A stretch of DNA of 64,000 bases, taken from an uncultured Gammaproteobacteria bacterium (GTDB lineage: Bacteria; Pseudomonadota; Gammaproteobacteria; UBA4575). Below the pieces are notes generated by a model. The model was not told the DNA's origin. It saw nothing but the letters and a program-made list of their open reading frames with translations, and did not search any database. The stretch lies in NCBI GenBank assembly GCA_951812785.1, contig OX638335.1, positions 895,501 to 959,500 of the forward strand. The letters run 5' to 3'. A program made the position numbers and the translations under genes. Positions within the stretch are counted from its first letter, which is position 1; each line of letters begins with the position of its first letter. Below are positions 1 through 64,000 of the stretch, piece after piece.

Positions 1-930
1 CCAAACACCGAGCAGTCCCATAATGACGGGTAAGTTCTTGTCTAATGGTGCTGTTTGGAAATGTTTATCCATTGTGTAAGCACCAGTCAATAAGCTGCGA
101 AAATTCTGCATGCCTATTTGTAGTGCAAGTGGAAAGCCAACTGTGCTCCAGAGAGAGTAACGTCCACCCACCCAATCCCACATATTTAGAATATGGTCGG
201 AATCTATACCAAAGGATTTAGCTGCTTCAGCATTTGACGTAATAGCAACAAATTGTTTGTGAACCGATCTGCGAATACCGCTTTTTTCTCTTAGCCATGC
301 TGCTGCCGTTTCTGCGTTAGCAGTGGTTTCTTGAGTTGAAAAACTTTTGGAGACTACCACGAATAAAGTGTCTTCCGGTGCAATGTCTTTTAATACTTCA
401 TCTAATAAATGAGCATCGACATTAGCGACGAAATGAATTTTTATACCTTTTTGAGTGAAATGCGTGAGCGCTTCACTGGCAAGCTTGGGCCCTAAGTAAG
501 AACCGCCAATGCCAATTACTACAATGTCTTTGATGGGAGTGTCTTTATAGCTCAGCCATTTGCCATGATGAAGCTTATTACATAAACGTTCCATGCTTGC
601 TAATTCAGTGTCAATTTCTTTGCTGACATGGGTGTGTACTGGGCTACGTAACGCTGTATGTAGTGCTGAGCGTTGTTCGGTGCTATTAACAATTTCGCCA
701 GCGAACATTTTGTCGCGCCACTTTTCTACTTCGGCTGCTTTTGCAAGATTAAATAATAGAGAAAGGGTTTGTTCGATGACCCTATTTTTTGAGAAATCAA
801 CAAGAACGGGATTTGATTGAATCGAGAATTTTTTGAAACGATTTGGATCTTCATCAAACAGCTGACGCATTTCTACATCACGCATGAGCGATGCGTGGTT
901 AATCAATTTTTTCCAATGCGGGGCTATCAT
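1..930 (-). CDS. pgi: Glucose-6-phosphate isomerase, N-terminal part (cut by window start)
   Basis: Interconverts glucose-6-phosphate and fructose-6-phosphate in the cytosol. The frame is open from the ATG at 930 to base 1, giving about 310 residues of a family that is usually near 540-550, so the C-terminal part lies outside the window. An in-frame TAG just upstream fixes the start. The protein begins MIAPHWKKLINHASLMRD, and the family signature WDWVGGRYSLWS is visible near residues 265-276, after a sugar-binding VVIGIGGSYLGP loop. No strong Shine-Dalgarno sequence is seen. Identification is firm. Confidence 0.95.
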   Translation of the reverse strand, partial: MIAPHWKKLINHASLMRDVEMRQLFDEDPNRFKKFSIQSNPVLVDFSKNRVIEQTLSLLFNLAKAAEVEKWRDKMFAGEIVNSTEQRSALHTALRSPVHTHVSKEIDTELASMERLCNKLHHGKWLSYKDTPIKDIVVIGIGGSYLGPKLASEALTHFTQKGIKIHFVANVDAHLLDEVLKDIAPEDTLFVVVSKSFSTQETTANAETAAAWLREKSGIRRSVHKQFVAITSNAEAAKSFGIDSDHILNMWDWVGGRYSLWSTVGFPLALQIGMQNFRSLLTGAYTMDKHFQTAPLDKNLPVIMGLLGVW

Positions 931-1082
931 CTGCGGATAATACTAGGATTTAAAAACAATTGAGCAGTATGTTTGAGTTGGTTTATGCCGTTTATCAGAC
1001 TAAGGGCGGGAAATGATTAATGGTTAATATCATATCAAGGAAAGATTATTAATGGAGGAACTGTGTGGAAAATTTTGAGCAT
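931..1082. other. Intergenic region upstream of pgi
   Basis: About 150 bases between the pgi start and the terminator. I see no gene, no RNA fold I can name and no clear promoter, although pgi must be transcribed from here. Confidence 0.4.
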
Positions 1083-1114
1083 AAAAAAAGCGGACTAAAA
1101 AGCCCGCTTTTTTT
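1083..1114 (-). terminator. Intrinsic terminator after the panC-side transcript
   Basis: Stem GCGG/CCGC flanked by a run of seven A on one side and seven T on the other, so it could act in both directions. It lies directly after the microprotein at 1131-1235 and would end the transcript coming from pcnB-folK-dgk-panB-panC. Confidence 0.7.
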
Positions 1115-1130
1115 ATGAAATGCGCCCGAA

Positions 1131-1235
1131 TTATCGGTAAATAGTGCCGTTCTTAAGATGTGAGAATAGGTTTAACTGCGCTGCTATATTGATTACAAAT
1201 GCAAGTACTACGAAACCAACTACAAACCATGCCAT
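1131..1235 (-). CDS. 34-residue single-pass membrane microprotein (hypothetical)
   Basis: Short ORF starting MAWFVVGFVVLAFVINIAAQ and ending in a polar, basic tail (HLKNGTIYR). Residues 3-18 form one hydrophobic segment long enough to span a membrane, so an inner-membrane microprotein with a short hydrophilic tail is likely. An AGGAGAA Shine-Dalgarno sequence lies about 6 bases before the ATG, which is better than most genes here have. It is 54 bases downstream of panC on the same strand and is followed by a terminator, so it may be the last gene of that operon or have its own promoter. I do not recognise a family; it does not look like CydX. Confidence 0.6.
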   Translation of the reverse strand: MAWFVVGFVVLAFVINIAAQLNLFSHLKNGTIYR

Positions 1236-1289
1236 ATGTATTCTCCTGAAATTTTGTTAATGACTTTGTATAGCTTCAAGTATACACAA

Positions 1290-2135
1290 TTAAGGCATTG
1301 GGAAAAGTATGTTGTCTATCAAACGAGTCTCTCCTAACCAAGCGGCGGCTAAAACCACAATTTCTCTAGTGGAATCACTAATTGGCTGTAAATTAATCGC
1401 ATCTCGAATATTGAAATATTCAACGCGCATGCTATGTTTTTCTAAATGAGAATATGCTGATGTTTCTAATAAAGAGATTGTCTCAATAGAAAATTGTTTT
1501 TTTACTCGTTCTAAATTGGAATATAGATGATGAGCCAGCTCACGTTGCTTAGGGCTTAGGTGCGTGTTGCGTGAGCTCATTGCCAGTCCATCTGCTTCTC
1601 GCTCAGTTTTTCCCGCAACGATATTTATATGGAAGTTAAGCTCGTTTACCATGCGGCGAATAATTAATAGCTGCTGGTAATCTTTATTGCCAAACACGGC
1701 AACATCAGGCGTCAGAATATTAAATAATTTGCAAACAATTGTGCATACGCCTTCAAAATGTCCTGGACGAAAGCGGCCATCAAATTCTTCGGTTAATTCA
1801 GGGATAAGTATTTTTGGAGCTGATTGTATTCCATGAGGGTAAAGTGATTCTGTGTGGGGAGTAAAAACAGCATCAACATTAAGAGCCTGTAATTGCGCTA
1901 TATCAGTGTCTAACGTCCTTGGGTAATGAGCGAAGTCACTTTCTTGATTAAACTGCAGCGGATTCACAAAAATAGACACAACGACACATTGGCCTAATGA
2001 TTTAGCTAATTCTATTAGTGAAGCGTGTCCTTTGTGCAGGTGACCCATGGTGGAAACCAACACGATTTTATCCTTGTTGGATTTCCAGCGGCTGATATGT
2101 TCTCGAATTTGTTCGGATTCGGAATATACCTTCAT
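1290..2135 (-). CDS. panC: Pantothenate synthetase
   Basis: Cytosolic ligase joining pantoate and beta-alanine with ATP to make pantothenate, the precursor of coenzyme A. Length 281 residues, normal for the family. The HIGH-like nucleotide motif is MGHLHKGH (residues 30-37), VVVSIFVNPLQF follows at 51-62, KDYQQLLIIRR near 151-161 and the KMSKS-equivalent MSSRN at 186-190. It lies 21 bases downstream of panB on the same strand, as the last step-pair of the pathway. Nothing unusual is seen apart from His-Leu in place of the common Ala-Leu in the first motif. Confidence 0.96.
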   Translation of the reverse strand: MKVYSESEQIREHISRWKSNKDKIVLVSTMGHLHKGHASLIELAKSLGQCVVVSIFVNPLQFNQESDFAHYPRTLDTDIAQLQALNVDAVFTPHTESLYPHGIQSAPKILIPELTEEFDGRFRPGHFEGVCTIVCKLFNILTPDVAVFGNKDYQQLLIIRRMVNELNFHINIVAGKTEREADGLAMSSRNTHLSPKQRELAHHLYSNLERVKKQFSIETISLLETSAYSHLEKHSMRVEYFNIRDAINLQPISDSTREIVVLAAAWLGETRLIDNILFPMP

Positions 2136-2156
2136 AATAGAAATGCGTTGTGAATG

Positions 2157-2948
2157 CTAAGCAGGGAAATCGCTAGACTTAACTTCTTTAATGTAATTAG
2201 TCACGGCATCTTGAATGCTGCATGACTGCATATAATTTTTTACGAATGGAGGAGTTTTGCCTGGAGTAATGCCAAGAATGTCTTGTAATACTAAAATTTG
2301 ACCATTGCAGTCTTTGCCTGCGCCAATGCCAATGACTGGAATGTTAACGGTTTTAGTGATTTCTGCAGCCAACTTTGCTGGAATGCATTCCACTAATAAT
2401 ATGTCAGCACCTGCTGCTTCTAAAGTGGTGCTTGTGAGTAATAATTCGTTGGCTGAATCAGAATCAGTGCCTTGTGCATGATAGCCACCAAGTTTATGAA
2501 TGTACTGTGGGCGCAATCCCAGATGTGCGCATATTGGAATGCCGTAAGCACTAAGTTCTTCAACAATTTCTGTTTGGCGTTGGGTGGCTTCTAGTTTAAC
2601 CATTTGTGCGCCGCCTTCTTGCATGAGGCGAGTGGCATTATAAAGCGCGCTATCGATATTGCTGTAACTCATAAACGGCATATCAGAGATAACCAAAGAA
2701 TGATTGACTGAGCCAGAAACACATTCTGTGTGATAGATCATATCGTCCATAGTGACGGAAACCGTTGATGGATTTCCTTGTACTACCATGCCTAGAGAAT
2801 CACCTACCAAGATGACATCCATGCCAGCATGATCTAATAGTTTTGCGAAGGCTGCATCATAGGCAGTCAGGCAAGCAATTTTTTCATTGCTGTCACGCAT
2901 TTTCTGCAGCTGATTAATTGTGATGCCTATGGAATTTTGTGCACTCAT
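2157..2948 (-). CDS. panB: 3-methyl-2-oxobutanoate hydroxymethyltransferase
   Basis: Adds a hydroxymethyl group from methylene-tetrahydrofolate to alpha-ketoisovalerate, giving ketopantoate. 263 residues, the usual size. Recognisable blocks are ACLTAYDAAFAKLLDHAGMD, the metal-binding VLVGDSLGMVVQG and the catalytic-glutamate region ADILLVECIPAKLA, then IPVIGIGAGKDCNGQILVLQD. It starts two bases after the deoxynucleoside kinase stop, so the two are almost certainly co-transcribed. Folate supply from the neighbouring folK fits the cofactor need. Confidence 0.96.
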   Translation of the reverse strand: MSAQNSIGITINQLQKMRDSNEKIACLTAYDAAFAKLLDHAGMDVILVGDSLGMVVQGNPSTVSVTMDDMIYHTECVSGSVNHSLVISDMPFMSYSNIDSALYNATRLMQEGGAQMVKLEATQRQTEIVEELSAYGIPICAHLGLRPQYIHKLGGYHAQGTDSDSANELLLTSTTLEAAGADILLVECIPAKLAAEITKTVNIPVIGIGAGKDCNGQILVLQDILGITPGKTPPFVKNYMQSCSIQDAVTNYIKEVKSSDFPA

Positions 2949-2950
2949 GA

Positions 2951-3601
2951 TTAGCTTACAAACGAAAGCGGGTTGAAGTAATGACGACCACTTTTAGTGT
3001 TAACAATCTGCGATTTTAATTGTTCGTAGTCGCGTTCATTATTAATGAAATCAATATCACTGGCATTGACGATTAACAACGGCGTGCCGTTATAGTGGTA
3101 AAAGAAATCAGCATAAGCTTCGTTAAGCTGTTCTAAGTAATTAGATTCAATGAAGCGTTCATAGTTGTGGCCACGTTTTCGTATGCGTTCAAGCAAAGTG
3201 GGCACTGGCGCTTGTAGATATACCACTAAGTCAGGCTTGGGTGTATCGACAATCATGTGTTCGTAAACTTGAAGATATAAATCGTATTCTGTTGGCGTCA
3301 GAGTGATTTGTGCGAACAGTTGATCTTTTTCGATTAAGTAATCTGCAATTTTAGATTGTGAAAAAATACTGCCTTGGCGTAACTCTTGAATTTGTCGAGT
3401 ACGATGCATCAAGAAGAACAGCTGAGTGGATAAAGCGGCTTCACGCGGTCGTTGGTAAAACTGCTCCAGAAATGGATTCTCATCCACTTCTTCCAAAACT
3501 AATTCCGAATCAAAGTCATTAGCTAAACGGCGCGCGAGGCTGGATTTTCCAACACCGATAGGGCCTTCAATAACAATGTAATCTGGTAATGGAGTGGGCA
3601 T
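2951..3601 (-). CDS. Deoxyadenosine/deoxyguanosine-type deoxynucleoside kinase
   Basis: Phosphorylates deoxynucleosides for salvage. The P-loop GPIGVGKSS sits close to the N terminus, followed by EEVDENPFLEQFY (substrate-contacting Glu in the DENP block) and the lid-type segment ERIRKRGHNYER. I chose the ATG at 3601, one base after the folK stop, because this gives the short N terminus typical of the family; an in-frame ATG at 3634 would add 11 residues and overlap folK. Neither start has a clear Shine-Dalgarno sequence, which suggests translational coupling. A kinase of this type between folK and panB is common in gammaproteobacteria. The exact base preference cannot be told from sequence. 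Confidence 0.88.
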   Translation of the reverse strand: MPTPLPDYIVIEGPIGVGKSSLARRLANDFDSELVLEEVDENPFLEQFYQRPREAALSTQLFFLMHRTRQIQELRQGSIFSQSKIADYLIEKDQLFAQITLTPTEYDLYLQVYEHMIVDTPKPDLVVYLQAPVPTLLERIRKRGHNYERFIESNYLEQLNEAYADFFYHYNGTPLLIVNASDIDFINNERDYEQLKSQIVNTKSGRHYFNPLSFVS

Positions 3602-3602
3602 C

Positions 3603-4106
3603 TTATAGTGATAATCTGGTGAGTCCGTTTGCATAACACCGTGGTTGTAACCGATGTATAGCTCCTAGATTTGGAATCATGAGGTTTTTATTTACTTCGT
3701 GCAATGGGTAGAGAACAAATTCACGTGATTTTATTCCCGGATGAGGGACGGTAAGCACTTGATTTTTAAGTGAATAATTCCCATAGACAAGAATATCCAG
3801 ATCCAATGTGCGAGGTCCCCAACGTTCGCCGTCACGAGTTCTCCCTTGCTCATTTTCAATTGCTTGCAATTTGAGCAGTAGGGGATGTACAGCTAGCCTA
3901 GTTTTTAGCCATGCCACGGCATTTACATAAGGAGGTTGGTCGGGTGGTCCCATCGGGCGGCTTGAATATAAGCTAGAAAATGAATGTAATTCTGAATGCT
4001 CAATTAATGCTAGTTGTTCCATGGCGCCGGCAACTTGAAAAAATGGATTTTGTAAATTGCTGCCTATGCCAATATAAGCATCGGTAATAAATTGATTTCG
4101 CATCAT
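3603..4106 (-). CDS. folK: 2-amino-4-hydroxy-6-hydroxymethyldihydropteridine pyrophosphokinase
   Basis: Transfers pyrophosphate from ATP to the pterin in folate synthesis. 167 residues, normal. Visible family blocks: AYIGIGSNLQNP at the N terminus, SSLYSSRPMGPPDQPPYVNAV, and the signature RWGPRTLDLDILVYG with the two metal-binding aspartates, then VPHPGIKSREFVLYPL. Its ATG overlaps the pcnB stop (ATGA), and a second ATG follows immediately. This overlap supports an operon with pcnB upstream and the kinase downstream. Confidence 0.95.
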   Translation of the reverse strand: MMRNQFITDAYIGIGSNLQNPFFQVAGAMEQLALIEHSELHSFSSLYSSRPMGPPDQPPYVNAVAWLKTRLAVHPLLLKLQAIENEQGRTRDGERWGPRTLDLDILVYGNYSLKNQVLTVPHPGIKSREFVLYPLHEVNKNLMIPNLGAIHRLQPRCYANGLTRLSL

Positions 4107-5398
4107 AATGATTGCTTGTTTTTTCGTTTGCGTGGCTTTCGGTTATTTTGATCCACCATTTTGCGTTGTTCTTGTTCTGATACGGTTTGTATCTGTGTCC
4201 ACCACGTGCAATTTTCTTCGTCTAGCTCTCCGCTACGCGCGCGTAGGCACATGAAATCATAGGCTGCTCGAAAACGAGGGTGCGATATAAGTCGTAATGA
4301 TTTATGGCTACGTTTCTTCAGAAAGCGATTTTGTAATTTCCAGATTTCACAAATAGTCACCGAGAATCTTTTGGGAATTGAGGTGACAGTCGACTGATCC
4401 AATACAGTTGTTCGTCCAGAGGACCAAGCGCCTTCTGCATGAGGGATGCCTTGTTGATTGCTTTGTTCAAGCAATTGTAAATATGGACGCCATAATAAAA
4501 TTGCAAATATAAATGCGGGGTTGACTGACTTGCCATTTCTTATACGCGCGTCGGTATTTTTTAATGCGTTATGTATTAGTGAGCTAAATGATTCGTCATG
4601 ATTTAATGCTTCATGAGTGATTGGGAACAACACTTTTAATAGGTCAAACTTTTCAAGTTGTTGGAAACAACGCACAGCATAGCCGCTATGAAAAAGTTTA
4701 ATCACTTCATCGAATAAACGTGCTGGCGGAATTTCTGAAAGTAAATGACCCATTGGTTTGATTGGGCCTTTAGTTTCATTTTGTATGGCCAAGTCTAATT
4801 TTGCATGGAATCGAAGGGCTCTTAACATGCGTACTGGGTCTTCCCGATAACGGGTCTCAGCATTACCAATCATACATATTTTTCGTGCTTGTAAATCTTG
4901 GTAGCCATGACAGTAATCTAGTACCTCTGAATTTTCGATGTCATAGTAAAGTGCATTGATTGTAAAATCGCGGCGAATAGCATCTTCTTCAATGGTGCCA
5001 AATGTATTGTCGCGAAGAATTCTGCCATTAGCGCCCGCAGTAGAAGATTGACTGTTAGCTTTAGTCTGACTTGTTTGAGCGCGAAAGGTAGATACTTCTA
5101 TGTTATTCCGGTAAAAGTACACATGCACAATGCGAAAGCGCCTACCGATTAAACGGCTATTACTAAAATGTTCACAGATCTGTTCGGGATGTGCATTCGT
5201 GGCGACATCAAAATCTTTGGGTTCGATACCAAGCACTAAGTCACGGACACAACCGCCGACTAGGTAAGCTTCGTAACCTGCTTTTAATAGAGTTTCGACA
5301 ACGTGGCGGGCTTGGCCACAGATTTTGCTTTCATCTATGCGATGTTCGCTAGCTGGAATTCTATTGAGGGCGTGATGATTGTTATTGGTATTTTCCAC
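4103..5398 (-). CDS. pcnB: Poly(A) polymerase I
   Basis: Adds poly(A) tails to RNA 3' ends, which promotes RNA decay. 431 residues. The nucleotidyltransferase core shows LVGGCVRDLVLGIEPKDFDV near residues 46-65 with the catalytic DFD, then RRFRIVHVYF and the RRDFTINALYYD block. Family features near the C terminus (KKRSHKSLRLISHPRFRAAYDF, then a basic tail KPRKRKNKQ) separate it from the CCA-adding enzyme. It is the first gene of the run pcnB-folK-dgk-panB-panC. Confidence 0.94.
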   Translation of the reverse strand: MENTNNNHHALNRIPASEHRIDESKICGQARHVVETLLKAGYEAYLVGGCVRDLVLGIEPKDFDVATNAHPEQICEHFSNSRLIGRRFRIVHVYFYRNNIEVSTFRAQTSQTKANSQSSTAGANGRILRDNTFGTIEEDAIRRDFTINALYYDIENSEVLDYCHGYQDLQARKICMIGNAETRYREDPVRMLRALRFHAKLDLAIQNETKGPIKPMGHLLSEIPPARLFDEVIKLFHSGYAVRCFQQLEKFDLLKVLFPITHEALNHDESFSSLIHNALKNTDARIRNGKSVNPAFIFAILLWRPYLQLLEQSNQQGIPHAEGAWSSGRTTVLDQSTVTSIPKRFSVTICEIWKLQNRFLKKRSHKSLRLISHPRFRAAYDFMCLRARSGELDEENCTWWTQIQTVSEQEQRKMVDQNNRKPRKRKNKQSL

Positions 5399-5432
5399 CG
5401 GCCAATTATAGAGGGATCTAACATCACGGTGG

Positions 5433-5461
5433 AAAAAAAGCGGCCATTAGGCCGCCTTTTT
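5433..5461 (-). terminator. Intrinsic terminator after amtB
   Basis: Perfect stem GCGGCC/GGCCGC with an ATTA loop, followed on the minus strand by a run of seven T. It lies 18 bases beyond the amtB stop and would end the glnK-amtB transcript before pcnB. Confidence 0.85.
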
Positions 5462-5478
5462 AAACTATTTTCTGAAAT

Positions 5479-6771
5479 TTAAAGGTTGTAACCTTTTTCT
5501 TCATGTTGCGTGATGTTGAGGCCGCTACGTTCTTGTTCATCTGTTACGCGTAATCCGCAGATAATGCCGGTTACTTTTAGAACAATGTAGCTGGCAATCG
5601 CTGTCCAAAAAATCACTGCAGCCACTGCGGTTAGCTGGACACCAAATTGATCGGCAATGCTGATGCCTTCAGCCAAGCCTATGCCGCCAAATTGTGACGC
5701 GACAAATATACCGGCAAGCAATGTACCGATAATGCCACCGACGCCGTGGACAGGAAAGACATCGAGTGAATCATCAATATGCAACGTGCGCTTCATGAAA
5801 TTGGTCACAGCAAAACATACGATACCTGCGGTGATACCAATCACGATTGCACCCATTGGGCCAACGTAACCTGATGCCGGTGTGATGCTACCAAGACCTG
5901 CAACCATGCCTGTGACGATGCCTAAAACACTTGGCTTGCCATATTTGATCCACTCAATAATCATCCAGGTGAGTGATGCGATCGCAGCACTAATATGCGT
6001 GACTAAAATAGCCATACCGGCGTCGCCATTGGCCGCTAATGCACTGCCACCGTTAAAGCCAAACCAACCTACCCATAACATACCTGCGCCAGTCACAGTC
6101 ATTGTCATATTGTGGGGTGGTAAAGGTGTTGCGGGAAAGCCGTTACGTTTGCCCAATACTATGGCAGCCACTAAAGCACCTACACCCGCAGTAATGTGAA
6201 CAACTAAACCGCCGGCAAAATCTAAAGCACCTTTGTCTCCTAGCCAGCCGCCGCCCCATACCCAATGGCACACTGGGAAGTAGACAAGAATCATCCATAG
6301 CACGGTAAACCAAAGCATGGCTGAGAATTTTATTCTTTCAGCAAAACCACCGATGACAAGCGCCGGTGTGATAATAGCAAAGGTCATCTGAAACATAACG
6401 AAGACAGACTCAGGGATATCTCCGGACATGCTGTCACGTGATACTTGAGATAAGAATAGATTGTCAAATCCGCCGATCCACTGATTAAGCGAGCCATGAG
6501 CAGTGAAACTCATGCTATAACCAAATACCAACCAGACAACAGATGCGACGCAAGTAATAGTGAAGCACTGCATGAGAACGGATAACACGTTTTTGCTACG
6601 AACAAGTCCAGCATAAAATAACGATAATCCTGGAATAGTCATGAACAGGACTAAAGCTGTCGAGGTTAAAATCCAGGATGTGTTAGCTCCATTCAAGTCA
6701 TCTGCACTAACCAATGCAGGTAGCATTAGCAAAATGCTGAGTAGAGTGTTTTTCTTGTTGATATGATTCAT
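5479..6771 (-). CDS. amtB: Ammonium transporter
   Basis: Inner-membrane ammonium channel. 430 residues with a cleavable signal peptide ending ALVSADD (AmtB proteins have one) and about eleven hydrophobic helices. Pore histidines are in CHWVWGGGW and HGVGGIIGTLLAGIF, corresponding to the His168/His318 pair of the E. coli protein, and the gate block SVFVMFQMTFAIITPALVIG is present. It starts 14 bases after glnK, the normal partner, whose product plugs the channel when nitrogen is ample. C-terminal tail GLNITQHEEKGYNL is the expected GlnK-contact tail. Confidence 0.96.
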   Translation of the reverse strand: MNHINKKNTLLSILLMLPALVSADDLNGANTSWILTSTALVLFMTIPGLSLFYAGLVRSKNVLSVLMQCFTITCVASVVWLVFGYSMSFTAHGSLNQWIGGFDNLFLSQVSRDSMSGDIPESVFVMFQMTFAIITPALVIGGFAERIKFSAMLWFTVLWMILVYFPVCHWVWGGGWLGDKGALDFAGGLVVHITAGVGALVAAIVLGKRNGFPATPLPPHNMTMTVTGAGMLWVGWFGFNGGSALAANGDAGMAILVTHISAAIASLTWMIIEWIKYGKPSVLGIVTGMVAGLGSITPASGYVGPMGAIVIGITAGIVCFAVTNFMKRTLHIDDSLDVFPVHGVGGIIGTLLAGIFVASQFGGIGLAEGISIADQFGVQLTAVAAVIFWTAIASYIVLKVTGIICGLRVTDEQERSGLNITQHEEKGYNL

Positions 6772-6785
6772 TCTTTGCCTTTATC

Positions 6786-7151
<366 letters not shown>

Positions 7152-7253
7152 TTAGAAGAGGGCAGTATGCCATTGAAAAATGCATGTGGCATCAATTAAT
7201 GGTGCATAGCAAGTATTTGCACAGTTATAGTGCGGCCTGCATTGTAATCTAGA

Positions 7254-8240
7254 TTATTGTGGGCGATGCGCAGAAAAGATTGCACGTGTAGGCGCGGGAT
7301 GACCTTCAATTGTTTTGCTGTGATCGTTGGGATTAAGAAAGTTAACTAGAGAATAATTTTGCATCCATTGTGTTGCGCGTTGCTCTTCAAGTTGGGTTGT
7401 TTGAATATTGTGCAATTGGATATCTTCATAGCCACTTTCGTACAACCAAGACTGTACCAAGGAAGGGCTAGGAACGCTCCATACATTACGCATCCCTGCG
7501 TAACGATCTTGGGGAATCAGCTGAGCGCTTTCTTTAATATCAATTACTAATGTTTCAATTAATACCGTGCCGCCAGTTAATGTGTGTTGATACAAACGTT
7601 TTAGATGTTCAAGTGGATCACGTCGATGATATAAAACGCCCATTGAAAACACACAGTCAAATTGATCTAGTTGTGTTGGTAAGTCTTCAAATGGAATGGG
7701 AAGTAAGTGAGCATTGATATCTCGGTCAATACATTGAACTAGGCCATAGTATTGCGCTAAGAAAACTAAAGTTGGATCTACGCCTATGACATATTTTGCG
7801 CCGTCACCCAGCATACGCAATATATAATAACCATTTCCGCAGCCGACATCTAGAATGGTTTTATCTTTCAGTGAGGGTAAATAATTTTGTATCCGCTGCC
7901 ATTTTTTATCGCAACACCACTCACTATCTATATGAGTACCAAAAAAACTAAACGGACCTTTACGCCACGGTTGTAATGAATTTAATGCCTGTAATATGAT
8001 TTCAGATTGTTGGTCGGTGAGGTCGTTAGCCTTGCCTATTTCTACAATAGGCGTATCAAAATTGTAGTGTGTGCTATTTGCGATCGTTAGTTGATTGACG
8101 GCTGACTGCCATTTTGGGAAGTGTCCGTGAGAAGTTTTTGAGAAAACCGCCTCTAATTTTTTTTGGAGTGATGATTTCCAATTTGCATCGTAAGAAAGAC
8201 CATTTAAATCAAGTAGGTGTGAATAACGTTCAAGGTTCAT
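7254..8240 (-). CDS. cmoB: tRNA U34 carboxymethyltransferase
   Basis: Uses carboxy-S-adenosylmethionine to convert 5-hydroxyuridine to 5-carboxymethoxyuridine (cmo5U) at tRNA wobble position 34. 328 residues, close to the 323 of E. coli. The methyltransferase motif I is ILDVGCGNGYYILRM, preceded by the family block WRKGPFSFFGTHIDSEW and followed by VFSMGVLYHRRDPLEHL. It overlaps cmoA by four bases (ATGA), so the two are coupled. Confidence 0.95.
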   Translation of the reverse strand: MNLERYSHLLDLNGLSYDANWKSSLQKKLEAVFSKTSHGHFPKWQSAVNQLTIANSTHYNFDTPIVEIGKANDLTDQQSEIILQALNSLQPWRKGPFSFFGTHIDSEWCCDKKWQRIQNYLPSLKDKTILDVGCGNGYYILRMLGDGAKYVIGVDPTLVFLAQYYGLVQCIDRDINAHLLPIPFEDLPTQLDQFDCVFSMGVLYHRRDPLEHLKRLYQHTLTGGTVLIETLVIDIKESAQLIPQDRYAGMRNVWSVPSPSLVQSWLYESGYEDIQLHNIQTTQLEEQRATQWMQNYSLVNFLNPNDHSKTIEGHPAPTRAIFSAHRPQ

Positions 8241-8962
8241 TTGACTGCAAGTAAAGATACAAAGTTAAGACATTGGAACCAAACGGAGACATTGGAAAAG
8301 CCAACATTGATTAACCTTTGTTGGTGATTCTGTAGAGATTCGCGAATCAACACATTTTCAATGGCTTTTCTTTTTTGGCTGATCTCAAGTTGGCTGTATT
8401 GATTAGCTGATTTGAATTTAGTGTGCAGCTCTTGAAATAAATTCTCTATGGGTTGGTCTTGGAGAATTATTTTTTCGGTGAGTATTAGAGCGCCATCAGA
8501 ATTCATTCCTTGTGCAATTTTTTTTAATAACTTGTGTCTTTGATCAATAGGTAAAAACTGCAATGTCAGATTTAATACTACGAAAGATGCATTGTGAATG
8601 TCTATGTCGTTAATGTCTGCTAGTTGACTATTGATACAACTGCCAGCATCTGCTTGCGAGATCAAATGCTCGCATTGCTTGATCATTGCTGGTGAATTAT
8701 CTACTGCATGGATAGTGACTGAGTCATGCGGGCAACAATTGAATATTGATAATGAGGCTGCACCATGCGAGCAGCCTAAATCATAACAGTTAGTATCTGA
8801 GCGTAAAAAATGTGATGCGATCGGGCCAATATTAGCAATCAGCGTTCTATATCCAGGAACCGAACGATCCACCATGTCATCGAATGCATCGCTGACGGCC
8901 TTATCAAAACTGAAATCCTCTATGTTTTGTAAGGGCTGTTTGTATATTTCGTCTTTGCTCAT
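8237..8962 (-). CDS. cmoA: Carboxy-S-adenosylmethionine synthase
   Basis: Makes carboxy-SAM from SAM and prephenate, the donor for CmoB. 241 residues. Family marks are the start region FDKAVSDAFDDMVDRSVPGY, motif I CYDLGCSHGAASLSI and VLNLTLQFLP, and the late ERLI-type block ending FQCLNFVSLLAVK. Overlaps cmoB downstream. Prephenate would come from the aromatic pathway genes later in the window. Confidence 0.95.
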   Translation of the reverse strand: MSKDEIYKQPLQNIEDFSFDKAVSDAFDDMVDRSVPGYRTLIANIGPIASHFLRSDTNCYDLGCSHGAASLSIFNCCPHDSVTIHAVDNSPAMIKQCEHLISQADAGSCINSQLADINDIDIHNASFVVLNLTLQFLPIDQRHKLLKKIAQGMNSDGALILTEKIILQDQPIENLFQELHTKFKSANQYSQLEISQKRKAIENVLIRESLQNHQQRLINVGFSNVSVWFQCLNFVSLLAVK

Positions 8963-8980
8963 GCAGCAATATATTAAATG

Positions 8981-9256
8981 CTATTGCGCGCTAGGGGGTT
9001 TGGCTGGAAGTCCGTCTGCGTTCCAAATGCGCGAACCCATATTAATGGTTTCAGCCACTTCTGATAGTATTGGGCTGAACTTTGTGCAGCTTTCTTTAAG
9101 CGATGTTTGAAATGCTTTGGGGCTAGCAAGTGCTTTGTCGAGAACCTGAATCATTTGTTCTTTGGTTAATGGCTTTGGTTGTTTGCCGGCGCTGGGTAAG
9201 CAAGCAGTTAGTATGCAAACAAGTAGAACAATAATGCTTAAGGATAAGGCCCGCAT
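8981..9256 (-). CDS. Small predicted lipoprotein, function unknown
   Basis: About 91 residues from the ATG at 9256. A hydrophobic signal segment (SLSIIVLLVCILTA) ends in the lipobox LTAC, so the mature protein should be lipid-anchored from that cysteine. The rest (LTKEQMIQVLDKALASPKAF, then a single further Cys) is a small helical domain I do not recognise. A GAGA Shine-Dalgarno-like sequence lies about 8 bases before this ATG; an in-frame TTG six bases upstream is less likely. It lies 18 bases upstream of cmoA on the same strand and may be co-transcribed. Confidence 0.65.
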   Translation of the reverse strand: MRALSLSIIVLLVCILTACLPSAGKQPKPLTKEQMIQVLDKALASPKAFQTSLKESCTKFSPILSEVAETINMGSRIWNADGLPAKPPSAQ

Positions 9257-9362
9257 GTGCAATTCTCTTAACTAGTGAGGCTAAGTATTTGAGCATAGCC
9301 TATAACTAAAGTCTAATGAGGAGTGTTGTTGCTGGGTAGTACAAGCAAGGGATATTAGTTTC

Positions 9363-9690
9363 TTAAAAAAATACGACTTGGTTGCGGCCGCTTTGCTTGG
9401 CTTGATAGAGGGCTTTGTCTGCGCATTGAAGTAAATGCCTGTCAATTAATTTGGGCGCTTCATTATGTTTCCTTTGGAAATCGACAGTAGAGATGCCAAT
9501 AGATGGTCGATTATTTGTCGTCTACCAAGCAAACGAATAATCCTAATGCTGTGTAAATGTTGGAGATATAGGGCTTGAATTTTTAACGCTTCGTTTTCAT
9601 CGGATTTAAAGTGGCTTTATAAAGATAAGTGCTTAGTGAATTGTTCTAGTTCGGTTGCCGGATAGAGATAACACTTCCCCTAGAAATGGA
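9363..9690 (-). pseudogene. Decayed GGDEF (diguanylate cyclase) domain
   Basis: Minus-strand translation of the last 140 bases gives SIGIS, then CADKALYQAKQSGRNQV and a stop, which is the C-terminal end of a GGDEF domain. Further upstream, in other frames, I read YPATELEQF (the block after the GGDEF motif) and degenerate RLLGRR where the motif should be. Stops and frame changes separate the pieces. No start or sensor domain can be seen. It fills most of the gap between the lipoprotein and mazG; the 50 bases next to mazG are empty. Confidence 0.75.
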
Positions 9691-9743
9691 TTTATATAAC
9701 ACTAGTCCGATTACATGTTTAATTAAAATAAGTACTAAGTGTT

Positions 9744-10554
9744 ATGAGTGATAGCAAATCTATTTACGATCTACTTGAAATTATGCGCGCGCTTTGAGAT
9801 CCGCAAACAGGCTGCTCTTGGGACAAAGCACAAACTTTTGGAACAATTGCTTCCTAATACTATTGAGGAAGCTTATGAAGTTGCAGAAGCAATATCTCGT
9901 GAAGATATGCGGGATTTGTGCGATGAGCTTGGTGATCTATTGTTTCAGGTGGTGTATCACGCGCAGATAGCAAAAGAAACCAATCAATTTTCATTTGAAG
10001 ATGTTGTGAGTGCGATATGTAAAAAAATGATTGGGCGTCATCCGCATGTGTTTGGTTCTAATATTCAGCTCAAACAAGGAAAACAAGACTGGGAGCAGTT
10101 CAAAAAACAAGAGCGCATGGCTAAAGGAAAGTTTCAAGATGACTCTTCTGTATTAGCTAATGTTGCTGAAGGATTGCCACCATTAATACGGGCGCGCAAG
10201 CTACAAAAGAAGGCAGCCAAGGCCAACTTTGATTGGTCTGAGGTGAAAAGTGTTGTTGCTAAGCTTAAAGAAGAAGTTGATGAACTAGAAGAGGCGATTA
10301 GTTTGCAGCAAAATAATGTACGTGTTGAAGAAGAGGTGGGTGATGTTTTGTTTTCGTTAATTAATCTTCGTCGGCATGTGAATGTGAATGTGAATGCTGA
10401 TATCGCTTTGCAAAAATTTAATTCAAAGTTTGAACGTCGATTTAGATTGGTGGAAAGTCTTGTGTTGGAGCGGGGTGAAAAGATGGTTGAGTTAGAAGAA
10501 GATCAGTTGGATATGTGCTGGGAGCAAGCTAAAAAAATATTAAGCAAAGCTTAG
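9744..10554 (+). pseudogene. mazG: MazG nucleoside triphosphate pyrophosphohydrolase, interrupted
   Basis: MazG hydrolyses NTPs to monophosphates and helps survival under stress. The real start is the ATG at 9744 (MSDSKSIYDLLEIMRAL), but codon 18 is TGA (9795-9797) where the family has Arg (LRDPQTGCSWDKAQTF; a CGA to TGA change). A one-base insertion near 9851-9852 then shifts the frame between TIA and PNTIEEAYEV. From there the frame is clean to the end, including EEVDELEEAI and a second MazG domain with EEVGDVLFSLINLRRH. Repaired length is 269 residues, normal. A restart at GTG/ATG 9748 reads out of frame and does not give the missing part, so the active protein is probably lost. Confidence 0.85.
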
Positions 10555-10586
10555 TAGGCTTGGGCCTGTGTTTTATTTAACTGGAG

Positions 10587-11429
10587 TTAATCGCTAAATA
10601 GCATTGAAAAGTCGACTGCTTGAACATGTTTTGTCAGTGCGCCTACTGAAATACAATCCACACCAAGCATCGCGTACTGATTGATGTTGTCCACCGTAAT
10701 GTTGCCAGACACTTCCAATTTGATTTTTTTAGCACTCAATTCAATCGCCTGCTTCACCTCTTGCAAAGAAAAGTTATCAAGTAGTGCTATTGTTGCCTGA
10801 TTCTCAATGGCCTCGATTAGTTGCGCGATCGTTTCCACTTCCACCTCAATTTTGAATTCAGGGTGCTGTTGCTTAGCGCGCGCGATGGCATTGCTAATTG
10901 AGCCGCATGCGGTGATATGGTTTTCCTTGATTAAATAAGCATCGTATAAACCCATGCGATGATTTTTCCCGCCGGCACAGAATACGGCATACTTCTGTGC
11001 ATAGCGTAAACCGGGAATGGTTTTGCGGGTGTCTAATAGCTGTGTATCGGTGCCTTTAAGTCGGTGTAATAATTTTTTTGTGGTAGTAGCGGTGCCGGAT
11101 AAGGTTTGCAGGAAATTTAATGCTGTTCTTTCGCCACTAAGTATTGAACGTGCGGGACCAGAGATTTCGCAAATCCTATTTCCTGTATGTATAACGTCAC
11201 CGTCTGTTTGTATCCATTCAACGCTAACATCAGTGTCTAATTGATTGAACGTTTCGTCAAACCAGGCCTGTCCACAAAGTGTCGCGGTTTCCCGACAGAT
11301 TACTGTCGCGGTTACATTATGTGGGTCGCATAAAGCAGCACTTACATCGCTCTGGCCAATATCTTCAGCCAGAGCGATGCGAACGGATTCGCTGATTGTA
11401 GCGACACTATTAGCGTCGTGTTCGTGCAA
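10587..11429 (-). CDS. nadC: Nicotinate-nucleotide diphosphorylase (carboxylating)
   Basis: Quinolinate phosphoribosyltransferase: forms nicotinate mononucleotide from quinolinate and PRPP in NAD synthesis. 280 residues. Motifs: SGERTALNFLQTLSGTATTT, DTRKTIPGLRYAQKYAVFCA, GGKNHRMGLYDAYLIKENH and the late VEVE and LDNF substrate loops. It follows the AGCS symporter by four bases on the same strand and ends head-on with mazG. Confidence 0.95.
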   Translation of the reverse strand: MHEHDANSVATISESVRIALAEDIGQSDVSAALCDPHNVTATVICRETATLCGQAWFDETFNQLDTDVSVEWIQTDGDVIHTGNRICEISGPARSILSGERTALNFLQTLSGTATTTKKLLHRLKGTDTQLLDTRKTIPGLRYAQKYAVFCAGGKNHRMGLYDAYLIKENHITACGSISNAIARAKQQHPEFKIEVEVETIAQLIEAIENQATIALLDNFSLQEVKQAIELSAKKIKLEVSGNITVDNINQYAMLGVDCISVGALTKHVQAVDFSMLFSD

Positions 11430-11433
11430 AAAT

Positions 11434-12771
11434 CTATTCCTTAGAGAAGTAGTCCTTGGTGACTTTGAAGATCACAGGGCTTAGCAAGGCTAATGCAATT
11501 AAGTTTGGAACAGCCATGAAGCCGTTCATTACATCTGCCAGTATCCAAATTAAGTTTACTTTTTGATAGGCTCCAAAAAATACTGCAATTATCCACAGTA
11601 TACGATAAGGAAGAATAATCTTTTCGCCAAAAATATATTCTGCACAACGCTCACCGTAATAACTCCATCCAAGAATAGTGGTAAAAGCAAAAATCACTAA
11701 ACCAAAGGTAATGATGTATTCGCCAAATGGAATCGAGTTTCCATAAGCTAATGTCGATAGGCTCGCACCAGTTTCGCCGCTAGTCCAAGCGCCACTAATA
11801 ATAATCACAAGTGCTGTCATGGTGCAGACAATAATTGTGTCAATGAAGGTGCCTAGCATACCAATCATGCCTTGGCGTACAGGGCTATCGGTTTGTGCAG
11901 CAGCATGTGCAATTGGCGCGCTGCCCAGTCCTGCCTCATTGGAAAAGATCCCTCGAGCAACACCCATTTGAATGGCAATCATTATACTGGCACCAGCAAA
12001 GCCTCCAGCAGCGGCGCTGCCATTGAATGCGCTATCAACAATCAAAGATAATGCCGCAGGCACTTCATTAATATTGCTTAATATAACGGCGAGAGAACCA
12101 AATATATAAGCAATAGCCATAAATGGGACTAGCTGGCCAGCCACTGCGCCTATGCGTTGGATACCACCTAAGATGACTAAGCCAGCGAGTACTGCAATGA
12201 CAGCGCCGGTGATTTTTTTGTCAACGCTAAAATTGCTATGTAATGCATCGGCAACTGAATTTGATTGCACCATATTGCCAATACCGAAAGCGGCGATAGT
12301 ACCAAACAACGCGAACAAAAATGCTAGCCAGCCCCAATGAGAACCCAAGCCATTTTTAATGTAATACATGGGGCCGCCGACGTGTTTACCTAATGCATCG
12401 GTTTCTCTGTATTTCACTGCTAGTACTGCTTCACCGTACTTTGTGGCCATGCCTACCAGCGCTGTAATCCACATCCAAAATATTGCGCCAGGCCCTCCGA
12501 TGAATATGGCAGTTGCAACACCAGCAATGTTTCCTGTGCCAATGGTGGCAGACATTGCGGTCATTAGTGCTTGAAATGGGGATATTTCGCCTTTGCCAGA
12601 ACTTTTACGTCCCTGGAATAATAATGAAAATGCATAAGGTATGGTTTTGCGCCAGGGGATGAATTTGAGACCTACCGTGAGATATGCTCCTACACCGAGA
12701 ATAAGCACTACTGTGAAGGGGCCCCAAATGAAGGAGCTAAGAGTATTTAGTAAGGATGTTAATGATTCCAT
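11434..12771 (-). CDS. Alanine/glycine:cation symporter (AGCS family)
   Basis: Sodium-coupled amino-acid importer in the inner membrane. 445 residues with about ten to eleven hydrophobic helices. Family blocks: ALMTAMSATIGTGNIAGVAT (the substrate site), GGPMYYIKNGLG, QSNSVADAL and FSNEAGLGSAPIAHAAA, and late TTILGWSYYGERC. A GGAGG Shine-Dalgarno sequence (ACGGAGGAAAAATG) is strong. It ends four bases before nadC. Substrate is probably alanine or glycine, judged from family only. Confidence 0.92.
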   Translation of the reverse strand: MESLTSLLNTLSSFIWGPFTVVLILGVGAYLTVGLKFIPWRKTIPYAFSLLFQGRKSSGKGEISPFQALMTAMSATIGTGNIAGVATAIFIGGPGAIFWMWITALVGMATKYGEAVLAVKYRETDALGKHVGGPMYYIKNGLGSHWGWLAFLFALFGTIAAFGIGNMVQSNSVADALHSNFSVDKKITGAVIAVLAGLVILGGIQRIGAVAGQLVPFMAIAYIFGSLAVILSNINEVPAALSLIVDSAFNGSAAAGGFAGASIMIAIQMGVARGIFSNEAGLGSAPIAHAAAQTDSPVRQGMIGMLGTFIDTIIVCTMTALVIIISGAWTSGETGASLSTLAYGNSIPFGEYIITFGLVIFAFTTILGWSYYGERCAEYIFGEKIILPYRILWIIAVFFGAYQKVNLIWILADVMNGFMAVPNLIALALLSPVIFKVTKDYFSKE

Positions 12772-12867
12772 TTTTCCTCCGTTGGTACTGTCTTTATTAT
12801 TGTTTTGCTAGCATGCAGGACATTGCTAGTTTAAATCAACCATTGTGTAGGGTTAGAAAGGAATTTT

Positions 12868-13998
12868 ATGGGTAAATCTACCGCTTTAAGGGTCAGTTTG
12901 TTTGTGTTGTTCTACCTGGCTTGGGTGCTGGTTGTTTCAGCTAAACCTTCTTTTCTAGATATGAGTGGTTGGGAGCGTACGGATTTTTCACGTGCGACTG
13001 TTGTGTTAGATGACATTGTGGAGGGTGGCCCAGGGAAGGATGGTATTCAATCTATCGATCAACCTAAATTTGAAACTATCGGATCAGCTGAAACGTGGTT
13101 AGATGATAGAGAGCCAGTGGTTGTCTTTACCAGTGGAGGAAAGTCAAAAGCGTATCCGCTGCAAATTTTAATCTATCACGAAATTGTGAACGATCAATTA
13201 GGAGAGCATAAGATATCTGTCACGTATTGTCCTTTATGTAATGCGGCGATGGTTTTTTCTAGATGGCACAAAGGAGAATTGTTGGATTTTGGTACCACTG
13301 GGAAAGTGTATACAAGTAACTTAGTAATGTATGACCGTCAGAGTGAATCATGGTGGTTGCAGTTTACAGGAGAAAGTATCGTAGGTGCCTATGCGGGTGA
13401 CTCTTTGCAACTTCTACCCTCGCAAATTGTATCTTTTAAACAATTTAAGGATGCATATCCTTTAGGTAAGGTGTTATCTAATAAAACTGGTTTTAATAAA
13501 AAATACGGTATCAACCCATACGTGAATTACGATTCTCGTTTAATACCGATTGTTTGGTTTTATCGCAAACCATTTGATAATCGATTAGCTGCAATGGAGC
13601 GCGTGCTTGGAGTGAATGATAATAATGATACGGTTATTTTTCCGTTTTCATATTTAAACACTCGACCCTTGGTACAGACAAGAGTGGGTGATTTGGATTT
13701 ATTGATTATAAGTAAACTCGGCATGGCTTCCTCTGTAGATGATAGAAAAATAAGCCAGTCTAAAGATGTGCTGGCTGCGGTAGCTTTTTCAAGAACCGTT
13801 CAGGGTAGATTGTTGGACTTTGAGCTTAAAGGGAATGTGATTAAAGATAAGCAAACACATTCAACATGGAATCTATTCGGCCAAGCCGTTAGTGGTGAGT
13901 TGAAAGGTATTCAATTGAAGCAAGTAGATCGAGGGGTATATTTTTCTTTTGTGTGGTTGAATTTTTACCCAGACTCAATAATTTTTGGTCACAGATGA
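12868..13998 (+). CDS. DUF3179 domain-containing secreted protein
   Basis: 376 residues. An N-terminal hydrophobic segment (VSLFVLFYLAWVLVVSA) looks like a signal peptide with a cleavage site after SAK. The DUF3179 core is clear: KAYPLQILIYHEIVND, then VTYCPLCNAAMVF with a CxxC pair and later DFGTTGKVYTSNLVMYDR and WWLQFTGESIVG. The biochemical role of this family is unknown to me. An AAGG element precedes the ATG. Its 3' end overlaps the broken membrane gene on the other strand by 24 bases. Confidence 0.85.
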   Translation: MGKSTALRVSLFVLFYLAWVLVVSAKPSFLDMSGWERTDFSRATVVLDDIVEGGPGKDGIQSIDQPKFETIGSAETWLDDREPVVVFTSGGKSKAYPLQILIYHEIVNDQLGEHKISVTYCPLCNAAMVFSRWHKGELLDFGTTGKVYTSNLVMYDRQSESWWLQFTGESIVGAYAGDSLQLLPSQIVSFKQFKDAYPLGKVLSNKTGFNKKYGINPYVNYDSRLIPIVWFYRKPFDNRLAAMERVLGVNDNNDTVIFPFSYLNTRPLVQTRVGDLDLLIISKLGMASSVDDRKISQSKDVLAAVAFSRTVQGRLLDFELKGNVIKDKQTHSTWNLFGQAVSGELKGIQLKQVDRGVYFSFVWLNFYPDSIIFGHR

Positions 13999-14583
13999 AT
14001 TTTTAATGACGGGGAAGGCGTTAATGATGGCTAACAAGACATACCCAGATGCGCAAAATTCTGGCATTTCCTCTAAGACTCTTCCGTAATAAATATCATT
14101 TAAATCTGACTTGTCTGACAATTGTGATAGAAAAAATGTCACTCCCCATAAGCATAGTGAAACTGCCCATGGAGTGGCTTGAATAAAGCTGCGTAATATA
14201 AGTTGAGTGAAGCGTGTTACCATACTGATAAAAGCGATGGCAAATAAAATTAGAGGGATACCACCAAGGATTCTTTGTAATAAGTCAATATTTTGGTCGG
14301 TATAGAACTTGAGTCTAGTGACGTGTTCGTCTGTGAATAATCGATGGAAATCTGCTTCGCGCAAGATGCAAATAAGTAAAGTTTATTATTAAGTTTTAAT
14401 GGTATGCGAGTTGCTTTTAGTACCAAAAATAATGAGGTGATTAATAGTGCTAGTGTCAGATAAGAAAAAAGCCTGCATCGGAAATGCTCTGTTCTTCCCA
14501 TTTGTTGGACAATAAAAATATATGGGTGAGCGCGTAAGCTGCAACCAAACAGACCCAATATAAGTTGATTCGATTGCTAGTCA
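13975..14583 (-). pseudogene. Multi-pass membrane protein of unknown family, two frameshifts
   Basis: Three overlapping pieces in order make one membrane protein. Starting at the ATG at 14583, frame 1 gives MTSNRINLYWVCLVAAYALT and stops near 14460; frame 2 continues SYLTLALLITSLFLVLKATR to about 14375; the original frame then resumes with READFHRLFTDEHVTRLKFY and three more hydrophobic segments up to 13975. The total, 609 bases, is exactly 203 codons, so two compensating single-base indels would explain it. About five membrane helices. I do not know the family. An annotation pipeline may list the pieces as two small proteins. Confidence 0.6.
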
Positions 14584-14608
14584 TGCCCTGATTTTAGAGG
14601 ATGGGTTT

Positions 14609-15511
14609 TTATAATAAAAGTAAAAATTCAATTAAAGCTTTTTGTGCGTGCAAGCGGTTCTCGGCTTCGTCCCATACAACACTTTGTGCTCCTTCAAGCA
14701 CATCTGTAGTGACTTCCTCTTCTCTGTGTGCGGGTAGGCAGTGCATGAATAATGCGTCTTTATTAGCATGTTGCATAAGTTCGGCATTTACTTGAAAAGA
14801 CGCAAATGCTTTCTCGCGTTGTTTTTGTTCTTCTTCCTGACCCATGCTGGCCCATACATCGGTCACGACAAGGTCAGAATTTTTTGCAGCATTGACAGCG
14901 TCGTGGGTAAAGTAAATCTTATTGCTGGCAGCTTTAAGGATATCTTGATTTGGTTCGTAACCTTTCGGGCTAGCAATGCGTAAGTTAAAATCTAACAATC
15001 GTGCGGCATTGATGTACGAGTGACACATGTTATTACCATCGCCTATCCAAGTGACGGTTGAACCACGAATGTCGCCGCGCTTTTCAAACCAGGTTTGTAG
15101 ATCTGCTAATAATTGGCAAGGATGAACTAAATCAGTTAGACCATTGATAACCGGTACTGTTGCAACGTTAGCGAAACGTTCGATGGTCTCATGCGCAAAG
15201 GTGCGAATCATGATGATATCAACCATACGAGATAATACACGTGCAGAATCTTCTACCGGTTCGCCACGACCTAACTGTGTGTCCTTGGAAGATAAGAATA
15301 ATGCGTGCCCACCAAATTGAGCCATGCCTGATTCAAATGAAACTCGCGTGCGTGTCGATGACTTATCAAACAACATGGCAAGTGTTTTGTTTTGAAATGG
15401 TGTGTACGATTCGCCATTGTGAAGCATGGATTTAAGCTCAGTCGCACGCGTGATGATTGAGCGTAGTTCTTCGCTGCTAAGGTCTAATAATGATAAAAAG
15501 TGACGAGCCAT
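14609..15511 (-). CDS. argF: Ornithine carbamoyltransferase
   Basis: Makes citrulline from ornithine and carbamoyl phosphate. 300 residues. The carbamoyl-phosphate loop [10 protein letters not shown] is at about residues 51-60, HPCQLLADL and the ornithine-binding [11 protein letters not shown] follow, and the HCLPAHR motif is near residue 260. It lies 20 bases downstream of argD on the same strand, so argD-argF is an operon; argG is elsewhere in the window at 21.7 kb. Confidence 0.96.
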
Positions 15512-15531
15512 AATGATTCTTTAAGTTTAAA

Positions 15532-16707
15532 TTAAAGCCGTTGCTGGAAATCTTCTACGCATTCACAGATGAGATTGGCGATCATTGTGATTTCATCTTG
15601 ACTAGTAATTAATGGTGGAAGTAAGCGAATTATGTTGTTGGCTGTTACGTTAACTAATAATTTTTTTTCTAACGCCAAGTTAACAATCTTTGTGCAAGGC
15701 ATTTTTAATTCTATGCCGATCATCATGCCGCAGCCGCGTATATCTTTAACCAAAGGATGGTCAGCAAGTGTTTGTTTTAAAGTGTCGACTAGCAATTGTC
15801 CCATACTGGTGGCGTTAGATAAGAGATCGTCTTCTTTGATAGTCGTGAGTACTTGTAAAGCAGTTGCACAAGCCAAAGGGTTGCCGCCAAATGTGCTGCC
15901 GTGAGAGCCTGGAGCAAATAATTCAGCCGCTGCACCGCGCGCTAGACATGCACCAATAGGCATACCATTGCCGAGACCTTTCGCGGTAGTCATGACATCA
16001 GGAAGCACTTGTTGGTGATGGCAAGCAAACCACTTGCCAGTACGGCCGTTGCCGGTTTGTATTTCATCAAGCATTAATAACAAATTATGCTGATCACAAA
16101 GACTGCGAAGTTCTTGCAAGTATGTATTGTTGGGAATATGTATTCCGCCTTCTCCTTGAATCGGTTCAACAAGGATAGCGCAGACATTTGAATTATTTTT
16201 GCAGATTTCTGCAATTGTTTCGCTATCGTTAAAAGGTGCGCGTATAAATCCAGCCACTAACGGTTCGAAACCCGCATGAGCTTTTCGATTACCAGTCGCG
16301 GTCAGTGTTGCCATGGTGCGACCATGGAAACTGTTTTCGCAGACAATAATGGTTGGAATTTTAATGCTCTGTTTGTTGCCGTGCAGACGCGCGAGCTTGA
16401 TTGCAGCTTCGTTAGCTTCAGCGCCAGAATTGCAAAAGAATGCCCGATCCATATTGCTGACAGCGCATAATCGGTCACCCAATTGTTCTTGAGTACGAAT
16501 GCGATAGATGTTTGAAGTGTGCAACAAAGCACTCGCTTGTTTAGCAATGACGTTAGCAATTTTTGGGTGTGCATGGCCTAAGCCACACACTGCGATACCT
16601 GATAAGGCATCTAGATATTTTTCGCCATTCTCATCCCACAGCCATATGCCTTGGCCTTTAGTGAAAGTGATATCTTTGCGAGCATAAGTCGACATTAATG
16701 CATTCAA
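15532..16707 (-). CDS. argD: Acetylornithine aminotransferase
   Basis: PLP enzyme transferring an amino group to N-acetylglutamate semialdehyde in arginine synthesis (and often succinyldiaminopimelate in lysine synthesis). 391 residues. Blocks: WDENGEKYLDALSGIAVCGL, FCNSGAEANEAAIKLAR, LMLDEIQTGNGRTGKW, and the PLP lysine in TTAKGLGNGMPIGACLA. It starts the argD-argF pair. Succinylornithine aminotransferase is the alternative, but the argF neighbour supports ArgD. Confidence 0.94.
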   Translation of the reverse strand: MNALMSTYARKDITFTKGQGIWLWDENGEKYLDALSGIAVCGLGHAHPKIANVIAKQASALLHTSNIYRIRTQEQLGDRLCAVSNMDRAFFCNSGAEANEAAIKLARLHGNKQSIKIPTIIVCENSFHGRTMATLTATGNRKAHAGFEPLVAGFIRAPFNDSETIAEICKNNSNVCAILVEPIQGEGGIHIPNNTYLQELRSLCDQHNLLLMLDEIQTGNGRTGKWFACHHQQVLPDVMTTAKGLGNGMPIGACLARGAAAELFAPGSHGSTFGGNPLACATALQVLTTIKEDDLLSNATSMGQLLVDTLKQTLADHPLVKDIRGCGMMIGIELKMPCTKIVNLALEKKLLVNVTANNIIRLLPPLITSQDEITMIANLICECVEDFQQRL

Positions 16708-16730
16708 AATAATAAGTTCTATAGTTCATT

Positions 16731-16762
16731 AAACGAAAACGACAGCGGGATTCCGCTGTCGT
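16731..16762 (-). terminator. Intrinsic terminator upstream of argD
   Basis: Nine-base perfect stem CGACAGCGG/CCGCTGTCG with a four-base loop, followed on the minus strand by TTTTCGTTT. It lies 77 bases beyond the PuuD-like gene and would end that transcript before argD. Confidence 0.75.
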
Positions 16763-16838
16763 AGTGAAATTATGCTACCAAACAAGCTGTTTTTCCAGCA
16801 TGCCTTGGTAGGGGCAGTGAGAGCCCTTAGAGTTTTAC

Positions 16839-17342
16839 TTAGAAAGGTAGTCCTCCGTGGCCGTGACCTACCATGCACATTAGCATCGGGATTGATAATA
16901 ATGTGTTTGTACGTGATGCCATGAAAGCAACTTTTTTAGCCGTAGCTTTTTGTGCGTCAGTGGCTTCGACCATGCCTAATAATTTCTTCTGGTTGGGCCA
17001 AATTAGCCCCCAAACGTTAAATAGCATGATGGTCCCTAACCATGCACCGATACCAATCACAGTGATACCATTAGTGAAGAGCATATTAGGAACAAATTCA
17101 CCCACATACGAAAGAGCACCTGCGCCTGTTAACCATGTTGCTAATGCACCCCAGCGAAACCAAGCTAGTGCAGGTGGTGCTATGTACTTGCTGATTGCTG
17201 CTGGTCCAGGGCCATTGCTATCGGCTGTTGCAGCGGCAACTGCTGGGACTTGTACGAAGTTAAAATAGTAAAGTAAACCGATCCAGATAATACCGGCAAA
17301 GACATGTAGCCAAACTATTAGTGACCATGTGTTTATTTCCAT
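16839..17342 (-). CDS. Membrane protein of the PuuD-like (urate oxidase N-terminal domain) type
   Basis: 167 residues with four or so hydrophobic helices. WLHVFAGIIWIGLLYYFNFV, APPALAWFRWGALATWLTGA and LFNVWGLIWPNQKKLLG resemble the membrane domain found in PuuD-type urate hydroxylases, and conserved histidines (His14, and GHGHGG at the end) would fit haem binding. The cytochrome-c part of full PuuD is absent, so this is a stand-alone membrane domain and its substrate is unknown. A GGAGG Shine-Dalgarno sequence is present. A 25-residue microprotein lies 59 bases upstream, and beyond it a broken hydantoinase gene. Confidence 0.6.
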   Translation of the reverse strand: MEINTWSLIVWLHVFAGIIWIGLLYYFNFVQVPAVAAATADSNGPGPAAISKYIAPPALAWFRWGALATWLTGAGALSYVGEFVPNMLFTNGITVIGIGAWLGTIMLFNVWGLIWPNQKKLLGMVEATDAQKATAKKVAFMASRTNTLLSIPMLMCMVGHGHGGLPF

Positions 17343-17401
17343 GGTTATTCCTCCTGTGAATTTTGATTATTTATTATATGCGTTATACGCTGCGTTTCTG
17401 T

Positions 17402-17479
17402 TTAGACGATAATGGTGATAATTATTGCTAAAACAAAGCCCGCAATGATGGTTCCTAATACTGAGTTTAGTGGGTTCAC
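17402..17479 (-). CDS. 25-residue hydrophobic microprotein (hypothetical)
   Basis: GTG-start ORF reading MNPLNSVLGTIIAGFVLAII then TIIV. Nearly all of it is one membrane-spanning stretch with a short polar N terminus. A GAGGTG Shine-Dalgarno sequence lies four bases before the GTG. It is just upstream of and parallel to the PuuD-like membrane protein, which makes a small accessory subunit conceivable. Size and composition alone give weak evidence, hence the modest confidence. Confidence 0.45.
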   Translation of the reverse strand: MNPLNSVLGTIIAGFVLAIIITIIV

Positions 17480-17629
17480 TTGACACCTCAAAGTAGTTGT
17501 TATTTTTAAAGATAAAGGTAGATGGTAACTGTAAAAAACCTTATTGCTGAACAAGTTAAACCATAAAAGGTTTTATCACTAAAAACAACAATCCCAGATG
17601 GCTATAAATTCGGCGAAAATCAACTTCCC

Positions 17630-18064
17630 GCTATAAAATCAATACGTTATGTGACGAAATAGGTGTGCATCTTCGCCGTGCTGAATTTTCACTCAATATT
17701 CGTGATCAATTGGATTATTTCTGTGCAATGTTTGATGGCCAGGGCAGATGTGCGCCCAAGCCGCCCATATTCCAAGTCCATTTAGGCAGTATGGCCTATA
17801 TTATAGAAGGGATAGTTAGTGAATTTACTTGGAAGTTAGGTGATATTGTCATTTTAACTATCTTCATATGAATGGTTGCCTACTTGCCTATGGAGTTATT
17901 ACAAAACGGTTGATGCTGGGCTAGGAAAGCCAGAGCAGAATTTTTTAAATGAGCGGCTAATTGAAGGCAAAGTTTCCTTGTCTGTGGCATTGGGCGATTG
18001 TGTGCGTATGGAGACACTTGGTGGTGCATTTAGTTGGGCCAGACTTGTAACTGAAACTAGATAA
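17630..18064 (+). pseudogene. hyuB-like (N-methylhydantoinase B) relic with internal deletion
   Basis: The first part reads DEIGVHLRRAEFSLNIRDQ, then LDYFCAMFDGQGR, VHLGSM and GDIVIL, matching the N-terminal region of HyuB proteins (fr-iaeEmG..LrRtafS.NIkeR.DfScalFD ... HLGSM). The second part, in another frame, reads GKPEQNFLNERLIEGKVSL, then GDCVRMETLGG, matching the extreme C terminus of the same family. A HyuB protein has over 500 residues, so some 400 residues in the middle are missing. The 150 bases between 17480 and 17630 hold nothing I can name. It ends seven bases before asnB. Confidence 0.65.
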
Positions 18065-18071
18065 ATAATAT

Positions 18072-19859
18072 ATGTGTGGAATATGCGGTGAATTAACGTG
18101 GCGTGGCCAGTCTGTCAGTGAGCAGCGCATTAATAATATGCTTGTGCATCTCGAACGACGTGGGCCTGATGATCAAGACGTTTATATCAATAAACAAATT
18201 GGTTTAGGACATCGACGCTTGTCTATTATTGATTTGTCATCGGCGAGCCGACAGCCGATGCATAACACAAGCAAGTCCATTTCTATTGTGTTTAATGGCA
18301 CGATCTATAATTACCCTCAGTTACGTAAACAGCTGCAAGCACAAGGAATGCAATTTTCCTCGTCGGGTGATACCGAAGTTATTTTGAAAGCGTACGAGGC
18401 TTGGGGTGAGCGATGCGTAGAAAAGCTAATTGGCATGTTTGCCTTTGCTATTTGGGATGTGCGCATACAGAAATTATTTGTTGCACGTGATCGATTGGGC
18501 ATTAAACCTTTTTATTATAGCCAGACTAATGAGTCATTTTTATTCGCATCGAACACACAGGCTTTATTAGCAACAGGTGAAATTGATACGGGTATTGATA
18601 TACAGGCGTTACAGCATCAATTTACATTACATGCTGTTGTGCCTGCGCCTAGAACGATACTAAAAGGTATTCGTAAGTTATCGCCGGGTCATTTTATGTG
18701 GGTGGATGCAAGCGGTATGAGTGAGCCAAAGGCTTACTGGAAATTGTCTGCATGTCGAACAGAGCAAAGAGATGAGCAAGAATGGATTGAAGAAATTCGA
18801 CAAGCATTACAGTTGGCGGTGGATCGTCGACTAGAAATTGCTGATGTGCCTGTGGGAGTGTTGCTATCTGGTGGGCTTGATTCAAGTTTGTTGGTTGGCT
18901 TGTTGGCGCAAAAGCATGGTGTAGTGAATACTTATTCTGTCGGCTTTGAAGATCAACCAGAAGAACGTGGTAATGAGTTTGAATATTCTGATGCGGTCGT
19001 TGAGCATTTCTCGACAAACCATCAACGCTTTCATATTGCTAATGATCAAGTACTAACGAGACTGCCCGAAGCGATTGGCTGCATGCCTGAACCGATGGTT
19101 GCACAAGATGCAGTGGCGTTCTATTTGTTAGCAGAACAAGTGAGTAAAGACATAAAAGTGGTGCAGTCCGGGCAAGGAGCTGACGAGGTATTTGCGGGCT
19201 ATTTTTGGTATCCAAAAATGCATGCGGCAAAGGGAAGCTATATACAACGGTTCTCATCATTTTATTTTGATCGTGATTTTGATGAATATGCAAAAACTGT
19301 TAATCAAAATTATGTGCAGCAAGACTTTACTAGTCAGATGGTAAGTGATGCGCTAAATAGGAGTGGCTCCGATACTTTTATTGATGCTGTTCTGCAATAT
19401 GATGTGACTACACTTATTGTTGATGATCCGGTGAAGAGAGTGGATAGCATGATCATGGCTTGGGGTTTGGAAGCGCGTGTACCATTCTTGGATCACGAAT
19501 TAGTAGAGCTTGCGATACAAATGCCACCAGAAATGAAATTGAAAGGTGATGGTAAATTTGTGCTTAAGAAAATTGCACGTGGACTGATTCCTGATTCTGT
19601 GATTGATCGGCCTAAAGGTTATTTCCCGATGCCAGCGTTGAAGTACGTTCGCGGAGATTTCTTGGAAATGGTACGTGACACGTTAATGTCCGATGCCTGC
19701 ATCCAGCGTGGCTTGTTTTCGCGTGAATATGTGGATGAATTACTCGCCGCACCTGATCAATATCACACTCGTTTGCAAGGCAGTAAAGTATGGCACATGG
19801 CGTTGCTGGAACATTGGCTACAGGCCAATGTTGATGGAGCTGCGTATCCCTCACGATAG
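18072..19859 (+). CDS. asnB: Asparagine-synthase family glutamine amidotransferase
   Basis: 595 residues. The class-II amidotransferase domain starts at the catalytic Cys2 (MCGICGEL) with RRGPDDQDVY and FNGTIYNYPQLR; the synthetase domain has the ATP PP-loop GVLLSGGLDSSLLVGLL and later SGQGADEVFAGY and EARVPFLDHELVE. The start CGICGEL and the length resemble, from memory, the amidotransferase of the N-acetylglutaminylglutamine amide (NAGGN) osmolyte pathway more than plain AsnB, but the acetyltransferase/ligase partner genes of that pathway are not next to it. Plain asparagine synthesis is the safe reading. Confidence 0.85.
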   Translation: MCGICGELTWRGQSVSEQRINNMLVHLERRGPDDQDVYINKQIGLGHRRLSIIDLSSASRQPMHNTSKSISIVFNGTIYNYPQLRKQLQAQGMQFSSSGDTEVILKAYEAWGERCVEKLIGMFAFAIWDVRIQKLFVARDRLGIKPFYYSQTNESFLFASNTQALLATGEIDTGIDIQALQHQFTLHAVVPAPRTILKGIRKLSPGHFMWVDASGMSEPKAYWKLSACRTEQRDEQEWIEEIRQALQLAVDRRLEIADVPVGVLLSGGLDSSLLVGLLAQKHGVVNTYSVGFEDQPEERGNEFEYSDAVVEHFSTNHQRFHIANDQVLTRLPEAIGCMPEPMVAQDAVAFYLLAEQVSKDIKVVQSGQGADEVFAGYFWYPKMHAAKGSYIQRFSSFYFDRDFDEYAKTVNQNYVQQDFTSQMVSDALNRSGSDTFIDAVLQYDVTTLIVDDPVKRVDSMIMAWGLEARVPFLDHELVELAIQMPPEMKLKGDGKFVLKKIARGLIPDSVIDRPKGYFPMPALKYVRGDFLEMVRDTLMSDACIQRGLFSREYVDELLAAPDQYHTRLQGSKVWHMALLEHWLQANVDGAAYPSR

Positions 19860-19943
19860 GTAGTCAATGACATGCTCTCGGCTTAGAATGCTTAAAAATT
19901 CAGCGCCCATAATTTAGAGAGTAATCGTTTAGAGGATATCAGT

Positions 19944-20261
19944 ATGGATGTGTTAGACAGAATCAAAGAACAAGTCGAATCGAACCCAGTCATTGTTTAC
20001 ATGAAGGGCACTCCGCAAATGCCGCAGTGTGGTTTTTCAATGCGTACTACAGAAGCATTAAAGAAATGTGGTCATGAATTTGCTTATGTGAACGTGTTAA
20101 TGGACCCCGAGATTTTTCAGAATCTTCCTCGTTATGCTGATTGGCCGACATTTCCGCAAGTGTATATCAACGGTGAATTAATCGGTGGATGTGACATCAC
20201 GCTTGAGATGGCCGAGAAAGGTGAACTGCAAACTATGATTGAGCAGGCTGCTAGCAAGTAA
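19944..20261 (+). CDS. grxD: Monothiol glutaredoxin (Grx4 type)
   Basis: Iron-sulfur cluster carrier and chaperone. 105 residues with the monothiol active site CGFS at residues 29-32 inside KGTPQMPQCGFSMRT, then WPTFPQVYINGELIGGCDI with the TFPQ glutathione-binding block. GAGGATATC ahead of the start offers a Shine-Dalgarno sequence. It ends head-on with yeiP. Confidence 0.96.
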   Translation: MDVLDRIKEQVESNPVIVYMKGTPQMPQCGFSMRTTEALKKCGHEFAYVNVLMDPEIFQNLPRYADWPTFPQVYINGELIGGCDITLEMAEKGELQTMIEQAASK

Positions 20262-20285
20262 TTAAACTAGAGAGCTTTGCTTCCT

Positions 20286-20851
20286 CTAGCTGCGAGACAT
20301 AAATTTTCCTGTACTGGTATTAATTTTAATCATTTCTCTAGTTTCGATATATTCTGGGACTTGAACTTCTAAGCCGGTACTTAATGTTGCAGGTTTAGTT
20401 CTACTGGCTGCCGTTGCACCTTTTATTCCGGGAGCAGTTTCAATGATTTTTAAATCAACTGACTGAGGGAGTTCAACACTGAGTAACACACCATCCATAA
20501 TTAAGGCAGTGAGTCCTTTGAGGCCCTCGGTGCGTAAGCCATTAAGTCTTCAATGTCTTCAATATTAACTTCGTATTGAGAATAATCTTCAGAATTCATT
20601 AAGATCACGTTGTCGCCGTCAGTGTAGGAATATTGTGCGGGGACGTGTACGCAATCTGCTTCTTTTAATAGCTCATCACTTTTGTAAGACTCATCTAGTT
20701 TTTGCCCTGTTTTAAGATTTTTAAAACGAATTTTGTAAAGCGTTGTAGCGCCTCGAGAAGAAGGACTTTTAGCTTCCACATTTTTAACGGCGTGAGGTAT
20801 GCCATTTATATTGATGACCATTCCTCGTTTGAGTTCGCTTGCTTTAGGCAT
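20286..20851 (-). pseudogene. yeiP: EfpL/YeiP elongation factor P-like protein, one-base frameshift
   Basis: EF-P paralogue that relieves ribosome stalling. The first part starts MPKASELKRGMV and has the loop SPSSRGATTLYK with Arg33 in place of the EF-P lysine, which marks EfpL/YeiP. It runs off frame after LMAYAP (near 20528) into a stop; the other frame continues EGLKGLTALIMDGVLLSVEL and the C-terminal domain ETAPGIKGATAASRTKPATL. Restoring one missing base gives 188 residues, the normal size. Either the gene is newly broken or there is a sequencing error; the rest of the sequence is well conserved, which favours a very recent event or an error. Confidence 0.85.
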
Positions 20852-20876
20852 TTGAATGTTTGGGTGGCTAACTGTT

Positions 20877-21578
20877 TTATTTTTGCTCTGGATCTTCGTT
20901 AGTTTCAGCGAGAGCTGAGTTAGACATAGGTATCATGTTTTCAACTTTGTCATTCCATGTGTTGAGTATTTTGCAAAATATCTCTGCTGTCATGCGAGCA
21001 TCATAGAGCGCTGAGTGGGCTTCGTCACTGTCCCAAGGCAGTCCTGATACTTGGGCGATTCTAGATAACACGGTTTGTCCATAGGCCATGGCGCCTAAGC
21101 TGACTGTGTCAAAACAGCTGAATGGATGAAAAGGATTGTTCTTCACATTGGCTCGATTGACTGTCGCGTTTAAAAAATTCAAATCAAAAAAAGCATTATG
21201 TCCAACAAGAATGGCGCGCTTGCATATATTCTCTTTAGATGCCTTGCGCACATGTTTGAAGATTGCTTTTAGCGCCTCACCTTCAGGTGAGGCGATGCGT
21301 AGAGGATGAAAAGGGTTTATGCCGTTCACTTCTAGTGATACGGGCTCCATATTGGCCCCCTCAAATGGCTGGATATGGATGCTGTGTGACTCTTTGCAAT
21401 GAAGAACGCCTTTAGCATCTATTCCTAAAATAATAGCAGCAACTTCTAATAGCGCATCAGTTTGTGCATTGAAACCGCCTGTTTCTACATCAATCACCAC
21501 TGGACAAAAGCCGCGAAAACGATTCCCCATAGGGACGAATTCGATATCGCTTTTAATGATACTGTGCTGAGTCGGCAT
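20877..21578 (-). CDS. rnt: Ribonuclease T
   Basis: DEDDh 3'-5' exoribonuclease that trims tRNA and other small-RNA ends. 233 residues. Exo I is FCPVVIDVETGGFNAQTDAL (Asp and Glu), Exo II LVGHNAFFDLNFLNA, and Exo III WDSDEAHSALYDARMTAEIF with the catalytic His and Asp. The RNase T-specific opening NRFRGFCPVVIDVETGGFN is present. It ends 25 bases before the yeiP start on the same strand. Confidence 0.95.
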   Translation of the reverse strand: MPTQHSIIKSDIEFVPMGNRFRGFCPVVIDVETGGFNAQTDALLEVAAIILGIDAKGVLHCKESHSIHIQPFEGANMEPVSLEVNGINPFHPLRIASPEGEALKAIFKHVRKASKENICKRAILVGHNAFFDLNFLNATVNRANVKNNPFHPFSCFDTVSLGAMAYGQTVLSRIAQVSGLPWDSDEAHSALYDARMTAEIFCKILNTWNDKVENMIPMSNSALAETNEDPEQK

Positions 21579-21676
21579 GAAGATTTCTTGTTAAATTGTG
21601 ATTGGTACTAGGTCATTCGAATCATCATTCGATATAATGTCTGGCTTATTCGCACCAAACTAAACTAAAAAACATT

Positions 21677-22888
21677 ATGACAGACATTCGAAAAGTCGTC
21701 CTTGCTTATTCTGGGGGCCTAGATACATCGATAATTTTACGCTGGTTAGAAGAACAGTATGAGTGTGAAGTAGTCACATTCACCGCTGATTTGGGTCAAG
21801 GGGAAGAGGTCGAGCCAGCTCGTGCTAAAGCTCAGCAGATGGGTGTAAAAGAAATTTATATTGAAGATTTGCGTGAAGAGTTTGTGCGTGACTTCGTTTA
21901 TCCTATGTTTCGTTGCAATACTATTTATGAGGGTGAGTATTTATTAGGCACTTCTATTGCAAGACCATTAATTGCTAAGCGATTGATCGAGATTGCACGT
22001 GAAACAGGTGCAGATGCGATTTCTCATGGTGCAACGGGGAAAGGTAATGATCAGGTGAGATTTGAGTTAGGTGCCTATGCACTTAATCCTGATATTAAAA
22101 TAATTGCACCATGGCGTGAGTGGGAGTTGAGTTCGCGAGAATCTTTAATGGCTTACGCTGAAAAACACGGTATTCCGGTTGAGCAAAAGCGTAAAGGTAA
22201 ATCGCCATATTCTATGGACGCTAACTTACTGCATATTTCATATGAAGGTGGTCCTTTGGAAGATCCATGGGCTGAACCGGAAGACGAAATGTGGAAATGG
22301 AGTGTATCTCCTGAACAAGCGCCTGATGAGGCAGAATATATCGAACTAGGGTTCGAGAATGGAGATGCTGTCTCGCTAGATAGTGAGAAATTATCACCTG
22401 CGACAATGCTAAAGTCATTAAATGAACGCGCTGGTCATCATGGAATTGGACGGTTAGACATTGTAGAGAATCGATATGTGGGCATGAAATCTCGCGGGTG
22501 TTATGAAACACCAGGTGGGACTGTACTGTTAAAAGCACATCGCGCGCTGGAGTCAATCACATTAGATCGAGAATTAGCACATTTGAAAGATGACTTAATG
22601 CCGCGTTATGCCACGCTTATTTATAACGGTTACTGGTGGAGCCCTGAACGACTGGCAATACAAGCCTTGGTCGATCAGTCGCAAAAAAGTGTCACTGGAG
22701 AGGTGCGTTTAAAGCTCTATAAAGGTAGTATTAGTGTGGTAGGTCGTAAGTCTGAAAAAGAAAGCTTGTTCAGCGAGGAAATCGCGACATTTGAAGATGA
22801 CCAAGGCGCCTACGATCAAAAAGATGCTGAAGGCTTTATCAAGCTCAATGCACTAAGGTTGCGAATACAAGCACAAGCAAAAAAGTAA
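21677..22888 (+). CDS. argG: Argininosuccinate synthase
   Basis: Condenses citrulline and aspartate with ATP. 403 residues. ATP PP-loop [14 protein letters not shown] near residues 10-23, [18 protein letters not shown] and the later [20 protein letters not shown] are textbook. It is divergent from rnt and supplies the step after argF; no argH is in the window. mlaA follows closely. Confidence 0.97.
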
Positions 22889-22923
22889 AATAATCAGGTC
22901 AGATTGATATGGAGGAGATGTTA

Positions 22924-23670
22924 GTGTCGAAAAAGTGGGAGTCCAAGTTATTCGTAGTTCTATTCGCTTGTATAACTATGATGGTCGGCGGATGTGCCAG
23001 TACGCAGTATGTTGCTAATGAGCGCGATCCATGGCAAGGCTTTAATCGAACTATGTATGGGTTTAATGATGGTTTGGATCGAGCATTATTAAAACCAGCA
23101 GCTAAGGGATATAAAGCGATTGCTCCTGATTTCGTCGAAACTGGCGTGTGTAACTTTTTTGATAATTTAGACGACGTCAGTGTTGCCGTCAATAACCTGC
23201 TCCAAGGTAAAGTATCTAATTCTTTTTCAGATATAGGTCGTTTAGTTGTTAATAGTACGATCGGTATATTGGGATTGTTTGATGTTGCTAGCCCCATGGG
23301 GCTGACTAAGCACGACGAAGATTTTGGTCAAACCTTAGGGGTATGGGGAATGGATTCTGGCCCTTATATTATGTGGCCAATCTTTGGCCCATCTACCTTG
23401 CGAGATTCACCATCCTTAGTGGTTGATAAGGTGCTGTTGAATCCTCTCACCTATGTTGAAATTAAAACAGGTGAGCGCATCGCGGTTGTTGCATTAGATG
23501 TCGTGAGTGTGAGAGCCGAATTATTATCCTTGGAAGAAACAGTTGATGAAATTTCAACGGATAGATACACGTTTATTCGCGAAGCTTATTTAGATCGTAG
23601 GGAATTCTTAGTCAGTGATGGGTCGCCATTGGAAGATACTGATCTTTATGATGAGCTTGATGACGAGTAA
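22924..23670 (+). CDS. mlaA: Outer-membrane lipid asymmetry lipoprotein MlaA (VacJ)
   Basis: Outer-membrane component of the Mla system, which removes mislocalised phospholipids. The signal peptide ends in the lipobox VGGC (CASTQYV). Family blocks: DPWQGFNRTMYGFNDGLDRA, FVETGVCNFFDNLDDVSVAV, NNLLQGK and the late hallmark DFGQTLGVWGMDSGPYIMWP. I take the GTG at 22924 as start because GGAGGAG lies six bases before it; the ATG at 22909 overlaps that ribosome site and would add five residues. About 248 residues. Confidence 0.93.
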   Translation: MSKKWESKLFVVLFACITMMVGGCASTQYVANERDPWQGFNRTMYGFNDGLDRALLKPAAKGYKAIAPDFVETGVCNFFDNLDDVSVAVNNLLQGKVSNSFSDIGRLVVNSTIGILGLFDVASPMGLTKHDEDFGQTLGVWGMDSGPYIMWPIFGPSTLRDSPSLVVDKVLLNPLTYVEIKTGERIAVVALDVVSVRAELLSLEETVDEISTDRYTFIREAYLDRREFLVSDGSPLEDTDLYDELDDE

Positions 23671-23708
23671 GTAAAAAGTCTTCTCCACACAACGTTTTTA
23701 GAATATTT

Positions 23709-24506
23709 ATGGGAGCCTGCATACTTTGTGGAAAGTATGCAGGCCTTTTTTATTCCCTGCATAAAAACTGTTTCGAGAAATATAATGCTTCTGATCAACT
23801 CATAGCGGGTCATTTGATTGATGGGTTAGCCAATACTGAGTCCGCCCTCCTTGCAAAGACAATTACAGCAGAGATAGAAAAATATGAGTTTTCTGCTGAA
23901 GCTCAACAGCGAACCTTAAATCGGTCTCTGGAATATTTTGCTAAAAATAATATTAATCTAGCTAACGCACCTGATATTCATTCTTGGATTGAAGTGCTAA
24001 ATGAGCTTGCACCGAATGAGTCGCTATTTGTAAATAAGCATTTCATTTCCCAGCAACTGAATTTGCCTGCTATGCAAGCACTGCAACGACAGCAACTACC
24101 TGAAAGTAACTGTAACCCATCAAGCTTCTCAATTAATTTGAGAGAAAATGAGCAATTATGGTGGTGCTTCAATAAGAGTTCTACGGAGCAGTTAAAGCCA
24201 AGGCAAAACAAACGTCAATGGTCAGTAGTGATGCAACTGGTAGAAAGCCTATTGCCAAAAAAGAATAAGCAGTCTCTTGAGCGAGAAAGTGTTGGTGAAG
24301 GAAAGTTGTTAGTGACTAATCAGAGAATATGCTTTGAGAAAGATGAGCAATCTGTCTTCACTGAGTATCAAAACATTTATTCATGCACGCCGGTGAGTGA
24401 CGGTATTCGTTTACAGTCAAAAGAACTATCGGCTATCCCTTGCACTTATTATTGTGAAGATGGTCGTTTGTTATATGCTTTTATAAAGCATATGCAAATA
24501 ACCTAA
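23709..24506 (+). CDS. Zinc-finger plus PH/GRAM-like domain protein, unknown function
   Basis: 265 residues. The N terminus (MGACILCGKYAG, then LHKNCFEKY) has a CxxC and an H-x3-C pair and could bind zinc. The middle is helical and polar. The C-terminal third, GEGKLLVTNQRICFEKD followed by beta-rich sequence, looks like a GRAM/PH-like domain of the kind found in bacterial proteins with GxLxxTNxRIxF motifs. No Shine-Dalgarno sequence precedes the ATG at 23709, yet the cysteine motif begins three codons later, so this start is needed. The first codons form a terminator hairpin. I do not know a function. Confidence 0.7.
   Translation: MGACILCGKYAGLFYSLHKNCFEKYNASDQLIAGHLIDGLANTESALLAKTITAEIEKYEFSAEAQQRTLNRSLEYFAKNNINLANAPDIHSWIEVLNELAPNESLFVNKHFISQQLNLPAMQALQRQQLPESNCNPSSFSINLRENEQLWWCFNKSSTEQLKPRQNKRQWSVVMQLVESLLPKKNKQSLERESVGEGKLLVTNQRICFEKDEQSVFTEYQNIYSCTPVSDGIRLQSKELSAIPCTYYCEDGRLLYAFIKHMQIT
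23715..23751 (+). terminator. Perfect intrinsic terminator inside the start of the next gene
   Basis: Thirteen-base perfect stem (GCCTGCATACTTT against its complement), four-base loop GTGG, then C and six T. It sits 45 bases after the mlaA stop, where a terminator is expected, but also within codons 3-14 of the ORF starting at 23709. Confidence 0.8.
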
Positions 24507-24542
24507 GTACAGAAGACACATCCTTGTGTGTCTCTGTATTGA

Positions 24543-24695
24543 TTAGCTAAATAGAGATTTTAGCCAAGAAAAAAAGCCACCAGATGAGGCGGTATTGTTA
24601 GTGCTAGATTGACTAGAATGTGCTTGAATCTCTCTCGATGCTTGCCAATGTCTGCGTAGTACAGAGTCTTGTGGTGCTTCTGCTGTATTGCTCAT
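24543..24695 (-). CDS. 50-residue protein with amphipathic C-terminal end (hypothetical)
   Basis: Starts MSNTAEAPQDSVLRRHWQAS, has a Ser/Thr/Asn-rich linker and ends GGFFSWLKSLFS, an aromatic amphipathic helix suited to lying on a membrane. GAGGAG stands eight bases before the ATG, a strong Shine-Dalgarno sequence for this genome. It faces the orphan at 23709-24506 tail to tail and precedes ppiC by 120 bases on the other side. I do not recognise the family. Confidence 0.55.
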   Translation of the reverse strand: MSNTAEAPQDSVLRRHWQASREIQAHSSQSSTNNTASSGGFFSWLKSLFS

Positions 24696-24814
24696 TTGCT
24701 TTTCTCCTCGACTGTGATATCGAATGTAATTGTTATCACTGACCTCTTGTTAAAAGCCAGTGATAAGTATTCTTGAACAATATTTAGTCAGGCGCAACTA
24801 TTTTTGTGTGAAAA

Positions 24815-25627
24815 CTAGCTTTTGTTAATCGTAGCTGCTGTTTGGATTTCTTGAATGTAGTTATTAATTGCTTCTCTTATCAGTGACTGTTGTAGTTCGT
24901 CACGTTTAGATTCGAAAGAAGGCTTCTCGATTTCACGTGTATCGTCTAATTTGATCACATGAAAGCCAAAATCGGTTTGAACTGGTGTCACGGAAACATC
25001 ACCCTGATTCATGAGTTTAACTGCATCTGCAAATGGAGGCACCATGCGTGAAGCCTGGAACCATCCCAAGTCACCACCGTTGGGGCCGGTCGGTCCTGTT
25101 GAACGTTCTTTGGCAAGTGCTACAAAGTCACCACCATTGCGTAGTGCTTCAATGACTGCTTTCGCTTCATCTTCTGTTTTCAGCAGGATGTGTCGAGCCT
25201 TAAATTCACGACTTTCACTGTCATTCATCTGTGTGTCGTAAGCGGTTTTTAATTCTTTTTCTGAAAAACTAATTGATCCAAATTTTTCACGCATAAGTAA
25301 TCGTGCCAATAGCTCTGATTCTTGTAATTCAATTTGGAAGCGAACATCTTTTTTATCAGCAATGCCTGCTTTGATTGCTTCTTCGCGAAGTAATTCTGTG
25401 GCAATCATTTCATCTAGAATTTTATCGTCAGGTACTTGTGGATTACCTTTAAGCGTTTTGAACTGCGTAAGATCATCTTTACTAATCACAGTGTCATTAA
25501 CGGTAGCAGCAATTTGGTCGGCAGGGATATTTGCTGTACTGCTAGTAGCAGTACTTGAAGTATTTTCGTTACATGCGGTAAGTGTAAAGACACTTAACGT
25601 AACGGTTAGAATTAATAAACGATGCAT
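24815..25627 (-). CDS. Lipid-anchored parvulin-type peptidyl-prolyl isomerase
   Basis: Periplasmic foldase. 270 residues; a signal peptide ends in lipobox LTAC with the acceptor Cys19. A SurA-like N-terminal helical part (ISKDDLTQFKTL, LLREEAIKAGIADKKDVRFQ) is followed by a parvulin domain: FKARHILLKTEDEAKAVIEA, GGDFVALAKERSTGPTGPNG, GDLGWFQASRMVPPFADAV and TDFGFHVIKL. It lies downstream of yciB-yciI on the same strand, an arrangement I remember from other gammaproteobacteria. Confidence 0.9.
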   Translation of the reverse strand: MHRLLILTVTLSVFTLTACNENTSSTATSSTANIPADQIAATVNDTVISKDDLTQFKTLKGNPQVPDDKILDEMIATELLREEAIKAGIADKKDVRFQIELQESELLARLLMREKFGSISFSEKELKTAYDTQMNDSESREFKARHILLKTEDEAKAVIEALRNGGDFVALAKERSTGPTGPNGGDLGWFQASRMVPPFADAVKLMNQGDVSVTPVQTDFGFHVIKLDDTREIEKPSFESKRDELQQSLIREAINNYIQEIQTAATINKS

Positions 25628-25663
25628 AGAGTTTTCCTGTGTGATGTTTGTGATGTGTGATGG

Positions 25664-25963
25664 TTAAGGTAGTACTTTCTTAAATGGTTTAATAGTCACT
25701 TGCTTATAAACGCCGGCGTCAATGTATGGGTCGGCATCAGCCCAGGTTTGAGCATCTTCTAGTGAGTCAAATTCAGCAATAATGAGACTGCCGGTAAAGC
25801 CTGCTTCACCCGGGTCTTCACTGTCTATTGCAGGGTGTGGGCCGGCGGTGAGTAATTTGCCTGCATTAGCTAAGTCCTGCAAACGCTCAACATGCATTGG
25901 ACGCGCGTTTTTGCGTTTTTCTAGACTGTTTTCAACATCTTCACTGATGATTGCATACCACAT
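25664..25963 (-). CDS. yciI: YciI-like protein
   Basis: About 99 residues from the ATG at 25963 ([17 protein letters not shown]). This start is seven bases after the yciB stop and matches the family; an earlier in-frame start would add ten poorly fitting residues. Conserved His and Asp of the YciI fold are in [11 protein letters not shown] and [12 protein letters not shown], and [17 protein letters not shown] is typical. Role uncertain; members of the family are small dimeric alpha-beta proteins related to muconolactone isomerase. Confidence 0.9.
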
Positions 25964-25970
25964 GGTTAGT

Positions 25971-26589
25971 TTACTCTTCTGGTTTAACGGCAATGTAACG
26001 GCTCAATATAATCATTTGGAGAATAATGAAGGCGATTGTCAGGCCTATCATTCCAAACAATTTAAAATTCACCCATATTTCTTCGCTGAAATTGTAGGTG
26101 ATGTAGAGATTAATTGCCGCTATAAATACTAAAGAAAATAATCCATGCGGTATTGAGTCTACTCCAAATATGCTTAGGCGCCTCAAGCGCGCCACCTAAA
26201 AATCTTTGTGCGAGCGGTTTGTCACCAATGAATGTGCTGCCTAGGAATATTAATGCAAATACTAAGTTAATTACGGTGGGCTTCCATTTGATGAAAGTCG
26301 GGTCACGTAAAAATAAAGTCGCGCCACCAAAGATAAGGAATAATACAAAAATGAGTGTTTGGTTTTTACTGAAGTCGCGATGTTTTAAGAAATGAATGAG
26401 TACGGTGATTCCTGATAAGACGATGGCGACGAGTGTGGCGAAATAGATTGAATCTGGTTGGTTGCCGGGAGTGAGGGAGAAGAGTATTAAACCATTGATA
26501 GACTCTATGATCGGTGCCGGAATTAATGAATATAACTTGTAAGCAGCAAAAAATAGAATGATAGGTAAAAACTCAATTAAAAATTTCAT
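25971..26589 (-). pseudogene. yciB: YciB/IspZ inner-membrane septation protein, one-base frameshift
   Basis: Polytopic inner-membrane protein linked to cell-envelope synthesis and division. The first frame starts MKFLIEFLPIILFFAAYKLY and runs through KWKPTVINLVFALIFLGS and [11 protein letters not shown], then hits a stop; the other frame carries the rest, [20 protein letters not shown], as in E. coli YciB. Comparison with the family spacing indicates one extra base near 26131-26140, a short T run on the minus strand. Repaired length is 205 residues. A sequencing error is as likely as real loss. Confidence 0.85.
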
Positions 26590-26717
26590 CCTGAAACCTT
26601 GATTGTGATTAGTTAACTGCTTGGTAAATTAAATTAGGCACACAGCCGCAAGCCGCGTATTGTAACGGAATAATTAATCTCAAATACATAGATCCAAGCA
26701 AATTATCTGTTAATCCA

Positions 26718-27335
26718 ATGAGCCAGTATTTTTCCGTCCATCCAGTTAATCCTCAGCTACGTTTAATTAAGCGTGCGATCGAAATGATCAAGCAAGGCGC
26801 GTTGATTATTTATCCTACCGACTCTTGTTATGCATTTGGTTGCCACATTGGCGATAAAGATGCCTTGGAACGCATTCGTCGAATCCGTGAAGTAGATGAA
26901 AAACATAATTTCACACTAGCTTGCAGCGATTTATCTGAGTTAGGTAATTTTGCCTTTGTAAATAACACAACATTTAGACTATTACGCAATTATACGCCTG
27001 GCCCTTACACGTTTATTTTGCGAGCCTCACGCGAAGTACCGCGTCGTATGCAGGTGGCTAAACGTAAGACAATAGGTTTGCGCATTCCCGATCACCCGGT
27101 GGCCCTTAGTTTATTAGAAGAATTGGGCGAACCGCTAATGAGTAGTACATTAATCATGCCGGGAGATGAGACCCCAATGACAGATCCGGAAGAAATGCGA
27201 GATCGTCTTGAGCATAAAGTGGACTTAATTATTGATGGTGGAAATTGTGGTTTTGAGCCGACTACCGTGGTCAATATGGAAGATTCAAGTTGCGAGATAT
27301 TGCGCCAGGGCAAGGGCGAATTTAATCTATCTTGA
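26718..27335 (+). CDS. yciO: YciO/Sua5-family protein (L-threonylcarbamoyladenylate synthase type)
   Basis: 205 residues. The YrdC fold is visible in GALIIYPTDSCYAFGCHIGD, RRIREVDEKHNFTLACSDL and PGPYTFILRASREVPRRM, then KRKTIGLRIPDHPVALSLL and SSTLIMPGDETPMTDPEEM. The pattern fits YciO rather than TsaC. It is divergent from yciB and followed by the M50 protease gene. Function in the cell less certain than the fold. Confidence 0.92.
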   Translation: MSQYFSVHPVNPQLRLIKRAIEMIKQGALIIYPTDSCYAFGCHIGDKDALERIRRIREVDEKHNFTLACSDLSELGNFAFVNNTTFRLLRNYTPGPYTFILRASREVPRRMQVAKRKTIGLRIPDHPVALSLLEELGEPLMSSTLIMPGDETPMTDPEEMRDRLEHKVDLIIDGGNCGFEPTTVVNMEDSSCEILRQGKGEFNLS

Positions 27336-27381
27336 TTATTGATAGCGTCGCATTTATCTAGCCAGTATAATCACTCTACCA

Positions 27382-28020
27382 ATGGAATTGATCATCAAGA
27401 TTGCGCTTTTTGCGCCACCAGTACTATTAGCAATTACTCTGCACGAAGTCGCACATGGATGGGCGGCGAGCTATTTGGGTGACCCGACGGCGGCCAGTTT
27501 GGGGCGCCTATCTCTTAATCCGATTAAGCATATTGATCCTGTGGGTACCGTGTTAGTGCCAGGCATACTATTTATGATGGGTGGATTTTTATTTGGTTGG
27601 GCAAAGCCAGTCCCGGTAAATATGCAACGACTCAATGATCCTAAGCGAGATATGGCGCTAGTGGCTGCGGCTGGGCCAGCATCAAACTTTGTGATGGCAT
27701 TTATGTGGGCGATCGCCATCAAGTTAGGGCTCATGATGGAGTCTGATTTAGCACGCATGATTTTGGTTGAGATGGGTCAAGTTGGAGTGATTATAAATTT
27801 GATATTAATGGTATTGAATTTAATTCCTATTCCTCCACTTGATGGCGGGCGAGTGCTAGCAGGTGTTTTGCCAGATAACTTAAGCATGATGCTCGCGAAA
27901 ATTGAACCTTACGGAATGTTTATTATTTTTGGTCTGCTTGCGATGGGCGTGTTAAGTCTTTTCTTACGGGGCCCGTTGTCATTTTTTCAAACATTTATTA
28001 CCAAAACAGTTGGAATTTAA
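27382..28020 (+). CDS. Site-2 protease family (M50) membrane metalloprotease
   Basis: 212 residues. Zinc motif HEVAH at residues 21-25 inside the first membrane helix (LLAITLHEVAHGWAASYLGD), second metal ligand in IPIPPLDGGRVLAG. Five to six hydrophobic helices; no PDZ domain, so it is the compact YwhC/FpvI-type member next to trpS, a frequent arrangement in proteobacteria. Substrate unknown. Starts 46 bases after yciO. Confidence 0.9.
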   Translation: MELIIKIALFAPPVLLAITLHEVAHGWAASYLGDPTAASLGRLSLNPIKHIDPVGTVLVPGILFMMGGFLFGWAKPVPVNMQRLNDPKRDMALVAAAGPASNFVMAFMWAIAIKLGLMMESDLARMILVEMGQVGVIINLILMVLNLIPIPPLDGGRVLAGVLPDNLSMMLAKIEPYGMFIIFGLLAMGVLSLFLRGPLSFFQTFITKTVGI

Positions 28021-28028
28021 TCTTTCTA

Positions 28029-29246
28029 ATGCCTACCACCACTGCTCAAAATCAACGTGTCTTATCTGGAATGCGACCGACAGGTAAGCTGCATCTTGGT
28101 CATTATCACGGCGTATTAAAAAACTGGATTGAACTTCAACATACCCACGAATGTTATTTCTTCGTGGCAGATTGGCATGCGCTTACCACCGAATATGACC
28201 ACAGCGAAAATATCGCTGCGCATGTGACAGATATGGTGATTGATTGGCTGGCGGCGGGTGTGATACCTGGGACTGCAACTTTATTCATACAATCGCGTGT
28301 GCCAGAGCATGCGGAGCTGCATTTATTGCTATCAATGATGACGCCTCTGGGTTGGTTAGAACGAGTGCCTAGTTATAAAGATCAGCAAGAAAAATTAAAA
28401 GAAAAAGATTTGGCCACCTACGGATTTTTAGGTTATCCATTACTACAGGCGGCGGATATTCTTGTTTATAAAGCGGGTAACGTGCCAGTTGGTGAAGATC
28501 AGGTGGCCCACGTTGAACTCACGCGTGAAGTTGCTCGCCGCTTCAATCATATATACGGTAAAGAGCAGGGGTTTGAAGAAAAGGCCCAACAAGCGATTGC
28601 AAAAATGGGCAAAAAGAATGGCAAGCTGTATAAAAGCTTGCGCAAAGAATACCTAGAAAAAGGCGATATGGAGTCACTTAGCGTTGCCCAAGCTTTGTTG
28701 GAATCGCAGCAAAATATTTCTCTGGGAGACCGTGAACGCTTATTTGGATTCTTGGAGGGTACAGGGAAAATAATCTTACCAGAGCCGCAGGCTTTGCTTA
28801 CTCAAGCCTCAAAAATGCCAGGATTGGATGGGCAGAAAATGTCTAAATCCTATGGCAATACTATTTCACTACGGGAAGATCCTAAGCTAATAGAAACTAA
28901 ATTAAGGACTATGCCAACGGATCCAGCACGAGTTCGATTGAAGGATACTGGAGATCCAGCCAAGTGTCCTGTTTGGCAACTGCATGAAGTTTATTCGGAT
29001 ACCGATGTCCAGAAGTGGGCCAAAAAAGGCTGTACAACAGCGAGTATTGGCTGTGTGGAATGTAAGCAGTCGGTGATTGAGGCGGTGCAAAAAGAATTAA
29101 AGCCAATTCAAGAACGTGTACGCAAATATGAACAAGATTTAACCACTGTGCAAAGTATTATTAACGACGGCTGCGAGCAGGCACGGGACATAGCACGTGA
29201 TACACTAGAGGATGTTCGCAAGGCGATTGGATTGATTTATAGATAG
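28029..29246 (+). CDS. trpS: Tryptophan--tRNA ligase
   Basis: 405 residues, the longer proteobacterial form. HIGH motif is HLGH at residues 22-25 (RPTGKLHLGHYHGVLKNW) and KMSKS is intact in GQKMSKSYGNT. The insert after the Rossmann half (AQQAIAKMGKKNGKLYKSLR) is what makes it longer than the 334-residue E. coli enzyme. Nine bases after the M50 protease, so the two are probably co-transcribed with scpA and scpB. Confidence 0.96.
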   Translation: MPTTTAQNQRVLSGMRPTGKLHLGHYHGVLKNWIELQHTHECYFFVADWHALTTEYDHSENIAAHVTDMVIDWLAAGVIPGTATLFIQSRVPEHAELHLLLSMMTPLGWLERVPSYKDQQEKLKEKDLATYGFLGYPLLQAADILVYKAGNVPVGEDQVAHVELTREVARRFNHIYGKEQGFEEKAQQAIAKMGKKNGKLYKSLRKEYLEKGDMESLSVAQALLESQQNISLGDRERLFGFLEGTGKIILPEPQALLTQASKMPGLDGQKMSKSYGNTISLREDPKLIETKLRTMPTDPARVRLKDTGDPAKCPVWQLHEVYSDTDVQKWAKKGCTTASIGCVECKQSVIEAVQKELKPIQERVRKYEQDLTTVQSIINDGCEQARDIARDTLEDVRKAIGLIYR

Positions 29247-29289
29247 TCTGGATCTATTGTGTGGAAATCCTCATTATCAAGATAGTTAA

Positions 29290-30162
29290 ATGACAGAAGA
29301 GCTGCCAAAACCCGCATCTGATGATGCTGCGCAAGCCCAACAGAATGAAATGCCATTCGCGATGGTGCATGGCGAGCCTTATAGTGTCCCACCACAAGAT
29401 TTATATATTCCACCTGATGCGTTAGAAATATTTTTAGATGCATTCGAGGGACCGCTAGATTTACTTCTTTATCTCATTAAGCGTCAGAATCTGGATATTT
29501 TGACGCTACCAATTGCTAAAATCACCCAACAATATATTGAATATATTGGACTCATGAGCGATTTACGTCTTGAGTTAGCCGCAGAGTATTTGGTGATGGC
29601 AGCCATGCTGGCAGAAATCAAATCACGTATGTTATTGCCGCGTCCAATAGAGGAAGGCGAAGAAGACGATCCTCGTGCTGAATTAATTCGTCGTCTTCAA
29701 GAATATGAGCGCTTCAAGAAAGCCGCTGAAGATATCAATGGGATGCCTCGTGTAGAGCGCGATATATTAGAAATTAATGTGTTGCAAACTGAGGTAGTGG
29801 TAGAAAAAAAATTACCGCAAGTTGAATTGAAAGATTTAATGCATGCATTGCAACAGGTACTAAGAAGATCAGAAATGTATGCAGCGCATGAAATAAAGAA
29901 AGAAACGCTTTCGATAAGAGAGCGTATGACTCAAATATTGAGTAGCTTGGCTGTTGATGATTTTGTTGAATTTTCAAGTCTGTCCACTGTAGCCGAAGGC
30001 CGAGATGGTGTCATTGTAACTTTTGCAGCTATTCTAGAATTACTTAAAGACAGAGTGATTGAGATTGTGCAGTCTGAAATATTTGCACCAATTTATGTAA
30101 AACCTGCTGGCCAAGTCATTGAAGGCGCGAGACTGGAAGAGGGAAGAGATTATGGAATTTAA
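29290..30162 (+). CDS. scpA: Segregation and condensation protein A
   Basis: Kleisin subunit of a bacterial SMC complex. 290 residues; core EIFLDAFEGPLDLLLYLIKR, then LPIAKITQQYIEYI, LAAEYLVMAAMLAEIKSRML and the C-terminal winged-helix part with VTFAAILELLKDRVIE. A proline-rich stretch of about 40 residues precedes the conserved core. Overlaps scpB by 11 bases. Confidence 0.94.
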   Translation: MTEELPKPASDDAAQAQQNEMPFAMVHGEPYSVPPQDLYIPPDALEIFLDAFEGPLDLLLYLIKRQNLDILTLPIAKITQQYIEYIGLMSDLRLELAAEYLVMAAMLAEIKSRMLLPRPIEEGEEDDPRAELIRRLQEYERFKKAAEDINGMPRVERDILEINVLQTEVVVEKKLPQVELKDLMHALQQVLRRSEMYAAHEIKKETLSIRERMTQILSSLAVDDFVEFSSLSTVAEGRDGVIVTFAAILELLKDRVIEIVQSEIFAPIYVKPAGQVIEGARLEEGRDYGI

Positions 30163-30796
30163 GCAGTTAAAAAACATTATCGAAGCTGCATTATTGGCTG
30201 CCGATCATCCATTAACAGTAGATCTGTTGTTGAAATTATTTGAAGATGACCAACAAAAGCCAGCAAAAGAAGATGTTAAGAAAGTAATTTCTGAACTGGA
30301 GGAAGAGTGCGCTGAGCGTGGTTACGAGCTGAAGAAAATTGCCAGTGGATATCGTTATCAAACACGTGTTGAAATTCAAGGTTGGGTGTCTAAGTTGCGT
30401 GTTGAAAGAGCGCCAAGATACTCTCGTGCATTTATGGAAACATTGGCGCTTGTGGTTTATCGCCAACCTATCACGCGTGCGGAAATAGAAGATGTGCGTG
30501 GAGTTTCAATCAGTAGCAGTATCTTTAAAGTTTTGTTAGAACGAGAATGGGTAAAGATAGTTGGGCATAAAGAAGTGCCAGGTCGTCCGGCAATGTACGG
30601 AACGACTAAAAAGCTTTTAGATTACTTCAATTTGAGCACACTAAATGAACTTCCATCGCTAGCTGAAATAAAAGATCTTGACCAGTTTCATCCTGAATTG
30701 GCATTTATGGATGTTGAAGAGAAAAAAGTGCCAGATAAGCCAGTACAATTAGAAGCAATTGAAGGTGGTGTGGAGTCTGCTGAGACGCGGCACTAA
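30152..30796 (+). CDS. scpB: Segregation and condensation protein B
   Basis: Winged-helix dimer that binds ScpA. About 214 residues from the ATG at 30152 (MEFKQLKNIIEAALLAADHP), preceded by GGAAGAG; a start at 30119 is possible but would overlap scpA more. Conserved FMETLALVVYRQPITRAEIE and the DVRGVS block, then VPGRPAMYGTTKKLLDYFNL. Works with ScpA in chromosome segregation. Confidence 0.94.
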   Translation: MEFKQLKNIIEAALLAADHPLTVDLLLKLFEDDQQKPAKEDVKKVISELEEECAERGYELKKIASGYRYQTRVEIQGWVSKLRVERAPRYSRAFMETLALVVYRQPITRAEIEDVRGVSISSSIFKVLLEREWVKIVGHKEVPGRPAMYGTTKKLLDYFNLSTLNELPSLAEIKDLDQFHPELAFMDVEEKKVPDKPVQLEAIEGGVESAETRH

Positions 30797-30934
30797 TTTA
30801 ATGTTTTAGCATATGCTACTAAATCTTCTTGAGCTTGCGTAACCCTTTGTGTGTAGCCACATTTTTAGAACCTTATTTAAACCTGTGCGCAATTATGCGT
30901 TTCTCTACTTTGTTATTTTAGTTGCCCCAATCTT

Positions 30935-31669
30935 ATGGCTGAACGATTACATAAAGTGCTTGCTCGCATGGGCGTCGGCTCGCGTCGAGAAATTGAGCGC
31001 TGGATTCAACAGGGCTTGGTTGAAGTTGACGGCAAGATTGCTCAGGTAGGCCAGACATCTGAGGGTGTAACGGTGGTTACTATTGATGGCGTTAACTTAA
31101 CCTTGCAGAGTGAAGTGGAAACGCAATTTCTTCAGTATCATAAGCCAGATGATGAAATTTGCTCGCGCAAAGATCCTGAAGGCAGAAAATCTGTCTATGA
31201 TCATCTGCCTAAACTCAGTGAAGGGCGTTGGGTTGCCATCGGGCGCTTAGACTTAACCACTTCAGGAATATTGTTATTTACCACAAACGGTGAATTAGCC
31301 AATGCGTTAATGCATCCCAGTGCGCAAGTCGATAGAGAATACATGGTGCGTGTGCATGGTCGCGTGACGCAAGAACTGATCTACAATTTAAGAGAAGGCG
31401 TTCGATTAGATGACGGTATGGCTAAGTTTACTGATGTAAAACAGCGATCAAGCAAAGGGACCAATCAATGGTTGCAAGTCGTGTTGCAAGAAGGGCGTAA
31501 TCATGAAGTTAAACGCATGTTTGAATCGCAAGGTGTGCGCGTGACAAGATTAATACGCATAAGGTTTGGGCCAATCGCGCTAGATGATGCGATTAAAAAA
31601 GGTCAGCACCGTTTGTTAACCAATAAAGAAGTCAAATCGTTGAATGCGTTAGTGCGCCAGGCAAAATAA
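30935..31669 (+). CDS. rluB: 23S rRNA pseudouridine synthase B
   Basis: Makes pseudouridine in 23S rRNA (position 2605 in E. coli). 244 residues: an S4 RNA-binding domain (ERLHKVLARMGVGSRREIER, GLVEVDGKIAQVGQ) and the catalytic domain with Asp in GRLDLTTSGILLFTTNG. Late block GRNHEVKRMFESQGVRVTRL is typical of the RsuA/RluB group. Placement after scpB is the usual one. The short C terminus lacks the long basic tail found in E. coli RluB. Confidence 0.93.
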   Translation: MAERLHKVLARMGVGSRREIERWIQQGLVEVDGKIAQVGQTSEGVTVVTIDGVNLTLQSEVETQFLQYHKPDDEICSRKDPEGRKSVYDHLPKLSEGRWVAIGRLDLTTSGILLFTTNGELANALMHPSAQVDREYMVRVHGRVTQELIYNLREGVRLDDGMAKFTDVKQRSSKGTNQWLQVVLQEGRNHEVKRMFESQGVRVTRLIRIRFGPIALDDAIKKGQHRLLTNKEVKSLNALVRQAK

Positions 31670-31754
31670 ATTTCTAAGTAAACACTCACAGATCCATTGA
31701 AAGAGTTTTATTGGGGTCTCATTAAAGTAACAATAAAGGGGTCAGTGCCACTGC

Positions 31755-31778
31755 TGAAGTGTACTGAGTTTAAAGGAT
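31755..31778 (+). repeat. IS3 left inverted repeat
   Basis: Begins TGAAGTGTACTGAG and ends with AAAGGAT; matches the reverse complement of 32946-32969 at about 20 of 24 bases. Confidence 0.75.
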
Positions 31779-31814
31779 ACCGAAAGTAAGAGACAATATC
31801 TTAGGAGATATTCG

Positions 31815-32116
31815 ATGACTCAACGCAAGATCTACACAAAAGAATTTAAGCTAGAAGCGGTTCGTTTATTAACGCAAAGTGACTGTCCGACCACGGAGTT
31901 AGCCTTGGCGCTTGGGGTGAAACGGAGTCTGCTCTATTGATGGCAGCAACCATTTCAAACACTAAGGGCGAATCGGCTTTTACAGGGAAACTGGGTCGCC
32001 CTAAGAAAGAAGCAATGAGTGAGGCGGCTCGCCTCAGGCAAGAGGTTAAGCAGCTGCGCGAGGCGAATGAGATTCTAAAAAAGGCTGCCGCATACTTTGC
32101 CAAAGACCTCAAGTGA
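31815..32116 (+). pseudogene. IS3 orfA, nonsense and frameshift
   Basis: Starts MTQRKIYTKEFKLEAVRLLT with the usual N-terminal helix-turn-helix, TELALALGVKRSLLY, then TGA where Arg is expected before WQQ. A frame change follows within ten codons, and the other frame gives GRPKKEAMSEAARLRQEV and the leucine-zipper-like ILKKAAAYFAKDLK to the stop at 32116. A GGAGAT sequence precedes the ATG. No functional OrfA can be made as read. Confidence 0.8.
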
Positions 32117-32938
32117 AGTATGCGTATATCAAAGAATGTCGTCCCCTTCATTCTGTAGCAGCTCTGTGTCGCGCTTTGTGCGTGTCTGAAAGTGGTTATT
32201 ATGCTTGGTTAAATAGCGCACCTAGCCCTCGTCAACAAACGTCAATCGAAACAGTGTTATGGCATTCTTAAGTGTTGGAAACAGTTAATGCAGGAAGGGA
32301 TTAGTGGTGGGCGTGATCGCGTCGCTCGTCTTCGACGACAACAGGCTATTGATGCAAAACGAAGAAAACGCTTTGTGGTGACGACACGATCTAAACATCG
32401 CGACTGGATTGCGCCGAACCGACTGAAACGCAACTTTACGGTCACTCAGCCGAATCAAGTATGGGTAGGCGATGTAACGTTTGTTGCAACCCGTCAAGGT
32501 TGGTTGTATGTAGCGGTGCTGGTTGATCTGTACCGCCGCAAAGTGGTGGGTTGGTCCCTGTCGAAGAACAATAATGGCCCGTTGGTGGAAGATGCGCTAA
32601 AGATGGCAATCACGCATCGAAAGCCAAAATCTGGATTGATTCATCATACAGATCGTGGTGCCACCTATGCTATGCAGTCGTATCGGAACCTAGTAGAGCA
32701 GCAGGGCATGATCTCCAGTATGAGTCGCAAAAAAGACTGCTGGGATAATGCGGTGGCAGAAAGCTTCTTCGCTAATTTAAAAAATGAACTAACATACTAC
32801 CAAACATACAACACACGAGAGGAGGCGCAATCCGCGATCTTTGAATATATGGAGATCTTTTATAACCGACAGCGGTTATATCAAACTCTCAACTACCAAA
32901 CACCTGAACAACATGAATTGATGTATCATGCTGCTTAA
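32113..32938 (+). pseudogene. IS3 orfB transposase, N-terminal damage
   Basis: From the GTG at 32113: MKYAYIKECRPLHSVAALCR and SGYYAWLNSAP, then a frameshift and apparent loss of some 25 residues before CYGILKCWKQLMQEGISGGR. The catalytic core is intact: GDVTFVATRQGWLYVAVLVD (first Asp), HHTDRGATYA (second Asp) and CWDNAVAESFFANLKNE (Glu), then YNRQRLYQTLNYQTPEQHE. The longest uninterrupted part (from 32288) encodes 216 residues, but without the N-terminal domain it is unlikely to transpose. Confidence 0.8.
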
Positions 32939-32945
32939 TTTAATC

Positions 32946-32969
32946 ATCCTTTTTTCTCAGTATACTTCA
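32946..32969 (-). repeat. IS3 right inverted repeat
   Basis: On the minus strand reads TGAAGTATACTGAG, then an A-run and AAAGGAT, pairing with 31755-31778. Confidence 0.75.
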
Positions 32970-32974
32970 CTCTG

Positions 32975-33160
32975 TGTTAATGAGAACTAAATTGAACTTA
33001 AGGGTTTCAGCTTTTAATTCATTGAATAATGCGAATTCTTTCATGCAAGGTGGGCAATCAATAGACCACAGGATCAGTAAAAAAAAGTGTCTTTGCAGTG
33101 TTCTTCAATTTTAATCAAGCTGTCAAAAGTGAGTTCTTGTTTGTTAACTTAAAAGCGAAT
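32975..33160 (-). pseudogene. TlpA-like thioredoxin relic
   Basis: Minus-strand frames read ELTFDSLIKIEEHCKDTFF, then after a shift LLILWSIDCPPCMKEFALF and KFNLVLINTE. This matches the start of a TlpA/ResA-type thioredoxin domain, with the CPPC active site after a hydrophobic strand. It is cut off at the right border of the IS3 element; I could not find the missing half on the other side of the element. Confidence 0.6.
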
Positions 33161-33271
33161 TGGAATATGACTGATGATGCGAGAATAGGGGTGGGCGTTG
33201 ATAACGTATTCAATAAAGAAGCTTGCGTATTTCATCCTTGGTCATCGCGTACATTTTTCCTAGAAGATTGA
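33152..33271 (+). pseudogene. 3' end of a TonB-dependent outer-membrane receptor
   Basis: Forty codons reading KANWNMTDDARIGVGVDNVF, NKEACVFHPWSSRTFFLED and a stop. The last beta strands of TonB receptors look like this (GVDNLFDK...HPFPxRTFF, aromatic C-terminal end). The rest of the gene is gone, and the relic overlaps the thioredoxin relic on the other strand. A terminator follows 41 bases later. Confidence 0.65.
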
Positions 33272-33311
33272 TATACCTTCTAGGTGTAAGATAACTTGGG
33301 GACTGGAGAAA

Positions 33312-33339
33312 GGGCGGCTAGTATTAGTCGCCCTTTTTT
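33312..33339 (+). terminator. Intrinsic terminator after the TonB receptor relic
   Basis: Nine-base stem GGGCGGCTA/TAGTCGCCC with one G-T pair, then six T on the plus strand. It probably belonged to the receptor gene and may also shield the end of yciK, whose stop is at 33348. Confidence 0.75.
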
Positions 33340-33347
33340 GTGGAATA

Positions 33348-34088
33348 TTAGATGTGGTAGATCTCGCTAGTTGTATTCTTGCTATCTGCACCTAAGAAAT
33401 AAATAAAGGGTGCGACAACTGTTTCAGGGGCAGGAAATTCATGAGGGTTAATGTCGGGATAATTATGTGTTCTTAAATCAGTGCGGACAATGCCGGGATG
33501 GATGCCATTGACGCGAATTTTTTGATCGCCATCTAATTCATCGGCAAGAATTTTTAACAAGCCTGCTTGCCCGTACTTGCTAACGCCGTAAGCGCCCCAA
33601 TAAGCTTTGTTGGTTTCATCGATGGTAAATAACATGGAGGGGTCTTGGCTATTTCTCAGTAAAGGAATACATGCGCGTGACATTAGAAAAGGGGCATGTA
33701 AGTGTAAAGTGACTAATTTTGACCAAGTTTCTATTTCTATATTTTGCAGTGGAGTCAGTCCTCCTACACGTCCTGCATTATGCAGTAAGCCATCAAGGCG
33801 GCCGTACTCTTTATCAATAGAGTCTGCGATGGTCTGATAATCGTCAGCAGTGGCAGCTTCTAAATCAATATTTAATATGGCAGGTTGTGGTGCATTTAAT
33901 GCGAGGACTTCATCGTAAGTATGCTCTAGTCGCTTCAAATCTTTTGCGATTAATAATACTGTTGCACCAAGTCGTGCACATTCTAGTGCCACTGCTTTGC
34001 CTATGCCGCGGCTAGCACCTGTGATGAGTATGACTTGATCTTGTAAGTAGCTCTCTGAAGGCTGGAAGTTGTTTATGTGATTATCCAT
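33348..34088 (-). CDS. yciK: YciK-type short-chain dehydrogenase/reductase
   Basis: 246 residues. NAD(P) site VILITGASRGIGKAVALECA, NAG block LHNAGRVGGLTPL and catalytic YGVSKYGQAGLLKI (Tyr-x3-Lys). The order mtaD-ubiG-mupP-yciK is that of Pseudomonas. Overlaps rmuC by eight bases. True substrate unknown. Confidence 0.92.
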   Translation of the reverse strand: MDNHINNFQPSESYLQDQVILITGASRGIGKAVALECARLGATVLLIAKDLKRLEHTYDEVLALNAPQPAILNIDLEAATADDYQTIADSIDKEYGRLDGLLHNAGRVGGLTPLQNIEIETWSKLVTLHLHAPFLMSRACIPLLRNSQDPSMLFTIDETNKAYWGAYGVSKYGQAGLLKILADELDGDQKIRVNGIHPGIVRTDLRTHNYPDINPHEFPAPETVVAPFIYFLGADSKNTTSEIYHI

Positions 34089-35379
34089 GTTTGTCTTGTT
34101 GGATGGTTGGAATGTCGCGTGCTTTCTTTTCTATTTCATCAATCAGCGGCAGTTCATCTTTTGCTTGGATACCAAGCTCGGTAAATTTTCGTGCGCCTGG
34201 TAGCACTTGTCTTTCTAGTGAGCCAATGGCTTTGTTGTAGTTGGCAACGCTGTCGTCTAGATTTTTCCCTACTTTTTGTAAGTGCGAGCAGAATGTATAT
34301 AAGCGCTTGTAAAGATACTGTGCTAAGTCTCGTACACGTTCCGCATTTTCAGAGATTGATGCTTGTTGCCATCCGTAGGCAACAGAGCGAAGCAAGGCGA
34401 CTAATGTCGTGGGTGTTGCCAGTATGACTCGGTTGGCAAAGGCATCTTCTAAGAGTTTGTCATCATAATCTAGCGCGCAGGTAAGGAACTGCTCACCAGG
34501 AATAAATAAAATGACAAAATCGGGAGATTGTTTGAATTGAGACCAATAGGCTTTGCTGGCGAGTTCTTTCATACGCTCGCGTACTTTGCGTGCATGGTGT
34601 TTTAGGTGAGCCTCACGTTCTTCTTGTGTGTTGGCTTGGACTGCGCTGAGGTAAGCATCTAAAGGTGTTTTAGCATCGACAATCAATTCGCGTTTTTCTG
34701 GCATGCGAACAATCATATCTGGTCGAATATTTTTGCCATCATCCACGTCTACATGGGTTTGCTCTTCAAAATCACAATGGTTCACCATGCCGGCTAATTC
34801 AGCCAAACGTTTAAGCGTCAGCTCGCCCCATTGGCCGCGCACTTCTGGTCTGCGTAATGCGCGTACAAGTTGTTCGGTTTCTGATTGCAAGCCATGTTGC
34901 GCTTCGGTGACGAGTTTTAATTGCGTGGTGATGGAGCCAAATGCTTCTTTGCGTTCTTTTTCAATGGTGGAAATTTGTTGCTCAGTTTTTTTCAAAGCAT
35001 CGGCCATTGGTTTGAGCATGGTCTCAATGGACTTTTCTTTTTCATTGAGGTTGGCGTGTGCGCGTGATTCAAATAAACCAAGTTTTTGTTGAGCAAGTTG
35101 TAGAAATGATTCGTTATTAGAGTCCAGAGCATGTTTAGATAGTGCGCTAAAACTTTCCTTTAACTGTGCGCGTGATTCATTTAACGCAGCAATTTTTTCA
35201 ATATTTTGTGCTTGTTCAACTTGTAGCTTTGTGTAGAGGTGATTGTTTTTTTCGTGCATGGCAAGGATATTTTTATCCATGCGTGCGCGCATGATCAGAT
35301 AAGCAATCAGTGCGCCGAGTATAGCGGCAACGCCTATTGCAACGCTAAGTTGCCAGCTGAGTTCAAGTTCCCACTTCAT
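34081..35379 (-). CDS. rmuC: RmuC-family DNA recombination protein
   Basis: 432 residues: an N-terminal membrane helix (LSVAIGVAAILGALIAYLIM), a long coiled coil rich in Gln, Glu and Lys (residues about 40-170), and the nuclease-like RmuC domain with RRPEVRGQWGELTLKRLAEL, RPDMIVRMPEKRELIVDAKT and SPDFVILFIPGEQFL. Rarely studied; E. coli RmuC limits inversion at short repeats. Its insertion between mupP and yciK, overlapping both, differs from Pseudomonas. Confidence 0.92.
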   Translation of the reverse strand: MKWELELSWQLSVAIGVAAILGALIAYLIMRARMDKNILAMHEKNNHLYTKLQVEQAQNIEKIAALNESRAQLKESFSALSKHALDSNNESFLQLAQQKLGLFESRAHANLNEKEKSIETMLKPMADALKKTEQQISTIEKERKEAFGSITTQLKLVTEAQHGLQSETEQLVRALRRPEVRGQWGELTLKRLAELAGMVNHCDFEEQTHVDVDDGKNIRPDMIVRMPEKRELIVDAKTPLDAYLSAVQANTQEEREAHLKHHARKVRERMKELASKAYWSQFKQSPDFVILFIPGEQFLTCALDYDDKLLEDAFANRVILATPTTLVALLRSVAYGWQQASISENAERVRDLAQYLYKRLYTFCSHLQKVGKNLDDSVANYNKAIGSLERQVLPGARKFTELGIQAKDELPLIDEIEKKARDIPTIQQDKHG

Positions 35380-36061
35380 TGATTGGTGTGCTTAATTGTA
35401 TGTGCTTTAATAATTCTAATGGATTGTTGATTGTAAAATCTGCGCCCCATTGATCTGTATCAATATCTGGGTCTATATAACCGTATCGGGCTACGCAAGT
35501 ATACATGCCAGCAGCATTGCCGGCATAAATGTCACGCGGATCATCGCCGATATAAATAGTATGGTGAGGAGATAATTGAATGGTTTTGCTTGCTAGTAGC
35601 AACGGATCTGGATGTGGTTTGCGAACTGGCAGAGTGTCGCCACTTATAATACAGGCCGGACGGCTGGCTAATGATAGCTTCTCTAGTAATGGTTCGGTTA
35701 GATCGCCTGGCTTGTTAGTAACAATTCCCCAGGGAATATTTTGTGTTTCAATGGTTTCAAGCAGTGATTCCATGCCGTTAAATAGTGCACTTTGCACGCA
35801 TGCTGATTCAGCATAGTGTTGTAGAAACTCTTGTCGAAGTTGTTCGAATTGCTCATTGTTTGAGACTTCTGCAAATCCGTAGCGGGTTAGCGCGACACTG
35901 CCTTGAGAAGCAAGATTTCTAAGTTTGTTGAAATCAATGCTGGGGCGGTCATGATCCTTTAATAAATTATTTAATGCTAATACTAAGTCTGGTGCGGTAT
36001 CTAATAGTGCCCCATCCAGGTCGAACAATACTGCGTGGATGGCGGTGGAGACATTACTCAA
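35363..36061 (-). CDS. mupP: HAD phosphatase of the Gph/MupP type
   Basis: 232 residues. HAD motif I is [16 protein letters not shown] (both Asp), motif [11 protein letters not shown], motif III in RKPHPDPLL and IYIGDDPRD. The context (between ubiG and yciK) and the end [22 protein letters not shown] match the N-acetylmuramic acid 6-phosphate phosphatase MupP of Pseudomonas, which works in cell-wall sugar recycling, better than phosphoglycolate phosphatase. Ala in place of Thr in the usual DGTLLD is a small oddity. Overlaps ubiG by four bases. Confidence 0.85.
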
Positions 36062-36768
36062 CGTGTTGACTTCTTAGTGTGTAACATATAGTTAACGCTA
36101 ACATCGCGACCTAACCGATAGTGTTTTGTGATTGGGTTGTAACTCATACCAATGAGTTCTTTGGGAGTTAGTCTATTGTTGCGGCACCATTTATCTAGTT
36201 CGGAAGGGCGAATAAATTTTTGATACTCGTGAGTTCCTTTAGGTAATAAATTCAGGATGTATTCGGCGCCAATAACGGCAAATAAATATGACTTGGGATT
36301 TCTATTGAGAGTAGAAAAGAATACATGTCCGCCCGGTTTAACTAGCTTAGTGCATGCAGCAACAATATTTTTAGGGCTGGGAACATGCTCTAGCATCTCT
36401 AAACAAGTTACTACATCATAAGATTCGGGTTCGCGTTGGGCGATGTCTTCGGCGGCAATCATTTCGTAGCTAATCTCTAAACCACTTTCTTTAGCATGTA
36501 ATTGCGCGACTGAAAGAGGTGTTTTACCTAGATCTATGCCTTTTACGCTAGCGCCTTTAGTTGCCATGCTCTCTGATAAAATTCCGCCACCGCAACCAAC
36601 GTCTAACACTTTCTTTCCTGCAAGATTGATGCATTCATTGATAAAGTTCAATCGTAATGGATTGATGTCATGCAGTGGTTTGAATTCACTTTCTTTGTCC
36701 CACCATCGGTAGGCAAGATCTTCAAATTTTGCGATTTCGACAGGGTCGAAATTGTCTGGATTAGTCAT
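36058..36768 (-). CDS. ubiG: Ubiquinone biosynthesis O-methyltransferase
   Basis: Carries out both O-methylations of ubiquinone synthesis. 236 residues. Family opening [20 protein letters not shown], then [15 protein letters not shown] motif [17 protein letters not shown] and the membrane-contact block [20 protein letters not shown]. It starts 31 bases after mtaD on the same strand. Confidence 0.96.
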
Positions 36769-36799
36769 GATACTTAACGGCCATGTAAATTAACTTCGT

Positions 36800-38116
36800 T
36801 TAAGGTTGGGAGAATTTTTGTGCCCATCGTTCAGTTTTAGCAATGATCTCATCTTCGCTGACTGTGGTGAGTATTCGGTCGCGCAATAATTGGCGGCCTG
36901 ATACAAATACATCAGATACACGACTGCTATTGGTGCCGTAAACAAGATGGCTGTGGATATCATATAAAGGATGTCCCTCTATACGCTCACAGCTGATGGC
37001 GATTATGTCTGCAGATTTACCCTGTTCAAGTGAGCCAATTTCGTCGTTTAAACCGAGTGCTTCAGCCGCATCTATAGTGGCAGCGCGAATTGCTTGTTGA
37101 GAAGAAAATGCTGTGGCTTCTCCGCTGACTCCTTTAGCGATTAACGCGGTGGAGCAAATTTCAGAGAACATATCTAAGTCATCGTTGCTTGCACAACTGT
37201 CGGTGCCAATAATGACGCGTACATTATTTTTTAGTAATTCATGTGTCGGGCAAAAGCCACTCGCAAGTTTCATGTTGGATTCTGGGCAATGAATAATAGT
37301 CACGCCAGCCTCTGACACTTGTTGGATTTCTTGTTGGTTAAGTTGAGTCATGTGAACCGCTAGCAAGTTTGGGTTTACTAAGCCGAGTTTGTCTAGTCGC
37401 GCAAGTGGACGCATACCAAACTCTTTGATGCTTGCTTCGATTTCTGATTTTGTTTCATGAATATGCATATGAATCGGTAAATCTAATTCGTTAGCGTAGC
37501 TGTTTATTTTAGTAAATGTAGCATCAGAAATTGTGTATGGTGCGTGCGGCGCGAATACGTTGGTTATCAGATGATCAGTTTTGTAATCATCATATAGTGA
37601 TAGTCCCTTAGATAAGTATTCATCAGGTGATGCAGCATAAGCAGTAGGGAATTCCAGCGCGATCATGCCAATCACTGCTCTTATACCAATTGTTGATGCA
37701 ACGCGTGCTGTCACTTGAGGGAAGAAATACATGTCATTGAAGCAAGTGGTGCCGCCACGTAGCATTTCTGCAATAGCTAATTCGCTGCCATCATGAACAA
37801 AGTTTTCATCTAGCCATTTTTTTTCTATCGGCCAAATGTGATTTTGTAGCCATTCCATAAGAGGAATGTCGCTAGCAATACCCCGTAGCAAAGACATCGC
37901 CGCGTGGGTATGGGCATTGATGAGACCGGGCATTAATATGTGGTTATCATATTCAATATGTGAATTAGTGCTATAGGTTTTTAGTGCTTTTTGTGTTGGT
38001 AGAATGTCCACAATACGCCCGTTATCAATCGCGATGGAATGATTTTCGAGAACAGAGTTTTCTCTATCCACTGGCACAATATGGCGAGCAGATAAAAGTG
38101 TTTGAATGATGCACAT
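36800..38116 (-). CDS. mtaD: 5-methylthioadenosine/S-adenosylhomocysteine deaminase
   Basis: Amidohydrolase removing the amino group of methylthioadenosine in methionine salvage. 438 residues. Metal ligands in LMPGLINAHTHAAMSLLRGI, substrate block DIPLMEWLQNHIWPIEKKW, HMHIHETKSE, and the catalytic Asp in RVIIGTDSCASNDDLDMF. Divergent from mtnA with 59 bases between the starts, so the two salvage genes share a control region. Confidence 0.93.
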   Translation of the reverse strand: MCIIQTLLSARHIVPVDRENSVLENHSIAIDNGRIVDILPTQKALKTYSTNSHIEYDNHILMPGLINAHTHAAMSLLRGIASDIPLMEWLQNHIWPIEKKWLDENFVHDGSELAIAEMLRGGTTCFNDMYFFPQVTARVASTIGIRAVIGMIALEFPTAYAASPDEYLSKGLSLYDDYKTDHLITNVFAPHAPYTISDATFTKINSYANELDLPIHMHIHETKSEIEASIKEFGMRPLARLDKLGLVNPNLLAVHMTQLNQQEIQQVSEAGVTIIHCPESNMKLASGFCPTHELLKNNVRVIIGTDSCASNDDLDMFSEICSTALIAKGVSGEATAFSSQQAIRAATIDAAEALGLNDEIGSLEQGKSADIIAISCERIEGHPLYDIHSHLVYGTNSSRVSDVFVSGRQLLRDRILTTVSEDEIIAKTERWAQKFSQP

Positions 38117-38175
38117 ATGATTAAACTTACCTTCCTAATTTGCTAAGGACAAGTAAAAACCGCGAATTAAATATT

Positions 38176-39225
38176 ATGGATAAATCTTTACCCAACAGAG
38201 CCATTGAATGGCAGGATCAGCAATTAATTTTACTTGATCAGCGTCTGTTGCCCGGAACAGTGGAATTTTTGTTCATAGATAGTGTGAGCGGAACATTTGA
38301 TGCGATTAAAGATATGGTAGTCCGCGGGGCACCTGCCATTGGAGTGACTGCTGCTTATGGTGTGGTTTTGTCTGCGTTGACACATTCTCAGCTGGATAAA
38401 GATAAGGCCAAGCAACAGATAGAAATAGATATTGCCAAGTTGAATAAAGCGCGACCTACGGCGGTGAATTTAACGTGGGCTTTACAGCGTATGCAGAAGT
38501 GTTTGCGCGAGCAAAAAAACAATACGATCGCTTCTCTAGAAAAGGAAGCGGTTGCAATCCATCAAGAAGATATTGCTGCCAATCAATCAATGGGTGAATT
38601 AGGTGCAACTTACATTAATGAGCAAAGCACGGTGATGACGCATTGTAATGCTGGTGCGTTGGCAACAGGGGGTTACGGCACGGCTTTAGGCGTGATTCGT
38701 TCAGCGTTTGCACAGGGGAAATTACAAAAAGTATTCGCCAATGAGACGCGGCCTTGGTTCCAAGGGTCACGTTTAACTTCCTGGGAGTTAGAGCAAGAAC
38801 AGATTCCGGTAACCCTAATCTGTGATTTTGCCGCTGCCAGCGCACTGCGTGCGCATCATGTTGATTGGATTATTGTGGGTGCAGATCGGGTTGCCGCGAA
38901 TGGTGATGTTGCGAATAAGATTGGCACTTACAGTTTGGCGATATTGGCCAAGCATATGGGAAAGAAATTCATGGTAGTGGCGCCCACCAGTACCATTGAT
39001 TTGAATTCTGTGCATGGTAATGACATCGAAATAGAGGAGCGTGGTCATTCTGAAGTCACGCAGGTGGGTGAAAAAGTCATGGCGGCAGAGGGTGCTACGG
39101 TGTGGAATCCGGTGTTCGATGTGACCCCTGCAGATTTAGTCGATGTGTTGATTACTGAGCGTGGCGCAGTAGAAAAACCTACTGCTTTCAAGATTGCTCA
39201 ATTATTCAACAAGAAGGACGTTTAG
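38176..39225 (+). CDS. mtnA: Methylthioribose-1-phosphate isomerase
   Basis: Converts methylthioribose-1-phosphate to the ribulose form. From the ATG at 38176 the protein has 349 residues (MDKSLPNRAIEWQDQQLILL); an upstream TTG at 38140 would add 12. Family blocks: VRGAPAIGVTAAYGVVL, MTHCNAGALATGGYGTALGV with the catalytic Cys, and IVGADRVAANGDVANKIGTY with the catalytic Asp. A different route through MtnP/MtnN is not visible here. Confidence 0.93.
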   Translation: MDKSLPNRAIEWQDQQLILLDQRLLPGTVEFLFIDSVSGTFDAIKDMVVRGAPAIGVTAAYGVVLSALTHSQLDKDKAKQQIEIDIAKLNKARPTAVNLTWALQRMQKCLREQKNNTIASLEKEAVAIHQEDIAANQSMGELGATYINEQSTVMTHCNAGALATGGYGTALGVIRSAFAQGKLQKVFANETRPWFQGSRLTSWELEQEQIPVTLICDFAAASALRAHHVDWIIVGADRVAANGDVANKIGTYSLAILAKHMGKKFMVVAPTSTIDLNSVHGNDIEIEERGHSEVTQVGEKVMAAEGATVWNPVFDVTPADLVDVLITERGAVEKPTAFKIAQLFNKKDV

Positions 39226-39324
39226 TAGACATAAATTCATTGTGTAAAAATAGTGAGATGTATGTAGAACAGCCTTATTTCGCTATTTTTCGTTTTTATA
39301 GATTTACTCTTCTAGGGGGGAAGG

Positions 39325-39335
39325 TGTGGTATAAT
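39325..39335 (+). promoter_or_regulatory. Extended -10 promoter of gyrA
   Basis: TGGTATAAT gives a perfect -10 (39330-39335) with the TG of an extended -10 element. No good -35 is found at 16-18 bases, as expected for this class. The start codon is 40 bases downstream. Confidence 0.6.
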
Positions 39336-39375
39336 CTCCGGCTCATAAGGAACTAAATCCCTCTGCGTTGATTTA

Positions 39376-41961
39376 ATGGCGTCTATAGCAAAAGAAATTC
39401 TTAGTGTTAATTTAGAAGACGAAATGCGTAAGTCCTATTTGGACTATGCGATGAGCGTTATTGTCGGTCGAGCTTTACCAGATGTGAGAGATGGTTTGAA
39501 GCCAGTGCATCGGCGCGCATTATTTGCCATGCATGAGTTGGGTAATGAGTGGAATAAGCCCTATAAAAAATCTGCACGTGTTGTCGGTGACGTGATTGGT
39601 AAATATCACCCGCATGGTGATACCGCTGTTTATGACACGATAGTTAGAATGGCGCAGGATTTTTCGATGCGCTACTTACTCATTGATGGTCAAGGTAACT
39701 TTGGTTCTGTTGATGGTGATTCACCAGCAGCAATGAGATACACCGAAGTGCGCATGTCTAAAATTGCGCACGAAGTATTGTCAGATCTAGATAAAGACAC
39801 AGTCGACTTTATTCCTAACTATGATGAATCAGAAAAAGAACCTTCGGTTCTTCCCTCTAGAACTCCAAACTTATTAATAAATGGCTCTTCCGGCATTGCA
39901 GTTGGTATGGCTACCAATATCCCACCGCATAATCTGACTGAAATCATTAATGCGTGTATCGCTATGATTGAAAATCCAGAGTTATCAGTGATGGATATTA
40001 TGGAATTTGTGCCGGGACCAGATTTCCCTACTTCAGCCATTATTAATGGTAAGAAAGGTATTGTTGATGCCTATCAAACTGGCCGCGGAAAAATCTATTT
40101 GCGCGCACGCAGCCATATCGAAACAGATGAAAAAACTAATCGTGAGACCATTGTTGTTACTGAGCTTCCATATCAGGTAAACAAAGCACGTCTAATTGAA
40201 AAGATTGCTGACTTAATTAAAGAGAAGCGTTTAGAAGGTATTTCTCCGGGCGGTCTGCGTGATGAGTCTGATAAAGACGGTATGCGCATTGTAATTGAGT
40301 TGCGTCGTGGTGAAGTTAGTGAAGTGATATTGAATAATTTGTACCAACACACACAAATGCAGAATGTGCTTGGTATCAATATGGTGGCATTGGTTGATGG
40401 TCAGCCGAGACTACTAAACATTAAGCAAATATTACAAGCATTTTTGCGTCATCGTCGTGAAGTTGTTACGCGACGTACTATGTTTGAGCTGCGCAAAGCG
40501 CGTGATAAAGCACATATATTAGAAGGTCAAGCCGTTGCATTGGCAAGTATTGATGAAGTAATTGCGCTTATTAAAGCGTCAAATACACCTTCAGATGCTA
40601 AAGCAGCATTAATCGGGCAAGGCTGGGCACCAGGTGCTGTCACCGATATGTTAGAGCGTTCGGGTGCTGAAGCATTGCGCCCAGATGGTTTGGATGTGCT
40701 ATGTGGATTACGTGATGAAAAGTATTATTTGTCAGAAGTTCAAGCGCAAGCGATTCTTGATTTGCGATTACATCGACTGACGGGATTAGAACAAGAGAAA
40801 ATTGTTAAAGACTTTGGCGAATTGTTAGAAGAAATCGTAGCATTTCTTGCGATTTTAGAGAATCCTGATCGCTTGATGGAAGTGATTCGTGAAGAATTAG
40901 AAGAAATTAAAGAGAAGTATGGTGATGCGCGTAAAACGGAAATCACCACGACTAAAGTGGATCTTGCTATAGAAGACCTGATTCAAGAAGAAGATGTAGT
41001 AGTGACTTTGTCGCATGCAGGTTACGCCAAAGCACAACCATTAGATGTCTATCAAGCACAACGACGTGGTGGGCGTGGTAAAGCCGCAACGTCAGTTAAA
41101 GAGGAAGATTTTGTAGATAATTTATTTGTGGCGAACACTCATGACACGATTTTATGTTTCTCTAGTTTGGGTAAAGTGTATTGGTTGAAGGCTTATGAGT
41201 TGCCGCAGTCAGGTAGAACTTCGCGCGGTAAGCCGATCGTTAATTTATTGCCGTTACAAGAAGGTGAAAGAATTAATGCTATCTTGCCGGTGAAAGATTT
41301 TTCTCAAGATGCTTATGTGTTTATGGCCACTAGCCGAGGTACGGTGAAGAAAACAGCCCTTAAAGATTTTTCACGTCCAAGGGCAAGTGGAATTATTGCA
41401 TTAGAGCTACGTGAAAATGATCACTTAATTGGTGTTGAGGTTACCGTTAGTGATCACGATATTATTCTTGTGGCAAGTACAGGTAAATCAGTACGCTTCC
41501 ATGAAGATGATGTGCGGCCAATGGGCAGAACGGCGACTGGTGTACGCGGAATAAAAATCGGCGATGAAGATAGATTGATTTCTCTAATATCTATGCAGCC
41601 CGGTGAGACCGACATGCAAGTGCTAATTGGCACCCAGTGTGGCTTTGGTAAGAGAACACCAGTTCAAGACTTTCCTGTCCAAAAGCGCGGTGGTCAAGGT
41701 GTGATTGCAATTCAGACTTCTGGGCGAAATGGTGAAGTGGTGGGTGCCGTTCTTGTGTCAGATCAAGATGAAACTATGTTGATTACAGACCGAGGAACGT
41801 TAGTACGTACGCAAGTTAAAGATATTTCATCAATGGGCCGTAATACTCAAGGCGTCACATTAATTAGACTGGGTGAGGATGAGCAGCTCACTGAAATTGA
41901 AGCAGTTCAATCGTTGTCTGGTGCTGAGGAAGTAGCCGATCAAGAGCCAGCAGAAGATTAA
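39376..41961 (+). CDS. gyrA: DNA gyrase subunit A
   Basis: Type II topoisomerase breakage-reunion subunit. 861 residues. Active Tyr122 is in [10 protein letters not shown]; the quinolone region is [10 protein letters not shown] with Thr83 and Asp87, the pattern I remember as wild type in Pseudomonas. The C-terminal GyrA box QRRGGRGK near residue 560 and the wrapping blades (GxxxR TATGVRG) distinguish it from ParC. The run mtnA-gyrA-serC is the conserved order. Confidence 0.97.
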
Positions 41962-41976
41962 TCTCTAGGGTTATCA

Positions 41977-43053
41977 TTGTTGGTGGATCAGTGCACACAT
42001 TATTTCGGGGCTGGTCCGGCCGCATTGCCTGCAGAAGTAAAGCAGCAAATTCAAAAAGATATTATTCTGTATGCTGATACAGGTGTTTCAATTTTAGAGC
42101 TCAGTCATCGCTCTGAACAATTCTCGTCAATCATAAGTAGTGCGCAAAGCTTATTGCGTGATCTGTATGTCGTCCCAGATAATTATCAGATTATTTTTAT
42201 GGCGGGCGGGGCAACAATACAGTTTGATGCGGTAGCGCTTAATCTTGTTGGTGATGCAAAGCATGCAAGTTATTTAGATACTGGCTTTTGGTCACGCAAA
42301 TCAGCAAATTTGGCCAGCAAATACGTTGATATAAAGTTTGTACAAGGATTGGAGGATAACCACAGAAACATATGTTGTATTGAGCCTGAGCAATGGAATG
42401 TCGATCCTGAGACGGCTTATCTTCATGTCACACCTAATGAAACCATTAATGGTGTTGAGTTTATTCAAGTAAAGGAAATGGATGTTCCTGTTGTTGCTGA
42501 CTTGACGTCATGTATCTTGATGCAAGATATAGACATTTCGAATTACGGTGCAGTCTATGCCGGTGTTCAAAAATCATTAGGTATCGCAGGGCTTAGCGTT
42601 GTGATTATACGTGATGATTTGCTTGATCGTGTTTCAGAAAAAACACCAGATCTACTCCGTTATGATCTGCATGTGAAAGAAAATTCTATTGTTAATACCT
42701 GCCCAGTCTTTGCATGCTATGTCACACAGTTAATGTTGGATTGGGTGACGAGAAATGGTGGAGTCAAAATGATGGTTGAACAAGCCAATATGCGAGCTAA
42801 ACTTTTATATCAAGCGGTTGATTCGAATCCAAAATTTGTCAATAACGTGTGTGAGAATAATCGTTCAGTGATAAACGTGGCTTTTAATTCGTCAGATAAG
42901 AAAGTGATTGAAAATTTATTAGCTGCTGCAACGAAGCAAGGTTTAATCGGTTTGCAAGGGCACCGGAAAGCCGGCGGGGTCAGAGCGAGTATGTATAACG
43001 GAACACCAATGAGTGTGGTGCAAACATTGGCCGAATTGATTGAATTAGCATAG
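41977..43053 (+). CDS. serC: Phosphoserine aminotransferase
   Basis: PLP enzyme of serine and pyridoxal-phosphate synthesis. 358 residues from a TTG at 41977 (a second TTG and a GTG follow at once; no ATG nearby); TAGGG six bases before gives the ribosome site. Blocks: YFGAGPAALPAEV, the PLP lysine in YAGVQKSLGIAGL, and GHRKAGGVRASMYNG. It ends 50 bases before the convergent epimerase gene, where the accessory insert starts; pheA, its usual next neighbour, lies 11 kb on. Confidence 0.95.
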   Translation: MLVDQCTHYFGAGPAALPAEVKQQIQKDIILYADTGVSILELSHRSEQFSSIISSAQSLLRDLYVVPDNYQIIFMAGGATIQFDAVALNLVGDAKHASYLDTGFWSRKSANLASKYVDIKFVQGLEDNHRNICCIEPEQWNVDPETAYLHVTPNETINGVEFIQVKEMDVPVVADLTSCILMQDIDISNYGAVYAGVQKSLGIAGLSVVIIRDDLLDRVSEKTPDLLRYDLHVKENSIVNTCPVFACYVTQLMLDWVTRNGGVKMMVEQANMRAKLLYQAVDSNPKFVNNVCENNRSVINVAFNSSDKKVIENLLAAATKQGLIGLQGHRKAGGVRASMYNGTPMSVVQTLAELIELA

Positions 43054-43103
43054 TTTAAGCAGTCTGGTCGAATCAATTTAGAAGATAACAGCAAGCTGAA
43101 TTT

Positions 43104-44111
43104 TCAAACTGAGTAATAGTCTTTGTACCACTTGACAAAATTAGCAATGCCATCTTCTACTTGCGTTTGTGGTTTGTAGTCTACGTTTTCCACTAAGGCT
43201 TCAACATCTGCATAAGTGTCAGGCACATCACCCATCTGTAATGGTAAAAGATTTTGTATGGCTTTCTTGCCAAGGCAATCTTCTAATACTGCAATGTAGT
43301 ATTTTAATTCAACTGGCTGATTGTTGCCGATATTGTAAAGCTTATATGGTGCTTTGCTTGTTGCAGGATCAGGATGATCGCCAGACCAATTTTCGTTTGC
43401 CGTTGGCACTTTATCCAAAGTGCGGATAACACCTTCAACAATATCATCGATGTAAGTGAAATCACGACGATGGTTACCATAGTTGAATACATCAATCGGT
43501 TTGCCAGCGATTATATTTTTAGTAAACATAAATAACGCCATATCAGGTCGACCCCAAGGGCCATAGACGGTAAAGAAGCGTAATCCTGTTGTTGGGATGT
43601 GGAATAAATGCGAGTAAGTATGTGCCATCAATTCATTAGATTTCTTAGTGGCAGCGTATAAGCTAACCGGATGATCAACATTGTTGTGCACAGAGAAAGG
43701 CATGTTGGTGTTGGCGCCATAAACTGAACTACTCGATGCGTATACAAGGTGCTTAACTTTATTATGGCGACATGCTTCTAAAATATTAGTGAAGCCCATG
43801 ATGTTGGTGTCTATGTAAGCATATGGGTTTTCTAATGAATATCGAACACCAGCTTGCGCTGCAAGATTAACGACTCGATCTGGCTTATGTTTTTTAAATA
43901 GCTCGGCAACGGCATCACGATCTTCTAGATTTATGCGTGCTTCAGTAAAATTTTCGTGGCCAATAACTTTGGCTAAACGTGCTTCTTTCAATGTGACGTC
44001 GTAGTAGTCATTTAAGTTATCAATGCCTATGACTTTGTCGCTTCTTTCAAGTAGGCGTTGAGATAAGTTGTTTCCAATAAAACCAGCGGATCCTGTGACA
44101 AGTACTTTCAT
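43104..44111 (-). CDS. UDP-glucuronate 4-epimerase-type NAD-dependent epimerase
   Basis: 335 residues. NAD motif [16 protein letters not shown], active-site YAATKKS with the Tyr-x3-Lys, and SSSSVYG. The inserts [16 protein letters not shown] and [20 protein letters not shown] and the block [20 protein letters not shown] match the CapI/UDP-glucuronate epimerases (making UDP-galacturonate). 22 bases downstream of the UDP-sugar dehydrogenase on the same strand, so the pair makes uronic-acid precursors for a surface polysaccharide. Confidence 0.88.
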
Positions 44112-44133
44112 TTTGATGTTTATCTATATTTGA

Positions 44134-45411
44134 TTAAAGGCGGGCATCTACATCTTGTTTGGGGAAGACATGCTTCACATCAAACAAGATATGCTGTTTT
44201 TTACCAAGTGCGCGAATAGTGTTAACGCCCATTGCTAAGAACTCTTTATGTGAGACTGCGACGATAATTGCGTCGTAAGTGTCGCTCTTAAGTTCAGTGA
44301 TAGGAGTGATGCCGTATTCATGTTTTGCTTCATCTGGGTCTACCCACGGATCATACACATCTATATTGGCGTGGTAGCTGTCAAATTCTTCAACGATGTC
44401 AATGACGCGTGTGTTGCGTACATCAGGGCAGTTTTCTTTGAAGGTGAAGCCCAAGATTAATATTTTAGAGTCAACGACATGAATTTTGTTGCGAGTCATT
44501 TGTTTGACAACGCATTCTGCAACATAAAGTCCCATGCCATCATTAATGCGTCGTCCTGATAAAATCATTTCAGGGTTGTAGCCAATCGTTTGGGCTTTGT
44601 GGGTTAAATAATATGGGTCAACACCGATGCAGTGACCACCCACCAGACCTGGACGGAAAGGCAGGAAATTCCATTTGGTGCCTGCTGCTTCTAATACTTC
44701 AATAGTATCAATGTCCATACGATTGAAAATTAGCGCTAGTTCATTAATGAGTGCAATATTAACGTCTCTTTGAGTGTTTTCAATAACTTTTGCTGCTTCA
44801 GCGACTTTAATGCTGCTAGCGAGAAATGTGCCAGCGGTAATGATCGAGGCATAAACCTCGTCAACAAATTTTGCAATTTCTGGTGTTGAGCCTGAGGTGA
44901 CTTTTTTAATGGTAGGAAGTCTGTGTTCTTTGTCACCAGGATTGATGCGTTCTGGACTATAGCCAACGTAAAAGTCTTCATTGAAAGTTAAACCTGACTC
45001 TTTTTCGATAATAGGGACACATACTTCTTCAGTTGCACCTGGGTAAACGGTTGATTCAAATACAACTATTGAATTTTTAGAAATAACTTTACCAAGTGAA
45101 GTCGATGCTTTAATTAATGGAGTGAGGTCTGGTTGTTTATGTTCATCTATTGGTGTGGGGACTGTCACAATAAAGAAGTTGCAGTCGCGCATATCATCTA
45201 AGTTAGACGTAAAGCTTAACTGTTTGGCTGATGCAAGTTCTTCAGAATCGGTTTCTAACGTTCGGTCTGTGCCGTTGCATAATTCTTCGATGCGATGCTG
45301 ATTGATATCAAAACCTAATGTTTTGATTTTTTTTCCAAACTCGACTGCGAGAGGTAGGCCTACATAACCCAAGCCGATGACACCGGTATGTATGTTGTCA
45401 ATTGAATGCAT
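44134..45411 (-). CDS. tviB: UDP-N-acetylglucosamine 6-dehydrogenase, TviB/WbpA type
   Basis: Four-electron oxidation of a UDP-hexosamine to the uronic acid. About 425 residues from the ATG at 45411 ([20 protein letters not shown]); an earlier start at 45468 would add 19 residues that do not fit. NAD motif [11 protein letters not shown], catalytic Cys in [19 protein letters not shown], and [17 protein letters not shown]. The TviB/VipA type is suggested by [19 protein letters not shown]-glucose dehydrogenase is the alternative, but the [16 protein letters not shown] block favours the GlcNAc type. Confidence 0.87.
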
Positions 45412-45591
45412 AGAAATGACTCTTAAATTTGGTTGGTTAAATTTTGATGTGCACTTTAGTTCAATCATGCTGACGCATCTGTGAACTCGTTATCAACTTC
45501 AGAAATATATCACAGATGATTTGTGGGCTTCATCCGACGCGAAAATTTACGGCACCGCTAAAATACCCGATATTGTAATCGTCGCCCCCAA

Positions 45592-45613
45592 ATTTAGAGA
45601 GCACTCTCTAAAT
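45592..45613. repeat. Perfect inverted repeat, possible operator
   Basis: ATTTAGAGAG, two bases, CTCTCTAAAT: ten-base arms with no mismatch. It lies 113 bases before the beta-helix gene and 14 bases before a TTGACA hexamer, a place where a dimeric repressor could act. No T-run follows, so not a terminator. Confidence 0.6.
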
Positions 45614-45626
45614 CTTAAAATAGTTG

Positions 45627-45660
45627 TTGACAAGCTAAAAATTTTGCTACGCAATATACT
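45627..45660 (+). promoter_or_regulatory. Candidate promoter for the beta-helix gene
   Basis: Perfect TTGACA at 45627-45632. The best -10 options are CAATAT (spacer 19) or TATACT at 45655 (spacer 22), both off the ideal spacing. Directly downstream of the perfect inverted repeat. Confidence 0.35.
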
Positions 45661-45709
45661 TAAGCTAGGTAGATGACTAACCTAGACACATAATTAATTA
45701 AAAATTAAA

Positions 45710-45790
45710 AAAGAGGAAATAAAAAATGAAGTATAAATTAACAGAAGAAACAATCACTGTAGGTGGTAAAACTCTCTACAGAATCCAAGC
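45710..45790 (+). repeat. 81-bp direct repeat, copy 1
   Basis: Covers the ribosome site AAAGAGGAAA, the start codon and the first 21 codons of the first beta-helix gene. Identical to 46508-46588. Confidence 0.9.
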
Positions 45791-46442
45791 AGTTAAGGAT
45801 TTTTGGTTTGTCAAGTCAGGTGAATTAGGCGGCTTCGTCGAAAGCGAGGATAATCTATCTCAAGACAACGATGCATGGATTGATGAGGACGCAAAAGTCT
45901 TTGGCGACGCTAAAGTTTTTGGCAATGCGTACATTCGAGAAAAAGCTGAAGTTTTTGGTGACGCAGAAGTTTTTGGCAGAGCTAAAATTTTTAACAACGC
46001 TAAAGTTTTTGGTGATGCTAAAGTTTCCGACAATGCTGAAGTTTTTGGTGACGCAGAAGTTTTTGGTGACGCGCAAGTTTATGGCGGCGACACTGAAGTT
46101 TTTGACAGCGCGGTTGTTTCCGGAAACGCCAGTGTCATCAAAAATCCATTCGCTCCCAAAAACTTTGGCGGCGATGCTAAAGTTTTCGGCAAGGCTAAAG
46201 TTTCCGACAATGCTAAAGTTTTTGGTGACGCTAAAGTTTTCGGCAACGCTGAAGTTTTTGGTGACGCGCTAGTTTTCGACAATGCTCAAGTTTTTGGTGA
46301 CGCTGAAGTTTTTGGTGACGCTGAAGTTTCCGACAATGCTCAAGTTTCCGACAATGCTAAAGTTTTTGGTGACGCTAAAGTTTCCGGCAAAGCGCTAGTT
46401 TTTGATAACGAGCAAGTTTCGATAACGTGCAAGTTTCCGTAA
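45726..46442 (+). CDS. Left-handed beta-helix hexapeptide-repeat protein (3' frameshift)
   Basis: 238 residues. An N-terminal part of about 55 residues (MKYKLTEETITVGGKTLYRI, GGFVESEDNLSQ) is followed by some 28 imperfect six-residue units of the type KVFGDA/EVFGNA/KVSDNA, built from 18-base DNA units. Such [IV]xGxA repeats form a left-handed parallel beta-helix as in hexapeptide transferases, but no catalytic loop is seen. I remember proteins with the same N terminus from phages. At 46418 one C seems missing: repair would give VSDNVQVSVNTEK and a stop at 46454-46456. Strong AGAGG ribosome site. Function unknown. Confidence 0.75.
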   Translation: MKYKLTEETITVGGKTLYRIQAVKDFWFVKSGELGGFVESEDNLSQDNDAWIDEDAKVFGDAKVFGNAYIREKAEVFGDAEVFGRAKIFNNAKVFGDAKVSDNAEVFGDAEVFGDAQVYGGDTEVFDSAVVSGNASVIKNPFAPKNFGGDAKVFGKAKVSDNAKVFGDAKVFGNAEVFGDALVFDNAQVFGDAEVFGDAEVSDNAQVSDNAKVFGDAKVSGKALVFDNEQVSITCKFP

Positions 46443-46479
46443 ACACCGAAAAATAAAGTAAAAAGCTAATTAACAACCA

Positions 46480-46499
46480 AGCCCCGTGAGAGCGGGGCT
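46480..46499. repeat. Hairpin between the two beta-helix genes
   Basis: Seven-base perfect stem AGCCCCG/CGGGGCT with a TGAGAG loop. No T-run on the plus strand, so more an intercistronic RNA hairpin than a terminator. Confidence 0.6.
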
Positions 46500-46507
46500 A
46501 AACAACG

Positions 46508-46588
46508 AAAGAGGAAATAAAAAATGAAGTATAAATTAACAGAAGAAACAATCACTGTAGGTGGTAAAACTCTCTACAGAATCCAAGC
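46508..46588 (+). repeat. 81-bp direct repeat, copy 2
   Basis: Identical to 45710-45790; covers the ribosome site and start of the second beta-helix gene. Points to a recent duplication or ongoing recombination. Confidence 0.9.
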
Positions 46589-46880
46589 GCTTAAGGATTT
46601 CCGTGAAATCAAGTCAGGTGACTTGGGCGGCTTCGTTGGAAGCGAAAAAAATCTCTCGCAAGATGACAACGCATGGGTTTTCGATAAAGCTAAAGTTTTT
46701 AGCGACGCCAAAGTTTTTGGAAACGCCAAAATTCGTCGCAGGGCGAGCGTTTTGAATGACGCTAAATTTTCTGACAAAGTGGACGTTTCTAGTGTCGCGA
46801 ATATAACGCTTGAGATGTCTTCAGGTAATATAGAAGATTCTTCTTATTTCAAAAAGATAACACTTTACCATAAAAACTAG
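46524..46880 (+). CDS. Short paralogue of the beta-helix repeat protein
   Basis: 118 residues. The first 21 codons are identical to the gene before it; the next 35 residues are close (FREIKSGDLGGFVGSEKNLS). Only three or four hexapeptide units follow (AKVFSDAKVFGNAKIRRRAS), then a non-repetitive tail. It looks like a paralogue that has lost most of its repeats or never had them. Same strong AGAGG ribosome site. Confidence 0.7.
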   Translation: MKYKLTEETITVGGKTLYRIQALKDFREIKSGDLGGFVGSEKNLSQDDNAWVFDKAKVFSDAKVFGNAKIRRRASVLNDAKFSDKVDVSSVANITLEMSSGNIEDSSYFKKITLYHKN

Positions 46881-47031
46881 AACGCATTATCATGAACAAG
46901 AGCGATTAACGCGCTTTAATTCTTTAATAAACATGTGGCACTTGACTGCCGCATGGTCGACTCTGCGCTGTAAGTGCTAAGCATTAACTAACGATAGGAG
47001 GACATAACACTTGTCTGATATTATAATCCAA
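46881..47031. other. Intergenic region with no identified gene
   Basis: About 150 bases after the second beta-helix gene. I see nothing coding; a GGAGG at 46997-47001 is not followed by an ORF. Confidence 0.4.
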
Positions 47032-47245
47032 TCAGCGGACATTGCAAATCTGTTTGATCAATCTACCAGATAATCCAATTGCCTCAAACGCCTCAATTTT
47101 ATTTCTGGCGAGTGCTTTTTGCCCTGTCCACGTTGAAAAAAAAATCTTTTTGTCCTCTTAAAAATTTCCCGTTTTTCGATTTTATCTCAAGCAGATAGTT
47201 TTTATTTTTGTATCCCACCAGCAAATCTGGGGGAGTATCTTAATT
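47032..47245 (-). pseudogene. VRR-NUC-like (phage-type) nuclease relic
   Basis: Reads PDLLVGYKNKNYLLEIKSK, then GKFLRGQKDFF; after a one-base slip in a run of nine T it continues STWTGQKALARNKIEAFEAI and ends CNVR. This is the PDLLVGY...LxExK core of small phage/VRR-NUC nucleases, with the metal-binding Asp and Glu-x-Lys. The N-terminal part is missing. Supports a phage origin for this patch. Confidence 0.6.
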
Positions 47246-47341
47246 AAGAGGTGATTTTTTTGGGCAAGTGAAAATTTATTCTTAGACTAGCAGTTCAAAA
47301 CGAGACTAAAAATCAATGCATGAAGTTAAGAGGAGTATTAG

Positions 47342-47690
47342 TTGTCTTCTATCAAGGTGTTTAACCGCCATATTGGCTTTCCCACTGCGCTATTTAGCCT
47401 AGTAGAGGCTGCTATATGGATCTGTTTGCTGTACCAATGACTAGGTTTTACGATACTAGGTGGTATCCAGAGTGTGTCAAAGGTGAGTTGCTGTCTATTT
47501 AAGCGCAGTGCCATGAAGTAATTTGGAGTGTGCTAATGGGATAACGACTGTTTTTATTATTGTGTCGTTGGTTCTTTCGATAATATTTTTTATGTTACCT
47601 GATATGTACTTTGGTTGAGGCATTTTTGTCCTAAATTTTGTTTATATCTTTTTTCAAGTTAAAAATGAGCAAAAACTGGTAACCAATAAA
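47342..47690 (+). pseudogene. EpsB-type (XrtA-associated) sugar transferase, N-terminal relic
   Basis: From a TTG with AGAGGAG six bases before: SSIKVFNRHIGFPTALFSLV, EAAIWICLLYQ, stop. Further on in another frame: VFIIVSLVLSIIFFMLPDMY and FGxGIFVLNFVYIFF. These match the first membrane helices of the exosortase-A-linked undecaprenyl-phosphate sugar transferases (IVRVFGHYVP...LLALLE; ...YYLLPELFLGRG). The catalytic C-terminal domain is absent. Only the remains of the start of the gene are left. Confidence 0.55.
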
Positions 47691-48212
47691 TGTGAAAGAC
47701 TATTTCCAAATCTCTGCATTTAGTAGCAATATTTCTTTAGAGGGGCGGTTATAAGATAGCTAGTCATGAATGCAACCACAGATGCGTATTTGATAAAATG
47801 TCTGAGAATTTATTACTGATATTAGTTACATTAAAAAGCTGCTAGAGAATATTGGTGGTGCTGAAATCAAAGGTTAGTGCGCTAATTTTTTCTATTGATA
47901 ATCAAGATTTATGAACTTACAATTGTTTGTCGCAGGCGGGCTATCAATATAGCCTAAACGTCTATCCCGTCCAGCATGATCATTATGGTATGCCAGATGC
48001 ACCACGGTTTAGTTTTTTGCAAATGATGCCGGTCCGTTGAGGTACCAATTTCTACAGTTCAATGGATGAATCGACTATGACCGTCTGGTGACGGCTATTT
48101 CCGTTTTTTCCTTATGTTATTTTTAAGCGATTAATTCGCACTGTGGAAGAGCAGCGTGGCACTATCTTTATTTCTGCATCCTTGGGGAATGGACCCTGAG
48201 TAACCGAAACAA
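47691..48212 (+). pseudogene. XrtA-type polysaccharide deacetylase relic
   Basis: Pieces in order in several frames: VKDYFQISAFSSNIS (family: DVEDYFQVSAFAPxI), KKLLENIGGAEIKG (AKKLLEDIGGVPVxGYRAP), SQAGYQYSLNVYPVQHDHYG and MPDAPRF ([28 protein letters not shown]), LFPFFPYVIFKRLIRTVEEQ and LFLHPWGMDPE (FYFHPWEIDPEQPR) before the final stop. Five matches in correct order make the identity strong. The NodB-like middle part, with most metal ligands, is deleted. FemAB starts 17 bases later, as in intact XrtA loci. Confidence 0.75.
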
Positions 48213-48228
48213 GTAATAATTCTTCCTG

Positions 48229-49269
48229 ATGAGTGAGATAGAAATCTGTCAGTTGGCTGATTCCGAAAATGAGATATGGAATCAATATGTGAATCAATCA
48301 AATGATTCGACATTCTTTCATTTGGCACAGTGGCAAACTATTTTCGATAAAGTATTAGGGCATCGCTCGTACTATCTTATGGCGAAGGCAGGCAACGATG
48401 TTGTTGGCGTTTTTCCTCTGATGAATGTGAAAAGCAAGCTGTTTGGTAATGCGCTTATTTCAGTTCCATTCGGAGTTTATGGTGGTGCGATAGCAAATGA
48501 CGAATCAATTTATAAGGTATCGTCTGAGCGAGCAGTGAAGCTTGCAAACGAGTTGGGTGTTGATTATGTTGAAGTGCGTGAGCAACAAGAAGCTGCTGTC
48601 GCTAGTATGGATTGGCAGGAGAAAGGTTTGTATGTGACATTTCAAAAAGAGCTATTTGATACTGAGGAGGAAAATTTCAAAGCTATTCCTCGCAAACAAC
48701 GTGCAGTAGTCAGGAAAGGCATTGATTACGGTCTAATCTCCGAATGGGATACTAATGCTGAACGTTTTTATGCTATGTATTCTGGGAGTGTTCGTAATTT
48801 GGGAACACCAGTGTTGTCAAAGAAATACTATCAAGCTTTATTGGATACCTTTGGAGATAAGTGCCGAGTACTCACTATATTAGACAAAGGAGTGCCTGTT
48901 TCTAGTGTGCTTAATTTTTATTTCAAGAATCAAGTGTTACCTTTCTATGGGGGTGGTCCAGCTCAAGCTAGAGTTTGTAAAGCTAATGATTTCATGTGCT
49001 GGGAATTGATGCGGCTAAGTGTAGCGCAGGGCGTTAAGGTGTTTGATTTTGGTCGAAGTAAAGATGGCGCAGGTTCATATCGTTTCAAAAAACATTGGGG
49101 ATTTTCTCCTGAGCCACTACATTATCGGTTCCATTTGGTAAATGCCAAAAGCATACCTGATTTAAGTCTGACCAATCCAAAATATCAATTGGCAATTAAA
49201 ATTTGGCAAAAAATGCCGCTTCCCATGACTCATATTGTAGGGCCAATGATTGCTAGAGATTTTGGCTAA
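48229..49269 (+). CDS. FemAB-family protein of the XrtA/PEP-CTERM type
   Basis: 346 residues, full length and free of stops. GNAT-like FemAB fold: DSTFFHLAQWQTIFDKVLGH, YYLMAKAGNDVVGVFPLMNV, SVPFGVYGGAIANDES, IPRKQRAVVRKGIDYGL, YFKNQVLPFYGGG and KVFDFGRSKDGAGSYRFKKH. This last block is the hallmark of the XrtA-linked FemAB members. They are thought to add an aminoacyl or acyl group to a polysaccharide, unproven. Its retention among decayed neighbours is notable. No Shine-Dalgarno sequence. Confidence 0.85.
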   Translation: MSEIEICQLADSENEIWNQYVNQSNDSTFFHLAQWQTIFDKVLGHRSYYLMAKAGNDVVGVFPLMNVKSKLFGNALISVPFGVYGGAIANDESIYKVSSERAVKLANELGVDYVEVREQQEAAVASMDWQEKGLYVTFQKELFDTEEENFKAIPRKQRAVVRKGIDYGLISEWDTNAERFYAMYSGSVRNLGTPVLSKKYYQALLDTFGDKCRVLTILDKGVPVSSVLNFYFKNQVLPFYGGGPAQARVCKANDFMCWELMRLSVAQGVKVFDFGRSKDGAGSYRFKKHWGFSPEPLHYRFHLVNAKSIPDLSLTNPKYQLAIKIWQKMPLPMTHIVGPMIARDFG

Positions 49270-49364
49270 GCAGGCATGCCTGATCAATCATAAATAAACT
49301 AATAAGCCTTGGTTGAAGATTGAAGCCAATCACGAGCTAAATATTTCTCGCCAGTTGAGCGCGA

Positions 49365-49525
49365 CTACGATGCTAATACAATATGTTTGGTCCGCAAACC
49401 GAACTTATTACCCCGATGAGAAATGCAGCTTGAGTTTAGTCAACAGGTATTTCCTTTGTTATGTGCAAAGTATCCTAGTCTTAAAGTTGTGTATTGTCGG
49501 CTTTAATCCGACACTGCCTTGAGAA
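49365..49525 (+). pseudogene. XrtA-linked glycosyltransferase (TIGR03087-like) relic
   Basis: Frames together read TYYPDEK, then FSQQVFPLLCAKYPSLKV and CIVGFNPTLP. The family has a run DYYPN...WFAxEVFPLLR...HPxxxFYIVGxNPTP in this order. Only about 50 of some 400 residues remain. The position right after FemAB is the place of this gene in intact XrtA loci. Confidence 0.5.
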
Positions 49526-49539
49526 GCAGAATACGGTGT

Positions 49540-49814
49540 CGAGTTATTTCTATCGTGGAGTAGCATTTAAGCCAGTTGATAGAGTATTTCGCTTGATTTA
49601 TGCAGTTTATCTACATAAAAAAGGGTATTTTGATCAACTAGAAAAGCAATATAATAAAGCGCTTGCTTTGGATCTTGATTCAGCTGAAGTTAATTGTAAT
49701 TTAGGTCTATTTGTATGTGGGCGGAATAAACTTGGTCCGGTTGTTAAGCGTGGGTATAAAGCATATGAACTAAAGCAATTTCTCAAAACTAACATAAATA
49801 TTGCAAATAAATAG
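49540..49814 (+). pseudogene. TPR-motif gene fragment
   Basis: One clear tetratricopeptide unit, GYFDQLEKQYNKALALDLDS followed by AEVNCNLGLF, then RNKLGPVVKRGYKAYEL. There is no credible start (a TTG in the decayed glycosyltransferase is the first). It probably is the remains of a longer TPR protein. An intact 106-residue ORF with the TTG start cannot be excluded. Confidence 0.45.
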
Positions 49815-49822
49815 ATTTTACT

Positions 49823-50074
49823 ATGGTTGAATTAGAGCAAGTTTTAGATGTGTTGGCTGAATCTCTAGATGGTGCAGCTCAGATACATCAAATGAGTGAA
49901 GAAGCACCGCTACTTGGTGCTATTCCTGAATTAGATTCCATGACGATAGCCGGTATTATCACCTCAATAGAAGAGCGTTTTGGCATTGTATTCGATGACG
50001 ACGAATTAGATGCTGAGGTGTTTGAAACAGTAGGAACACTGAGAAACCAAATAGTCGCTAAAATGGAAAACTAA
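49823..50074 (+). CDS. Acyl carrier protein of the XrtA locus type
   Basis: 83 residues, acidic. The phosphopantetheine serine is Ser39 in PELDSMTIAGIITSIEERFG. The block FGIVFDDDELDAEVFETVGT fits the ACP that accompanies the exosortase-A-linked acyl ligase and PLP decarboxylase rather than the fatty-acid ACP (which has a different start and DSLDTVE). The start is nine bases after the TPR fragment; no Shine-Dalgarno sequence. Confidence 0.85.
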   Translation: MVELEQVLDVLAESLDGAAQIHQMSEEAPLLGAIPELDSMTIAGIITSIEERFGIVFDDDELDAEVFETVGTLRNQIVAKMEN

Positions 50075-50154
50075 GGTTACACGCAACTGATTTCCAGTAT
50101 CTTCCTTTTAACCAAAATCCCAATATCTATAGCCTGTAGTTTTTCTAGAGAAAA

Positions 50155-50505
50155 GTGAGGCTGTGGGAGATCATCGGGCTTTTTCATTCGCTACGTGTAT
50201 TGATCGTGTTGATGGTATTATATTGTTATTAAGGTTTTAGTTTTAAAAGCACGTCCTAAAACACCTGGGTTCGACAAACATCAAGCAATTTCTGTTTCGG
50301 ATAAAAAAGAGAATATTGCGCTCGCTATGCTTGAAAGGTTGTCTGATTTCAATGGAGATATCTGTTTGATTTTAAGCAGCTAAGATTTGGTTGCTGATGA
50401 GTTCGAGCAAGTGCTGGATGGGCATAGTTGGTTAAAAGAGGAAAAACAAACCCAAAGCATTTGTTCATCATACTTTCTCTTCGTGATTATAGAGGTCTAA
50501 AGTAG
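50155..50505 (+). pseudogene. Exosortase-A-associated 'hydrolase 1' relic
   Basis: In order: AFSFATCIDRVDGIILLL (family ...aysatDpRVaGlvLLNPW), NIALAMLERLSDFNGDICLI with LSSxDLVADEFEQVLDGHSW (fxGpvLLiLSGxDLtAxEF...W), and FVHHTFSS/LRDYRG (ADHTFSxxEWR). The last block is split by a one-base shift. Alpha/beta-hydrolase of unknown role in the family. The 80 bases between the ACP stop and here are not identified. Confidence 0.5.
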
Positions 50506-50532
50506 AGCATACCACCTTGGACTTCATAACTC

Positions 50533-51768
50533 TTAAACAAAAACCTCAATCGGATGAGGATGGCTCAAGAAGTTTAATGGGCTGGATGTATATCCGTAAG
50601 CACCTGAGTTAAATACCGCCACATAATCATCAATGTCAGCTTTGGGTAGAATCATGTCTTGTGCGAGTATATCAAGCGGCGTGCACAGAGGCCCGACTGC
50701 GCTAGCTCTTTCTGTTTCCAAGCCAATTTTATTGGCGACAGTAACCGGGTAGTTTTTGCGAATGACTTGTCCAAAGTTACCGCTTGCGGCTAGGTGATGA
50801 TGTAGACCGCCATTAAGGATTAAGAAAGTGCTGCCTCGTGATATTTTCTTATCGATAATTTTGCAAATGTATACGCCTGATTCGCCAACGATGAAGCGCC
50901 CCAGCTCGGTGATAATGGATGTATTACCAAATCGATCCGCATATTGGTCTAATAATAGATGTAAGTTTTCACCGATAGGTTCTAATGATAATGGTTTTTC
51001 GCCAGGGAAATAAGGGATGCCAAAGCTTCCACCAATGTTCAGCTTGGAAAATTCAGTGGCAGATTGTTCAGCTAAAGCAGCAGCTAAGGCAAAAGTTTTA
51101 GTCTGTGCTTCTATTAATGCTTTAGTCTTTAAGTTCTGTGATCCACTGAATATGTGTAAACCTATAAAATCCAAGTTGTAGCTAACAATCTTTTTAATGA
51201 TATCGTTAGCAATTTCTGTATCTACGCCAAACTGCTTAGGCCCGCCTGACATTTTCATGCCGGAAGTTTTTAATTCGAAGTTGGGATTGATACGCAATGC
51301 AACTCGAGGTGTAATGCCTAGCTGTTCGCCAATTTTAGTGGCGCGATCTAATTCAGTTTCCGATTCCAAATTGATTGTAATACCACTTTTAATGGCGAGT
51401 GTTAATTCATCTATACTTTTGCCCGGGCCTGCAAAACTAATATCTTTAGGGTTTGTGCCACTTGCTAGCGCAACTTTCAGCTCAAGACCAGAAGCTACAT
51501 CTAGCCCCTCTACTAAGCCTTGTATATAGCCCACAACCTCAGGCATAGGGTTGGCTTTGATTGCATAATGGATATGCATAGATTTAGGTAGAATCTCTCT
51601 AAGGGAGTCTATTTTTTGCTTTATCACCGAGCTGTCATAGATGTAGGCGGGTACATCTTTATGTTGGCTTAATATGTCAGTGAATTTTTGTTCCCCCATC
51701 ACTAAGCAATTATCTTCTACGTTGTAGAAGTTTAGAGGGGAGTGGTGTTCTAGTGATTTTTTAGTCAT
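50533..51768 (-). CDS. PLP-dependent decarboxylase, exosortase-A-associated type
   Basis: 411 residues, alanine-racemase-like fold III. PLP lysine in IHYAIKANPMPEVVGYIQGL; SAGPGKS-type block ISFAGPGKSIDELTLAIKSG; glycine-rich phosphate site in FSKLNIGGSFGIPYFPG; ELGRFIVGESGVYICKII; C-terminal VAVFNSGAYGYTSSPLNFLS with the Tyr of the active site. Related to diaminopimelate and ornithine decarboxylases. Its stop is close to the hydrolase relic and it overlaps nothing; it lies two bases downstream of the ligase gene, so the two form an operon on the minus strand. Confidence 0.87.
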   Translation of the reverse strand: MTKKSLEHHSPLNFYNVEDNCLVMGEQKFTDILSQHKDVPAYIYDSSVIKQKIDSLREILPKSMHIHYAIKANPMPEVVGYIQGLVEGLDVASGLELKVALASGTNPKDISFAGPGKSIDELTLAIKSGITINLESETELDRATKIGEQLGITPRVALRINPNFELKTSGMKMSGGPKQFGVDTEIANDIIKKIVSYNLDFIGLHIFSGSQNLKTKALIEAQTKTFALAAALAEQSATEFSKLNIGGSFGIPYFPGEKPLSLEPIGENLHLLLDQYADRFGNTSIITELGRFIVGESGVYICKIIDKKISRGSTFLILNGGLHHHLAASGNFGQVIRKNYPVTVANKIGLETERASAVGPLCTPLDILAQDMILPKADIDDYVAVFNSGAYGYTSSPLNFLSHPHPIEVFV

Positions 51769-51770
51769 TG

Positions 51771-53357
51771 CTAATTGCTAAATATGTTTTCAAATTCAAG
51801 ATACAATTGCTTGCGATCAAATTTACCATTAGCATTGCGTGGCAATTCGTCGCGAATAAATATTTTCTGCGGCAGCATGTAAATGGGTAGCTGCTTCTTG
51901 AGTGAGGAGGTTATCTCTTTTGTTAAGTCCTCGCTTTTTGAATTGCTAGTTGCTACCATAACAATGGCTTGCCCAAGTTCCGAATGAGGTATGCCCATCG
52001 CAACGGCTTCGCTAACGTTTTCTAGAAGTAGTAGAGGCTCTTCGATTTCTGTTGGGCTGACGCGGTAACCTGATGTTTTGATCAGCTCATCCCTGCGACT
52101 AATGAAGTATAGGTAACCTTCCTCATCTTTCTTGACTAAGTCGCCTGACCATACTGCTAGTTCTGTTACCGTGCGTCCAGCTGTTAGCGAGGCTGGCAAT
52201 GGCTTATAATGCCTAGAAGTTTTTATTGGATCATTCCAGTAACCTTGCGCGACTAATGGGCCGCGATGAACTAATTCACCTTCTTCGCCGGGCTTGCATT
52301 CTTCATTGTTAGAATTGATGACAAATATTTCTGCATTGGGTATCGCTTTGCCTATTGATGTGGGGCGAGTATTTATTTGGTCGGGTGGTAAGTAAGTAGA
52401 GCGAAATGCTTCAGTTAAGCCATACATTAAATAAATATCAGTATTAGGCAGTTTGTTTTGGAGAATAGATAAAGTACTTTGAGGCATTGCTCCGCCAGAA
52501 TTAGTGATGTAGCGCAAATGGTTTTTGATGCTGTCAGGCCAGGTCAACTTGGTAATTTGTATCCATAATGGAGGGACTCCTGCTAATCCGGTTGCGTTAG
52601 TGCGCTTTAAGGTTCTAATGACATCTTTAGGTAATAAGTAATCTAATAAAATAACGGTGGCGCCGGATACCATGGCAGTAGTAATTTGATTGAAGCCATA
52701 ATCAAAGCTAAACGGTAACACCGCAAGAATTCTATCTTGCTCGGTGTTGTTCTGGTACTGCGCGACACTTTCTGCACCCACTCGCATATTGTGATGTGTT
52801 AGCACTACGCCCTTAGGTTTTCCAGTGCTGCCAGAGGTGTAGAAGATAGCGGCAAGGTCTGACTCGATAATGTTCGGCGTATTTTTAGTATTATATTGTT
52901 GACAGAAGTTTTGCCAACTTGAAATTGATTTGGAATATTGGCTAGAGTCAATTGAGTCATCAAAATCAACCAACACAATTTTTTGAAGTGCAGGACAATT
53001 CCCTATAACTTCTTCTAATTGTTTTAAGCGAGACTTGGATGTGACCAGAATACTGACATCGCAATCGCATAGTATGTGTTCAGTCTGGTTGGCTTTTAGT
53101 ATTGGGTTAATTGGCACAATGCTACCGCCCGCTAACAATGTGCCAAACATGGCAGTAATAGTTTCTACTTGCTTGGCTAAAAATATTCCAATGCGGCTAC
53201 TCTTAGGTAAGTTCATGCTTGAGTAACCGCCAGCAAAATCTGAGGCAAGTATGCTCAGATCTTGGTAGCTGACCTTTTCTTGTTTATATTCTATAGCGAT
53301 AGAATCAGGGCGTATTTTTGCCTGATCAAAGAGCGGTGAATGTAATAAGAAATTCAT
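51771..53357 (-). CDS. AMP-forming acyl-CoA/acyl-ACP ligase, exosortase-A-associated type
   Basis: 528 residues of the ANL superfamily. The ATP loop is IFYTSGSTGKPKGVVLTHHN; other core motifs are IYLMYGLTEAFRSTYLPPD, WSGDLVKKDEEGYLYFISRR, KTSGYRVSPTEIEEPL and the C-terminal catalytic Lys in LPRNANGKFDRKQLY. It probably loads a carboxylic or amino acid onto the nearby ACP (inference from context). First gene of the ligase-decarboxylase pair, transcribed away from pheA. Confidence 0.87.
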   Translation of the reverse strand: MNFLLHSPLFDQAKIRPDSIAIEYKQEKVSYQDLSILASDFAGGYSSMNLPKSSRIGIFLAKQVETITAMFGTLLAGGSIVPINPILKANQTEHILCDCDVSILVTSKSRLKQLEEVIGNCPALQKIVLVDFDDSIDSSQYSKSISSWQNFCQQYNTKNTPNIIESDLAAIFYTSGSTGKPKGVVLTHHNMRVGAESVAQYQNNTEQDRILAVLPFSFDYGFNQITTAMVSGATVILLDYLLPKDVIRTLKRTNATGLAGVPPLWIQITKLTWPDSIKNHLRYITNSGGAMPQSTLSILQNKLPNTDIYLMYGLTEAFRSTYLPPDQINTRPTSIGKAIPNAEIFVINSNNEECKPGEEGELVHRGPLVAQGYWNDPIKTSRHYKPLPASLTAGRTVTELAVWSGDLVKKDEEGYLYFISRRDELIKTSGYRVSPTEIEEPLLLLENVSEAVAMGIPHSELGQAIVMVATSNSKSEDLTKEITSSLKKQLPIYMLPQKIFIRDELPRNANGKFDRKQLYLEFENIFSN

Positions 53358-54243
53358 AGAAAAGATTTTATTTGGAATTAATTCAGTGGTTAATTTTAGC
53401 GGACTAAGATAAATTTGTATTGCTGATTAGTGTAATTAGTTAGTCATTTGGGTAGGGTAAACTTCGCTTACCTTTAAAATAAAGAATTAGATTAGAGCTG
53501 TAGTATATTGTTTGTCGACTTATATTGTCAGTTGATTGAAGCAAATTTAGACTCCTTTCCATATTGAATATAATGATAAGAGACTGACCTATAGCTATTG
53601 CTAGGTTAAATTTCAGAGGCAACAGATTGTTGCGAACTTGGTTTAATGCATGCTGATCAGCATTATGCTGCCAATATGCCAGGTGCGTTTTTCAATGATT
53701 TGAAATGGAATAATGGATTTTCTATTTGTGGTCGTTGCAACTCGTCGAGAATTTTTCAGGCTTGCTAAGTCAGGTAAATTTGTATCGGCTTAGCTTTGAT
53801 ACTGGCACTCTATGGTGCTGAAGAAATCGGTTATGAGTAAAATTTACTATGGTGCATGTTAAACCTTAAAAGCTTGTCTAATAGTCTAGAGGTTAAATAG
53901 CTTGCAGTTGGAGTATAACCAAACTGTTGGATGGGGTTTTACGCGTTTCATTTTCTGTTTTGAGAATAAATCTCAGTGGTTAGGGAGCTCGCTTGCGTGA
54001 TAGTATTAGCGTGCATCTATATGAATTTAAATTAAGCAAAATAATAGGATTGAGTATATAAAATAGACTGAATTATATACACTAGGCCTATTACACTATC
54101 AATGGCAATCCATTACTTTTCAAGATTGATGCTAGTAGGCATTTATTTTTACTCTGATTATGTTTTGAAGTTTAATAACGAGCTTGAATTCGAATAATGT
54201 TGAATGAAGCTAGCTAGTTAATATTTGTATATTTAAAAATTGA
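53358..54243. other. 885-bp AT-rich region without a recognisable gene
   Basis: No frame is open for long and I found no family match. Short stretches such as LQLEYNQTVGWGFTRFIF hint at a former outer-membrane or envelope gene, but this is too weak to name. It may hold the promoters of the ligase gene (minus) and pheA (plus) at its ends. Confidence 0.5.
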
Positions 54244-54249
54244 TTGAGT

Positions 54250-55332
54250 ATGAAAAAAAGCCTTAAAGACCTTCGAGCAGAGATCAATCAGCTAGATGAG
54301 CAATTATTAGCATTGATCTCTGCGCGCGCAAAATGTGCTTCTGAAGTAGGTGCTTGTAAGAGAGCAAATGGCGAAGATGATTGTCAATTTTATCGACCGG
54401 AAAGAGAAGCGAGTATTCTGCGTAAAGTTGCTGAAAGAAACCCAGGTCCACTAGCGGACGAAGAGATGGCGCGCTTGTTTCGTCAAATCATGTCTGCATG
54501 CTTAGCTGTAGAGAGACAACTGAATATTGCTTTTCTAGGGCCGGCGGCAACCTTTACCGAGGAAGCTGCGCTGAAACACTTTGGCCATTCTGTGAAAACG
54601 ACAGCGATTCACTCGATCAGTGAAGTGTTTCGAGAAGTAGAGTCAGGAGAGGCTAATTACGGTGTAGTGCCTATTGAGAATTCAACCGAAGGCGTGATTA
54701 CACATACGTTAGATAATTTCACTCGTTCTTCATTAAAGATCGTTGGTGAAGTGGAATTGCGTATTCATCATTGTCTGCTGTCACGTGAAACTGATATCAG
54801 TAAAGTTACTCAAATTAATTCACATCAGCAATCGCTTGCACAATGTCGTAAGTGGCTGGATGCAAACATGGGCGCGATACCAAGAGAAGCTGTTGGTAGT
54901 AATGCGCAAGCTGCGTTGATTGCGCAACAGCAACAGAATGTAGCAGCTATAGCGAGTCATTCTGCCGCAGAAAAGTACAACTTAAACTTGTTGGCAAGTA
55001 ACATTGAAGATATGCCTGATAACACGACTCGGTTTTTAATTATTGGTTCTAACGCTGTAGCGCCATCGGGGATCGATAAAACAAGTCTGTTAGTGAGTGC
55101 GCCTAATAAACCGGGTGCGTTACATGGGTTGCTGCAACCATTTGCAAAACATAATGTGAGTATGACGCGTATTGAATCCCGACCTTCACATAGTGTCAAT
55201 TGGGAATATGTTTTCTTCTTGGATCTTGAAGGTCATGTTGAAGATCAGGCGTTAAAGCTAGCGTTACAAGAGTTGAGCGAAGTGTCAGATATGATCAATA
55301 TTCTTGGCTCGTATCCTAAAGCTGTTTTATAA
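54250..55332 (+). CDS. pheA: Bifunctional chorismate mutase/prephenate dehydratase (P-protein)
   Basis: 360 residues from the ATG at 54250. Domains: AroQ chorismate mutase (LRAEINQLDEQLLALISARA, residues 5-90), prephenate dehydratase (IAFLGPAATFTEEAALKHFG, GVVPIENSTEGVITHTLDNF, DNTTRFLIIG) and an ACT domain with the Phe-binding ESRPSH and KPGALHGLL. A TTG at 54244 is a possible earlier start. Feedback control by phenylalanine is expected from the ACT domain. Confidence 0.95.
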   Translation: MKKSLKDLRAEINQLDEQLLALISARAKCASEVGACKRANGEDDCQFYRPEREASILRKVAERNPGPLADEEMARLFRQIMSACLAVERQLNIAFLGPAATFTEEAALKHFGHSVKTTAIHSISEVFREVESGEANYGVVPIENSTEGVITHTLDNFTRSSLKIVGEVELRIHHCLLSRETDISKVTQINSHQQSLAQCRKWLDANMGAIPREAVGSNAQAALIAQQQQNVAAIASHSAAEKYNLNLLASNIEDMPDNTTRFLIIGSNAVAPSGIDKTSLLVSAPNKPGALHGLLQPFAKHNVSMTRIESRPSHSVNWEYVFFLDLEGHVEDQALKLALQELSEVSDMINILGSYPKAVL

Positions 55333-55342
55333 GATTAATCCA

Positions 55343-56206
55343 ATGGTAAAAACAATCTGTGTTATCGGAGTTGGTTTAATTGGTGGCTCATTAGCGTATG
55401 GACTTCGAAAACATCATTGGTGCGAATCAATTATCGGTATTGATGCGCAACAGCACGCAATAAATGAAGCGATACGACTTAATGTGATTGATGCTGGTTA
55501 CACCAGCGTCGATGATTGTCCTGTGATTCCAGATATTGTTGTCATTGCGGTGCCAGTGCTGAAAATCGCTAATATTTTTCAGCAGTTAAAGCCATGGATG
55601 AATAAGTGCAAAGCAATGACTGATGTTAGCAGTACTAAGCAGAGCGTTATCGATGATTTTAATCAGGTTTTCCCCGAGCAATTGTCGAACTGTTTTGTCC
55701 CTGGCCATCCGATAGCAGGTCGTGAACAAAGTGGTGTCCATGCTGCAATTGATAATTTGTTTGGTAATAAGAAAGTCATCTTGACGCCAACGCAACAAAC
55801 TAGTGACGACAGTTTAAAACTTATTACCGATATGTGGGAGCAAGTGGGCGCAAATGTAGAACAGCTTAGCTCGCAGGACCATGATCAAATTTTAGCGGCG
55901 ACAAGTCATTTGCCTCATGCATTAGCTTTTTCTTTAGTGCACTGCTTATCTACGCAATCGCATACCCAGGAGATTTTTCGTTATGCTGCTGGTGGATTTG
56001 CTGATTTCACGCGAATCGCTTCTAGTGATCCTGCGATTTGGCGGGATATATGTTTAGCTAACCGAGAAGCATTGCTCAGAGCATTGTCACATTTCGATAC
56101 CAGTTTGCAACAGTTTCGAAGTGGTTTGGAAGCGGGCGATGGCAGCATTCTTGAAGAAGTATTCGTAGATGCTAAGAATGCTAGAGATAGATATACGGAC
56201 TCCTAG
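55343..56206 (+). CDS. tyrA: Prephenate dehydrogenase
   Basis: Oxidative decarboxylation of prephenate in tyrosine synthesis. 287 residues from the ATG at 55343, ten bases after pheA. NAD motif VIGVGLIGGSLAYGLRKHHW; DVSSTKQSVIDDF, FVPGHPIAGREQSGVHA and DHDQILAATSHLPHALAF are family blocks. Stand-alone form without a mutase domain. hisC, which lies between pheA and tyrA in Pseudomonas, is absent. Confidence 0.93.
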   Translation: MVKTICVIGVGLIGGSLAYGLRKHHWCESIIGIDAQQHAINEAIRLNVIDAGYTSVDDCPVIPDIVVIAVPVLKIANIFQQLKPWMNKCKAMTDVSSTKQSVIDDFNQVFPEQLSNCFVPGHPIAGREQSGVHAAIDNLFGNKKVILTPTQQTSDDSLKLITDMWEQVGANVEQLSSQDHDQILAATSHLPHALAFSLVHCLSTQSHTQEIFRYAAGGFADFTRIASSDPAIWRDICLANREALLRALSHFDTSLQQFRSGLEAGDGSILEEVFVDAKNARDRYTDS

Positions 56207-56246
56207 CGATACAACACTAATTTAAATTTTTTAAGTATTTATTGTT

Positions 56247-57545
56247 TTGAAATATATTGTAGCCCCGCGCAAAAATACTCATGGCGAAATAACTGTCCCT
56301 GGAGATAAGTCCATATCGCATCGATCAATCATGCTTGCCTCAATAGCAGAAGGGACGTCTAAAGTTACAGGATTTTTAGAAGGTGAAGATTGCTTGGCAA
56401 CCATGAATGCCTTTCGCCAAATGGGTGTTCAGATTGACCGCGCTGGTCAAGGCGAATTGATTATATACGGTGTTGGAACAAATGGTTTAACTCAACCTGA
56501 TAAAACATTGGACATGGGTAATTCGGGAACTTCTATGCGATTGCTTACAGGATTGCTTGCTGGACAATCTATTCAAGCTGAGTTGGTGGGTGATAATTCG
56601 TTAATGAAACGTCCTATGCGTAGAGTGTGTGACCCATTAAGCCAAATGGCTGCGAATGTGTCGATCAGTGAAGATGGCACCCCGCCAGTATCAATTAAGC
56701 CGGTTGATCATTTGAAAGCAATCACCTATGAATTACCTGTTGCCAGCGCACAAGTTAAATCGGCAATTTTACTTGCCGGCTTGTATGCGCAAGGTGCGAC
56801 AACTATAAAAGAGCCTAAGATTACACGCGATCATACTGAGCGCATGCTGAAGTCATTTAGTTATCCGTTAGAAATGAAGGATGGATGTGTGTCTGTTGAA
56901 GGTGGTAAGCAACTGCAAGCAACCGATATACAAGTGCCGGCTGATATTTCTTCAGCGGTGTTCTTTATTGTTGCGGCTTGTATTGCTGATCAAGGAGAAA
57001 TCACAATCCATAATGTGGGTATGAATCCAACACGAACTGGAGTGCTGGATATTTTGCAACAGATGCACGCTAATATTGAAGTGTATAATCAAGCGATGAT
57101 GGGCAGTGAGCCAGTCGCATCAATTACTGCGCGAACTAGTCAATTAAAAGGCATAAATATTCCTCCCTACTTGGTGCCTTCAGCGATTGATGAATTCCCT
57201 GCTATATGTATAGCGGCGGCCTGTGCTGAAGGTGTGACTCGTGTAACCAATGCCGAAGAATTACGTGTTAAGGAAAGCGATAGAATCAGTCAGGTAGCAA
57301 CTGGCCTTGCAACGTTGAACATAGAAGTAGAAGAGTTTGCTGACGGGTTAACTATCACCGGCGGAGAATTCTCTGGTGGAGTGATTGAAAGCGGCCATGA
57401 TCATCGTGTGGCGATGGCATTTGCTGTGGCCTCGCTAAGAGCGAATTCAAATATAGAAATCACTGACTGCCAAAATGTTGCAACTTCCTTTCCGGGGTTT
57501 GTTGAACTAGCTAATTCAATTGGATTGAATATTAATGTCGTCTAA
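56247..57545 (+). CDS. aroA: 3-phosphoshikimate 1-carboxyvinyltransferase (EPSP synthase)
   Basis: 432 residues from a TTG at 56247 (no ATG fits). Motifs: PGDKSISHRSIMLASIAEG with the shikimate-binding Lys, MGNSGTSMRLLTGLLAG, VASAQVKSAILLAGLYAQG and the late RVTNAEELRVKESDR. The NSGTSMR sequence is the form I associate with Pseudomonas-like (class II) enzymes rather than the E. coli NAGTAMR. Overlaps cmk by 11 bases. Confidence 0.94.
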   Translation: MKYIVAPRKNTHGEITVPGDKSISHRSIMLASIAEGTSKVTGFLEGEDCLATMNAFRQMGVQIDRAGQGELIIYGVGTNGLTQPDKTLDMGNSGTSMRLLTGLLAGQSIQAELVGDNSLMKRPMRRVCDPLSQMAANVSISEDGTPPVSIKPVDHLKAITYELPVASAQVKSAILLAGLYAQGATTIKEPKITRDHTERMLKSFSYPLEMKDGCVSVEGGKQLQATDIQVPADISSAVFFIVAACIADQGEITIHNVGMNPTRTGVLDILQQMHANIEVYNQAMMGSEPVASITARTSQLKGINIPPYLVPSAIDEFPAICIAAACAEGVTRVTNAEELRVKESDRISQVATGLATLNIEVEEFADGLTITGGEFSGGVIESGHDHRVAMAFAVASLRANSNIEITDCQNVATSFPGFVELANSIGLNINVV

Positions 57546-58230
57546 CGAAAAACCTATGCAGATACCTGTAGTCACTATTGATGGGCCTGCCGGGGTTGGC
57601 AAAGGGACGCTGGCAAAAAAACTCGCTCAAATGTTCGAGTTTAATTATCTGGATAGTGGTGCAGTGTATCGAGCACTGTCTGTGAAAGCGCTCAAAGAAG
57701 GTATCCAGCTATACGATTTAGACCAACTGATTGAACTAGCCAGCCAACTGTCGCTGGAGTTTCCACAACAAGAAGGTTTTGCAGCTCATATTGATGGCGA
57801 AAATATCGACGCCAGCTTGAGGTCTGAAGAATGCTCTAGTTATGCCTCACAAGTGGCTACGATCAGTGAAGTCAGAAAAGAACTTTTGGCATTACAGCGA
57901 AGATTTCAAGCTGTGCCAGGATTGATTGGAGATGGTCGAGATCTGGGTACTGTGGTGTTCCCACAGGCAAAAGTTAAGATTTTTCTTGATGCGAGCTGTG
58001 AAGAAAGAGCCCAAAGGCGATATAAACAGTTGATTGCTCAAGGAATTAGTGCTAGTTTTGGTCACCTTTTCGACAGCATTCGTGCGCGAGATGAGCGCGA
58101 TCGTGCGCGTAGTACGGCTCCTTTGGTTGCGGCCAAAGATGCAATGGTGATTGATTCTACAAAAATGTCTATTGAAACCGTAGTGAGTAGCTCGGCTGCA
58201 TACGTTCGAGAACGTTTGTTTATGGAATAA
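57535..58230 (+). CDS. cmk: Cytidylate kinase
   Basis: 231 residues. P-loop TIDGPAGVGKGTLAKKLAQM, FNYLDSGAVYRAL, GDGRDLGTVVFPQAKVKIFL with the CMP-binding Asp, and RDERDRARSTAPLVAAKDA. Starts inside aroA at 57535; the ATG at 57556 is a possible shorter start. The run aroA-cmk-rpsA-ihfB is strongly conserved. Confidence 0.95.
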   Translation: MSSNEKPMQIPVVTIDGPAGVGKGTLAKKLAQMFEFNYLDSGAVYRALSVKALKEGIQLYDLDQLIELASQLSLEFPQQEGFAAHIDGENIDASLRSEECSSYASQVATISEVRKELLALQRRFQAVPGLIGDGRDLGTVVFPQAKVKIFLDASCEERAQRRYKQLIAQGISASFGHLFDSIRARDERDRARSTAPLVAAKDAMVIDSTKMSIETVVSSSAAYVRERLFME

Positions 58231-58286
58231 GTAGAGTCAATTTTTAATTAACTAACAAGTATTATATATATTAAAGTTTAAAATTT

Positions 58287-59954
58287 ATGAGTGAGAGTTT
58301 TGCTGAATTATTAGAAGAGAGTTTTACTAATCTAAAAATGAAACCTGGTTCCATTGTCAATGGAACTGTTATTGATATTCGAAACGACGTTGTTGTGGTC
58401 AATGCTGGACTTAAGTCCGAAGGCGTTATTCCAATTGACCAGTTCAAAAATGAGCGTGGTGAAACAAATGTTGCGGTGGGTGACGTCGTTGAAGTTGCGC
58501 TAGATGCGGTAGAAGACGGTTATGGTGAAACTCGCCTATCACGTGAAAAAGCACGTCGTGCTAAAGCGTGGAGTGAGCTTGAACGCATTACCGGGTCTGG
58601 TGAATCTATTATTGGTATTATCACTGGAAAAGTTAAAGGTGGATTTACTGTTGAATTACCAGATATCCGTGCTTTCCTTCCGGGTTCACTAGTAGATGTG
58701 AGACCAGTTCGCGATACGGCGTATTTAGAAGGTAAAGAGTTAGAGTTTAAAGTGATTAAGCTTGATCAGCGTAGAAACAACGTTGTGGTATCACGTCGTG
58801 CAGTAGTTGAAACGGAATACAGCGCTGAGCGTGAAACTTTATTGGAAAGTCTGCAAGACGGCAGCGTAGTTAAAGGTATTGTTAAGAACTTAACTGACTA
58901 CGGTGCATTCTTAGACTTAGGTGGTGTAGACGGATTACTACATATCACTGATATGGCATGGAAACGTGTTAAGCACCCTTCAGACGTCGTTGCTATTGGT
59001 GACGAAATTGAAGTGAAAGTGTTGAAGTTTGATAAAGAAAAGACGCGCGTATCTCTTGGATTGAAGCAACTTGGTTCTGATCCATGGGCAGATTTAATGA
59101 GACGTTTCCCAGAAGGTTCGAGAACTTTCGGTAAAGTGACCAATATTGCTGATTATGGATGTTTCATTGAAATTGAAGATGGCGTTGAAGGGCTTGTCCA
59201 TGTGTCTGAAATGGATTGGACGAGTAAAAACGTTAATCCAGCTAAAATCGTTGCGCTAGGCGACGAAAAAGAAGTCATGGTATTGGATATTGACGAAGAG
59301 CGTCGCCGAATTTCTTTAGGTATCAAACAATGTCAATCAAACCCTTGGGATGAATTCGCAGCAACGCATGACAAGGGAAGTAAAGTGAGTGGTCAAATCA
59401 AATCAATTACTGATTTTGGTATCTTTATTGGTCTTGATGGCGGCATTGATGGTTTGGTGCATTTATCGGATATCTCTTGGAGTGATACTGGCGAAGATGC
59501 TATTCGCAACTTTAAGAAGAGTGAAGAAATTGAAGCTATCGTACTCGCGGTGGATGCTGAGCGTGAGCGAATTTCATTAGGCATTAAGCAGCTTGATAAA
59601 GATCCATTGTCAGCTTACTTGGCAGAACATGCTAAAGGCACAATTGTTAATGGTGTCGTTAAAGAAGTTGATGTCAAAGCAGCGACAGTTGAATTAGCTG
59701 AAGGTATCGACGGTGTGTTGAGAGCAACTGAATATGCTCGCGACAAAATTGAAGATTTGCGTACTGTGTTGAAAGAAGGCGAAGCGATTGAAGCCAAATT
59801 CACCGGCGTCGACCGTAAGACACGCGCATTGACTCTCTCAATTAAAGCTAAGGAAGAGCAAGAAGAAGCAGATGTGCTGTCTGACTACAGTAGTAACAGT
59901 AGCGGCGGCTCAACTTCTTTGGGAGATATTCTGAAGGAACAGATGGGCGACTAA
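58287..59954 (+). CDS. rpsA: 30S ribosomal protein S1
   Basis: 555 residues with six S1 RNA-binding repeats; the last four show the repeated pattern [40 protein letters not shown] and [20 protein letters not shown]. Binds mRNA leaders to help initiation. The leader before it is AT-rich with no strong Shine-Dalgarno sequence, as in other proteobacterial rpsA genes, which are autoregulated. Confidence 0.96.
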
Positions 59955-59985
59955 TAATAATCAATCATTATAAAGGGTCTCTTCG

Positions 59986-60285
59986 GTGGGTAATGTAATA
60001 ACCAAATCTGAGTTGATAGAAAAAATTGCACAAAAGCAAAATCATCTGCAACATAAAGATATAGAACTTTCAGTTAAAAGCGTCATTGAACAAATGAGTG
60101 ATGCGCTTTCTTCAGGAGAGCGCATTGAAATCAGGGGCTTCGGTAGCTTTTCATTACATTTTCGACCGCCTCGTAAGGGTCGAAACCCTAAAACCGGAGA
60201 GACTGTTTCCCTTCCTGGGAAGTACGTTCCGCATTTCAAGCCTGGAAAAGAATTAAGAGAGCGTGTTAACAAAGACTTGGATTGA
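59986..60285 (+). CDS. ihfB: Integration host factor subunit beta
   Basis: DNA-bending nucleoid protein. 99 residues from a GTG ([20 protein letters not shown]). The beta arm [20 protein letters not shown] carries the intercalating proline; [15 protein letters not shown] is the usual core. It lies 31 bases after rpsA, the normal place, which separates it from HU. Confidence 0.95.
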
Positions 60286-60382
60286 GACGACAATAGTTAA
60301 TCTACAATCATTGTTTTGGTTTAACGCACATTGTTAATCCGCTTGTTTAATTTGCACAACCTTTTTCTCATGATATTCAATA

Positions 60383-61081
60383 ATGATTAATCGCATGGTG
60401 ATTGTTGCGTTGGACTACCCTAGTCCTGAGCTAGCGCTACAGTTTGTTGATAAAATCCAATTGGATTCTTGTGCTTTAAAAGTTGGTTTTGAACTGTTCT
60501 TATCCGGTGGTCCTCGCTTTGTTGAAAAGTTGGTGACTCAAGGGTTTAAGGTATTTCTTGATCTTAAGTTTCACGATATTCCTAATACAGTTGCTCAAGC
60601 GTGTAGTGTTGCAAGTAAGCTGGGTGTATGGATGCTGAATGTGCATGCTTCTGGTGGTAGTAGAATGATGTTAGCGGCACGCGAAGCAATTGATAAGCAT
60701 GATGCATCATTTCAACCAAAGTTGATTGCAGTCACCGTGCTAACGTCTATGAATCAAGATACATTGTCTGGTGTTGGTGGGGAAATTGAACATGTTGTCG
60801 CTAAGTGGGCTGCGCTGGCTGAACAAGCAAATCTAGATGGTGTTGTTTGCTCGGCACAAGAAGCAGCATCGATTCGTGCGCAAAGTAATTCAGACTTCAT
60901 GATCGTTACTCCCGGGATTCGTTTGCCGAGTGACAACCAGGATGATCAAAAAAGAATTGTCAGTCCTTCAGATGCGCGTGCAGCAGGCGTGACGCATATT
61001 GTAGTAGGTCGACCCATCACACAGGCACAAGATCCTTGTGCTGCTTTAGAGGTGTTTCAAAAAGCGTTCATTAGTGCGTAA
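60383..61081 (+). CDS. pyrF: Orotidine 5'-phosphate decarboxylase
   Basis: Last step of UMP synthesis. 232 residues. Catalytic Lys-Asp set in VFLDLKFHDIPNTVAQACSV, phosphate loops in MIVTPGIRLP and THIVVGRPITQAQDP. An AATGATT leader with no strong ribosome site. The position after ihfB is common in gammaproteobacteria. Confidence 0.95.
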   Translation: MINRMVIVALDYPSPELALQFVDKIQLDSCALKVGFELFLSGGPRFVEKLVTQGFKVFLDLKFHDIPNTVAQACSVASKLGVWMLNVHASGGSRMMLAAREAIDKHDASFQPKLIAVTVLTSMNQDTLSGVGGEIEHVVAKWAALAEQANLDGVVCSAQEAASIRAQSNSDFMIVTPGIRLPSDNQDDQKRIVSPSDARAAGVTHIVVGRPITQAQDPCAALEVFQKAFISA

Positions 61082-61186
61082 TGCACGCTGTTCGTTTACG
61101 CTGATTCGATGACTTTAATGAAACTAAATTCACGCTTACTAGATTAAGCGTGAATTTCTAATAATCAAATACATCGAAGAAACTTC

Positions 61187-61450
61187 ATGCGAAAATTATT
61201 TTTTATAGCAGCATTCATGGTTGCGTTGTTTATTACTGGTCCGTTGGCAGCTTCACCTGCCAATATTAACCAAGCGACTGCTCAACAATTAGCTGATAAC
61301 TTAAAGGGTGTGGGGTTGAAAAAAGCCCAAGCTATTGTGCAATATCGTGACAAAATTGGCGGTTTTCAAACTCAAAACCAATTGCTTAATGTAAAAGGCA
61401 TCGGTGCCGCTACTCTAGAGAAGAACGAGGAAAATATTTTGTTGGAGTAA
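61187..61450 (+). CDS. comEA: ComEA-like helix-hairpin-helix protein
   Basis: 87 residues: signal peptide (LFFIAAFMVALFITGPLAAS), then one helix-hairpin-helix domain NINQATAQQLADNLKGVGLK, KKAQAIVQYRDKIGGF and VKGIGAATLEKNEENILL. Exported DNA-binding protein; homologues help DNA uptake, others have unknown roles. Terminator 25 bases after the stop. Confidence 0.88.
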   Translation: MRKLFFIAAFMVALFITGPLAASPANINQATAQQLADNLKGVGLKKAQAIVQYRDKIGGFQTQNQLLNVKGIGAATLEKNEENILLE

Positions 61451-61474
61451 CTATTCTATACTTCCAAGCTAATT

Positions 61475-61507
61475 AAGGGCCTGCGTCACAGCAGGCCCTT
61501 TTTGTTT
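61475..61507 (+). terminator. Intrinsic terminator after comEA
   Basis: Perfect nine-base stem AGGGCCTGC/GCAGGCCCT with a GTCACA loop, then five T, G and three T. Confidence 0.9.
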
Positions 61508-61566
61508 ATATCGCCAGAGCAATTGGGTATAATCTTGGAATAAAAATTACTTCTGAGATGGACTTT

Positions 61567-62439
61567 ATGAAAAAGATTCGCAAAGCAATATTTCCTGTCG
61601 CAGGCATGGGTACTCGTTTTTTACCTGCAACCAAAGCGAATCCTAAGGAGATGTTACCTGTTGTTGATAAGCCGCTAATTCAGTACGCCGCGGAAGAAGC
61701 AGTCAATGCAGGTATTGAAGAGTTAGTATTCATTACTGGAAGAAGTAAGCGCTCGATATCCGATCACTTTGATAAAGCTTACGAGTTAGAGACTGAATTG
61801 GAGGCTAGTGGTAAAACTGTTATGTTGGATGTTGTTCGCAACATCCTTCCATCAAATATTTCATGTATTTATATTCGTCAGCCCGAGGCTTTGGGTTTGG
61901 GTCATGCTGTACTGCGTGGGAAGCCGGTAATTGGTGATGAGCCGTTTGCGGTGATATTGGCTGATGATCTTATTGACAGTCACCCACATGGTTGTTTAAA
62001 GCAAATGGTGGATATCTATGAACGAGAAAATAGTGGTGTCATTGGTGTGCAGAAAGTGCTTCAAGAAAATGTTGGTAGTTACGGGATTGTTTCTGGTGAT
62101 GAAGTGGGCGATAAATTATGGAGAATCTCTGGAATAGTGGAAAAACCTAAACCAGAGGAAGCACCGTCTAATATCGCCGTAGTGGGGAGATATATATTAG
62201 ATGCCTCTATATTTAAAATCTTGGAAGAAACTGATACTGGGGCAGGTGGCGAACTGCAGTTAACGGATGCAATGGCAAACCAAATAAAATCCAGATCTGT
62301 TTATGCTTATGAGTTCGAAGGTACTCGTTATGATTGCGGTAGTAAACTTGGTTACTTGCAGGCTACGGTTGAATACGGGATGAAGCATGCTGAGATTGGC
62401 AGTGAGTTTTCTGAATATTTGAAAAATCTTAAGGGCTGA
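61567..62439 (+). CDS. galU: UTP--glucose-1-phosphate uridylyltransferase
   Basis: Makes UDP-glucose for envelope polysaccharides. 290 residues from the ATG at 61567 ([20 protein letters not shown]), with GAG nine bases upstream; the ATG at 61558 overlaps that site. [20 protein letters not shown] is the nucleotide loop, [11 protein letters not shown] the metal site, and [20 protein letters not shown] follows. Its product feeds the epimerase/dehydrogenase pathways of the polysaccharide locus. Confidence 0.95.
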
Positions 62440-62533
62440 TTTTACACTTCAGCCGACAATCTCATAAGAGCTGAATTCTGCTATTGGTTAAATTGGGGTA
62501 AAAGCAATTTCGAATGGCTGCGCCATGATTAAC

Positions 62534-62556
62534 TTACGAGTAGGAATTACTCGTAA
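62534..62556 (-). repeat. Hairpin just after tRNA-Asn
   Basis: Nine-base perfect stem TTACGAGTA/TACTCGTAA with a five-base loop, starting four bases beyond the tRNA CCA end on the minus strand. No clean T-run follows; could be a weak terminator or processing signal. Confidence 0.5.
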
Positions 62557-62559
62557 AAT

Positions 62560-62635
62560 TGGCTCCTCGGGACGGGCTCGAACCGCCGACCTAGTGATTA
62601 ACAGTCACCCGCTCTACCAACTGAGCTACCGAGGA
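62560..62635 (-). tRNA. tRNA-Asn (anticodon GTT)
   Basis: 76 nucleotides with encoded CCA. Acceptor stem TCCTCGG/CCGAGGA, D arm GCTC-AGTTGGTA-GAGC, anticodon arm GGTGA-CTGTTAA-TCACT with anticodon GTT, T arm GGCGG-TTCGAGC-CCGTC. All stems pair. An apparent ORF across it is an artefact. Confidence 0.97.
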
Positions 62636-62649
62636 TCAGGAAGGCCGGA

Positions 62650-62678
62650 ATGTTACTGGTCTCTACTGTTTCGGTCAA
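62650..62678 (-). promoter_or_regulatory. Promoter of tRNA-Asn
   Basis: TTGACC (62678-62673) and TAACAT (62655-62650) on the minus strand, spaced exactly 17 bases; the tRNA 5' end lies 14 bases beyond the -10. Confidence 0.65.
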
Positions 62679-62946
62679 CTCTCAGATTTTCTATCGAATA
62701 TCGTAATTTCCCTAACGTTTATCTCATCAGCTAGTGAATTATATAGAAATGTGGACTGCTAATAGTATATGAGAGTTAATGCGTTAGGTAATTCACTTTC
62801 AGTGTTAATCAACGGGCTTATTATTCCTACTTTAGGCACAGATCATCAGATAATTTACAATCGGTACGGTTTTTTTGTGTGCTGTTGAACTTAATACAGT
62901 AGCCGAAGGAACGTCATGGAGACTTAGGGATTAAGGAGAATTTTGG
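62679..62946. other. Intergenic region, nothing identified
   Basis: About 270 bases between the tRNA promoter and a small plus-strand ORF. No gene or family match seen; AAGGAG at its right end serves the small ORF. Confidence 0.4.
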
Positions 62947-63012
62947 GTGAGTAGTGTTACGATAATGGAATATGAAGGTCACCAAATTAGGTTGGCTGAA
63001 AATGAATACTAG
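62947..63012 (+). pseudogene. Possible TusE/DsrC N-terminal relic
   Basis: GTG-start ORF of 21 residues, MSSVTIMEYEGHQIRLAENE ending in Tyr, with AAGGAG nine bases before. The pattern xYxGxxIxLxENxY resembles the start of DsrC/TusE sulfur-relay proteins (xxNGKxIxLDEdGYL). It stops where the family continues with 90 more residues, and the next bases run into a terminator hairpin. A tiny independent peptide is the other reading. Confidence 0.35.
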
Positions 63013-63043
63013 TACAGTTTACGCTGAAGTTAGTTCTGGCGAA

Positions 63044-63098
63044 TAAAAAACTGGTCGTATGCTACCTGCAATTATTGCGGGTAGCGTACGACCAGTTA
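63044..63098 (-). terminator. Long-stem intrinsic terminator after the aminotransferase
   Basis: AACTGGTCGTA-GCTACC-GCA arms, about 22 base pairs with one or two mismatches around a short AT loop, followed on the minus strand by six T. It overlaps the stop codon of the aminotransferase gene. Confidence 0.9.
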
Positions 63099-64000
63099 AC
63101 CTAATGCTTTTTTAAGCCGTTGTGTTGCATCGGCTAGTTTATCTTTTGAAGTGGCGAAAGAAATACGCATGTACCCTGGCAAACCAAAAGCAGTGCCTGG
63201 TACCACGGCTATGCCACATTTGGTCAATAAGTAAGTCGCAAATTCAGCATCATTTTTTACATTTTCAGTTTGCTTGATTGCTTCATCTATATTGGCGAAG
63301 CAATAGAAAGTACCTTGTGACTGAGAGCAGGTTATACCATTTACTTTATTTAATTCTTCGACTACGAAATCATGACGTTCTTCAAAAGCAGCACTCATAT
63401 TACTTACACACTGTTGGTCTGACGACAGCGCTGCTTCGGCTGCCGCTTGGGAGATCGAGCAAGGATTAGAAGTACTTTGGGACTGAATGTTTTTCATGGC
63501 CTCAATAATATTTGCTGGGCCTGCTGCATAGCCGATACGCCACCCGGTCATTGAGTAAGCTTTTGATACCCCATTAAGTACTAACGTTCTTGATTTCAAT
63601 TCAGGGCATACTGACAAAATATTGCTGAATTTTTTGCCCTTAAACAATATGTGTTCATACATATCGTCAGTGGCAATTAAAATTTGCGGATTTTTGATTA
63701 ATACCCCAGCTAAACTTTTGAGTTCGCTTTCTGTGTAGTTTGCCCCCGTAGGATTTGAAGGGCTATTTAACACTAGCATTTTGGTTTTAGTGCTGATTTT
63801 ATTGGTGAGTTGTTTCGCAGTGATTTTAAAAGATTGTGTATGGTCTGCCACTATAAAAGCCGGGATGCCGTCTGCTAATAACACCATATCCGGATATGAG
63901 ACCCAATATGGTGCAGGGATGATGACTTCATCGCCTTTCTCAATTACGGCTTGACATAAATTATAAAAGCTTTGCTTGCCACCATTAGACACTAAAATTT
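63096..64000 (-). CDS. Class I aminotransferase (aspartate type), C-terminal part
   Basis: The frame is open to the right window edge, so about 100 N-terminal residues lie outside. Class I fold: VSNGGKQSFYNLCQAVIEKG, IIPAPYWVSYPDMVLLADG, VLNSPSNPTGANYTESEL, the PLP lysine in LVLNGVSKAYSMTGWRIGYA and the late Arg in GYMRISFATSKDKL. The NPTGANY and SKAYSMTGWRIGY blocks fit the subgroup 1-gamma aspartate (or prephenate) aminotransferases. The GTG at 63992 is not the real start. Confidence 0.92.
   Translation of the reverse strand, partial: ILVSNGGKQSFYNLCQAVIEKGDEVIIPAPYWVSYPDMVLLADGIPAFIVADHTQSFKITAKQLTNKISTKTKMLVLNSPSNPTGANYTESELKSLAGVLIKNPQILIATDDMYEHILFKGKKFSNILSVCPELKSRTLVLNGVSKAYSMTGWRIGYAAGPANIIEAMKNIQSQSTSNPCSISQAAAEAALSSDQQCVSNMSAAFEERHDFVVEELNKVNGITCSQSQGTFYCFANIDEAIKQTENVKNDAEFATYLLTKCGIAVVPGTAFGLPGYMRISFATSKDKLADATQRLKKALG

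Follow-up and report, generated by a model that had tools for sequence, protein, structure and literature searches.

One usually looks for terminators outside coding sequence, and the choice of codons at the start of a gene is usually explained by translation. What, then, is a hairpin with the anatomy of an intrinsic terminator doing within the first codons of a gene? The question arises from a stretch of 64,000 nucleotides (the window) from an uncultured gammaproteobacterium. There, on the plus strand, mlaA (22909-23670; PF04333, E = 2.8e-75) is followed by an ORF encoding a protein of 265 amino acids (23709-24506), with a CxxC...HxxC-like N-terminus, a helical middle, and a PH-like C-terminal domain. 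The stop codon of mlaA lies 38 nt ahead of the ATG of the downstream gene, which can be read directly from the sequence at 23709.

The 5' arm of the hairpin occupies 23715-23727 (codons 3 to 7, nt +7 to +19) and the 3' arm 23732-23744 (codons 8 to 12), both on the plus strand. Between them is a GTGG loop (23728-23731), evident from sequence and fold, and behind them a U tract (23745-23751, codons 13 to 15), consisting of C at 23745 and six T's at 23746-23751. Direct reading and folding both confirm the original prediction of a perfect 13-bp stem, a GTGG loop, and six T's at the start of the gene. The stem-loop runs from nt +7 to +36 of the ORF, to +43 with the T run. Its extent, first given as codons 3-14, is better divided: codons 3-12 belong to the stem-loop and 13-15 to the T run. 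The CxxC motif had been placed within the stem, and this is true of the first Cys codon, which lies wholly inside, but the second (TGT, codon 7) straddles the arm and the loop. The rest of the putative zinc site (H18 and C21) is encoded downstream of the hairpin.

The folding energy of the hairpin, -20.8 kcal/mol (z -8.0), was equaled by none of 200 shuffled sequences. Its stem is by far the longest among the 7 terminator-like sites found by a scan of 20-28 kb, a region where the number of such sites is overall not above that in shuffles, and it is the most stable of the sense hairpins with a T-rich tail in a mechanically chosen set of 382 ORFs, which amount to 355 kb of coding sequence. The genome, a single contig of 2,158,385 bases, contains the 30-mer of the hairpin only once, even when up to 3 mismatches are allowed, which rules out an origin as a repeat or uptake sequence. 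A terminator on the minus strand is ruled out as well: the reverse complement folds, but no T run stands behind the stem. As a separate matter, CCTGCATA of the 5' arm (23716-23723) recurs at 23757-23764, just past the T run. The 3' arm could thus pair downstream too, with the second CCTGCATA, and the repeat is, by eye, partly kept in relatives.

Is the hairpin truly within the gene? Relatives of the 265-aa protein were found in 13 of the 19 genomes of the GTDB family, representing 5 of its 6 genera, and in none of 75 genomes from other families of the class. Among the genomes searched, therefore, the protein family appears by sequence similarity to be confined to this GTDB family. The four proteins from the same genus (73, 64, 57, and 38% identical) all align from Met1, and in other genera the alignment starts at residue 2 or 3, with GTG at the matching place. 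The case raised at the outset, that orthologues begin downstream of the hairpin, does not hold, and a start of the gene itself at such a place is ruled out in the same way. Since relatives align from residue 1, the start of the ORF is right and the hairpin lies inside real coding sequence. A leaderless start served by the -10-like TAGAAT at 23698-23703 was considered and set aside, as by eye the motif is not kept in the other four species. The gene had been said to have no Shine-Dalgarno sequence. This is true but ordinary here: with starts assigned mechanically, a strong one precedes only 55 of 252 ATG ORFs of the sample, as against 9 of 252 in a control interval. Strong Shine-Dalgarno sequences being uncommon in the genome sample, the lack of one is not special to this gene.

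The protein itself has no match at E 1 or better in either Pfam or NCBIfam. Four residues (C4, C7, H18, and C21) do not vary among 11 sequences, and this C/C/H/C pattern suggests that the N-terminus may bind zinc. An AlphaFold model (mean pLDDT 85.4) consists of helices and a C-terminal PH-like domain. Foldseek gave no match to the model in the PDB at E <= 0.001, and a second structure comparison found PH-like folds for residues about 135-265, among them Dcp1 (4b6h_A; Z 11.8, rmsd 2.2, 106 aligned), which bears out the earlier PH-like label.

All five species of the genus considered, that of the window and four others, have the hairpin and its T run, at a fixed position relative to the ATG, and in the relatives five to seven T's stand directly behind the stem. 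Over a 45-nt alignment of the five, 93.3% of cells pair. Ten of the 15 pairs never vary, and three vary on one side while remaining paired. At pair 6-37, two species have A-U and two have G-C, and in the species of the window the pair is broken. The four relatives keep the stem with one internal mismatch: pair 14-29 is formed only in the window species, which has Tyr10 (TAT), and not in the others, which have Ser10 (TCT). The protein, in other words, decides which pairs are possible, Ser10 leaving one mismatch and Tyr10 closing it. For these five sequences, covariation scores no higher than a column-shuffle control (150 of 500 shuffles matched the score), so the case for function rests on constraint of codons.

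That constraint is considerable. The first 25 codons were recoded 1000 times according to genome codon frequencies (117,617 codons from 382 ORFs), for 11 of the 13 loci; L013, which is without the N-terminus, and L014, a gapped gene whose start is a near-copy of that of L007, were excluded. The terminator-like energy was matched by none of the 1000 recodings for the window species, G003, G002, and G004 and by 2 for G001. In the six sequences from other genera, the observed energy is ordinary, reached by 107 to 1000 of 1000 recodings; these relatives have the same zinc-finger-like start and lack the hairpin. When 20,000 usage-weighted recodings were applied to codons 2-13, the folding energy was reached by 3, 4, 8, 3, and 24 of them in the five species.

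The codons tell a similar story when compared directly. Where a residue is invariant across the five species, a single codon is used in 8 of 11 cases within codons 2-14, as opposed to 3 of 46 beyond codon 21 (Fisher p 1.4e-5). The background level, over 16 ORFs of the syntenic locus, is 350 of 2288; these ORFs were chosen mechanically and all were retained, including at least one likely antisense frame (ORF 5). Of 1739 13-codon intervals with at least nine invariant residues, 8 reach the level of 8 in 11, every one of them in this gene, and the 5' ends of the other 15 ORFs exhibit no comparable constancy. Codon 13 encodes L, L, F, P, and F in the five species, yet it is always CTT, TTT, or CCT, which indicates that a pyrimidine tract is kept (or that the stem is extended) despite the change in residue. 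Codons 15-21 (23751-23771), past the hairpin, are also unusually constant, a single codon serving at 4 of 5 invariant residues, few as these residues are.

Selection acts, then, on the nucleotides of the gene's start in five species of the genus, beyond what the protein needs. A comparison of the first 15 codons in orthologues, proposed with the original prediction, gives just this result, and the dual use of the bases proposed there is supported by the codon constraint, the lack of downstream starts, and a T run that immediately follows the stem in each of the five species. Taken together, a hairpin beyond the reach of recoding, the constancy of codons, and the want of a hairpin in other genera argue that nucleotide selection added an RNA element to a coding sequence.

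Is the element a terminator? It has the expected features: a stable GC-containing stem, a short loop, and a T run directly behind. In placing a terminator-like element at the start of a gene (nt +7 to +43), it also has a feature of attenuators. A survey of 464 kb of the genome for hairpins of energy -12 or below, with at least 5 T's within 1 nt of the stem, yielded 46: 21 intergenic, 15 antisense, and 10 sense within ORFs. In stability, the hairpin considered here exceeds 20 of the 21 intergenic hairpins. By a terminator score in the register of the survey, it gets 2.5, below 16 of the 21 intergenic hairpins and above the other nine sense hairpins (best -3.1), the low value arising because a C precedes the T run. 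Optimizing the register raises the scores of the five species to 22.5, 28.2, 33.9, 31.0, and 20.3, values not directly comparable to those of the survey, which was not so optimized. In the five species, the stretch from where mlaA ends to 200 nt beyond the gene contains no other comparable T-tailed hairpin, nor does the 5' end of the gene carry one in the other genera. A 90-nt fold brought out no alternative structure. No Rfam family was matched above its gathering score: cmscan gave three matches, each far short of that score and each to a eukaryotic family, which were rejected as evidence of a known RNA family. The best inference, drawn from anatomy, is that mlaA transcripts terminate at the hairpin.

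Some features downstream of the gene deserve mention. A stable hairpin at 24509-24540, just past the stop codon, has no T run (the 80-nt 3' fold has an energy of -22.6 kcal/mol); in other species of the genus, too, the gene is followed by hairpins resembling this one in sequence. A conserved small ORF, its 50 aa falling short of the usual cut for ORFs, lies at 24543-24695 on the minus strand, convergent with the gene (MSNTAEAPQDSVLRRHWQASREIQ...SGGFFSWLKSLFS); a relative of it with the motif S[VT]LRRH is readable at 10 of the 13 loci. Within its last codons is a short T-tailed hairpin on the minus strand (24577-24592), 5 pairs followed by CTTTTTTT, perhaps there by chance.

The observations at the start of the gene are probably best explained by a conserved intrinsic terminator within codons 3-15, acting as an attenuator at the border between mlaA and the next gene and keeping the downstream protein scarce. 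A polymerase that has transcribed mlaA, or that started at any promoter ahead of the ATG, would complete hairpin and U tract no more than 45 nt past the start codon, and the hairpin would form too early for much interference by ribosomes. Part of the transcripts would stop there, giving mlaA mRNA with a protected 3' end, and the fraction that reads through would supply a low level of the downstream protein. On those RNAs that stop, the stem, which starts 6 nt after the ATG triplet begins, would also impede the start of translation on a message that lacks a stop codon. That termination occurs, how much read-through there is, and what purpose it serves are the parts of this account that we infer. 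Published experiments lend it plausibility: according to PMC4824070, terminators placed within 100 bp of the start of a coding region are efficient in E. coli, and translation cut the efficiency of a tR2 terminator 30 bp past the AUG by only about 10%, which the authors explain by the inability of the ribosome to catch the polymerase within the first 100 bp. Against the attenuator stand the covariation result, the pairs that are broken or unformed, and the low score in the register of the survey; in addition, a bare terminator does not explain the constancy of codons 15-21, and the genome sample has rather few strong terminators.

Other readings of the same hairpin must be weighed. Perhaps it is a switch coupled to translation, in which a 30S subunit or ribosome at the ATG covers the 5' arm and blocks the hairpin, which otherwise terminates transcription and hides the start. 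Ribosomes finishing mlaA 38 nt upstream would assist, and the terminator would in effect read translation initiation. A bound 30S subunit, with a downstream reach to about +15 to +19, would take in the 5' arm (+7 to +19), and the fixed distance of the hairpin from the ATG in all five species is as the switch would have it. But the polymerase, having released the ATG, needs no more than about 25 nt further to make the hairpin, there is no strong Shine-Dalgarno sequence, and the 38-nt spacer is not conserved between species. On these grounds we regard the switch as unlikely. Translation-coupled read-through, suggested in the original prediction, finds nothing here beyond the geometry to recommend it, and the small effect of translation on the tR2 construct (PMC4824070) favors a plain attenuator. 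It is similarly doubtful that the 15 codons serve at once as coding sequence, as intrinsic terminator, and as a lid on their own ATG, so that the presence of the 30S subunit decides both transcription and translation.

Alternatively, the element might not terminate at all and be instead a regulatory site in RNA or DNA, for example an autoregulatory site for the zinc-finger-like protein encoded there or a brake on translation initiation. Such an inverted repeat can bind protein, and the constraint is on the arms and extends past the T run, into codons 15-21. A binding site, however, would not need the T run that stays behind the stem in all five species, even where residue 13 changes, and no nucleic-acid-binding fold was identified in the protein, the C-terminal domain being PH-like. 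We give this possibility little weight. Finally, the protein motif CILCGKSAGLFY, conserved in all genera, does permit pairing, and GGC-CTT-TTT-TAT is partly dictated by G-L-F-Y, so one might suppose that the hairpin arose by chance, the codons being alike because the species are close or because of a general constraint at 5' ends. This is most improbable: at most 2 of 1000 recodings reach the observed energy, six sequences of other genera have the same motif and no hairpin, the window species and G001 use the same codon elsewhere in only 22 of 74 cases, and the 5' ends of the other 15 ORFs are without such constancy.

The genus keeps an apparent transcription signal within the codons of a conserved protein motif. 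If termination is true, then the locus offers a clear instance from nature in which to ask whether terminators close to a start codon escape the ribosome or sense it, and terminator finders that discard hits in coding sequence can miss the borders of operons.

How does the arrangement compare with known systems? In ribosome-mediated attenuation of the pyrBI type, the terminator overlaps a short leader-peptide frame with a pause site. Here too, a terminator overlaps translated sequence and a ribosome could suppress it, but the overlap is with the start of the structural gene itself rather than with a leader peptide. A dual transcription-translation attenuator has reportedly been engineered. The tR2 construct W48 in E. 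coli (PMC4824070) has an intrinsic terminator about 30 bp past a start codon, in the coding region, between cistrons; it is an engineered plasmid, whereas the present case occurs in nature, within a gene of full length, and five species maintain it through their choice of codons. The premature-terminator attenuators treated in PMC2965389 likewise put a terminator at the 5' end of a gene, but they lie in leaders before the start codon, not after it in codons 3-15, and nothing like their sensing leader or antiterminator was seen here. The authors of that article count 18 candidates in E. coli that lie 15 nt or less from a start codon, and they consider the possibility of a terminator hairpin that sequesters the ribosome binding site as well, for which, they say, there had been no experimental demonstration. 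RNA 3' ends have also been mapped inside or just within ORFs of E. coli, that of mdtJ six nt into the ORF; those discussed in PMC7815308 are largely Rho-dependent or products of RNA processing, unlike a codon-embedded intrinsic hairpin conserved in a genus. A search of a partial library, which is weak evidence, found no paper on a natural, conserved, codon-embedded terminator close to a start. Thus, a start-proximal intrinsic terminator or attenuator is a known device, and the present variant differs in where it sits, inside codons 3-15 of a structural gene, and in being conserved there.

Follow-up and report, generated by a model that had tools for sequence, protein, structure and literature searches.

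The decayed EPS locus and its open frames

The window, a stretch of 64,000 nucleotides (G000:C1:895501-959500), originates from a closed genome of 2.16 Mb. Comparison with the intact counterpart in the congener G002 identified the wreckage within it as an XrtA-type exopolysaccharide (EPS) locus. Four open frames are embedded in this wreckage, encoding a FemAB protein, a carrier protein (ACP), a PLP decarboxylase (DEC) and an AMP-forming ligase (LIG) (Table 1). All four are full-length, with no stop in 1368 codons; LIG and DEC are adjacent and share the same orientation. The original prediction, which named these four as intact genes inside a decayed locus, agrees with what was found: the frames lie at the predicted positions, they pass the cut-offs of their families (for TIGR03019, TIGR03098, and TIGR03099, the curated NCBIfam cut-offs), and the fragments around them carry stops. 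Two of its statements apply in part. Every gene between and beside the four was said to be broken, which is true inside the EPS block but not outside it, where serC, a sugar epimerase, a tviB-like dehydrogenase, the pheA-type CM-PDT gene, prephenate dehydrogenase, and aroA are intact on either side. Active-site motifs were said to be intact, which holds for Ser39 of ACP (LDS39) but not for the PLP-phosphate loop of DEC, which reads GGSFG in place of GGGFG (G248S).

Table 1. Open frames and gene remnants of the EPS locus (window positions).
Feature	Positions	Strand	Basis
EpsB2 polyprenyl glycosylphosphotransferase (sugar transferase) remnant, TIGR03013	47342-47660	+	comparison with G002 locus
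XrtA-type polysaccharide deacetylase remnant, TIGR03006	47671-48212	+	comparison with G002 locus
FemAB, XrtA/PEP-CTERM-associated	48229-49269	+	TIGR03019, 424.8 bits vs cut-off 260
Glycosyltransferase stp1 remnant, TIGR03087	49339-49546	+	comparison with G002 locus
TPR protein remnant	49506-49772	+	comparison with G002 locus
ACP, acyl/aminoacyl carrier protein	49823-50074	+	PP-binding at Pfam cut-off; phosphopantetheine Ser39 in LDSM
Hydrolase 2 remnant, TIGR03101	50077-50189	+	comparison with G002 locus
Hydrolase 1 remnant, TIGR03100	50202-50531	+	comparison with G002 locus
DEC, PLP decarboxylase, BtrK-like	50533-51768	-	TIGR03099, 543 bits vs cut-off 478
LIG, AMP-forming ligase, amino-acid-type FSFD motif	51771-53357	-	TIGR03098, 709 bits vs cut-off 592
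WecB UDP-GlcNAc 2-epimerase remnant	53561-53705	+	comparison with G002 locus
Remnant of unnamed 224-aa protein of G002 locus	53717-53929	-	comparison with G002 locus

In G002, the tviB-like dehydrogenase and the pheA-type gene flank the intact ancestral locus. Its genes occur in the order EpsB2, export protein, chain-length determinant, tyrosine kinase, TIGR03016, deacetylase, FemAB, stp1, stp3, second deacetylase, O-ligase, amidotransferase, TPR protein, ACP, hydrolases 2 and 1, DEC, LIG, and WecB. Seven genes of this locus are recognizable in the window as fragments. Their 641 codons include 12 in-frame stops, and the reading frame changes at least five times; the remaining EPS genes are deleted. 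The edge of the decayed locus (45726-46880) also holds two YdcK-like beta-solenoid frames (238 and 118 aa), in which the repeats recur every 18 nt. The first 228 nt of this pair are 83% identical, which indicates a local duplication.

The exosortase profile TIGR02602 had no match anywhere in the G000 genome. The search for relocated copies of the lost EPS genes revealed only distant homologs within the 77% of this genome that was covered, and a crude motif scan of the same proportion gave no convincing case of a PEP-CTERM or VPLPA-CTERM tail. Within the family, TIGR02602 matches were obtained for G002, G004, G008, G014, and G016. The sole exosortase of G002 scores as XrtD (VPLPA-CTERM type), though the EPS locus of this organism is of the XrtA type; its gene is situated apart from the locus, at C1:264681 (L027 9547-11139).

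The 120 bp upstream of LIG (53358-53478, minus strand) are 80% identical between G000 and its closest relative, G003, and the sequence beyond them is partly deleted. Conservation of this region despite the neighboring deletion is consistent with kept expression. A AAATGACTAATTAATTACACTAA-type block occurs upstream of LIG in G000, G002, G003, and G004 (window 53358-53478; L026 9516-9635; L029 4972-5093) and is possibly regulatory. A promoter scan of the locus performed no better than on shuffled sequence.

Retention among relatives and selection

The family sample comprised 19 genomes. In all five genomes of genus g6 and all three of genus g2, LIG, DEC, and ACP occupy the corresponding syntenic site, unaccompanied by any other gene of the EPS locus. 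This site lies between serC/gyrA (or an epimerase) and a pheA-type gene/aroA; only one flank was readable in two of the eight genomes, owing to short or cut contigs. Exosortase and FemAB are absent from all eight. The original prediction suggested a search for genomes that keep just the four genes; no other sampled genome has exactly this set. DEC is present in 17 of the 19 family genomes, including four that have no LIG: G001 (L116 4993-6225), G011 (L117 5152-6378), G007 (L119 6402-7631), and G014 (L144 10991-12220). No ACP was seen beside these LIG-less DEC genes where the flanks were readable; the G007 contig stops just past DEC. Since DEC alone survives in four genomes, the retained unit is not rigid. 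Its core consists of LIG, DEC, and ACP, of which DEC persists most often, and does not include FemAB.

G003 keeps LIG, DEC, ACP, both hydrolases, the TPR protein, the amidotransferase, and the O-ligase. Exosortase and FemAB were undetected in G003, which is a provisional result from an assembly of 120 contigs with two overlapping contigs 90% alike. These contigs, L003 and L028, overlap across LIG/DEC and represent either mixed strains or two copies. In L028 (8167-9395), EpsB2 immediately follows the second deacetylase and the contig ends there, as if a block comprising stp3, stp1, FemAB, the deacetylase, and the chain-length genes had been deleted. In the class-wide sample, DEC was found in 42 of 369 genomes. 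Exosortase was absent from nine of 40 further DEC-bearing genomes and present in 31; seven of these nine are among the 35 good assemblies. LIG homologs in plasmid records were all below 60% identity.

The values of pairwise omega for the four genes against G003 and G002 were 0.02-0.06. When the G000 branch was given its own omega in a codon model, the estimates were 0.084 for LIG, 0.060 for DEC, 0.040 for ACP, and 0.082 for FemAB. The housekeeping comparators had 0.035 (PDT), 0.092 (aroA), and 0.018 (rpsA) on the same branch, and the values for LIG, DEC, and ACP are similar to these. The dead fragments gave 0.12 (TPR protein), 0.05 (deacetylase), and 0.95 (hydrolase 1), estimates made from few codons and biased to conserved stretches. 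The dN/dS check suggested with the original prediction thus returned low values for all four genes but is weakly diagnostic: because two of the three dead fragments also fall far below 1 (0.05-0.12), dN/dS by itself cannot separate retention from recency. A G000 branch constrained to omega = 1 was rejected for LIG (2dlnL 32.4), DEC (15.0), and ACP (9.1); for FemAB, which has only distant comparators, it was not (2.6). The survey for unique departures at near-invariant positions revealed none in LIG, one in DEC (G248S), and three in FemAB (L98S, Y257C, and P314L); 7% of 85 FemAB homologs are equally bad. The cassette of LIG, DEC, and ACP lay inside an XrtA-type EPS locus, of which the window lineage lost the rest, and has been under purifying selection. 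We regard its selective retention as likely.

All four genes might instead be undecayed survivors, spared by chance in a recent collapse of the locus. The low omega of two of the three dead fragments fits this explanation, since it implies that the decay is young, as do the failure to reject neutrality for FemAB, the three changes that place this protein among the worst 7% of its homologs, the G248S replacement in DEC, and the fact that G000 scores below the G002 and G003 copies for all three long proteins. We nevertheless consider chance survival rather unlikely. Had the four genes accumulated stops as densely as the remnants, they should contain about 26, although the genes compared may have entered relaxed selection at different times; none was observed. 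Neutrality was rejected for LIG, DEC, and ACP, and eight genomes from other genera retain this trio in the absence of exosortase. The evidence differs for FemAB. The claim of a module that works without exosortase is supported for LIG, DEC, and ACP, both by the eight g2/g6 genomes and by the rejection of neutrality, but not for FemAB. A four-gene module, with FemAB as the transferase of its product, could account for a FemAB frame that is full-length and stop-free and belonged to the same ancestral locus. Since the exosortase-free g2/g6 genomes with the trio have no FemAB, however, they lend no support to this role; FemAB was also not found in G003 and shows signs of relaxed constraint, which makes the four-gene module quite improbable. 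FemAB is probably a bystander, a leftover yet to break.

Predicted chemistry of the retained genes

The best solved relatives of LIG are NRPS adenylation domains, but LIG scores with fatty-acyl ligases too. An Asp residue in the A4 region (FSFDYG, LSFDYG, LAFDYG, or LSFDAG) is present in all 61 aligned LIG sequences and aligns with the Asp of NRPS adenylation domains (FSFD in LgrA). In adenylation domains, this Asp usually reads the alpha-amino group beside the activated carboxyl.

The best solved relative of DEC is BtrK, both by sequence (246 bits; next best, 160) and by fold (E 7e-39, for an AlphaFold2 model with a mean pLDDT of 87). BtrK shares 36-37% identity with DEC and 27% with LysA, and the motif GPLCTP is common to DEC and BtrK, whereas LysA has GPVCES. 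In an unrooted tree of DECs, LysA, and BtrK, the latter two share one long branch off the DECs. Since BtrK is thus placed outside the DECs, the kinship is one of similarity, not of shown membership. BtrK decarboxylates glutamate bound to the carrier BtrI (BtrI-S-) to carrier-bound GABA (PMC7857480). The G248S replacement (codon AGC; 51000-51050, minus strand) was found only in the DEC of the window. Except for a few distant ones, DEC homologs have GGGFG or GGGLG in the PLP-phosphate loop, and three distant DECs have IGPGLG. As the loop admits some variation, G248S does not necessarily abolish activity.

We propose, with a probability of roughly 0.55, that LIG, DEC, and ACP constitute a selectively kept, exosortase-independent cassette for the decarboxylation of a carrier-bound amino acid. 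Judged from motif and family, LIG would adenylate an amino acid that most probably bears a second carboxyl, such as Glu or Asp, and load it onto the phosphopantetheine arm at Ser39 of ACP. DEC, by its kinship to BtrK, would then strip the alpha-carboxyl from the ACP-bound substrate and leave an omega-amino-acyl-ACP (GABA-ACP or beta-alanyl-ACP, for example); ligation would thus precede decarboxylation. The omega-amino-acyl group would be accepted from ACP by an enzyme encoded elsewhere. The chemistry of the original prediction (acid activation by the ligase, carriage by ACP, amine formation by the decarboxylase) is refined in this way, not proved, a BtrK-like DEC being suggestive of decarboxylation on the carrier. 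Several observations count against the cassette. Namely, four genomes have DEC without LIG, and DEC may also work alone; the DEC of the window carries G248S in its PLP-phosphate loop; LIG also scores with fatty-acyl ligases; and the adenylation-type Asp alone leaves a free alpha-carboxyl for DEC unexplained.

Two further explanations concern DEC itself. The enzyme, with or without LIG and ACP, could make beta-alanine for CoA from aspartyl-ACP or aspartate and so replace a missing PanD; we guess that the product of a BtrK-like enzyme on aspartyl-ACP would be beta-alanyl-ACP. PanC is encoded in 18 of the 19 family genomes, while PanD was found in none of the 19 and a PanP-type decarboxylase above the cut-off likewise in none; in the window (1290-2948), panC/panB are followed by a pgi-like frame, without panD. 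The presence of DEC in most of the family genomes, sometimes alone, would suit this role. However, PanC is present in G006 and G016, where PanD is missing and no DEC was detected, and DEC occurs mostly in genomes with exosortase (31 of 40). Since these two family genomes also lack a detected DEC, another source of beta-alanine in the family is probable, and we rate a PanD-replacing DEC as very unlikely. Hardly any more probable is a free-standing LIG-DEC-ACP pathway that needs no exosortase, in which a dedicated carrier bears the omega-amino-acyl thioester and the product meets an essential requirement, perhaps that for beta-alanine in CoA synthesis in a family without PanD. DEC could also be an ordinary diaminopimelate or polyamine decarboxylase of basic metabolism, with LIG and ACP incidental, given that its fold is common to DAP decarboxylases and that it persists alone in four genomes. 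Identity with LysA was ruled out, the genome having its own LysA above the cut-off at C1:109151; DEC reaches 232 bits with the lysA profile, below the cut-off of 298, and has CTP where LysA has CES. An ordinary decarboxylase is accordingly highly improbable.

The LIG and DEC families have been named only through their link to exosortase. The literature searched contained no study on the function of the exosortase-associated ligase and decarboxylase, and nothing on FemAB with exosortase or BtrJ. The recurrence of this trio at a single site in genera that lack exosortase dissociates the job of LIG and DEC from protein sorting. Ligase, carrier, and decarboxylase represent a minimal set that is directly testable in vitro, and BtrK provides a concrete chemical prediction.

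Comparison with known systems

The FemAB of the window matches the XrtA-associated family TIGR03019 above the cut-off (Table 1), but its partner genes are gone and it carries three unique changes at near-invariant sites. LysA, the diaminopimelate decarboxylase, shares with DEC the alanine-racemase-type fold and the PLP lysine in YAIKAN; DEC does not have the CES motif. The LIG-DEC pair corresponds to the XrtA/PEP-CTERM-associated pair TIGR03098/TIGR03099, with both members above the cut-offs, adjacent, and co-oriented. In the congener, this pair is located inside a full XrtA-type EPS locus, whereas the window genome has no exosortase and a broken EPS locus, and the g2/g6 genomes are reduced to LIG, DEC, and ACP. 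The BtrI/BtrK system of butirosin side chain synthesis resembles the retained genes in that BtrK is nearest to DEC, a small carrier is encoded nearby, and GPLCTP is shared. It differs in that the present ligase belongs to the AMP-forming ANL enzymes, the locus contains no aminoglycoside genes, and the identity is about 36%.
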